IMG/VR virus record: IMGVR_UViG_3300017744_000117
Span: 1-26,428 of that record
Source of the DNA: a virus
Length of the DNA: 26,428 nucleotides
Strand: one strand, 5' to 3'
Positions 1 through 26,428 of this stretch are shown one piece after another. The notes below the pieces were generated by a model. It saw only the letters and a program-made list of their open reading frames with translations. It searched no databases and was not told the origin of the DNA. Position numbers and translations under genes: made by a program. Positions within the stretch are counted from its first letter, which is position 1; the number at the start of each line of letters is the position of its first letter.

Positions 1-983
1 ACCTGAACATTACCACCACCAATCCATTTTTCTGTCCATGGTAATGGGTTTAATTTTGATACACTGAATGGACATTCTAATCCAATGGCACGCATTCTTT
101 TAGCACCTATCCATTCAATGTAATCTCCTAGTAACTTTTCATTAAGGCCAATCATTGATCCATCCTTAAATAAGAATTGAGCCCATTCTTTTTCTTGTTC
201 AATTACCTTAACAAATAATTTAGTTACATCATCTTTTAATTCGATGGATATCTTTTCCATCTCTTTATCTTCTTTTACCATATTTTTTAACATGGTAGTA
301 GTACTAGCTAAATGTACGTTTTCGTCTCGAGCAATAAACTTAATGATCTTAGCGTTACCCTCCATTTTCTTAAGTTCAGCAAACGCCCATGAACAAGCAA
401 ATGATACATAAAATCTTATCCCCTCTAATGCATTAGCACTATTCATACACATCCATAGTGCTTTTTTGTGGTCGGTTTTATTAGTTGCAGAATTATTACA
501 ATCTATCAAATCGTCATAATATTGAGCAATATCATTCCCGCATTCAATAATCTGCTTTATGTCTAATAGATTATCAAATACAGTGGAAGGATTCGGATAT
601 ATGTTTCGGATAATATGTGTATAAGATCTACTATGTATGGTCTCTGAAAATGACCATGTTTCAATCCAATTTTCTACTTCAGGTAATGAAGCAATTGGAA
701 GGAATGCTATATTAGGAGCACGTCCTTGTACACTATCTAGTAAGATTTGTCGTTTTAAGTTTGATGTAAAGATATGTTGTTCGTGTTCTGTAAGATTTTC
801 GAAATCCTTTTTATCTTTTGAAATATCTACCTCTTCGGGCCTCCAAAAGAATCCAAGTTGTTTGTCTGTAATCTTATCTAATGCAGGATATTTAAGTTCA
901 TCATAGCGTTGAATATCTACTGCTTCATCAAGGAACATCATTTTTTTCAAGTGGGATTTTTTATTCTTCTTCAATATTGCCAT
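1..983 (-). CDS. nrdB: Ribonucleotide reductase class Ia small subunit NrdB (3' end cut by window)
   Basis: This is the beta subunit of aerobic class Ia ribonucleotide reductase, which holds the di-iron/tyrosyl-radical site and works with NrdA to make dNDPs for phage replication. Visible family signatures are FFWRPEEVD, the segment SETIHSRSYTH (Glu and His iron ligands and the radical Tyr) and RDENVHL (Glu/His ligands). The last readable residues, NPLPWTEKW then GGGNVQ, align near E. coli residue 344, so about 30 C-terminal residues lie beyond the left edge. I chose the ATG at 983 over the internal double ATG at 941, because it gives the family-typical N-terminus (MAILKKNKKSHLKKMMF) and has an AAGGAAAG ribosome site. 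It overlaps the end of the small gene at 961-1134 and follows nrdA in one operon. Identity is secure. Confidence 0.97.
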   Translation of the reverse strand, partial: MAILKKNKKSHLKKMMFLDEAVDIQRYDELKYPALDKITDKQLGFFWRPEEVDISKDKKDFENLTEHEQHIFTSNLKRQILLDSVQGRAPNIAFLPIASLPEVENWIETWSFSETIHSRSYTHIIRNIYPNPSTVFDNLLDIKQIIECGNDIAQYYDDLIDCNNSATNKTDHKKALWMCMNSANALEGIRFYVSFACSWAFAELKKMEGNAKIIKFIARDENVHLASTTTMLKNMVKEDKEMEKISIELKDDVTKLFVKVIEQEKEWAQFLFKDGSMIGLNEKLLGDYIEWIGAKRMRAIGLECPFSVSKLNPLPWTEKWIGGGNVQ

Positions 984-1134
984 TCATCTTTCCTTTTTGT
1001 CTAAATCGTTTATTATATCTTCGTTTAATTTTTTTAAGTGTTCCCCTACCCCAGCCGTAAAATTTACGGGATCTTTTACTTAGAGCATCCCATTCATCTC
1101 CACCACTTAGAGGTATTCGTTCTTTCTTTTTCAA
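961..1134 (-). CDS. Small basic conserved protein between nrdA and nrdB
   Basis: A 57-residue protein rich in Lys and Arg, read with a TTG start at 1134 that overlaps the TGA stop of nrdA; an upstream TTG at 1152 in the same frame is the alternative. Its end overlaps the start of nrdB by 23 bases. The body contains GGDEWDALSKRSRKFYGW and then KIKRRYNKRFRQKGK. From memory, similar GDE-x-DAL...KRxYNxRFRKxGK small proteins occur in marine T4-like phages, but I cannot verify this here. No strong ribosome site precedes either start, so translational coupling to nrdA is likely. Function is unknown; nucleic-acid binding or a role with the reductase are guesses from charge and position. Confidence 0.7.
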   Translation of the reverse strand: MKKKERIPLSGGDEWDALSKRSRKFYGWGRGTLKKIKRRYNKRFRQKGKMNGNIEEE

Positions 1135-3422
1135 ATAACACAGCTCTCGCAATCTTCGTCGTCTATTTCAGATAAAGCTAAAGGTTCATCTTTTACGTCT
1201 TCTGATCCGTCGTGTGTATTAAAATAATAGAGTTGCTTTAATCCAAATTGATACGCCATAACTAAATCTTTAATCATTAAAGACATAGGTACTTTGTTAT
1301 CTTCAAAATGTTCTGGATTATAAGAGGTATTAACACTAATACCTTGATCTATATATTTTTGAAGTATAGCACAAATTTTTAAGTAGCCTTCTGGAGATTC
1401 TTGATCCCACAATAGATCATACTTATTTTTAAGGTGATGATAGCCTGGAACTACTTGAGCCATGACTCCATCTTTACTTTGTTTATATGATACTAAAGCT
1501 CTAGGAGGTTCAATACCATTTGTACTATTACTAATTTGTGCAGATGTTTCTGCAGGCATTAATGCCATTAACGTAGAGTTTCTAATACCATGTTCTACTA
1601 GAGCGCTTCGCAGCGAGTCCCATGGTAGTGTAGATTTACGCTTCACTAAATTATCTACTGCACCTTTATATGTATCATTTGGCAGTTTTCCAGATGCATA
1701 TTTTGTGTCATCTGAGAGCAAACATGCACCTTTTTCTTCAGCTATTTCCATTGAAGCTTTAATTAAATAATAAGACCATGCTTCAGCATACTCATCAATA
1801 AGATCAAAAGCTTCCTCGTTATATTTTAATCCACGCTTAGCTAGGAAATAAGCTAAATTAATAATACCTACACCTAAAGGTCTACGATTCATTGTAGCAT
1901 TTTGTGCAGCTTTGATTGGATATTCTTGATAATCCAATAGGTTATCTAATGCTCTGACAGCAAGTGTACAATATTTTTCAAAATCTTTTGTATCATCTAT
2001 CAATCCCCAATTTATGGCTGATAATGTACATAAAGAAATTTCACCATTTTCATCATCATATGATTCCAATGGCTTAGTTGGTAAGTCGATTTCACAACAT
2101 AGATTACTCATACGAATAGGAGCTTTTTCAACATCAAAGGCTCCATGTTCATTTGCATGATCTACATTCATAACATAAATCCTACCGGTATCTTTTCTTT
2201 CTGTAAGAATTGATTGGAATACTTCAAGAGCTGGTAATGTTTTCTTTCTTATACTATATGCTCTTTCATACTTTTCGTATAATTCTTTAAATTTATCCTG
2301 ATCAGCAAAGAATGCTTCGTATAATCCTGGCACATCATTAGGATCAAATAAAGTAATATCACCACCTTCTATAAGCCTTTCATACATAAGTTTATTAAAT
2401 TGAAATGCATAATCCATATGACGAACTCTTGTTTCTTCAGTACCTTTATTATTTTTAAGTACTACAAGATCTTCAAATTCATAATGCCATACAGGAAGAT
2501 ATACTGTTGCTGCTCCTCCCCTTACTCCACCTTGAGAACAAGATTTTACTGCTGATTGAAAATACTTAAGAAATGGAATGAGACCAGTATGAACTACTGA
2601 TCCATCTCCAACTTTAGCGCCTGCTGCTCTAATCGAACCGGCGCCAATACCTATTCCAGCTTTTTTGCTTATATACTTAACAATGCTAGTACTAGTAGCA
2701 TTAATGGAATCCAAACTATCTCCGGATTCAATAAGTACACAAGATGAAAATTGCCTAGTAGGTGTTCGAACTCCTGCCATAATTGGCGTAGGTAGCGAGA
2801 TATAAAATTGACTAATCGCATCATAATAATGTTTTACCCATGCTATTCTGTTTTTGGTTTCTTTTGCAAACAATGTTGCGGCAACCATCATATACAAAAT
2901 TTGTGGGGTCTCATAACATTGTTTAGTTCTTCGGTCTTGTACTAAGTACTTGCCTCTAAATTGTTCCATACCAGCATATGTAAAAGTATCATCTCTTGCA
3001 TGCTTAATGTAACTATTTAATTCATCCAGCTCTTCATTCGTATAATGTGAAAGAATTGCTGGGTCATATACACCTAAATCAACATTTTTATTAATAACAT
3101 CAATGAGAGGTAATGGGTCATATTGTCCATATACTTCTTTACGAAGCTTATATGATATAAGCCTTGCTGCTACGAATTGATAGTTTGGTGTATGATCTGA
3201 TATAAGTTCAGATGCCGATTTAATTAACAACTCATGGATATCATAAGCTGGAATCTTATCGTATAATTGAATATTTGAGCGTAACTCTATCTCTGATTGA
3301 GATACGTTAGAAATGTCTTGAGTCGCCCACTCTAATACCTTATGGATTTTATCCAGGTCAAAATTTTGTACTGTACCATCTCTTTTTGTGACGTGTATCA
3401 TTGATGTATTTATTCCGTTCAT
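1131..3422 (-). CDS. nrdA: Ribonucleotide reductase class Ia large subunit NrdA
   Basis: The catalytic alpha subunit, which reduces NDPs to dNDPs with NrdB. At 763 residues it is full length compared with E. coli NrdA (761). An ATP-cone region occupies about residues 8-95. Active-site elements are readable: C228 in RQFSSCVLIE, N440/C442/E444 in SNLCCEID, C465 in SLCTLSA, the radical-transfer pair Y732-Y733 in LYYFNT, and a C-terminal thiol pair C758/C761. That tail pair is spaced CxxC, whereas E. coli has CxxxxC. The start used is the ATG at 3422. The ATG at 3401 (MIHVTKRDG) aligns slightly better with the cellular family start, and the leader from the promoter at 3439-3467 is only about 10 nt to 3422, so the second start is possible. 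First gene of the nrd unit. Confidence 0.97.
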   Translation of the reverse strand: MNGINTSMIHVTKRDGTVQNFDLDKIHKVLEWATQDISNVSQSEIELRSNIQLYDKIPAYDIHELLIKSASELISDHTPNYQFVAARLISYKLRKEVYGQYDPLPLIDVINKNVDLGVYDPAILSHYTNEELDELNSYIKHARDDTFTYAGMEQFRGKYLVQDRRTKQCYETPQILYMMVAATLFAKETKNRIAWVKHYYDAISQFYISLPTPIMAGVRTPTRQFSSCVLIESGDSLDSINATSTSIVKYISKKAGIGIGAGSIRAAGAKVGDGSVVHTGLIPFLKYFQSAVKSCSQGGVRGGAATVYLPVWHYEFEDLVVLKNNKGTEETRVRHMDYAFQFNKLMYERLIEGGDITLFDPNDVPGLYEAFFADQDKFKELYEKYERAYSIRKKTLPALEVFQSILTERKDTGRIYVMNVDHANEHGAFDVEKAPIRMSNLCCEIDLPTKPLESYDDENGEISLCTLSAINWGLIDDTKDFEKYCTLAVRALDNLLDYQEYPIKAAQNATMNRRPLGVGIINLAYFLAKRGLKYNEEAFDLIDEYAEAWSYYLIKASMEIAEEKGACLLSDDTKYASGKLPNDTYKGAVDNLVKRKSTLPWDSLRSALVEHGIRNSTLMALMPAETSAQISNSTNGIEPPRALVSYKQSKDGVMAQVVPGYHHLKNKYDLLWDQESPEGYLKICAILQKYIDQGISVNTSYNPEHFEDNKVPMSLMIKDLVMAYQFGLKQLYYFNTHDGSEDVKDEPLALSEIDDEDCESCVI

Positions 3423-3438
3423 AATCTATTAATAGTAT

Positions 3439-3467
3439 ATTATAACACATTTTACTTAAAAAGTAAA
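3439..3467 (-). promoter_or_regulatory. Sigma70-type promoter upstream of nrdA
   Basis: On the minus strand, TTTACT (3462-3467) is followed after 17 bases by TATAAT (3439-3444), with TGTGT just before the -10 (extended -10). The same arrangement occurs at 15663-15691 and 20124-20152. The -35 begins right after the TAG of the gene ending at 3468. The spacer contains an inverted repeat, TTTACTT-TTT-AAGTAAA. Predicted transcript start is near 3432, leaving a very short leader before the ATG at 3422. Confidence 0.75.
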
Positions 3468-3710
3468 CTATTTTTTTATATTTTTTTCTAATTCTTCTAT
3501 CCTCTTGAGAATCAAGGGATATTGTTTAGCAAATTTGGCATCTTTCTTTGCTAATTCCAAATCATATTTTTCTGCAAAATGCTGCATGAATCTGTCGACT
3601 TGTTTCTGGAACCAAATCCCACCGGATGTACCTTGGAACCATTGATAAAATGAGCTTCCTATTACAGAACTCAATATTGATTTTAATGCTAGTATTGTTA
3701 ACCAATACAT
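3468..3710 (-). CDS. Small membrane-anchored protein at the end of the lysis group
   Basis: An 80-residue protein. Residues 1-25 are largely hydrophobic (MYWLTILALKSILSSVIGSS) and suggest one membrane segment; residues 36-80 are charged and helical, ending in RIEELEKNIKK. Its ATG shares bases with the TAA of the lipase gene (TAATG), so translation is probably coupled. It is the last gene before the nrd promoter. Position next to the spanin-like pair and the lipase makes a lysis role (holin-like or a lipase partner) conceivable, but a single N-terminal segment with a long charged tail is not diagnostic. I do not recognise the family with confidence. Confidence 0.75.
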   Translation of the reverse strand: MYWLTILALKSILSSVIGSSFYQWFQGTSGGIWFQKQVDRFMQHFAEKYDLELAKKDAKFAKQYPLILKRIEELEKNIKK

Positions 3711-4468
3711 TATTTGGCCTTTTTAAGTTTGCCTAAAGCTTTTACATAATTAGGCATTCCATGGTCTACTATTCCATCAAAGAATTTAAATCTTTTCCAT
3801 GAATTAAATATACCATAAAAGAAATCTGACCATGTAGGTTTTACAGCTTTATTACCGAATCTATCAAAATAAATCATTTCACCATGGTGTCTAAATCCTA
3901 ACCATGCTGGCGGTATTCTACAAACAATATCATTATTGTTCATAAATCTATAATGAGGGCATTTGATATTTCTAATGAATTTAGGTCCACCAACTCTTGG
4001 AGATCCAAATGTATGTAGTTCTACTGGTTGGTATCTAGTAGCAGCAATTGTTGCCATTGCAGCACCAAGTGAATGACCAGTCATATACACGTCTTTACGA
4101 ACTTTTAATTGGTCATTATGTTCTATTTCTGCTAATACATCCATCCACAAATCGTTAACTTCTTGTTGGAATCCACTATGAACTTTACCTCCAGCTTTGG
4201 CTGCGTTTTTAATAACATTTAGATCAGCCATAACATCATTTAGTTTAGAAGGTTCAGTACCTCTAAATGCAAACCAAAGATCATTACGATCTTTTGCAAT
4301 AAGTACTTCAGCACCATCTTTTGAAACTAATTTTGCCCAAGGGAATCCCATTTTTTTACAAGCTGCTACAGCCTGTTTTTCATTTTTATAAGCATGTGCG
4401 GAAAGTTTCGCTGCTACTTCAGCTCTTCCCCAATCGCTTAATTGTTCTTTCATTCTAGTTGTCGCCAT
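3710..4468 (-). CDS. Class 3 (alpha/beta-hydrolase) lipase
   Basis: A 252-residue class 3 lipase, expected to hydrolyse acyl esters of glycerolipids. The catalytic set is complete: nucleophile S133 in TGHSLGAAMA, an acid at about D180 in NNNDIVCRIPP, and H236 in DHGMPNYV. The FRGTEP segment at 69-74 is the usual oxyanion/lid region, and TFGSPRVG (153-160) is another family hallmark. No signal peptide is visible, so it would act in the cytoplasm, be released by lysis, or ride in the virion. The start ATG has a GGAG site seven bases upstream, and the gene overlaps the preceding o-spanin-like gene by 14 bases. Its neighbours suggest a role in dissolving the envelope at lysis; help in entry is the alternative. 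Confidence 0.9.
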   Translation of the reverse strand: MATTRMKEQLSDWGRAEVAAKLSAHAYKNEKQAVAACKKMGFPWAKLVSKDGAEVLIAKDRNDLWFAFRGTEPSKLNDVMADLNVIKNAAKAGGKVHSGFQQEVNDLWMDVLAEIEHNDQLKVRKDVYMTGHSLGAAMATIAATRYQPVELHTFGSPRVGGPKFIRNIKCPHYRFMNNNDIVCRIPPAWLGFRHHGEMIYFDRFGNKAVKPTWSDFFYGIFNSWKRFKFFDGIVDHGMPNYVKALGKLKKAK

Positions 4469-4949
4469 CTTTGTTCTCCACTTTTATTTCTATAGCTCCG
4501 GCGTCTTTATCATTTATAGTAACATTTCTATAATACACTATTACTTCACCGAGTTGATTAATATATCTTTTTATTTCTTGTGTGTTATAAGCCATGAGCT
4601 CATAATCATCAACTGTCATAGCAAAAAATACAATATCTCCACCATGATTCTTTTTAATATCATCAATAAATTTATCGAAATATGTGTATCCTTCTGGATA
4701 CAGATCTTCTCTACCTAATTTACAATTAGACTTTTTCGTTTCTGGGTCTTTTAAACAATTTTCAATTATTTTTGTATCAGAAACTACGTACCACTTAGGC
4801 TCTTTTAAATCTATTGGCCTAGGTAATACTGGTTGTACTATATCTATTTGAACCGGTTTCGTAATTATTTCTACGTCTTTAGGTCCGAATATACTACATC
4901 CACTAATCGTTAAGAGCGCTAATCCTAGCGCTATCGTTTTCAATCGCAT
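4455..4949 (-). CDS. Lipoprotein, probable outer-membrane spanin (Rz1-like)
   Basis: A 164-residue protein with a lipoprotein signal peptide: basic start MRLK, hydrophobic core, and lipobox ISGC with the acylated Cys at residue 18. The mature part begins with a Pro-containing stretch (KPVQIDIVQPVLPRPIDL) and is otherwise hydrophilic. A TTG at 4952 is in frame, but the ATG at 4949 has GAGG six bases upstream, so I use it. Its 5' end lies inside the 3' end of the membrane/coiled-coil gene at 4903-5274, the arrangement typical of Rz/Rz1 spanin pairs, which fuse inner and outer membranes at the last step of lysis in Gram-negative hosts. It is longer than classic Rz1, so the spanin assignment rests on topology and gene overlap; lipoprotein status is well supported. 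Confidence 0.75.
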   Translation of the reverse strand: MRLKTIALGLALLTISGCSIFGPKDVEIITKPVQIDIVQPVLPRPIDLKEPKWYVVSDTKIIENCLKDPETKKSNCKLGREDLYPEGYTYFDKFIDDIKKNHGGDIVFFAMTVDDYELMAYNTQEIKRYINQLGEVIVYYRNVTINDKDAGAIEIKVENKDGDN

Positions 4950-5274
4950 CAAATGCCTCTTTTGTTTTATTATTGGCTCGTGTTTCTATCATACCTGGTT
5001 TAGCACTTGCCAACTTAGAAAGATTATGCCTTCTAAATATATCCATGTATTCAGCCATTTCAACTTCATACTGTTGATTTCTAATTTGCAAACCGCTTAA
5101 TTCTTTACCGGTTTTTTCTAAATTGTTCTTAATTGCTTCTATTGTAGCCTTTTGTTCAGCATCTCTTAATTCGAGTGCTGTATTTAATGCAATAAGTTCT
5201 TGATTTTTATTATATAATATATAGCCAGCAAAAGAAACTGCGACTAATATACCTATTAATATTTTATTTAGCAT
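4903..5274 (-). CDS. Membrane-anchored coiled-coil protein, probable inner-membrane spanin (Rz-like)
   Basis: A 123-residue protein with an N-terminal transmembrane segment (about residues 4-20, ILIGILVAVSFAGYILY) followed by a long helical, heptad-like stretch (about 25-85). This is the topology of type II inner-membrane spanins. The C-terminal region HNLSKLASAKPGMIETRAN resembles, as I remember it, a tail conserved in marine T4-like phage proteins of the same position. Its 3' end overlaps the lipoprotein gene in another frame and its start overlaps the small gene 5264-5437 by 11 bases. Together with the lipoprotein it would bridge the periplasm. Alternative: a structural membrane protein unrelated to lysis. 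Confidence 0.75.
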   Translation of the reverse strand: MLNKILIGILVAVSFAGYILYNKNQELIALNTALELRDAEQKATIEAIKNNLEKTGKELSGLQIRNQQYEVEMAEYMDIFRRHNLSKLASAKPGMIETRANNKTKEAFDAIENDSARISALND

Positions 5275-5437
5275 TCATTCTTTTTCGCATTTTGTCAAGA
5301 AGTACATCATTTTTTTTCTTCTTCTTTTTAACGCGAACTCCAGGTTCACCTTTTGGACCTACACCAATACCGTCAATACCACCACCTCCAACAGAGTTAG
5401 CAGCCATTTCCCACATTTTAAATGTTTTTAAGTCCAT
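5264..5437 (-). CDS. Small glycine- and lysine-rich protein
   Basis: A 57-residue protein starting MDLKTFKMWEMAA, with a glycine-rich middle (GGGGIDGIGVGPKGEPG) and a run of six lysines followed by a basic helix. The start resembles the M-K-x-F-K leaders of the late-operon proteins to its right, but no (L/I)xE site follows. The message has a run of eight A within the Lys codons, which could allow polymerase or ribosome slippage. There is no clear ribosome site; the ATG follows an AT-rich stretch. The next gene starts within its last codons, supporting real translation. Family not recognised. Confidence 0.7.
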   Translation of the reverse strand: MDLKTFKMWEMAANSVGGGGIDGIGVGPKGEPGVRVKKKKKKNDVLLDKMRKRMNAK

Positions 5438-5455
5438 ATTATTATATATAAAATA

Positions 5456-6091
5456 TTACCTTGTAATGTCGTGGTTAGTGATAAATAATTCTTGTTTTGT
5501 GAGTTTATGAATAACCTTATAAACACTACAACCTAGAAAAGTATCATAGGGTTCAGTTACATCTTCTACGACCACTTTTGATTTAGCAAATCCAATATAC
5601 TCACCTGTAATTGGAGATGCAATATCTCTGGTTAGTGTATATTCTCCAGGGTTTAGCTGATTGTCTTCATTTTGAAACCATTTGGATTCATTCACAGGTA
5701 ACTGATCCCAATCTGTATTATCCATTTGAGTTAGTATATCTTTTAGTTGATCTTCAGACATGCCAGTGTGGTCTTTAATTAAAAATAGTGCAGAAGCATA
5801 AGTGGCTATTTTACCCGCTACTCCACCACCAGCAGCATTCAATAAGCGTTTTATATTGAATACTAATCTATGAAAAATTGTATAAGCTGATTTTTCTGTA
5901 GGTAGTTCAGGCTTCTTTATTTTTTTGCCTTTTTTATCAATGATACCCAATTCAAAAGCTTTCATTTTTTCCCATGGAGTTACCAAAAGTTTTAAAAAAC
6001 GAAATGCATAAGCCATATCTGCCGCTCTAGACAGTAAGCCTTCATTAATGCCGTTTGAGCCGGCATCTAATTGTTTGATTTCTGAATTCAT
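5456..6091 (-). CDS. Conserved T4-like marine phage protein, possible virion protein
   Basis: A 211-residue protein. The segment RAADMAYAFRFLKLLVTPWEKMKAF and then ELGIID is a pattern I associate with a conserved marine T4-like phage family of unknown function (memory, not a search). Residues 95-115 are hydrophobic and glycine/alanine-rich (GGGVAGKIATYASALFLI). The N-terminus contains INE followed by G at residues 15-17, matching the (L/I)xE prohead-protease consensus, so it may be processed during head maturation; that is inference. Its ATG overlaps the preceding stop as ATGA with an AAGGA site, in the late operon. Confidence 0.85.
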   Translation of the reverse strand: MNSEIKQLDAGSNGINEGLLSRAADMAYAFRFLKLLVTPWEKMKAFELGIIDKKGKKIKKPELPTEKSAYTIFHRLVFNIKRLLNAAGGGVAGKIATYASALFLIKDHTGMSEDQLKDILTQMDNTDWDQLPVNESKWFQNEDNQLNPGEYTLTRDIASPITGEYIGFAKSKVVVEDVTEPYDTFLGCSVYKVIHKLTKQELFITNHDITR

Positions 6092-6465
6092 AGGTTCCTT
6101 AATACCTCTACTATACCTTTATCCATTCCTATTTCAACCTTTTCACTGTCAGGTAAGTAATGTAGAAATACTAAGAATGGTTTAATAAAATGATAATGCT
6201 CATTTTCGATTTTAAACCAAATCATTTTATTTGCTGCTTCAATACCAAATACATTATATATTACTATAAGGTGATTTAATATTAAACGTTCTTGCAAATC
6301 ACCATGATCTGCATATCTTCTTAAAAGCCGTTTAATATATTTAAAACGGCTTAAGTCATCTTTAAACTCTTCAATATCCATACATTCTGGATTATTGTAA
6401 TTTTTTGCAGCAAAGAGTTCAAAGTTTTTGCGAGTCAAATTTTCAAAGTTATCATTTTGTTTCAT
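6088..6465 (-). CDS. Conserved T4-like marine phage protein
   Basis: A 125-residue soluble, mostly helical protein. The core segment DDLSRFKYIKRLLRRY, then ERLILNHLIVIYNVFGIEAANKM, looks like a family I recall from marine T4-like phages, always small and of unknown function. It has no leader of the MKxFK type. No ribosome site is visible; the ATG at 6465 is preceded closely by TATATATAATATAG. A 9-bp inverted repeat lies inside the gene (6325-6352). It overlaps the next gene by four bases. Function not assigned. Confidence 0.85.
   Translation of the reverse strand: MKQNDNFENLTRKNFELFAAKNYNNPECMDIEEFKDDLSRFKYIKRLLRRYADHGDLQERLILNHLIVIYNVFGIEAANKMIWFKIENEHYHFIKPFLVFLHYLPDSEKVEIGMDKGIVEVLRNL
6325..6352. 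other. Intragenic inverted repeat (9-bp stem, 10-base loop)
   Basis: AAGCCGTTT at 6325-6333 pairs with AAACGGCTT at 6344-6352 around an AT loop. Read in the direction of transcription the stem is followed by TTAAG rather than a long U-tract, so it is not a convincing terminator. It could act as an attenuator or an RNA-processing site in the late message, or be chance within the codons for RFKYIKRLL. Confidence 0.4.
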
Positions 6466-6487
6466 ACTATATTATATATAAGGAGAA

Positions 6488-6799
6488 TTAATTTTTAAAG
6501 TCTTTACCTCTTACAAATTTTTCATTCCCCGTGTGCTTAACAGCAGTTTTCATTAAAGATTTAATATCGGCACTACCTTTTCCCATTGACTTTAAAGCCT
6601 TTTCCAATTTTTTAGGTTCACCAGCTAAAGCCATTCTACGATCTTTAGAATAATCTAATGGGAAGACATCCATGTCTAAAAGTTTCATAGCCATTGATTG
6701 ACCCTTTTTATTAAATGGATCATAGTCAATAGGTACTACAATAACCATGTTAGCTTCGGATAAGGTATGAGATTCTCTAATATCCTTAAAACTTTTCAT
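6488..6799 (-). CDS. Putative head-packaged protein with capsid-targeting-type leader
   Basis: A 103-residue protein whose first 15 residues (MKSFKDIRESHTLSE, then Ala) match the layout of T4 internal-protein capsid-targeting sequences: Met-Lys-aromatic-Lys, amphipathic stretch, then an (L/I)xE cleavage site followed by a small residue. After the predicted cut the body starts with a hydrophobic strand, MVIVVPIDYD, and ends in a basic tail (GNEKFVRGKDFKN). Its ATG shares TAATG with the stop of the gene to its right, in the late operon. Leader-directed packaging is inference from the sequence; the mature function is not recognised. Confidence 0.8.
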   Translation of the reverse strand: MKSFKDIRESHTLSEANMVIVVPIDYDPFNKKGQSMAMKLLDMDVFPLDYSKDRRMALAGEPKKLEKALKSMGKGSADIKSLMKTAVKHTGNEKFVRGKDFKN

Positions 6800-7446
6800 T
6801 AGTCTGACTCGTTATCTGCTTCGTAATTTGCATCAACATAATCAAAAAACTCTTTTTTCTTATCGCCTTTTAATTCAGAAGGAGATGATACTTTAAACTT
6901 TTTCAAAGCTTTATCAAAGAATGCTCTATATTTCTTTTGCTTATCAGATAGTTCTTCTTCAACTTCTTCACCAGTAACTTTATATTTTTTACCAGCAAAT
7001 ACAAAGGTTTTTTCACCTTTTTCTTTAGCAGCCATTACAGCTTTTCCAAAGGCATTACCTTCTTCTTTCTTTTTCTTCTCTTTACTGTGATAAGCTTCTT
7101 CGACTTCTTCGGTTTCTTCAGTTTCTTCTTTAACGTTAGATCCATCATCTTTCATTCCAGATTTTTTAACTGTATGCTTATCTTTAAAGTCTTTTTCACC
7201 TTTAGCTCTTGGTTCTTCAGGACCTTCTTTCATTAGGTCATCATGATTGTCAACAGCATATTTGTTGGCTTCATCTTCACTATCAAATGATTTGACTTCA
7301 TCACCATTTTTATTAACAACAACAAATTTGTCGCCTTTTTTGGAAACATGTTTCTTAGGGTCCATTTCCTTAACCGCTTTTTTGCCCTCTAGAACGTCCT
7401 TGACTGTGTCTGCAACGTTGAGAGTTTCTTTATCTTGCAATTTCAT
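6799..7446 (-). CDS. Highly charged late protein, probable virion/head component
   Basis: A 215-residue low-complexity protein. Residues about 40-75 hold a compact motif (KGDKFVVVNKNGDEVKSF then DSEDEANKYA) similar to a short fold seen in other marine phage proteins; residues 105-130 are an acidic Glu/Thr/Lys stretch; residues 130-160 carry a second compact motif (NAFGKAVMAAKEKGEKTF, ending KKYKVTGEE); residues 165-215 hold SDKQKKYRAFFDKALKKFKV, then SSPSEL and FFDYVDANYE, a tail I recall from marine T4-like phage head-region proteins. There is a strong ribosome site, AGGAGG, five bases upstream. The N-terminus (MKLQDKETL) is not a clear targeting leader. Modular, possibly scaffold- or internal-protein-like; not assigned. 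Confidence 0.8.
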   Translation of the reverse strand: MKLQDKETLNVADTVKDVLEGKKAVKEMDPKKHVSKKGDKFVVVNKNGDEVKSFDSEDEANKYAVDNHDDLMKEGPEEPRAKGEKDFKDKHTVKKSGMKDDGSNVKEETEETEEVEEAYHSKEKKKKEEGNAFGKAVMAAKEKGEKTFVFAGKKYKVTGEEVEEELSDKQKKYRAFFDKALKKFKVSSPSELKGDKKKEFFDYVDANYEADNESD

Positions 7447-7457
7447 GGGTTCCTCCT

Positions 7458-7742
7458 TTATTGCATTAGTAACATTCCAGTAATAGTTGTTGCTGCAGCA
7501 GCCATGACTATCCAGAATAATTTATTTATTACATTAATGGTAGTAGCATTTGACATAACGTTTTTCTCTACTGCCTCTAATCTTCTTTGTCCATCAACTA
7601 ACATTTCCATTTGTTGATGTAAAAACTTTTCCATTTGACTAATTTTTTCCTCAGCTCGAGCTAATGAAACTATAGCTTCAGACAATTTGTCTAGCTTATT
7701 TTCTATTCTATCGAGTCTATCGTTTTGAGTCTCTCTTGCCAT
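7458..7742 (-). CDS. Coiled-coil protein with C-terminal membrane anchor (XhlA/holin-associated-like)
   Basis: A 94-residue protein: a heptad-rich helix from about residue 5 to 65 (DRLDRIENKLDKLSEAIVSL onward) and a single hydrophobic C-terminal segment at about 72-92 (KLFWIVMAAAATTITGMLLM). This topology matches XhlA-type haemolysin/holin-associated phage proteins; I also recall a similar small family in marine T4-like phages. Its ATG overlaps the TAA of the gene to its right (TAATG). It could take part in lysis timing or be a membrane-associated structural protein. The fold call is good; the role is uncertain. Confidence 0.8.
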   Translation of the reverse strand: MARETQNDRLDRIENKLDKLSEAIVSLARAEEKISQMEKFLHQQMEMLVDGQRRLEAVEKNVMSNATTINVINKLFWIVMAAAATTITGMLLMQ

Positions 7743-8314
7743 TACTTATTATACTCTTTAAAGTTTTTCATTCCAGCATATTTTTGAGTTTCTTTAGTAG
7801 TACCAGCCATTGATCCCGTATATTTACCAATAACTTTACCAGAAGAAATATATTTGTCTAAGATTTTTTGTTGTTTAAGGTTAAGCTTCATAGCATTGTA
7901 TAAAGCTTCTTTACGATTTGTAGTATTACCATTATATGGCTTTTTAGCTGCGTAAATACGACTAGCTTTGACATCACCAGCAGCTTTTCCTACATACTGT
8001 GATTTAATTTGACCACGGTCTAAATAATCTTTTAGAATCTCAGATTGAATTGGATTTAATTTCATTGCAGCACACAATGATTCATAGTTCTTACCCCAAG
8101 ATTCAGCAACAATGTTTTTAAATGATGACATTGTTTTTGACTCATTAGCTAATCTTAAAGCGTTTGCTACGTTTGGATCTTTAGCCAAACCCTTTTTCAT
8201 TTTTTCGATTTTTTTATACGCACCAGTCATATTACCACCCATAAGTAAAGCTAATTTAACTGCTTTAGCGATGAGTTCTGGTGGAAACTTTTGATTATAT
8301 TTTTCTTGTAACAT
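7742..8314 (-). CDS. Two-part protein with internal targeting-like leader and duplicated C-terminal unit
   Basis: A 190-residue protein. Residues 1-60 (FPPELIAKAVKLALLMGGNM ... LRLANES) form a helical domain that I recall from other T4-like phage proteins. At residue 62 a second leader-like sequence appears, MSSFKNIVAES, resembling a capsid-targeting sequence with a VAE site; its Met codon is at 8131. After it come two similar units of about 45 residues (about 77-122 and 136-180), both with AMKLN-(x)5-IL-x-(K/D)Y, then a (Q/G)KY or SQY turn and a closing YA. The C-terminus is MKNFKEYNK, again leader-like. The start ATG has GAGGA four bases upstream. It may be a fusion of a helical domain and a formerly separate packaged protein. 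Confidence 0.8.
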   Translation of the reverse strand: MLQEKYNQKFPPELIAKAVKLALLMGGNMTGAYKKIEKMKKGLAKDPNVANALRLANESKTMSSFKNIVAESWGKNYESLCAAMKLNPIQSEILKDYLDRGQIKSQYVGKAAGDVKASRIYAAKKPYNGNTTNRKEALYNAMKLNLKQQKILDKYISSGKVIGKYTGSMAGTTKETQKYAGMKNFKEYNK

Positions 8315-8315
8315 A

Positions 8316-9512
8316 TTATCCTCTTACTTTAGCGGCTAGATCTTTATCAGCTCCACCCCATGTTCCTTTTGATTTAGTGACGAATGAATTAACTCTAGCC
8401 AATCCCCATTGTGTTGGATTAGTACCAGGTCTATGGCTTGTTTTCCAAGCTGCATAACCTCTATCAAAAACTTTCTTTAATATACCATAAGGCATACCAG
8501 TTTTATCTGCTTTTTTCTTTAAAGCGGCTTTAGCGTCTGTTTCTTCTAGTGATTGTTTAAAGCTTTTCATTTCTCCGAATTTTTTCTTATAATTTTTTGT
8601 ATGTTGACTTTCGGGTGCATCCGGTCTTGGTTTATTATATGCTTTTTTCTGCTTTGCAGTCATATCATCATAATCCTTATGAGGACCATAACCTTCTACC
8701 AATTCAACTCCATCTAACCATACACGTTTTTTGTTTTCACCTAGTTGGACAATAACATAATTAGTACCTAGTACTTTAATATTACCAACTTCGCTTGTTT
8801 CTTTAATGACTACTTCGTCGCCAACTTTAAATAAATTACCTTCAACATATTCTTCTCTTCTATCAGAGACTTTTTCTAATTGAACATGTTTTCTAAAATT
8901 TTTTGATTCAGAAAGACCCATTCCAGCTCTTACAGCATTAAATAATCCTTCAACATCTTTAAACCCTTTGGGCATACCTTTTGCAAATGTTTTTAAGTCA
9001 TTATCATTTGCTGCAGCTCTTAATTTTGAAGCTGACATTCCAGTAGCTCCTTCTGCATCTGGATCTCTAGCACCAGCACTTTTAACTACAATACCACCAT
9101 CAAATTGATAAAATCCATGTCTACCTTTTGTACCATTATATTTGTTTAAAAGTTTTTCAAATTCTATAACTCTATCTTCACCTGCAACCATAGTTACTTT
9201 AGTATAACCTTGGTCATACAACTTAACAACTACATCGAAAGCGCTTCTTACACCTTTATCAGCCATGATACTTCTAGCATGCTTAGGAAACATTTTTCTT
9301 AAAAACTTAACTTTTAATTTAAAGTCCAATGGATTCTTTTTTGGATCCTGACTTTGTGAGGGATATATTCTATATTGACTACCCCTTGCTAACTTTTTAA
9401 TTGCATCCATGAGCTTTTCATGACCAATTGTTGGTGGATTAAATCTACCAAAGGCGAATACAACTTCACCACTATCTTCTTTCAAATATGCCTTAAAGGA
9501 ATTTACTTTCAT
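8316..9512 (-). CDS. NMNAT-like nucleotidyltransferase fused to SH3/KOW-like and C-terminal domains, with targeting-like leaders
   Basis: A 398-residue multidomain late protein. Residues 1-12 (MKVNSFKAYLKE) form a capsid-targeting-type leader ending in LKE. Residues 17-200 are a cytidylyl/NMN-adenylyltransferase-type domain: GRFNPPTIGHEKL at 22-34 (the T/HxGH nucleotide motif) and MSASKLR at 159-165. A second leader-like stretch lies near 202-214 (ESKNFRKHVQLEK), followed by a small beta domain at 224-272 (FKVGDEVVI ... KRVWLDGVELV) of SH3/KOW type. A third leader-like stretch, MKSFKQSLEE, is at 315-324, and residues 325-398 hold GMPYGILKKVFDRG, then HRPGTNPTQW and GTWGGADKDLA, a phage domain I recall as a DUF5824-type family. 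It could be a polyprotein cut inside the prohead. An NAD- or nucleotide-related activity is inferred. Confidence 0.85.
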   Translation of the reverse strand: MKVNSFKAYLKEDSGEVVFAFGRFNPPTIGHEKLMDAIKKLARGSQYRIYPSQSQDPKKNPLDFKLKVKFLRKMFPKHARSIMADKGVRSAFDVVVKLYDQGYTKVTMVAGEDRVIEFEKLLNKYNGTKGRHGFYQFDGGIVVKSAGARDPDAEGATGMSASKLRAAANDNDLKTFAKGMPKGFKDVEGLFNAVRAGMGLSESKNFRKHVQLEKVSDRREEYVEGNLFKVGDEVVIKETSEVGNIKVLGTNYVIVQLGENKKRVWLDGVELVEGYGPHKDYDDMTAKQKKAYNKPRPDAPESQHTKNYKKKFGEMKSFKQSLEETDAKAALKKKADKTGMPYGILKKVFDRGYAAWKTSHRPGTNPTQWGLARVNSFVTKSKGTWGGADKDLAAKVRG

Positions 9513-9515
9513 AAT

Positions 9516-9881
9516 TTATTTTTGCGCTTCTTTATTTTTTTTAAGCTTTAATTTATCCATCTTTTTAACTTGTGGTAAAAGCTTCTTTGCTATTTTATTT
9601 ATAGCACCTTTTTTCTTATCTACTTTCTTTTCTAAATCTGTACGAGCAGCAAATCCCAAATCACCTTTGGATTTACCTTTGAGGAGTTTTTTGATAATTA
9701 TTTCACGAGCTTGCTTTTGTGCTCGTGCTTTAAGTTTTTCTGGAGATGCAAGCTTTTTAGCAGCTTTTTTCCTGCCAAGCTTGATTTTTGCTTTGTTTTT
9801 CTTGAATGCAGCTTTCATTTTCATACGAGTAGCCATTGACATAGCTTCGTCTTGATCTGCAAACTCTTTAAAAGTTTTCAT
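9516..9881 (-). CDS. Very basic late protein, probable DNA-binding internal head protein
   Basis: A 121-residue protein of extreme basicity; roughly a third is Lys or Arg. It starts MKTFKEFADQDEA, close to the T4 internal-protein leader pattern, although no strict (L/I)xE follows. The body contains KAAFKKNKAKIKLGRKKAAK, then LEKKVDKKKGAINKIAKKLL. I recall basic proteins of this kind next to the ligase-like gene in cyanophage and pelagiphage relatives. A GAGGA site precedes the ATG. Charge and leader suggest packaging with DNA inside the capsid, as for T4 IPI-IPIII. The specific function is unknown. Confidence 0.8.
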   Translation of the reverse strand: MKTFKEFADQDEAMSMATRMKMKAAFKKNKAKIKLGRKKAAKKLASPEKLKARAQKQAREIIIKKLLKGKSKGDLGFAARTDLEKKVDKKKGAINKIAKKLLPQVKKMDKLKLKKNKEAQK

Positions 9882-9904
9882 ATATCCTCGGTTATCCCAT
9901 TAAA

Positions 9905-11149
9905 TTAGTTAGGATTATCCCAACCTTTTATTATATCTTTGCTAAAATTGTTAGTAGAAAATTCTAATCTATCAACAAGTTTAACTGCTCCACCTTCCAT
10001 ACGATCTATGGCGACAAAACCTTCTGGGTTGGTCACCTTAAATCCGGATTTTGTTTTTACAAAAGTCCCTATTTTATTGAGACTATTAAGTTTATTTATA
10101 ATAATTAATTTGCTATCTACAATAAAATTTTGTAAATCGAACACTAATTTCAATTTTTTTTGATTAGATTTACTAAAAAACTTAAGAACTCTTTCTCTTT
10201 TGGCTTCAACTCCAGCCTTTCCTTTTACAGACGATAACTTATCAGATTGTTTATCATATCTAGTATTAACCCAATCAATCATACCTTTTACATGAGCTGA
10301 TGTATTTGTTATTCTTTCATTGGCTCTTACCTTTGTATTATTATATGTATTGATTAACAGGTTAAGTTCTTTATCTGATTCAATTTCTTTAAGAGTTGAA
10401 GCTGCGATTTTTTTAAAGATCTTTCCAGCTTCTGAAAGCTTTTTAGTGACTTCTGCAGTTTCTTTTGCAGTCATTGTAGCAGTTCCAGAGAGATCTGGTA
10501 ATGTTGCATCTTGCATCCAAACGTTGGAACTCTTTTTTAACTTTGGAACAATTTCTTTTCCAAACTCTGCTCTCATAGTTTCAAATGTAGAACCAGAATA
10601 TGCTGTATGCCAAACAATACCTATTTTGGCTTTGCTGATTTGTTTTTCTAACGCTGACCCTGTAGGTATAGCATAAACAATAGTATTAGGATGGAAAGTA
10701 GTATGTTGGATTCCATTAATTTTCTCCTTTTTCAAATCACCTTTTTCAAACATAAAGTCACCTTGTATAACATCAGTTATACCTAGATCTTTTAAATTAT
10801 CAAATGCTAAAATTAATTTTTTCTGTAAGTCACCAGAAGTATCTGCTTTGATATCTTCATGACTTTTATAAACTTTTGGATTGGCATTGAATATACCTTT
10901 TTTGGCTACAAAGAATTCACCATCGCTTGGATCTAATCCTGCGAATACAGCGGGGGCCCCGTCCCACTTGACCGTAACGTCTACTGGCGCCTTCGCGTTA
11001 CCGGAAAGCATATCCCTAAGTGCTCGTAATGCTAGGATAGCCTGGCGGGCCCCCTTAACTCCACCGTCAAGTACAAGATCCTCAATATGAGTCATATGAG
11101 TATTCTTACTTGCGGCCTCTGTCATGAGTTGTTTTTTAAAGCTCAACAT
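9905..11149 (-). CDS. ATP/polynucleotide-ligase-superfamily nucleotidyltransferase with targeting-type leader
   Basis: A 414-residue protein. The N-terminus MLSFKKQLMTEAASK resembles a capsid-targeting leader (MTE|A). Covalent-nucleotidyltransferase motifs are visible: motif I KWDGAPA at 61-67 (the Lys would be adenylated or guanylated), a central GDFMFEKGDLKK that may be motif III, and near the C-terminus EGFV (376-379) and KLVDR (390-394), which fit motifs IV and V. This is the DNA/RNA ligase and capping-enzyme superfamily. I recall a conserved T4-like family with this gene, annotated only as unknown function. Bases 10941-11080, encoding residues about 24-70, are far richer in GC than the rest. 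The start has AAAGG nine bases upstream. Substrate (DNA nick, RNA or NAD-like) is unknown. Confidence 0.85.
   Translation of the reverse strand: MLSFKKQLMTEAASKNTHMTHIEDLVLDGGVKGARQAILALRALRDMLSGNAKAPVDVTVKWDGAPAVFAGLDPSDGEFFVAKKGIFNANPKVYKSHEDIKADTSGDLQKKLILAFDNLKDLGITDVIQGDFMFEKGDLKKEKINGIQHTTFHPNTIVYAIPTGSALEKQISKAKIGIVWHTAYSGSTFETMRAEFGKEIVPKLKKSSNVWMQDATLPDLSGTATMTAKETAEVTKKLSEAGKIFKKIAASTLKEIESDKELNLLINTYNNTKVRANERITNTSAHVKGMIDWVNTRYDKQSDKLSSVKGKAGVEAKRERVLKFFSKSNQKKLKLVFDLQNFIVDSKLIIINKLNSLNKIGTFVKTKSGFKVTNPEGFVAIDRMEGGAVKLVDRLEFSTNNFSKDIIKGWDNPN
10941..11080. other. GC-rich patch inside the ligase-like gene
   Basis: About 58% G+C (81 of 140 counted) in a window that is about one-third GC. 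It includes the palindrome GGGGCCCC at 10953-10960 and several GGC, GCC, CGG and CGC triplets. Neighbouring sequence on both sides returns to the AT-rich norm. It covers the codons around the KWDG motif. It may mark recombination with a higher-GC relative, or a constrained RNA/DNA structure. Confidence 0.85.
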
Positions 11150-11408
11150 TTATTTTTACCTTTAAGTTATTATATCCTTTTATTAATCTATGGTACATCA
11201 TTTTTGGAATATAATATGTTTTACATTCTTCGAGTAATATTGGCAAGCATCCATTATATTGTAATTGCCATGCTTGTCCTTCTAATACTTCTATTACTCT
11301 ATCCTCTTTATCACGATGCCAAACATACTCTTCATCTGGAGCATGTACATCAAACATTCTTATATTCTCGGTTTCCGTATACGGCTTACCAGAAATAACT
11401 ACCACCAC
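11136..11408 (-). CDS. Small cupin-like conserved phage protein
   Basis: A 90-residue protein. The core VWHRDKEDRVIEVLEG, then WQLQYNGCLPI, YIPKMMYHRLIKG and LKVKI, has the alternating strand pattern and spaced His residues of a minimal cupin fold. I recall WHRDKEDR proteins in many marine T4-like phages, with no known function. The reading frame opens with tandem GTG codons at 11408, inside the end of the gene to its right; the first ATG is residue 18, so the exact start is uncertain. It overlaps the following gene by 14 bases, consistent with coupling in the late operon. A binding or sensing role is speculative. Confidence 0.8.
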   Translation of the reverse strand: MVVVISGKPYTETENIRMFDVHAPDEEYVWHRDKEDRVIEVLEGQAWQLQYNGCLPILLEECKTYYIPKMMYHRLIKGYNNLKVKINVEL

Positions 11409-11751
11409 CTTTTAATCCCAAATCTTTTGCATACTTGGGTAACCTACAAGCCCAGTATCCGGCCGATAATTTATCGGTCTTTGTTTCACAATTATGTCTA
11501 GCAGCAAATGATCTTGCCGCATCTCTATCATTAATTTTTGAAGATAGCCCACCTTTTTTATCTCCAAAATTGACTTTTTTAACATTGCCTGTCTTAGGAT
11601 CTCTAACATATACCACATATTTTGTAGGTCCACTAGATCTTTTTGGTTTATTTAATTCCGGCTCTGATTCCTCCATCATAGGTTGTTCTAAAGGAACATG
11701 TTTGCCTTCATATAAACCAAAGCTGTTTCTAAGTTCAGATAATGTTTTCAT
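11386..11751 (-). CDS. Putative packaged protein with targeting leader and compact C-terminal domain
   Basis: A 121-residue protein starting MKTLSELRNSFGLYE, then Gly: a leader ending in LYE|G, matching the (L/I)xE prohead-protease consensus. Residues 40-121 contain KYVVYVRDPKTGNVKKVNFG, SSKINDRDAARSFAARHNC and AGYWACRLPKYAKDLGL. I recall phage proteins with this C-terminal fold (KxVxFGD ... ARxSFxARHxC) that follow a similar leader. Two Cys residues (in RHNC and WACR) could pair or bind metal. Its ATG overlaps the stop of the gene to its right (TAATG, preceded by AAGGGAAG). Function unknown; packaging is inferred. Confidence 0.8.
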   Translation of the reverse strand: MKTLSELRNSFGLYEGKHVPLEQPMMEESEPELNKPKRSSGPTKYVVYVRDPKTGNVKKVNFGDKKGGLSSKINDRDAARSFAARHNCETKTDKLSAGYWACRLPKYAKDLGLKGGGSYFW

Positions 11752-12194
11752 TACTTCCCTTTTATTGTTCGTACAACTTTGCTTAAAATCATTTTAAGTG
11801 CTGTCATATAAGCCCAACCATATCCATAAAAAATATGGAAGGTGTGGTTCTTTTCAATTGCAGATTTAGGACCAAATTTCTTTGTCCAATTATCCACGTA
11901 CTCACCTTTATATCTTAAAACAGCATGAGAAGTTTTCCATTTACTTGGTCCAACTAAACAAATTCCTGCTTGGTGAGTGATTAATAACCACCACATTTTA
12001 ATATGGCTTTCACCACATAATCGATACAATATAGAAAGTGCGTAATCTTCACAATCACCTACATATTTACCTTCAGCATCAACTGAATAGATTATCTTCC
12101 AAGCATCTGCCATCCCATATTGGTCTTTATCTTTACGATATTTCCATCTGGAATTAAATGACTTTACTATTGCGTCTCTTGTTTTATTATCCAC
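11751..12194 (-). CDS. Transglutaminase-like cysteine peptidase
   Basis: A 147-residue protein carrying the bacterial transglutaminase-like cysteine peptidase motifs: GDCEDYALS at 46-54 with catalytic Cys C48, then SHAVLRYKGEYVDNW with H90 and D101 as the rest of the triad. It would act as a small protease or amidase; the target is unknown. It lies amid genes for predicted head-packaged proteins but lacks their leader. The GTG start at 12194 overlaps the previous gene by eight bases. About 30 residues at the C-terminus (YGYGWAYMTALKMIL) are hydrophobic and may contact a membrane or partner. Family call is firm; role is open. Confidence 0.85.
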   Translation of the reverse strand: MDNKTRDAIVKSFNSRWKYRKDKDQYGMADAWKIIYSVDAEGKYVGDCEDYALSILYRLCGESHIKMWWLLITHQAGICLVGPSKWKTSHAVLRYKGEYVDNWTKKFGPKSAIEKNHTFHIFYGYGWAYMTALKMILSKVVRTIKGK

Positions 12195-12429
12195 CGAATT
12201 CGTGCCCCGCTACTCTTTTCATTTGCTTTTTATATTCAGCAAAATCTGGTTTATCTTTGTAAAGTTTAATAGAAATTTCATTTCTTTCTTTACCCTTTAT
12301 TCTCCACTTATAACCTTTTTCTTTATGCTCAGGATCTGTAGTTTTAACAACACGACGCTTATAACCATCTTCCCAGGTTTCGCCTTTGTACTTACCTTCT
12401 CCTTCCAAAAAAGTCTTAAAGTTTTTCAT
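12187..12429 (-). CDS. Small putative packaged protein with MKNFKTFLE leader
   Basis: An 80-residue, very charged protein. It begins MKNFKTFLEGEGK, close to the T4 capsid-targeting pattern M-K-T-(Y/F)-x-x-F, though the Glu spacing does not give a strict (L/I)xE. The remainder (WEDGYKRRVVKTTDPEHKEK, YKWRIKGKERNEISIKLYK) is basic with alternating strands. Both ends overlap its neighbours: TAATG with the gene to the right and eight bases with the peptidase gene. Function not recognised. Confidence 0.75.
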   Translation of the reverse strand: MKNFKTFLEGEGKYKGETWEDGYKRRVVKTTDPEHKEKGYKWRIKGKERNEISIKLYKDKPDFAEYKKQMKRVAGHEFGG

Positions 12430-12860
12430 TATTTCTTTTTCAAATCGTACCTAAAAGATCTACCTTTAGATTGACCTTTTTTAGTAATACCATATCCAGC
12501 CATACTAGCTAGTTGTTGTAAAATAGGAAAAGCCTTTTCGTCTTGTTTCATTCTTTTCAACTTAGAAATTCTACCTTCTATTTCGCTAAAAAATGTTTTA
12601 AGAATAGCCATGTCATCCATGACTAAAGGTGCTTCTTCTATTTCAACATCTTCATCAAACATACCAGATGCTTTCATCATTTTTAAAGCATCTTTCTTTG
12701 CAGCATCAGCATTTTGCTTATTAATTTTTTCTACTGCTTTTTTAATCATAGCTAAGCGTTTTTTCATTTCCTTAGGAGATAATTTTTCATTTACCTCTTC
12801 ATTTTTTTCGCTTATGGATTTAACATAAGCTTCTTTCCAGTTTAAATGTTCTTTTTTCAT
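12429..12860 (-). CDS. Helical charged late protein, putative packaged protein
   Basis: A 143-residue protein, largely helical. It begins MKKEHLNWKEAYVKSISEK, with ISE at residues 16-18 as a possible prohead-protease site. Residues 27-60 are Lys/Ala-rich helix (KEMKKRLAMIKKAVEKINKQ); residues 65-80 are acidic (MFDEDVEIEEAP); the C-terminal part MDDMAILKTFFSEIEGRISKL, trimmed here as MDDMAILKTFFSEIEGRI, is followed by a basic tail (GQSKGRSFRYDLKKK). The internal acidic EEAP may be another processing point. It is linked by TAATG to its neighbours in the late operon. No family recognised. Confidence 0.75.
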   Translation of the reverse strand: MKKEHLNWKEAYVKSISEKNEEVNEKLSPKEMKKRLAMIKKAVEKINKQNADAAKKDALKMMKASGMFDEDVEIEEAPLVMDDMAILKTFFSEIEGRISKLKRMKQDEKAFPILQQLASMAGYGITKKGQSKGRSFRYDLKKK

Positions 12861-14233
12861 TATTGATATACCTTTACGTATGCGCTAGAATCTTCTGATT
12901 TTGATCCAGCATAATTAACTATTTTTGTTATCCATCTATTAGCTTTAGTTCCAGAATTAATGTCTGCATAATATAGTACATACATGCATGCTAATTTAGA
13001 ACCAATCCAATATACATCTTTCTTTGCAATCTCTTTTTCAAAATTTTCATAAGTTTCATTCTTATAAAAATGATTATATAATTTATAAAATATATTGAGA
13101 TCTCTTTTCTTTCCTCGAGTAATATTTTTTGCTATTTTATTTAGAGCTTTATTATCAGGAAGTTTTTTTCTAAAGACTTGTTTAACAGCATCAATCATAA
13201 TACCATATCCAGCACCACCGCCTCTTGCTGTTTTGAGTACTATTTCTCCTTTAATTGCTGCTCCAGCAGAGCCGGCTCTTAAAGACATTTTACCGGTATC
13301 AAAGACGATTGTAGCACCTTTATTATCCCAAAAGGTTCCTCTTACTTCTCCTTGAAATAAAAGAGATTTGATTTTATGATCATCGGTATCTGGTGGTAGT
13401 TTAATATTATATTCTTTTGCTTTTGCTGTTTTCTTAACAAGTTTAAGTGATATACCAACAACTTTTCTATCCACAAAATTTTGTAATATAGCTTTATTAT
13501 AGCTTGAAATACTTTCTGGATTGAATGTTTTACTAATACTAATTGATTTATCAATGGCCCAGATATCTCCTGGATTCCATTTATCATCTTTAACAGCTTT
13601 TTGATCTGAATTTTTATATGCCAAATTTTTAAGTGCATATATATCATTCATAGTTTTACTATTTCGATGAAATTTGTGGGATTTATTGATGTAGCCTTTT
13701 TTAATAAGAAGAAGTGCTGATTCATAAGATGAATGAAACCAATCACCTTCAACTGAAAGAATTTCATCTAATGAGGCATCAACTTCAACTTGTTTATATG
13801 CAGCTTTTAAAATATCCGGATCCATAAAGAATTCTTCTGATTGAATTCCATGGTCTAATATAGCTTGGCATATAACACATTGATGTGATTCTGTAATTTT
13901 AGTATTTAGTGATCCTCCTCCGGATCCACCTCCACCACCAAAGACAGAACTTTTACCTAGATCAGAAGAACTAATAGATTTACCATTACCATGTAAAGGA
14001 AATGCCTTTTTAAGCTTTTTGAAAATTTCAATTTGCTTTAAGGCGTCTTCAATTTCAGTAACTGTAAATGTACCACCACTAGCTAATTCTAATGGTTGAT
14101 TATCTCGAATTAATCTGGCTAAGATATCTATTCTATCTTCACCAGTAGTAGAATTAGGCTTATCCAATTGTCCAGGAGTCAGTTTTACTGCTTCCTGAAT
14201 TGGCTCTAATTTAAACGATTTAAATGATCTCAT
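12860..14233 (-). CDS. Large late protein with targeting leader and glycine-serine linker
   Basis: A 457-residue protein, first in the late operon. It starts MRSFKSFKLEPIQE, then Ala: a targeting-type leader with IQE|A. A helical region (about 30-80) leads into a natural glycine-serine linker at 99-108 (GGGGGSGGGS), then a CVIC pair at 119-122. The large C-terminal part contains DDKWNPGDIWAIDKS (about 220-235), a signature I recall from phage proteins of unknown activity, and a glycine-rich GGGAGYGIMIDAVK. An AGGGA site precedes the ATG, and a TATAAATA late promoter lies 24 bases upstream. Linker plus leader suggest an injected or head-internal protein of at least two domains. Enzymatic function is not evident. 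Confidence 0.85.
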   Translation of the reverse strand: MRSFKSFKLEPIQEAVKLTPGQLDKPNSTTGEDRIDILARLIRDNQPLELASGGTFTVTEIEDALKQIEIFKKLKKAFPLHGNGKSISSSDLGKSSVFGGGGGSGGGSLNTKITESHQCVICQAILDHGIQSEEFFMDPDILKAAYKQVEVDASLDEILSVEGDWFHSSYESALLLIKKGYINKSHKFHRNSKTMNDIYALKNLAYKNSDQKAVKDDKWNPGDIWAIDKSISISKTFNPESISSYNKAILQNFVDRKVVGISLKLVKKTAKAKEYNIKLPPDTDDHKIKSLLFQGEVRGTFWDNKGATIVFDTGKMSLRAGSAGAAIKGEIVLKTARGGGAGYGIMIDAVKQVFRKKLPDNKALNKIAKNITRGKKRDLNIFYKLYNHFYKNETYENFEKEIAKKDVYWIGSKLACMYVLYYADINSGTKANRWITKIVNYAGSKSEDSSAYVKVYQ

Positions 14234-14256
14234 AGATATCCCTAAGTTGTTATATC

Positions 14257-14264
14257 TATTTATA
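14257..14264 (-). promoter_or_regulatory. T4-type late promoter (TATAAATA)
   Basis: The minus strand reads GTATAAATAGATATAAC, containing the exact T4 late -10 octamer TATAAATA, in the 43-base gap between the gene ending at 14277 and the gene starting at 14233. The start site would fall near 14246, giving a short leader with AGGGA before the ATG. It is the only intergenic copy in the window, and it stands exactly where the genes switch from metabolic types to structural/packaged types. In T4 such promoters need the gp55 sigma factor and the sliding clamp; those genes are outside this window. Confidence 0.8.
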
Positions 14265-14276
14265 CATTTTGGAAAC

Positions 14277-14486
14277 TCAGTTCATTTCCTTTTCAAGGTC
14301 AACCCATTCATCATGATCGAAAAATGGGTTGGGTTTGATGTTTCCTTTATTGTCGTAACAGATAATTTTTTGTTCATGAAGAATGAGTAATGCATTTTCA
14401 GCACCTTTTCTAACTCCATCTTGATAGCACTTATATGCTAATATTAAGCTAGAAAGTAAAAACAATCCAAAAAATATTTCAATCAT
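14277..14486 (-). CDS. Small single-pass membrane protein
   Basis: A 69-residue protein with an N-terminal hydrophobic segment (MIEIFFGLFLLSSLILAY) and a soluble tail (QDGVRKGAENALLILHEQK, then NIKPNPFFDHDEW). An upstream in-frame ATG at 14495 exists, but the ATG at 14486 forms a typical short overlap with the stop of the gene to its right. Last gene of its unit before the late promoter. Possibly an inner-membrane effector early in infection; not recognised. Confidence 0.75.
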   Translation of the reverse strand: MIEIFFGLFLLSSLILAYKCYQDGVRKGAENALLILHEQKIICYDNKGNIKPNPFFDHDEWVDLEKEMN

Positions 14487-14625
14487 GGCTTGCAATCTTT
14501 TCTACCCAAACTTGGTAGCCTTTTTCTTTCATACCGCTAGCAAATTCCGCGGCGGTTTCTTCTAATTCATAGAGATATTCCGCCACGATATTTCCGTTCT
14601 TTTTAGCTGTAACTTTAAAAATCAC
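14479..14625 (-). CDS. Small conserved-looking protein, GTG start
   Basis: A 48-residue protein. The frame is open further upstream (to 14691), but that part lies inside the 3' phosphatase gene; the GTG at 14625, with GGTGG six bases upstream, gives a neat small overlap. The sequence reads IFKVTAKKNGNIVAEYLYEL, then AAEFASGMKEKGYQVWVEKI: strand, helix, strand, compatible with a small alpha/beta fold. It overlaps both neighbours, suggesting coupled translation. Function unknown. Confidence 0.65.
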   Translation of the reverse strand: MIFKVTAKKNGNIVAEYLYELEETAAEFASGMKEKGYQVWVEKIASHD

Positions 14626-15091
14626 CTGGAGCCACCTGTAAACACTTAAGTCCTTTTTCTCTCCACATATCAACAACTCTTTGTCGATCATCTAAGATGA
14701 ATTGAACTGACCAAAATGGTTGTACATATTCTTCGTACATTTCCCACTTTACAATAGAATCTTCTCTAAAGTCTTTATCAGCTCTTGTGAAAATATGATC
14801 AAATGGTACTCTGTGTCTTTTTAACCAAGACCTACAGATTAATTCTGCAGAAGCTGGCCTTGCAGTAAAGATAATAATAGTATGATCTGCTGAGAATCGA
14901 TGTACGATATCTCCTACAACAGGATCCAACCCATCTTCACTAGCCCTAGACCAGTCATAAGGATCTCTATCAGTAAATCCTTCACGATGACACAAAGTTC
15001 CGTCCATATCAACCAAAACAGCTGGCGGATGGACACCCTGAGTTTCAGTACTTCCCATGTCAAACCTTTTAAATAATTCTTGCTGATCCAT
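14615..15091 (-). CDS. Stand-alone polynucleotide 3'-phosphatase (HAD domain of T4 Pnkp/PseT)
   Basis: A 158-residue HAD-fold phosphatase matching the C-terminal phosphatase domain of T4 polynucleotide kinase: VDMDGTLCH with the nucleophile and acid/base Asp (28 and 30), FTARPAS at about 75-81, and a C-terminal block FILDDRQRVVDMWREKG, then QVAPGDF, nearly the same as the end of T4 PseT. No kinase P-loop domain is present, so it would remove 3' phosphates (or 2',3'-cyclic ends) without 5' kinase activity, in RNA or DNA end repair. The ATG at 15091 has no ribosome site; the in-frame ATG at 15058 has AAAGG six bases upstream and may be the true start. It sits in the 15691 promoter unit. Confidence 0.9.
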   Translation of the reverse strand: MDQQELFKRFDMGSTETQGVHPPAVLVDMDGTLCHREGFTDRDPYDWSRASEDGLDPVVGDIVHRFSADHTIIIFTARPASAELICRSWLKRHRVPFDHIFTRADKDFREDSIVKWEMYEEYVQPFWSVQFILDDRQRVVDMWREKGLKCLQVAPGDF

Positions 15092-15097
15092 AATAAA

Positions 15098-15262
15098 TCA
15101 ATACCCACTAGTAATGTGATCGTATGATTCGTCACATTCGTTAATTTTTTTACCGCATAAACACTCATCTTCGTCCTCCAAAGATGGTGCTCCTACAGCA
15201 TCCCTTATTTGTGCTTCAGTAGCATCTTCACTGAGTCCAAACTCTTTGTAATAATCTACCAT
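15098..15262 (-). CDS. 54-residue J-domain-like, cysteine-containing protein
   Basis: A small gene with a strong ribosome site (GGAGG, six bases before the ATG), whose ATG overlaps the TAA of the preceding gene (TAATG). Residues 4-22 (YYKEFGLSEDATEAQIRDA) closely resemble the first helix and second-helix start of DnaJ J-domains (pattern DYYxxLGxxxxATxxxIKxA). The HPD loop and the remaining helices are absent. The rest is acidic, with three Cys (CLCGKKINEC) that may bind metal. It could be a decoy or a regulator of host DnaK, or the likeness may be fortuitous. Confidence 0.75.
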   Translation of the reverse strand: MVDYYKEFGLSEDATEAQIRDAVGAPSLEDEDECLCGKKINECDESYDHITSGY

Positions 15263-15627
15263 TATGCACCTCCATTTGTTGGAACTGATACACCTCTAGC
15301 CAAACCACCTGAGTGATCTGCTAAGTAGTGAGGACCAGTCCATGCTACACTATAAGTTTCAAAGATGTTTCCTCTAGCTTTATTAGTAGCTGGAGCATTC
15401 CTTCCAGCAGCTTTTAGAAGATCTCCAACTTGGAACTTATCATTTCCAAGATTAATGAATCCCCAAACTGAACCTTCAGTTTCTACTCTAATGTATTTTC
15501 TACCGTGGTGGAAAGAAACATTATCAGCAAATTTTGCAACTGTAGCTTCAGGGTCATTAAACTTTTTAGTGAATCTTGCGTAATCAGATATGATTGCGTC
15601 TTTTAGTATGTTTAATTGCTTTTCCAT
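15262..15627 (-). CDS. Conserved phage protein, first gene after a strong promoter
   Basis: A 121-residue soluble protein. Core segments are HGRKYIRVETEGSVWGFINL, KFQVGDLLKAAGRNAPATNK and ARGNIFE...WTGPHYL. I recall proteins with KYIKV...SVWGFI...GD(I/V)LKAAGWKAPAKN...RGNI in many phages, all of unknown function. It starts with ATG preceded by AAGGAG at eight bases and directly follows the promoter at 15663-15691, so it should be among the more highly expressed early or middle genes. The stop overlaps the next gene. Function not assigned. Confidence 0.85.
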   Translation of the reverse strand: MEKQLNILKDAIISDYARFTKKFNDPEATVAKFADNVSFHHGRKYIRVETEGSVWGFINLGNDKFQVGDLLKAAGRNAPATNKARGNIFETYSVAWTGPHYLADHSGGLARGVSVPTNGGA

Positions 15628-15662
15628 TAAATTAACTCCTTATTTAATTATTTAATATAGAT

Positions 15663-15691
15663 ATTATAACACACTTTTTTGCAAAAGTAAA
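15663..15691 (-). promoter_or_regulatory. Sigma70-type promoter, second copy
   Basis: Minus strand: TTTACT (15686-15691), 17-base spacer ending GTGTGT, TATAAT (15663-15668). It is preceded by AAAAAGTCC, which is also present directly before the -35 of the 20124-20152 promoter. It lies in the 105-bp gap after thyX and drives the gene at 15262-15627 and those beyond. Consistent with recognition by unmodified host sigma70 polymerase, i.e. early or middle expression. Confidence 0.8.
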
Positions 15692-15732
15692 GGACTTTTT
15701 GCATTTATTTTCACTTTTTTTATATCATTTTG

Positions 15733-16383
15733 TTATAAAGGAGTAAAGATTTTATCAATTATAGTACCACATTCTTTGGCTATTTCAATGTGTTCTTGCT
15801 GTGTTCCATGAGCTCCACGTAGTTCTATATAGTGAATCCAGCTTCGTAGCGTCCCATTAACATACATTCTAGACATAGTTAAGCCTTCAGGTAATACTGC
15901 ACGAGCTTGTTCTTTTGCTATACCAGCTTCTATAGCCCAATCGTAAGCTTTTCTACATCTTTCAATAATTGTTTCTTGGTATGATTCCCAAATATAATTG
16001 ATAGTATCATCTTTATCTAATGGTATAGAATTTTGACGATTTTTAAGATCCTGCATCCTAGCTTCTCTTGTAGTAAACTTTAGATCATTAGTTGGATCTG
16101 CATATCTTTGACTAAATTCTTGAAATGAAAACGACCGGTGTCTTAAGATTTGACGAGCAATATCTCTTGGACAATTAATTTCCATACATACAGAAACCAT
16201 TTCCAATGGAGACCAGTGTTTATGTTTGATTAGATATTTTACCAGCTTCTCAGCTGTTTCCTCATTGAACTGATTATCAGGGTTTGATACCCTAGCGCAA
16301 TAAGCAACCAGCTGTAGAACATCATTTGGAATATCGAAGTCTACAGCTGGTTGTGAATATGATATAAGTTTCACATCCATCAT
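15733..16383 (-). CDS. thyX: FAD-dependent thymidylate synthase ThyX
   Basis: A 216-residue ThyX that makes dTMP from dUMP with FAD, NADPH and methylene-tetrahydrofolate. The signature RHRxxSxxxxSxR is complete (RHRSFSFQEFSQRY, residues 81-94), and HKHWSPLE (54-61) supplies the conserved N-terminal His/Glu region. The length is typical. It starts MMDV; either Met is possible. It is last in the 20152 promoter unit. It fills the role taken by Td (ThyA type) in T4, so the other thymidylate-synthase-fold gene at the right edge can be devoted to hydroxymethylation. Confidence 0.97.
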   Translation of the reverse strand: MMDVKLISYSQPAVDFDIPNDVLQLVAYCARVSNPDNQFNEETAEKLVKYLIKHKHWSPLEMVSVCMEINCPRDIARQILRHRSFSFQEFSQRYADPTNDLKFTTREARMQDLKNRQNSIPLDKDDTINYIWESYQETIIERCRKAYDWAIEAGIAKEQARAVLPEGLTMSRMYVNGTLRSWIHYIELRGAHGTQQEHIEIAKECGTIIDKIFTPL

Positions 16384-16398
16384 AATAAATTACTTTCC

Positions 16399-16575
16399 TT
16401 AACTTTCAGATTTAACTAAAGTGTAAATGCCCCAAGCTAGACCAACCCAAGCTGCAAGCTTAGCTAATCCACCAAATAAAATAATAGAACCACAAATGGC
16501 AATTAGACCTACTCCATCAAGAGAGGTTCTTTCACCTAGTCTTCCCATTACCCAATCTTTTGCTTTTACTAACAT
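16399..16575 (-). CDS. Small membrane protein (58 residues)
   Basis: A short gene between gp41 and thyX with a good GGAGA site before its ATG. The protein begins MLVKAKDWVMGRLGERTSLD and continues with one long glycine-rich hydrophobic segment (about residues 21-54, containing LIAICGSIILFGGLAKLAAW), ending KSES. I recall RLGERTSxDG-type small membrane proteins in marine phages and bacteria; their function is unknown. The strong ribosome site, the fit between its neighbours and the membrane-segment composition support a real gene. Confidence 0.85.
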   Translation of the reverse strand: MLVKAKDWVMGRLGERTSLDGVGLIAICGSIILFGGLAKLAAWVGLAWGIYTLVKSES

Positions 16576-16583
16576 ATTTTCTC

Positions 16584-17975
16584 CTAAGTTTTAAAATCAG
16601 CAAACGTGTCTTTCGTTTCTCTATCGCCCCACGTTGCTATAGGTTTGTCGGGAGCCATATCTGACATAATATCAGTTTGAGCCGACTCTTCAACATCGTA
16701 AAGTTTCATTCTAGCACGATCTATACCAATTACAAATCTCTTATATTTGGTTGGATCGTTATAACGATTCTTCAATTGCTTAACAAGTAACTGCCCAAGT
16801 TCTTCTAATTCCTCAGTTGAAATTAGAGCAAACATAAGATCAGCAGTTGCTGGTAAGCCAAACGATTCCGAAGTATCTTCCAATCCGACATCAGTATTAC
16901 TATAACCAGATCGTGTTGTTTGCGTTGCACTCACGATCGGAAGATTAAATTCGACAGCCAAACCACGTAGCTCTTCAGCTATAGATTTAACATACGAATA
17001 AGTATTTATACTTCCACCTAAGCCTTTTACCCTAGATGATGCACAAATATTTAAATAATCCAGATATATAATATCGGGTTTGAAATTCTTTTTAAGTTTT
17101 AATTCGTTCAATAATGCTCTGAAATGACCAGTATGAGCTGCCCCTGTAGGATATTCCTTAACAATTAATTTACCAACTGCTCCTTTAGCAATCTTTTCAA
17201 TTTTAGAATCAAATACATTTTTAGGAAGTGATTCCAATTGTTGTATTGGTAAGTCCATAAGGTTAGCATCAATACGTTCAGCAATTCTTTCTTCAGCCAT
17301 TTCCATGGTAATATATAAAACGTTTTTACCAAGTTCTAGATTTGCTGCAGCACAATGACACATGAATAGTGACTTACCAACACCTGTGCCGGCCATAGCA
17401 ATATTCAAGGTTTTATTTGGTAAGCCACCCTTCGTAATTTTGTTAAGATAATCCAAATCAAATGGAATACGAGTTTCTTTGGTATTATAAAAAGTGAAAC
17501 GATCATCGCTATTGTCTATATAATCATGACCAATGTTAGGATCGAAAGATACACCAAGAGCGTCACTAAGTATATTTGGAATAGCACCATCATTTCTTTC
17601 TGGATCTTTGCCATCTATAATTTGAATTGAATCCATAATGGCATTATAAACTGCTCTATCTTTACACCACTTTTCAGATTCATTGATAAGGTAATCTATA
17701 TCAATATCAGATTTTTGTTTTAATTCATTAATTAGTGTTTGTGTTCTATTAAGAACATCTTCTGGAGCATTGACCTTTTTTAGTTCTAATTCTAATACTT
17801 TACCAGATGGAATCTTATTATGTTGATTAACAAAAGTTACTACTAAGTCAAATACAACTTTATGTTCACCTTCAAAGTATTCTTTCTTTAGAAAAGGTAT
17901 TACTCTTCTGCAATACTGTTCGTCATTAATTAAATGATTAAGTACCTGTGTTGGGATTTCATTCGTTATTGCCAA
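16584..17975 (-). CDS. 41: Replicative DNA helicase gp41 (DnaB family)
   Basis: A 463-residue hexameric 5'-3' replicative helicase of the T4 gp41 type. It has an N-terminal helical domain, a linker with GHDY and ITKGGLPNKTLNIAMAG, Walker A AGTGVGKS (195-202), TMEMAEERIAERIDAN (222-237), KEYPTGAAHTGHFRALLNEL (272-291), Walker B IIYLD (301-305), then SATQTTRSG and GLPATADLMFALI. These blocks follow T4 gp41 order throughout. The first codon appears to be TTG at 17975, overlapping the end of the previous gene, with only a weak AGGA nearby. It works with primase gp61 and loader gp59, which are outside the window. Confidence 0.97.
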   Translation of the reverse strand: MAITNEIPTQVLNHLINDEQYCRRVIPFLKKEYFEGEHKVVFDLVVTFVNQHNKIPSGKVLELELKKVNAPEDVLNRTQTLINELKQKSDIDIDYLINESEKWCKDRAVYNAIMDSIQIIDGKDPERNDGAIPNILSDALGVSFDPNIGHDYIDNSDDRFTFYNTKETRIPFDLDYLNKITKGGLPNKTLNIAMAGTGVGKSLFMCHCAAANLELGKNVLYITMEMAEERIAERIDANLMDLPIQQLESLPKNVFDSKIEKIAKGAVGKLIVKEYPTGAAHTGHFRALLNELKLKKNFKPDIIYLDYLNICASSRVKGLGGSINTYSYVKSIAEELRGLAVEFNLPIVSATQTTRSGYSNTDVGLEDTSESFGLPATADLMFALISTEELEELGQLLVKQLKNRYNDPTKYKRFVIGIDRARMKLYDVEESAQTDIMSDMAPDKPIATWGDRETKDTFADFKT

Positions 17976-18294
17976 TTCCTATGCTCGCTACATTATTTTT
18001 TTGATTTTCTTCTAGAGATACTTCAATAATATTTTGAAGTACTCCACCAATATAATTTTTGAAATTTATGTCATTCAATAAATCATCTTCTTCAAATTTT
18101 CCAATCTCAATTGGATTCCAAGAAAACGAAAGAGTTGCAGTTCCAAGTTCAGGTGATTCGTTCACCTTAACTTGTCCATACATATATTTAACACCCTTCC
18201 ATTTTCCTACAAGTAATTCTATTGCATACCAATCTGAATCATCAGCTTCTATAAACTTATAATCGTTTTCGGTTATGACTTCTTGATTACTCAT
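17959..18294 (-). CDS. Conserved protein between uvsX and the helicase
   Basis: A 111-residue acidic protein. Segments are DDSDWYAIELLVGKWKGVKY, MYGQVKVNE, ATLSFSWNPIE and LNDINFKNYIGGVLQNIIE. It sits where T4 carries gene 40 between uvsX and 41, but it lacks a membrane segment and does not look like gp40. I recall a similar conserved but unstudied gene in this position in marine T4-like phages. It overlaps uvsX by eight bases and gp41 by seventeen, so its level is tied to the replication proteins. A replication-accessory role is a guess from context. Confidence 0.85.
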   Translation of the reverse strand: MSNQEVITENDYKFIEADDSDWYAIELLVGKWKGVKYMYGQVKVNESPELGTATLSFSWNPIEIGKFEEDDLLNDINFKNYIGGVLQNIIEVSLEENQKNNVASIGIGNNE

Positions 18295-19336
18295 CTTCTA
18301 AATCCAATTCAACTTCCAATAAAGGTTTATGACCAATTTGGTAATGTCCTTTAATGAATTTTTTGAAGTCAGTACCAGAAAATATAGGTTCCCAAAAATC
18401 TTTTTCTAAAGTTTGTGCTGCTCTTACTTTCGGATCAAGCAATTCTCCAGTTTCCTTGTCAACTCTACAATACCAACCATTGGAAGGCTTAGCAACATAA
18501 TTACCAGCCAAACCAACATCCAGCAAACCAGAATAAGTTTCAATACCACCTTCCCATGTAACTGAGATAGGTACCTTTGATTTTTCTCTAACAAATCTTG
18601 ATTTCTCCACATTAATTATAAAATGATAACCCTTGATTTCAGTACCTTGCTTTTCTTGCTTTCTACCAATAATCCAAATATTATCTGCTGAATAATAAAT
18701 ACCTGTTCCACCTGAAACAACTGCTTTAGGGAACAAACCAATTTCTTGATAAGTATGATTAACAGCAAGTAAAGGGATATTCTTCATAGTAAGATAAGGA
18801 GTAACCATTCGGAATAATCCCTTTAATGCTTTAGCTCTTGACATATCAGCAACTGATTTTTCGTTAAGAGCATCTTCCAATTCTTTCTTAGAAGCTAGGT
18901 TACCAATTGAATCAATTACAATAACAACCTTATCTCCTCGATCGATATTTTCTAATTGCCCAACTAAATCAAATTTAAGTTGTTCAACATCAGTAATTGG
19001 TGTATGTAATACCCTACTAGTATCTATATCAAAAGACTCAAAATATGATTGTGGTGAACCAAATTCAGAATCATAAAATAAAAGTACAGCATCTTCATGT
19101 TCTTTTAAATATGCACTTGCCATAAGTAAAGCAAATGAAGTTTTAAAATGTTTACTTGGACCAGCCAAAACTGTGAGTCCACTTGAAAGTCCACCATCAG
19201 GATCTCCTGATAATGCTACATTTATCATAGGAACACTAGTTGTTACTATATCCTTTTCTTGAAAGAATACCGAATCTTCCAACACTTCAGTTGATTTGAT
19301 TTTAGAATTCTTTTTAAGTTTATCCATTATAGACAT
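18287..19336 (-). CDS. uvsX: UvsX RecA-like recombinase
   Basis: A 349-residue RecA/UvsX strand-exchange protein for recombination-dependent replication and repair. Walker A has the phage form GPSKHFKTS (59-67; T4 has a similar GPSKSFK), Walker B is VVIVIDSIG (137-145), and the DNA-binding loop region holds RAKALKGLFR and later VSGGTGIYYSADNIWIIGR. The C-terminus is acidic (EVELDLEDE), as in UvsX. Its start ATG overlaps the stop of the bS21 gene (TAATG), so recombinase and ribosomal protein are translated in tandem. Secure. Confidence 0.97.
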   Translation of the reverse strand: MSIMDKLKKNSKIKSTEVLEDSVFFQEKDIVTTSVPMINVALSGDPDGGLSSGLTVLAGPSKHFKTSFALLMASAYLKEHEDAVLLFYDSEFGSPQSYFESFDIDTSRVLHTPITDVEQLKFDLVGQLENIDRGDKVVIVIDSIGNLASKKELEDALNEKSVADMSRAKALKGLFRMVTPYLTMKNIPLLAVNHTYQEIGLFPKAVVSGGTGIYYSADNIWIIGRKQEKQGTEIKGYHFIINVEKSRFVREKSKVPISVTWEGGIETYSGLLDVGLAGNYVAKPSNGWYCRVDKETGELLDPKVRAAQTLEKDFWEPIFSGTDFKKFIKGHYQIGHKPLLEVELDLEDE

Positions 19337-19590
19337 TATCGATACCTCCTATCTGGTCTTAATTGCATTGATTTTTCTTTCTTTTTCCAGCGAGCTATAC
19401 CTTCAGCTTTTTTCCTTTTGCGTTTTGCAGTAGGCTTTTCATAGAATTCTCTACGTCTAACTTCTTGTACAATACCAGCTCTTTCACATGCTTTTCTAAA
19501 TTTTCTTAGAGCAACATCAAATGGCATTGGCTTTGATGGTCTTTTATCTTTAGGATGTCTCTTCCTATGTCTTAAATCTATACTAGGCAA
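19336..19590 (-). CDS. rpsU: Phage-encoded ribosomal protein bS21
   Basis: An 84-residue bS21 homologue. The core [18 protein letters not shown], then [20 protein letters not shown], follows bacterial S21 closely. Relative to E. coli S21 it has a basic insertion after the start ([15 protein letters not shown]). The start is TTG at 19590, overlapping the last codons of the peroxiredoxin, with GGGAG about nine bases upstream; the ATG at residue 22 would remove the N-terminal strand. bS21 exchanges readily on 30S subunits near the mRNA anti-Shine-Dalgarno site, so a phage copy may bias initiation to phage messages (established idea for viral S21; not shown here). Some SAR11-infecting T4-like phages are reported to carry S21. 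Confidence 0.95.
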
Positions 19591-20092
19591 CGTACTGATC
19601 TCCCGGTTCCCAACTACATCCGGTTAATCCACCGGCTTTGAGAGCCTGAATTGTTCTTAAAATTTCATCAGCACTTCTTCCTGTATCTAAAGCATTTGCA
19701 GATACATGTTGAATAGTACCTTCTGGATTAATGATAAAAGTTGCTCTTAAACAAACACCTTCCTCAATATCCAATATACCACATTCACCTGATAGATACA
19801 AACCAGTATCACCAGCTAATGTGTGTTTAATTTGTCCAATAATATCATTTTGCAACTTCCAATTAAGTTTGCAATATTCATTATCACCTGATATTCCTAA
19901 CACAATAGCTTCATCCATTAGTTTATCCATACCTGCAATTTCAGTTGGACAAATAAAAGTAAAGTCTTTTGGATAGAAATAAATTACTGCCCAAGATCCT
20001 TCCAATTGCTCGGAAGAAACTGTGACATGTTGATTCTCAGCATTGATACCATTAAGGCGAAACGCTGGGAATTGATCATTTACACTAAGCAT
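19583..20092 (-). CDS. 2-Cys peroxiredoxin (AhpC/TSA family)
   Basis: A 169-residue thiol peroxidase that reduces hydrogen peroxide and organic peroxides. The peroxidatic site [13 protein letters not shown] is intact (C48, with the Thr/Ser of the family nearby), and a C-terminal [14 protein letters not shown] gives a likely resolving C159, the 2-Cys AhpC arrangement. It is first in the operon after the promoter at 20124-20152, with a GGAG site five bases before the ATG. It is an auxiliary metabolic gene: protection of host and phage DNA or of the reductase radical from peroxide during infection is the likely benefit. A phage copy in an operon with uvsX and bS21 is unusual. Confidence 0.93.
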
Positions 20093-20123
20093 ATATTCTC
20101 CATTTTTTTAATATATTAGATCT

Positions 20124-20152
20124 ATTATAACATAAATTGGTCCAATTGTAAA
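20124..20152 (-). promoter_or_regulatory. Sigma70-type promoter, third copy, overlapping the methyltransferase stop
   Basis: Minus strand: TTTACA (20147-20152), 17-base spacer ending TTTATGT, TATAAT (20124-20129). AAAAAAGTCC lies just before the -35, as at 15686-15700. The -10 overlaps the TAA stop of the upstream gene (20125), so the promoter is embedded in coding sequence. It would drive peroxiredoxin, bS21, UvsX, gp41 and ThyX. Confidence 0.8.
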
Positions 20153-21312
20153 GGACTTTTTTCATATTCATAGGTTTTTTTCTTGTTATCTTGTACCAAA
20201 AAGTCAGTATCTATTAGATCTAATCGACCTTCCAAATACTTTTTAACCATATATGCTGGATGTTCAGCAGTTGTCACTGGTACATTTTGACAAATATGAT
20301 TAAGAGATCTTTTAGGATTTAAAAGTTCAAAATCAGTTGGAAGCTTCATAATCGATAAAGCTTCTCGTACGGTTAAAAATCTGTCTTCATCTGGATGAGT
20401 TAGGTTGGTTGGCATATGACCAACAAAAGCACCTATTTTGTCTACTGGTATTTCAACACCTTTTCTCATAATGTTGCCACCAGCTTTCAGCTTATGGTAT
20501 TGTCTATCACATTTTTTTGCAACAATATCATAGCCTTTTTCTCTCATCCATTTTGCTACAACTTTGTAGTTTGTTCTTTCTTCAATATAGTCTTGTAACC
20601 CAACTGATTTGTCTAGTTTTGAAACAAACTCTGCATGGGTAATTCCACCTTCTAATTCTTCTAAAATATACTTATAGTATGGTTCTTCTGAAGGGATCTT
20701 ATCATTAGTTAATACGCTCATAGGATCGTTTGGATCGCGATTAATAGCACGTATATCATCAGCAATGAGTGATGGTTTTCTATCAATATATTCAAACATT
20801 GGTACTTGATCTCCTTTCCAAAAGAAGTAAAAAGTACGATCTCTGACTTGACTTAAACCATGTAATAAAGATTTAGTTTTAAATATACTGAATGTATATC
20901 CATTGGCTTCACCAATTTTTCTTAATCTTTTAACTACAGGTTCACCCATTTTAGATGCTAATCTTGGAGCATTTTCTCCCCAAAACACTTTTGGTCTAAC
21001 TTCAGTAAGCACATATTCAGCAGATTTAATCATCCAATCATTCATTGGACTATTACTTGCAGCCTGTGGACTAAGTGAACTTAATCCTGCGCATGGGCAT
21101 ACTGTATTTACTACATCAACTCCTTCAGTATGTTTTTGACCTTTCGATAAATTTAAATACGGAATTTCGTTATTATAGTAATTTAGTAAGTGTTCTTCAT
21201 TAGCTTGAAATCCATCAAACGTAAGAAAATACTTTGGTTTATTTTTAAATATATTTTCCATTGCAATGGTTTCACCACCAATTAATGGAACTATGCTTGC
21301 CCATGTGTTCAT
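20125..21312 (-). CDS. C5-cytosine DNA methyltransferase-like protein
   Basis: A 395-residue protein with m5C-methyltransferase motifs in order: a diverged AdoMet loop at 6-18 (SIVPLIGGETIAM), catalytic VCPCAGLSS (C74; usually PCQGFS), motif VI GENAP (112-116), motif VIII QVRDRTF (155-161), then FLTVREALSIMKLPTDF and CQNVP near the C-terminus (motifs IX-X). I use the ATG at 21312, one base after the upstream stop, with GAGGA ahead of it; the longer frame to 21426 runs through the neighbouring gene. In a phage expected to carry hydroxymethylcytosine, a C5 methylase has few substrates, so it may act before full substitution, on host DNA, or with another chemistry. Last gene of the modification-type cluster. 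Confidence 0.85.
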   Translation of the reverse strand: MNTWASIVPLIGGETIAMENIFKNKPKYFLTFDGFQANEEHLLNYYNNEIPYLNLSKGQKHTEGVDVVNTVCPCAGLSSLSPQAASNSPMNDWMIKSAEYVLTEVRPKVFWGENAPRLASKMGEPVVKRLRKIGEANGYTFSIFKTKSLLHGLSQVRDRTFYFFWKGDQVPMFEYIDRKPSLIADDIRAINRDPNDPMSVLTNDKIPSEEPYYKYILEELEGGITHAEFVSKLDKSVGLQDYIEERTNYKVVAKWMREKGYDIVAKKCDRQYHKLKAGGNIMRKGVEIPVDKIGAFVGHMPTNLTHPDEDRFLTVREALSIMKLPTDFELLNPKRSLNHICQNVPVTTAEHPAYMVKKYLEGRLDLIDTDFLVQDNKKKTYEYEKSPLQLDQFML

Positions 21313-21313
21313 A

Positions 21314-22315
21314 TTAAAAGAAATCCTCAAGTGTGTTAGTTGCTTCCATACCATTCCAATATGGATAGTACTCTCTTGATAAATGAATTGATTGTGGCTT
21401 TTCCATATAGTCAAAATCAAGTTCACCCTTTTTATTTAATAAATATTTAGTCCATTGAATACCTAATCCGGAATCATGAATAATTTCATTAAATAATTTT
21501 CGAGCGCTATTACGCTCTTCCCATGTACCACTAAAAGGTTTACCATTATAGAATCCTGATTTAGGAATCTTTCGTGATTCATTTTCGATTGGTAGAAGTT
21601 CGTATATACGACCTGGAACAGATAAGTTCTTCACCTCCTCGACATATCGTTCAGCAAGATCTTTTACGTTCTTCTCCCAACCTCCTTCTAATCTACATAC
21701 ATGATGTCTTATATCAATATTACCAAAATAAAATTCTACTGATCCCTCAGTTTCTATATTGATAAATGATTTAAGACCTTCGTTTAATGCTCCATTTAAA
21801 GTTTTAAACGGAACACTATTCACAGTCCAACCTGGCCTATACATACAGATTGAATGAGAATCTCCTACTACCAGTTTTTTTGTTTGATTCGGATAATCGA
21901 CTCGTTCAGCTTCTTCGAACATACGTTCAAGATTTTCGAGATCGACCTCATTCCATTCTGGTTGTACATCCTTTTTAGCTGATTCAAGTTTTGATTGAAC
22001 CATTTGGTGGTATGGTGGAAAGTCCATTCCAATCGAATAAACTTTACCTTTGAACTTAGAAAAGTTAACAGTGTTTTTAACGTATGGAAAACCATAGACG
22101 CCACCAAACATATTAATGCCACCAGACCAGTCATTCCCATGATAAACCCAAAGAGCATCATAATTGTTGTGGTCTTCAATTTCTCCACCGTAATTGATAT
22201 CGCAGTGTCCATATTTCTCCTTAATCATATCGCCATATATTACACCTTGAGCTCCTCTATGAGAAGCCGCTCTTTTAGCAATAGGTATAAATGGGCAGTT
22301 AATTATATTTTTCAT
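21314..22315 (-). CDS. SGNH/GDSL-like enzyme in the putative modification cluster
   Basis: A 333-residue protein. Central VVGDSHSICMYRPG (149-162) is an SGNH block I with its Ser, and YFGNIDIRHHVCRL (196-209) has the glycine/asparagine and DxRxH pattern of related SGNH-type proteins. The N-terminal 140 residues (AQGVIYGDMIKEKYGH ... YDALWVYHGNDWSGG) look like a separate domain. It overlaps the gene to its right by ATGA and is one base from the methyltransferase-like gene. Members act as esterases or acyltransferases; here acylation or deacylation of a modified base or of inositol is a speculative role. Motif evidence is moderate; the exact catalytic set is uncertain. Confidence 0.65.
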   Translation of the reverse strand: MKNIINCPFIPIAKRAASHRGAQGVIYGDMIKEKYGHCDINYGGEIEDHNNYDALWVYHGNDWSGGINMFGGVYGFPYVKNTVNFSKFKGKVYSIGMDFPPYHQMVQSKLESAKKDVQPEWNEVDLENLERMFEEAERVDYPNQTKKLVVGDSHSICMYRPGWTVNSVPFKTLNGALNEGLKSFINIETEGSVEFYFGNIDIRHHVCRLEGGWEKNVKDLAERYVEEVKNLSVPGRIYELLPIENESRKIPKSGFYNGKPFSGTWEERNSARKLFNEIIHDSGLGIQWTKYLLNKKGELDFDYMEKPQSIHLSREYYPYWNGMEATNTLEDFF

Positions 22316-23373
22316 ATTAAAAATTCTTCTATTGATGATGGTTTATGTTGTAAACTTTGTACAATCGACGTCACATCAGTATTTGCAATTTGTCTTTTTT
22401 CAATTCTTGATGTATTCTTTTTCATATCGCAGTATACTCCGTATTGACATAACGCCACTTCAGCAGTATAACACATCAATTCATTTTGTGGAAATGAATA
22501 TACTTCTTTATCCTCCACAATAACATTGTGCCAAAAATCATTAAATTCAATTTTGCCAAATAATTTTTCTTGGTTTTCTCTTACCCAAACAACTTGATTT
22601 CCAGGTGAACATTCTCTATTAGTTAATTTTGGAAATAACATTTTAAGAGTAAGTTGACATCCTGGTCCTGGCACTACAAATGCCTCATCATGATTGAATG
22701 GTAAGTTAGGATTAGTTGATTGGTCAGTAGCTCCATGATAACCATAGTAAGGACCTATACCTTCTTTCGAAAGTAATATTTCAACACATTCTTTTAAAGA
22801 AGTACAATTAAGAATTTTATCAACAGTACCATCTACTAACCAATCTGATAACCAAACAATCATATTGACTGCATGAGTATCAAATCCATATTTCTGTTTT
22901 GCAAATTTATTTGATGCTCCCATAAGAGATGTATGAAGTTCAGTCTTTGACCAAATAGAATATCCCAAACCTTTGGCTCTATCTAAATTAGATCTAATTG
23001 TACTTACATATTCTGGATCGATTAAAGCTCGTTCAAAATCAGTGTAAGCTTTCCTTGGATCTAATTCAGCATTAAGAACTCTATGGCAGTCTCTTCCTCC
23101 ATAAAAGTGAGTAATTAAAAAATTAAGTACTCTATTCTTTTCAGACATTTCTTTATTTGTGGATATATTTGTTGCAATGTATCGTAAACGATCATCCATT
23201 GTTACATTAGGACCAAAGTATTCTGTGTTCCATTGTATTGCGGGATCATCTCCATTAAAAGATTCAGATATACCAGCTCGATAATCAAATCCTTCAATAA
23301 CACGTTTCCAAAAATAAGCAATATCATCTGCTACATTTTGATCAACATATTTCCACAAATTAGTACTTGACAT
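22312..23373 (-). CDS. HhH-derived base-hypermodification family protein (aGPT-Pplase / hydroxymethyluracil-kinase helical domain type)
   Basis: A 353-residue all-helical protein. Residues 205-217 GIGPYYGYHGATD followed at 229-238 by DEAFVVPGPG match the hallmark GxGxF/Y..Y...D ... PGPG of the HhH-derived family predicted in alpha-glutamyl/putrescinyl-thymine phages, also found as the helical domain of 5-hydroxymethyluracil DNA kinases (Iyer and colleagues; Weigele-group biochemistry). No P-loop kinase domain is attached. The gene overlaps the HAD gene upstream and has GAGGA just before its ATG. With a dCMP hydroxymethylase in the same cluster, the expected target is a hydroxymethylated pyrimidine in DNA. 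Assignment is by motif memory and needs a profile search. Confidence 0.6.
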   Translation of the reverse strand: MSSTNLWKYVDQNVADDIAYFWKRVIEGFDYRAGISESFNGDDPAIQWNTEYFGPNVTMDDRLRYIATNISTNKEMSEKNRVLNFLITHFYGGRDCHRVLNAELDPRKAYTDFERALIDPEYVSTIRSNLDRAKGLGYSIWSKTELHTSLMGASNKFAKQKYGFDTHAVNMIVWLSDWLVDGTVDKILNCTSLKECVEILLSKEGIGPYYGYHGATDQSTNPNLPFNHDEAFVVPGPGCQLTLKMLFPKLTNRECSPGNQVVWVRENQEKLFGKIEFNDFWHNVIVEDKEVYSFPQNELMCYTAEVALCQYGVYCDMKKNTSRIEKRQIANTDVTSIVQSLQHKPSSIEEFLI

Positions 23374-23755
23374 GTTCCTCGCTTTCTCTAACCAAATGTA
23401 TTATTTGTAAATCCGGATGAACCTTTTTAATTTCAGCAATTTGAATAGGATCATCTTCAAAGTGTAATCCTACTTTATAGCCATGAACTTCTTGAAGCTC
23501 TTTTATCATTTGAGCTTTATGCTTACCAGAAGCTTCACGACTATAATCAGGATGATTTCTTTCCAATGGATTAAACAATACTCTATTATATATGTTTCTA
23601 GATTCAAGCATTTTTTCAGTTTCTTCTCTTTGTTCGAACGACCGCCCTGTGATAATAATGTCCATATCACAAGGTCTTACGCCATAATGCTCTTCACCAA
23701 AATAGATGACACCATCAATATCAAAAGTATTAACTAAGACTTCAGACATAATCAT
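23360..23755 (-). CDS. HAD-superfamily phosphatase
   Basis: A 131-residue minimal HAD protein without a cap: motif I FDIDGVIYF (D12, D14), motif II ITGRSF (T36), motif III Lys at SGKHK (K78) and motif IV HFEDDP (E100-D102). All four catalytic motifs are present. The gene overlaps the end of the inositol-phosphate synthase by 14 bases and the start of the next gene, so it belongs to that unit. Candidate substrates are inositol-1-phosphate, a nucleotide or a phosphorylated base; context favours the first, but the family is promiscuous. Start is the ATG at 23755 or the one at 23749. Confidence 0.85.
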   Translation of the reverse strand: MIMSEVLVNTFDIDGVIYFGEEHYGVRPCDMDIIITGRSFEQREETEKMLESRNIYNRVLFNPLERNHPDYSREASGKHKAQMIKELQEVHGYKVGLHFEDDPIQIAEIKKVHPDLQIIHLVRESEEHVKY

Positions 23756-25031
23756 TCTCTGCAGATTGAAATGTATGTGGTAGATCTTTTGCTTTTGGAC
23801 GATTGTCTGCCATCTGAGGTTCTGTCATTGGAGTTACTACTCGTCTTGCTAAAGCATCACATTCGAATTTAGCATCTTCTGTTTTCAACTGAACAGGTGG
23901 AGTCTTTTGAGTCCAAGCTGATGGACCTCTTAAGAAACCTACAATACCCATTTCAGAAGCTACCTTACAAAAACGAATTGCTGAAACAACTACGCCACCA
24001 GAATTTGGTGAATCTTGTACAGAAAGTCTTGCCGACATTTCATAACGAGCACCAGCAAATCCATAAGCAACCATATCAAAATTTGCAATTTTATTATCAG
24101 ATGAAATATAATCTCCACCTGGTTTTTGTAAAACTGTTAATGATGGTCCAGCATATAGAGTCATACCAGAAGTAGTTTCATCTCTTACAATATTTTGACC
24201 TTTCAAAACATTTTCTTTTGAAACATGTTTATTATGTAGCCTATACTCTTTAGCCATATTTAAGAAATCAGTATTAGCAGTTCTACCTGTTCTAATATGT
24301 TCTTGACCTTGAGTAGAACCAGCTGCCATATTCATTTGAATATGTTGTGTAACCATAAGACCAGAATCTAACATAGCACCTTGAAGAACTTCAGACATTC
24401 TTGAAGCACCCCAAGCTGATCTCATATCAGATCCAACAATAGTTAAACCTTTATCGATAAATCTTTGTTCAGTTTCTACAGCATCTTCAGTTGATATAAG
24501 TGTAGGAATACAATTTACAAAATGTACTCCTGCAGCTAAAGCTACATCAACCCAATACTTTGAAGCATCTTCTGAACCTACCGGTAAATAGTTAATAAGA
24601 ACATCTACTTTATGATATTGTAAAAGTTCTACAGTTCTATCAAATGATTCTGCTGGTATTGCACCATTGACAAATGTAACTTCATCAGGATAATCATTCA
24701 TATGAGGAGCAATTCCATCCAGTTCTGGAGCAGAATATACTACTGCATCATTAGATACACATGAAGAATTACTTTTAGTTGTAATCTCATCAACGTGATC
24801 CATTGCGCAATTAGGTTGAGCTCTTAAAGCTTCAGCTAATTTTTTATTTACTTTACGTTTGTCTATATCGAATCCAACTACAAATTTAATATCATGTACT
24901 GAATATCCACCGATATCCTCATACATAAGACCTACTTTGTCTTGTGGGTTTTCGTTATAGTATTGAATGCCTTCCACTAGGGACTTGGCACATGATCCGA
25001 CACCTACAATGCCGACTTTTATTTTTGACAT
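23742..25031 (-). CDS. ino1: myo-Inositol-1-phosphate synthase (Ino1/MIPS)
   Basis: A 429-residue NAD-dependent synthase converting glucose-6-phosphate to myo-inositol-1-phosphate. The Rossmann start is KVGIVGVGSCAKSLVEG (5-21); INYLPVGSEDASKYW (146-160), TIVGSDMRSAWGASRM (197-212), NTDFLNMAKEYRL (253-265) and SVQDSPNSGGVVVSAIRF (337-354) are conserved blocks shared with bacterial Ino1. The overall form resembles the shorter bacterial/archaeal type (M. tuberculosis Ino1, about 367 residues) rather than the yeast enzyme, with extra residues around 238-252 and at the C-terminus. AAAGGAGA precedes the ATG. It is the first gene after a 70-bp gap and heads the overlapping modification-type cluster. 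Phage copies are unusual; inositol may feed a DNA modification or a lipid. Confidence 0.95.
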   Translation of the reverse strand: MSKIKVGIVGVGSCAKSLVEGIQYYNENPQDKVGLMYEDIGGYSVHDIKFVVGFDIDKRKVNKKLAEALRAQPNCAMDHVDEITTKSNSSCVSNDAVVYSAPELDGIAPHMNDYPDEVTFVNGAIPAESFDRTVELLQYHKVDVLINYLPVGSEDASKYWVDVALAAGVHFVNCIPTLISTEDAVETEQRFIDKGLTIVGSDMRSAWGASRMSEVLQGAMLDSGLMVTQHIQMNMAAGSTQGQEHIRTGRTANTDFLNMAKEYRLHNKHVSKENVLKGQNIVRDETTSGMTLYAGPSLTVLQKPGGDYISSDNKIANFDMVAYGFAGARYEMSARLSVQDSPNSGGVVVSAIRFCKVASEMGIVGFLRGPSAWTQKTPPVQLKTEDAKFECDALARRVVTPMTEPQMADNRPKAKDLPHTFQSAENDYV

Positions 25032-25069
25032 ATTTTTCTCCTTTATATCAGTTTATTTAAGTGAGTAGT

Positions 25070-25098
25070 TTGACTGGATTAGAGTAGCTCACTATAAT
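25070..25098 (+). promoter_or_regulatory. Perfectly spaced sigma70 promoter pointing rightward (antisense)
   Basis: On the plus strand TTGACT (25070-25075) and TATAAT (25093-25098) are separated by exactly 17 bases, in the gap between the MIPS gene and the membrane-protein gene. An imperfect inverted repeat (AGTGAG at 25060-25065, CTCACT at 25088-25093) surrounds it. Transcription from here would run antisense into the membrane-protein and dCMP deaminase genes. It is the best -35/-10 pair I see on the plus strand; activity is unproven. Confidence 0.5.
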
Positions 25099-25102
25099 AT
25101 AG

Positions 25103-25396
25103 TTATAACTGTTGAAATAAGTTCCTTAATAAGAAAATTAATCCAACACCATTTAATAGAATCAAAGCTCTATCTTTCCAAAGGACTGCAACAACAGTCC
25201 ATAATGCAACACCCATTGTAGATATAACTAGGTCAAATAATAAAAACCCATCTATTCCACGAATTGACATTGCTGTTAAAATAAAACCAGATGCAATCCA
25301 TTTAATATACCAATCTAATGTATATTTTGGAGTTGCTGATTTATAAATTCTTTTACTATTTTTTAATTCGTTTTCTGTAAATTTTTGTTTAGTCAT
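25103..25396 (-). CDS. Small multi-pass membrane protein
   Basis: A 97-residue protein with a hydrophilic N-terminus (TKQKFTENELKNSKRIYKS), an amphipathic DWYIKWIAS, and about three hydrophobic segments (about 33-48, 49-70, 75-94), including WKDRALILLNGVGLIFLL. I recall small DWYxKWIAS...WKDRALILLNG proteins in marine phages with no known role. The start overlaps the end of the dCMP deaminase gene by eight bases. After its stop comes the 70-bp gap with the rightward promoter. It might sit in the inner membrane near nucleotide metabolism genes by chance only. Confidence 0.8.
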   Translation of the reverse strand: MTKQKFTENELKNSKRIYKSATPKYTLDWYIKWIASGFILTAMSIRGIDGFLLFDLVISTMGVALWTVVAVLWKDRALILLNGVGLIFLLRNLFQQL

Positions 25397-25868
25397 ATTT
25401 TACTAACTCGTATTTTACACCAGCTTCCTTAAAAAATTTATTTGTTAATTCAAAAGAGTCATCCCATTTTTTTGGGAGATTTTGCATCCATGGAGATATC
25501 ACTCTTTTAATTCCAACTTGGATAATTGCTTTAGCACATTCATGGCAAACTGGTAATCCATAAACAAAAAGATCTGCACCATCTAATGAAACACCATTCC
25601 ATGAAGCATTGTAAATACAATTCATTTCAGCATGAACAATTTTTTTATATTTTTCTTCACGATTATCATAATCGCTGTCATCCATACCTCTTGGATATCC
25701 ATTGTATCCTTGAGCTAAGATTTGGCCTTTTGTACCAACTGCAATTGCACCAACTTGAGTGCTTGGATCTTTACTCCAAGTAGAAACTTGTCGTGCAATA
25801 CCAAGATATCTTGGCCACCAAGTAGAATCTCTTTTGCCACTTTCCATATTTAATAATCTATGCTTCAT
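25389..25868 (-). CDS. cd: dCMP deaminase
   Basis: A 159-residue zinc-dependent deoxycytidylate deaminase making dUMP from dCMP, which feeds ThyX. Zinc/catalytic motifs are HAEMN (H79, E81) and PVCHEC (C108, C111); other family blocks are STQVGAIAVG (36-45) and GYNGYPRGMDD (54-64). The ATG at 25868 overlaps the TGA of the hydroxymethylase gene (ATGA); a second Met at residue 8 is possible. It branches the dCMP pool: deamination toward dTMP here, hydroxymethylation by the adjacent enzyme. Confidence 0.96.
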   Translation of the reverse strand: MKHRLLNMESGKRDSTWWPRYLGIARQVSTWSKDPSTQVGAIAVGTKGQILAQGYNGYPRGMDDSDYDNREEKYKKIVHAEMNCIYNASWNGVSLDGADLFVYGLPVCHECAKAIIQVGIKRVISPWMQNLPKKWDDSFELTNKFFKEAGVKYELVKYD

Positions 25869-26428
25869 TTAACTAAATCAAAATGTCTTTCATATACATG
25901 TAAATTTTGTACTTGCCAATGCATGTCACCAGCATCCATGTGTAATTCCCAAGCCAATTGGTGTAGAACATATTGTTGCCAAGCATAATCATTACGATAG
26001 CCAAAGATCACATCATTAGAACGCATTTGAACTACAGCATGTAGTTTAGAATCACGATCATAATATGTAACTGAATTAGTACAAATAAAATCATTTTTGC
26101 CATTTTCATTATACTCTTTCCAAATACTTGGACGTGTATAAATCATTGAAGCTCTACGAGAATCTGGATTTGCTTCCAATTCATTAATTACTTGTTCAAA
26201 TTGATTGTAGTATTTGTCTGACCAAATTAAGTGACCATAGTTTGAATTGATTTCACCATGTTCATTTGCTGAATATTGCCAAGCTTTAGGTGGTTCATCA
26301 CCATACGGAATATCATTAATGTTAGTAGATTGGCTATCATACCATTCTATTTCTGCATCAATATAGTCATCGTTTGGTTTACCAAATATTGCATCTTCAT
26401 CTGCAATAAATGAGGCACCAATCATTTC
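25865..26428 (-). CDS. 42: dCMP hydroxymethylase, T4 gp42 type (5' end beyond window)
   Basis: A thymidylate-synthase-fold enzyme that makes 5-hydroxymethyl-dCMP. Across the 187 readable residues it follows T4 gp42: IGASFIADEDAIFG, GEINSNYG, NPDSRRASMIYTRPS, DFICTNSV with the catalytic Cys, and MRSNDVIFGYRNDYAW. The key discriminator is Asp in RND, where true dTMP synthases have Asn (FNIASY); T4 gp42 has Asp there, which selects dCMP over dUMP. The first ATG in the window (26425) is internal, since GASF lies about 36 residues into T4 gp42; the true start is to the right. It ends at HVYERHFDLVK, some 28 residues before the T4 C-terminus. It implies hydroxymethylcytosine in the phage DNA. Confidence 0.92.
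   Translation of the reverse strand, partial: EMIGASFIADEDAIFGKPNDDYIDAEIEWYDSQSTNINDIPYGDEPPKAWQYSANEHGEINSNYGHLIWSDKYYNQFEQVINELEANPDSRRASMIYTRPSIWKEYNENGKNDFICTNSVTYYDRDSKLHAVVQMRSNDVIFGYRNDYAWQQYVLHQLAWELHMDAGDMHWQVQNLHVYERHFDLVK

Follow-up and report, generated by a model that had tools for sequence, protein, structure and literature searches.

The locus examined here raises the question of whether a phage enzyme of the ligase and capping superfamily is carried into the host cell in the phage head. The window, by which we mean the whole of IMG/VR record IMGVR_UViG_3300017744_000117 (26,428 bases), bears on its minus strand an open reading frame that an earlier note had read as a probable packaged polynucleotide ligase. 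The reading frame is real. It encodes a member of Pfam PF19782 (DUF6267; E 2.6e-100 in the Pfam search) and also matches the PHROG profile phrog_455. Both families are without an assigned function in the databases, and our literature search found DUF6267 named in no paper. When the window protein was used as a tblastn query, 400 of 50,697 phage records were matched, nearly all of them from T4-like marine phages; the short cyanophage form matched 469 of the same 50,697. The records bearing the gene include 371 named Synechococcus and 61 named Cyanophage. DUF6267 is near-universal among T4-like cyanophages, where it mostly lacks the N-terminal leader described below, and the window gene is a T4-like marine phage gene of this very common, function-unassigned family. 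The features to which we refer are as follows.

9905..11149, minus strand: DUF6267 protein, candidate covalent nucleotidyltransferase of ligase fold (414 residues, ATG to stop)
11117..11149, minus strand: capsid-targeting-like leader MLSFKKQLMTE, with a predicted prohead-protease cut before A12 (sequence and model disorder)
10952..10969, minus strand: motif I, KWDGAP, in which K61 is the predicted AMP-accepting Lys (K61 and D63 invariant)
10748..10765, minus strand: motif III-like QGDFMF with D131 (Q129 and D131 invariant)
10598..10609, minus strand: family-specific HTAY element (H181, T182 and Y184, invariant), near motif IIIa
10085..10474, minus strand: helical insertion, residues about 226-355, between motifs IIIa and IV (DSSP of the model)
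10013..10024, minus strand: motif IV, EGFV, with E376 (E376, G377 and V379 invariant)
9968..9982, minus strand: motif V-like KLVDR with K390 and R394 (both invariant)
9516..9881, minus strand: small Lys-rich protein with leader MKTFKEFADQDEA, between the DUF6267 and NMNAT-like genes
8316..9512, minus strand: NMNAT-like cytidylyltransferase with DUF5824, the conserved partner (Pfam and PHROG matches)
9477..9512, minus strand: leader MKVNSFKAYLKE of the NMNAT-like protein, to be compared with the virion-detected NMNAT leaders
14615-15091, minus strand: HAD/PNKP-type 3' phosphatase, stand-alone, without a kinase domain (Pfam HAD_PNKP, E 3.2e-40)

The four motifs named in the earlier note, KWDG (K61), GDFMF (D131), EGFV (E376) and KLVDR (K390), lie where it had placed them. 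In alignment A1, which contains 59 homologues with identities as low as about 26%, K61, D63, Q129, D131, E376, G377, V379, K390 and R394 are invariant, and G64 is conserved in at least 90% of the 59 sequences. The same motif residues are kept in alignment A3, for which the cyanophage form was the query, and in a relative from the jumbo phage XaC1 all of them recur except some letters of motif V. Family membership and the invariance in 59 homologues show that the motifs, as read from the sequence, are not due to chance. In order and spacing they agree with motifs I, III, IIIa, IV and V of the superfamily. The KxDG of motif I with its nucleophilic Lys corresponds to K61 and D63, and the acidic motif III, the EGxV of motif IV and the Lys of motif V correspond to D131, E376 and K390. 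The acid of motif III is, however, Asp instead of the usual Glu, and the second Lys position of motif V is occupied by Val392 (K390-x-V392). In T4 Rnl2 homologues both K225 and K227 are invariant; the KxK of motif V is not found in DUF6267. The helical insertion is shorter in the cyanophage relatives than in the window protein. A weak AbiV/HEPN match within it (E 0.036) was taken as chance.

A model of the window protein was built with AlphaFold (AF2) from alignment A1 (pLDDT 91, pTM 0.87). A second model, from alignment A3, was that of a cyanophage protein of 321 residues which is about 27% identical to the window protein (pLDDT 87, pTM 0.84); since the two alignments have some members in common, the two models are not fully independent. 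For the window model, the top 1000 PDB chains from Foldseek were re-aligned with VIA-align. The best 50 rows listed were all RNA or DNA ligases, with the Naegleria RNA ligase 6vt3 in the lead (Z 8.7, rmsd 3.8, 191 aligned). The best 50 rows for the cyanophage relative were likewise all ligases, and there the Naegleria enzyme gave a Z of 9.2 and an rmsd of 3.5 over 178 aligned residues, nearly the whole protein. Among the best 50 rows of each list, RNA ligases outrank DNA ligases. The Z scores of 8.7-9.2 barely exceed the usual best of that tool, 7-8, and the Foldseek E-values against the PDB were weak (best 0.07 and 0.10 for the two models). The seven best Foldseek rows of the window model were DNA ligases despite these weak E-values, and capping enzymes were also present among the Foldseek rows. 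The nucleotidyltransferase fold of the superfamily thus appears in both models with moderate Z and weak Foldseek E. Although the Z scores are modest, the absence of unrelated folds from both best-50 lists is hard to explain otherwise. In these models, nick-sealing RNA ligases are the enzymes that DUF6267 most resembles in shape.

The best structural match of both models, the Naegleria gruberi RNA ligase (Rnl5 type; PDB 6vt3/5cot), has mutants of K170, E312 and K326 named in its PDB titles, and the spacing between E312 and K326 is 14, the same as that between E376 and K390 in the window protein. DUF6267 differs from this enzyme in that it shows no detectable sequence similarity, has the extra helical insertion before motif IV and is missing the N-terminal part (the aligned region of the chain starts at about residue 140). 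T4 Rnl2 and TbREL1 have the same fold, with Z of 7.7 and 8.1 against the window model, and present KxxG/KxDG, GE/GD, EGYV/EGFV and the motif V Lys in the same order. Unlike them, DUF6267 has Asp as its motif III acid and Val in place of the second Lys of motif V, and the profile comparison is insignificant. ATP DNA ligases of the T4 gp30 type share the superfamily fold at Z 5-7, with a lower structural rank.

Sequence searches were silent on this kinship. No significant ligase match was obtained with phmmer and hmmsearch against PDB sequences, neither PF09414 nor PF01068 was matched by any of 45 DUF6267 members in Pfam, and NCBIfam and PADLOC gave nothing significant. Comparisons by hhalign with T4 Rnl1, T4 Rnl2 and T4 gp30, and with 18 Rnl2 sequences, were insignificant. 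Membership in the T4 Rnl2 family (PF09414) was rejected on the missing profile match and the incomplete KxK, and membership in the ATP DNA ligase family (PF01068, gp30) on the 45 unmatched members and the hhalign result for T4 gp30. As the kinship escapes every sequence profile method applied, DUF6267 was filed by predicted fold and motifs as a branch of its own, outside both families. The assignment to the ligase and capping superfamily in the earlier note is backed by the two predicted folds and the invariant motif residues, and we regard it as very probable that DUF6267 belongs to the covalent nucleotidyltransferase superfamily and has its fold.

From the predicted fold and motif layout we infer the chemistry and the substrate. 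K61 would most likely attack an adenylate donor to form Lys-AMP; the AMP would then be transferred from K61 to a 5'-phosphate end, and DUF6267 would finally seal the nick in the nucleic acid. No domain recognised as RNA- or DNA-binding was seen in the protein. On balance, the models make DUF6267 a rather good candidate for an active strand-joining enzyme.

The gene next to be considered is the NMNAT-like gene, which the earlier note had placed two genes away and linked to the ligase. It is indeed present at 8316-9512, and the link is strongly supported. In loci with enough downstream sequence, an NMNAT-like homologue lies downstream of DUF6267 in 48 of 48 cases in the window clade and 46 of 46 in the C48C1 clade (94/94 in all); a homologue of the small Lys-rich protein does so in 33/48 and 46/46, respectively. 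The DUF6267 and NMNAT-like genes touch or overlap in S-SM1, S-SZBM1 and P-HM2. In S-PM2 (AJ630128, L388:2526-4305) a frame change splits DUF6267, and its C-terminal half, motifs IV and V included, is in frame with the NMNAT-like domain, as verified from the DNA; BFVD holds the joined version as a 591-residue S-PM2 entry. The phrog_455 profile spans both domains. A full-length fusion was not found among reading frames of at least 450 residues in the loci scanned. It is quite likely that DUF6267 and the NMNAT-like protein form a functional unit.

This linkage also bears on another possible interpretation, namely that the ligase-like fold forms Lys-NMP for a non-joining use, such as the capping or modification of RNA, a protein or a cofactor in concert with the NMNAT-like partner. 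The 94/94 loci, the S-PM2 fusion and the two-domain phrog_455 profile would fit such a use, as would the atypical motif V and motif III Asp and the capping enzymes among the Foldseek rows. The closest folds in the VIA-align lists, however, are RNA ligases and not capping enzymes, and we consider the non-joining use possible but unlikely. Still more doubtful is a specific form of strand joining in which the two proteins act as an NAD-linked or NMN-recycling unit that supplies the cyanophage ligase and, virion-borne in the window branch, seals at entry.

If DUF6267 joins strands, the substrate may be sought in a published puzzle. No homologue of the T4 g30 DNA ligase has been recognised in cyanomyoviruses, and a distant homologue may go undetected (PMC2984593). 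Among 15 genomes of DUF6267 phages, 12 are without PF01068, none has PF01653, and PF09414 is found only in XaC1; the T4 control scores in both PF01068 and PF09414. In 18 further viral contigs, mostly fragments, PF01068 occurs in two and PF09414 in none. As no second ligase can be recognised in the majority of the DUF6267 phages checked, DUF6267 is a candidate for the ligase whose absence from T4-like cyanophages has been reported (PMC2984593). T4 gp30 would be the T4 counterpart of such a replication role, and a separate gp30-like ligase coexists with DUF6267 in some relatives.

In its strongest form this idea makes DUF6267 the replication DNA ligase, a diverged replacement of gp30 that seals Okazaki nicks. 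It draws on the report and the genome counts just given, and on the position of the gene within the replication block gp43-uvsX-gp41 ... gp61, between gp41 and gp61, in several cyanophages. The record counts are also complementary: T4-type portal records number 381 named Synechococcus and 62 named Cyanophage, nearly coinciding with those of DUF6267 (371 and 61) in a comparison by name counts and not record by record, and T4 gp30 matches fall mainly in records with other names. In 13 of the 80 closest loci, however, a normal ATP DNA ligase shares the gene block with DUF6267; PF01068 and DUF6267 occur together in 3 of the 15 genomes (S-CRM01, DLP6 and XaC1). The order of RNA over DNA ligases in both best-50 structural lists also argues against a gp30 replacement, a head-targeted form is ill-suited to a replication enzyme, and the host ligase is able to substitute. 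The idea of a simple replacement of gp30 loses ground with these 13 loci, where a gp30-like ligase shares the block, and we consider the replication role rather improbable. Since an ATP DNA ligase coexists with DUF6267, a role in RNA or special nick sealing beside the DNA ligase is at least as likely.

The typical ATP DNA ligase lies between thyX and DUF6267 in loci in which the full block is readable. In L035 (2603-3868) and about 12 other loci it is leaderless and consists of PF01068 plus an OB domain. In such relatives it follows thyX, in the stretch that corresponds to the 3' phosphatase of the window.

That 3' phosphatase had been joined with the ligase in the earlier note as a hint of an end-healing system. 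The gene itself holds up (HAD_PNKP, as listed above), lies 3.5 kb upstream of DUF6267, and together with the RNA-ligase-like fold would suit an end-healing or tRNA-repair set in which a packaged ligase acts with the phosphatase. The association, however, is not a conserved one: of the 80 closest loci only three (L001, L009 and L010) have the phosphatase, as do 2 of 37 loci with enough upstream sequence, and a single one of 15 genomes of DUF6267 phages scores above the cut-off. The window phosphatase has no leader, and no kinase partner was recognised for it, so that the conserved phosphatase and kinase pair of PNKP-type end healing is not seen here. Since the phosphatase is not a conserved partner of DUF6267, an end-healing pathway is not shown, and we regard such a set as very improbable.

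The remaining part of the question is whether the protein travels in the head. The proposed leader of the earlier note, MLSFKKQLMTE/A, is present and matches the T4 capsid-targeting pattern. Residues 1-14 of the window protein are disordered in the AlphaFold model, and the first 11-14 or so residues precede the conserved family start KNTHxxHxED. Leaders are general in the window and C48C1 clades, with a median length of 12-14 residues (e.g. MKSFKNQLSEAAGKN and MENFSNFITEQKN). In the P-HM2 clade, 80 of 80 DUF6267 proteins start with MSKN or MAKN and are leaderless, and no leader motif was seen in the S-SSM7 clade. As far as can be read from the sequences, the leader is confined to the window branch of DUF6267 phages and resembles the T4 capsid-targeting peptide. 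In that peptide, residues 4 and 7 act in targeting and residues 8 and 10 in processing (PMC9026906). According to the T4 record, ipII and ipIII both begin with MKTYQEFIAEA, and the aromatic and hydrophobic positions and terminal Glu of T4 internal proteins are found in the DUF6267 leader. The IPII/IPIII leader MKTYQEFIAE/A resembles MKSFKNQLSE/A, MENFSNFITE/Q and the window leader, which differs in being one residue longer between F4 and E. The pattern occurs at 5 of 12 gene starts of the window cluster and at 6 of 176 internal Met (Fisher p 1.6e-4), a statistic that is illustrative only because the pattern was chosen after looking.

Support for packaging also comes from the partner. NMNAT-like proteins have been found in cyanophage virions (PMC3037559, PMC9146016, PMC10665884, PMC9602691), namely in those of S-SM1 (PMC3037559), S-SZBM1 (PMC9146016) and S-CREM2 (PMC10665884), with leaders MKKFSAFLNEA, MRFRQFIIEA and MKNFSSFLTEA, respectively. 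These proteins (T4-GC190), the neighbours of DUF6267 genes, have leaders of the same type as the window protein; their enzyme fold differs from that of DUF6267, and their activity is putative too. The authors of two virion-proteome papers thought that such proteins were possibly carried over during purification. The leaderless DUF6267 proteins of S-SZBM1 (gp135) and S-CREM2 (58914-59762) are absent from the virion protein lists (PMC9146016 and PMC10665884, respectively). No virion proteome of a phage with a leader-bearing DUF6267, HTVC008M and Melnitz included, was found in the literature. The claim of the earlier note that the protein travels in the head is thus supported indirectly, by the likeness of its leader to those of T4 and of the virion-detected NMNAT-like proteins, but the leader-bearing form has been seen in no virion. 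We predict, with fair confidence, that it is packaged in the head in the window branch.

A leader together with Lys-rich neighbours, as in T4 internal proteins, would also suit a head protein that is catalytically dead or has a purely structural role. The active-site positions, however, are invariant, also in the leaderless cyanophage forms that were not detected in virions. Unlike IPII and IPIII, the DUF6267 cargo is enzyme-like and its packaging is a prediction. A dead or structural protein is, in our view, the least probable of the interpretations considered.

The explanation that we favour, and think probable on the basis of the models, is that DUF6267 is a divergent nucleotidyltransferase branch which joins strands and which, in the window branch, is packaged with its NMNAT-like partner. 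The leaderless cyanophage form would presumably be an enzyme of the cell phase. In the window branch, a T4-type capsid-targeting peptide has been added at the N-terminus; the protein would then probably enter the head, lose its leader to the prohead protease and be delivered into the cell along with the phage DNA, in company with the similarly tagged NMNAT-like partner.

Several other genes of the record may be mentioned. A run of small genes at 6488-14233 (minus strand) bears capsid-targeting-like leaders (MKSFKDI, MKVNSFKAYLKE, MKTFKEF, MKNFKTFLE and MRSFKSFKLEPIQE) and is, from these sequences, a candidate cluster of head-protein cargo with function unassigned. Within it, the gene at 12860-14233 (minus strand) encodes a leader-bearing protein of 457 residues (phrog_1462, no Pfam match) that has an upstream homologue, relative to DUF6267, in 23 of 37 testable window-clade loci, and the gene at 11751-12194 (minus strand) has a weak, below-cut-off match to the BTLCP transglutaminase-like cysteine peptidases (PF06035, E 3.5e-5). 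Two overlapping genes at 21314-23373 (minus strand) match parts of phrog_17781, and the second also matches the helical domain of 5-hmdU DNA kinases (PF18723, E 2.4e-17), a hint that thymines of the phage DNA may be hypermodified. A phage-borne homologue of Myo-inositol-1-phosphate synthase (PF01658) is encoded at 23742-25031 (minus strand), and an AhpC/TSA peroxiredoxin at 19583-20092 (minus strand) adjoins recombination and methylase genes.

The assignment of a ligase fold matters, since about 470 of the 50,697 phage records carry DUF6267, a family that has had no assigned function. The puzzle raised in the literature, why no DNA ligase is recognisable in T4-like cyanophages (PMC2984593), could thereby be put to a direct test. 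The family would also give the NMNAT-like proteins that are recurrently detected in cyanophage virions a concrete partner, and its orthologues with and without a head-targeting leader provide a natural comparison.

Follow-up and report, generated by a model that had tools for sequence, protein, structure and literature searches.

The closest described counterparts of the locus reported here are the hydroxymethylcytosine (hmC) pathway of phage T4, the thymidine hypermodification pathways of phages M6, PaMx11, ViI, PhiW-14 and SP10, and the MetaGPA 5-carbamoyloxymethyl-dC modules (PMC8670742). In the thymidine pathways, activation proceeds via a DNA kinase, and phage ViI carries an ether-linked group, 5-(2-aminoethoxy)methyl-dU (PMC6449724). 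Aeromonas phages 44RR2.8t and 31 possess gene 42 and lack a glucosyltransferase (Petrov et al. 2010, PMC2993671). No description linking inositol or an inositol synthase to phage DNA modification was found in the searchable literature, and an earlier mention of myo-inositol-phosphate synthase (MIPS) in key thymidine-hypermodification papers may exist.

We analyzed a 26,428-base virus record from IMG/VR (the window), which belongs to a T4-like phage and encodes UvsX, a DnaB-type helicase, ThyX and ribonucleotide reductase. On balance, the block of genes described below is best read as a post-replicative 5-hydroxymethylcytosine decoration module of a T4-like marine phage, in which the added group is likely inositol or derived from it.

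Gene content of the locus

The block lies on the minus strand and reads gp42, dCMP deaminase, DUF6552, MIPS, HAD, HMUDK_hel, SGNH and C5-methyltransferase-like protein. Its genes, together with ThyX, are as follows:

25865..26428, minus strand: T4 gp42-type dCMP hydroxymethylase, 5' end missing at the contig edge (PF00303 Thymidylat_synt, 5.8e-18; phmmer)
25389..25868, minus strand: dCMP deaminase (PF00383 dCMP_cyt_deam_1, 2.1e-18; phrog_174, 2.7e-42)
25103..25396, minus strand: small DUF6552 membrane protein, accessory (PF20189, 4.5e-15)
23742..25031, minus strand: myo-inositol-phosphate synthase, MIPS/Ino1 (PF01658 Inos-1-P_synth, 1.1e-7; 1gr0 match)
23360..23755, minus strand: small HAD phosphatase, presumed inositol-phosphate phosphatase (phrog_415, 1.5e-8; conserved motifs)
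22312..23373, minus strand: HhH-fold base-modifying transferase of the HMUDK_hel family (PF18723), without kinase domain (Pfam 2.4e-17, 63.7 bits; structural model)
21314..22315, minus strand: SGNH-superfamily hydrolase or acyltransferase (invariant motifs; structural model)
20125..21312, minus strand: DNA C5-methyltransferase-like protein, probable start 21312 (PF00145 DNA_methylase, 7.8e-14)
15733..16383, minus strand: ThyX (PF02511, 1e-42)

The gene identities proposed in an earlier, sequence-only reading of the window hold with small corrections: all of the genes lie on the minus strand where that reading had placed them and have Pfam or motif support. It had also described a tightly overlapping run from MIPS to the C5-methyltransferase-like gene. 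This description stands from MIPS to SGNH, with an overlap of a few bases at each junction. The C5-methyltransferase-like gene probably starts at 21312 (Met39), since the resulting 395 residues are the usual length among homologues, and would therefore abut the SGNH gene, which removes the 113-base overlap between the two. Its product scores 52.3 bits with PF00145, and its PC (P111, C112), ENAP (E151, N152) and QxRxR (Q193, R195, R197) motif residues are each kept in at least 97% of 87 homologues; a phmmer search of the PDB returned no match. The gp42 gene is truncated by the contig end at 26428, and a full copy is present in a near-identical contig (L009:8430-9167).

The predicted modified base

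The gp42-like protein is much closer to T4 gp42 (1b49; E 1.5e-64) than to E. coli thymidylate synthase (approximately 1e-9) in phmmer searches. It retains Asp at the position of T4 D179 (RNDYAW), for which the E. coli counterpart is N177. An Asp at this pyrimidine site of the thymidylate synthase family selects dCMP over dUMP (PMC8670742). The residue is kept in all 206 gp42-family ORFs from the fetched loci, of which 132 come from loci with MIPS (86 when only distinct C-terminal sequences are counted), and is also present in divergent gp42s of about 32% identity; the canonical thymidylate synthase of Caulobacter phage Cr30 has Asn at the same position. The dCMP hydroxymethylase called from the letters alone is thus borne out. 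A PF00303 gene is found in all 14 long module records, and ThyX provides the phage with a separate source of dTMP, which leaves the thymidylate synthase-like gene free to act on dCMP.

Mosigvirus enzymes produce 5-hydroxy-dCMP (PMC13390438). Hydroxymethyl-dCMP is the more likely product predicted for the gp42 of the window, since it shares 56-57% identity with Tequatrovirus gp42 and 32.6% with one Mosigvirus homologue.

Inositol synthase and HAD phosphatase

The best PDB match of the MIPS protein is Mycobacterium tuberculosis Ino1 (1gr0; E 6.9e-51 over 388 residues). Its residues K314, D340 and K376 align with K284, D310 and K346 of 1gr0, active-site residues of the Ino1 family, and each is retained by at least 97% of 121 homologues. 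The mycothiol-type INO1 equivalog TIGR03450 matches with 2.1e-57 at 194.9 bits, under its cut-off of 638. The adjoining HAD protein gave no significant match in Pfam. Its motifs (DxDGV, TGR, K, DD) are intact, and D12, D14, G15, T36, G37, R38, K80, D101 and D102 are shared by no fewer than 97% of 124 homologues. As judged by these residues, both enzymes look active. The HAD protein presumably dephosphorylates inositol phosphate, given its adjacency to MIPS.

Close relatives of this MIPS occur on at least 167 viral contigs. A separate scan of genome contigs returned nine loci, seven of them from records titled MAG, and taught us nothing about function.

The HhH and SGNH proteins

The 353-residue HhH protein belongs to the hypermodification fold group. 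It scores 63.7 bits with HMUDK_hel against a cut-off of 25, and Foldseek and VIA-align agree on 8z2n as the top PDB match of its predicted structure, which has a pLDDT of 90 (Z 11.2, 224 residues aligned, rmsd 3.9). This entry is PUGT, the 5-phosphomethyl-deoxyuridine glycinyltransferase of phage PaMx11; below it come the queuine salvage enzyme DUF2419 and then HhH glycosylases with OGG1/AlkA-type folds. The modeled fold match to PUGT is moderate, since Foldseek alone gives E 0.04 with a probability of 0.97. In BFVD, strong matches of the model include ORF233c of Aeromonas phage 31 and the 5-hmdU DNA kinase of SP10. A GIGxYYGYH hairpin and the Asp229 that follows are near invariant among homologues. 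Pfam finds the helical domain only, without a P-loop kinase domain. A search of the PDB by sequence with a profile of the HhH alignment gave no notable match, and hhalign found no signal between this profile and the Cr30 ADDT (amino acid:DNA transferase), a neighboring gene of phage 25 or "module-II" proteins, so that the links to these rest on fold or position rather than on sequence. The sequence-only reading had assigned the protein to the hypermodification families and had suggested that it could activate the base. Its family placement is supported by profile and fold; as for its role, the model makes a transferase that couples the added group more likely than an enzyme of base activation.

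The SGNH-like enzyme of that reading is likewise supported by both motifs and fold. G151-D-S-H, G175, G198-N-I-D (GNIDxRHH) and a late H311 are invariant in 30 aligned rows, so that blocks I (GDS), II (G), III (GxN) and V (H) are all present, with S153, N199, D201 and H311. The predicted structure (pLDDT 88.5) matches SGNH esterases with a best Z of 13.5, among them esterases of carbohydrates and of polyvinyl alcohol at Z 13; a profile search of the PDB by sequence yielded no notable match. The family is encoded in at least 581 viral contigs. As it also occurs in MIPS-less modules and in phage 25, it is not specific to inositol. In Aeromonas phages 44RR2.8t and 31, SGNH and HhH domains are fused in a single protein of 795 residues, which argues that they work in consecutive steps.

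Linkage and genomic setting

Loci were fetched with MIPS as the starting query and with SGNH, HhH and gp42 as further queries; the use of module proteins as queries biases the co-occurrence counts that follow. With MIPS as query, 83 of 89 loci have HAD no more than 6.5 kb away, and 39 of the 89 contain the DUF6552 gene. A core of MIPS, HAD, HhH and SGNH, all near full length, was recovered in 96 distinct loci in which MIPS identity to the window ranges from 100% down to 43%, and the association of these genes is therefore not due to chance. Among 127 distinct MIPS loci, 77 have the order MIPS-HAD-HhH-SGNH and 24 the order SGNH-MIPS-HAD-HhH, with most others apparently truncated by contig ends. 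The cassette adjoins UvsX/DnaB in some genomes and NrdA in others, and is found elsewhere too. In several loci, it is extended by genes for FkbM sugar-type methyltransferases, and no PLP gene was seen in MIPS modules. The co-occurrence of ino1 and HhH with gene 42, which the sequence-only reading had suggested surveying, thus extends across diverse phages, as does that of SGNH. Of the outcomes named there as speaking against a modification module, none that sequence analysis could reveal was encountered.

The HhH alleles group into classes of at least 55% identity. Two of these classes recur across all three of the most frequent MIPS backgrounds, and a third across two; the gene thus moves between modules that are otherwise alike. 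Such exchange would be expected of a part that determines or masks the final decoration.

In relatives, the slot downstream of gene 42 is occupied by four types of gene set: an AGT-like DNA alpha-glucosyltransferase with SDR/UDP-sugar genes (epimerase and UDP-glucose dehydrogenase); UDP-galactopyranose mutase cluster genes with a phrog_14998 protein; NTP-transferase and glycosyltransferase genes; and an uncharacterised set that includes an SGNH gene. The MIPS cassette replaces the glycosyltransferase modules in this slot. No AGT was found in the 12 long MIPS records, as compared with 7 of 14 gene-42 records without MIPS that served as a positive control (no MIPS was found in these 14); the Fisher p of 0.006 is indicative only, since the sets were picked by content and several records are fragmentary. 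The lack of a glucosyltransferase first remarked in the window thus extends, as far as AGT is concerned, to these 12 records.

In three distinct contexts, MIPS has DNA-modification genes for neighbors. In addition to the marine phages, Caulobacter phage Cr30 carries MIPS and the same HAD beside its ADDT and TAGT genes. In Stenotrophomonas phage Moby, MIPS lies amid GTP cyclohydrolase, QueC-like, tRNA-guanine-transglycosylase-like and QueE-like genes, a set of the 7-deazaguanine DNA-modification type. Gene 42, PF18723 and ADDT were not found in Moby, which shows that MIPS is not tied to hmC.

Proposed pathway and alternatives

It is very probable that the block decorates cytosine; that inositol or an inositol derivative is what it adds is the reading we favor, with less assurance. 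The destination of the MIPS product on DNA, the order of the steps, the chemistry of the linkage and the role of the SGNH protein are parts of a pathway that we infer as follows. The gp42 protein would make 5-hydroxymethyl-dCMP for incorporation into DNA, with dCMP deaminase and ThyX supplying dTMP. MIPS would convert glucose-6-phosphate to inositol phosphate, from which the small HAD protein would free inositol. The HhH transferase may then flip the modified cytosine out and link it through its exocyclic methylene to a hydroxyl of inositol, by analogy with PUGT, which couples glycine onto 5-phosphomethyl-dU. As an acyltransferase or esterase, the SGNH protein could either place an ester leaving group on the hydroxymethyl or acylate the attached inositol, the two being equally possible. 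An FkbM methyltransferase would act as an addition in some relatives.

The module yielded no P-loop kinase and so lacks the known activation route; a kinase may be encoded elsewhere, since the query of the wider search, from a relative of Klebsiella phage May, itself had no P-loop Pfam match. The candidates for activation would be the SGNH enzyme, by way of an ester leaving group, and the C5-methyltransferase-like protein. The ether-linked group of ViI offers a chemical precedent for an inositol ether on hmC. We put forward tentatively a more specific product, 5-(inositolyl-oxymethyl)cytosine, in which the HhH transferase would attach the cyclitol by an ether and an SGNH-made ester leaving group would replace the DNA kinase step.

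The HhH and SGNH proteins may instead decorate hmC with an amino-acid-derived or acyl group, with MIPS and HAD serving otherwise and linked to them by timing. We regard this as unlikely, while granting that PUGT, the nearest solved fold, transfers glycine, that the SGNH family accompanies a PLP-type (threonine dehydratase-like) protein in MIPS-less modules, and that 44RR has SGNH-HhH without MIPS. However, MIPS, HAD and HhH stay adjacent down to 43% MIPS identity and at varied genomic positions, and it is sugar-type FkbM methyltransferases, not PLP genes, that were seen to join MIPS cassettes. The same methyltransferases are consistent with a variant in which the transferred group is methylated inositol or inositol phosphate, or in which the synthase makes another cyclitol; the second PDB match of MIPS is indeed a five-membered-cyclitol-phosphate synthase (6k96, E 1.6e-25). 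This variant appears quite unlikely given the far better match to M. tuberculosis Ino1 and the retention of its active-site residues.

It is improbable that MIPS has nothing to do with DNA and is an auxiliary metabolic gene, serving for instance a host solute or lipid, in a phage that also modifies cytosine. The Moby MIPS, which has none of gene 42, PF18723 and ADDT for company, might be taken this way, but it sits within the 7-deazaguanine-type run, and the synthase adjoins ADDT/TAGT in Cr30 and occupies the decoration slot after gene 42 in marine phages. Glucosylation of hmC by the SGNH protein as a T4 BGT-like DNA glucosyltransferase deserves hardly any credence: the Pfam family T4-Gluco-transf (PF09198) does match, at E 0.089, but with 12.9 bits against a cut-off of 27, and the esterase fold and invariant SGNH motifs largely refute it.

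If decoration of hmC with inositol is correct, it would represent a new chemical class of DNA decoration, and a widespread one on the contig counts for MIPS (at least 167) and the SGNH family (at least 581). It may also explain what gene-42 phages without glucosyltransferase (44RR, 31, 25) attach to hydroxymethylcytosine (PMC2993671). Glycosidases would presumably fail to cleave a polyol held by an ether. In addition, inositol is isobaric with glucose, so that inositol-hmdC and glucosyl-hmdC share a calculated [M+H]+ of 420.16, and the product could in the past have been misread as glucosyl-hmC by mass alone. The idea is testable in 44RR2.8t, a cultured phage with gene 42 and the SGNH-HhH fusion.

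Comparison with known systems

The locus shares with the T4 hmC pathway a gp42 with the dCMP-selecting Asp, a dCMP deaminase and T4-like replication genes, and its module lies in the AGT slot. Whereas T4 has alpha- and beta-glucosyltransferases, MIPS, HAD, HhH and SGNH are found here. As in the thymidine hypermodification pathways, an HhH-fold transferase of the PF18723/PUGT/ADDT kind follows a hydroxymethyl-pyrimidine synthase; those pathways act on dU and use amino-acid enzymes, in contrast to dC and an inositol synthase in the present case. The HhH protein also differs from HMUDK, the 5-hmdU DNA kinase of SP10, in having no P-loop kinase domain. The MetaGPA modules likewise combine an Asp-bearing thymidylate synthase-family enzyme, a dCMP deaminase and a PRA-PH gene near the modification gene, which in their case encodes a carbamoyltransferase; inositol is not mentioned in PMC8670742. 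Aeromonas phages 44RR2.8t and 31 resemble the window in combining gene 42 with SGNH and HhH domains. 44RR is not among the MIPS matches; the gene adjoining the fusion gene encodes a sodium/sugar symporter instead of MIPS, and the closest solved relative of this symporter is annotated as a sodium/glucose cotransporter (E 3e-103).

Variation of the module among relatives

Among the window and its relatives, modules whose MIPS and SGNH genes are nearly identical can carry divergent alleles of the HhH gene (22312-23373 in the window) that share 24-35% identity. Conversely, alleles that resemble each other are found where the background diverges, in three relatives (L094, L113, L134). As judged from these sequence comparisons, the HhH gene alone is therefore repeatedly exchanged between modules. 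The cassette of some relatives also contains inserted FkbM-type methyltransferases, which suggests that the attached group is methylated:

L008:9060-9986, FkbM-type methyltransferase
L018:3927-4646, FkbM-type methyltransferase
L066:9826-10638, FkbM-type methyltransferase

Three contigs from Planctomycete MAGs (L299, JADHSL010000095.1; L300; L301) carry an SGNH gene 72-90% identical to that of the window; they are probably of phage origin and were placed in bacterial MAGs by binning.

Further genes were identified in the window of this T4-like phage. The peroxiredoxin occurs in only six loci of the first set, all of them close to the window.

19583-20092, AhpC-type peroxiredoxin, adjoining the module
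3710-4468, class 3 lipase
14615-15091, PNKP-type phosphatase

Another module downstream of gene 42, and related genes in other phages

A second uncharacterised module, in which MIPS is absent, occupies the slot downstream of gene 42 in four loci:

L149:3688-9116
L150:4693-8900
L274:8629-11500
L275:8614-12500

It is a candidate for amino-acid-type decoration of hmC. The module encodes a 345-459 aa protein with no Pfam match, a PLP-type protein (phrog_7093, threonine dehydratase), an SGNH protein of the same family as the window's and, often, a third unknown protein.

Related genes were also found in four other phages:

L088:6408-10388, cultured Aeromonas phage 44RR2.8t, sodium/sugar symporter and a protein in which SGNH and HhH domains are fused
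L091:5776-9047, Aeromonas phage 25, adjacent UDP-galactopyranose mutase, phrog_14998 protein and SGNH homologue
L090:5732-10257, cultured Caulobacter phage Cr30, clustered ADDT, TET-associated glycosyltransferase, MIPS and HAD genes
L089:7207-12621, Stenotrophomonas phage Moby, MIPS with GTP cyclohydrolase on one side and genes of QueC-like, TGT-like and QueE-like type on the other

In 44RR2.8t, the symporter is phage-encoded immediately upstream of the fused protein. Its nearest solved relative is the sodium/glucose cotransporter 2xq2, and the group is perhaps taken up rather than made. Aeromonas phage 25 is a gene-42 phage without a known glucosyltransferase; galactofuranosyl-hmC is its candidate decoration.
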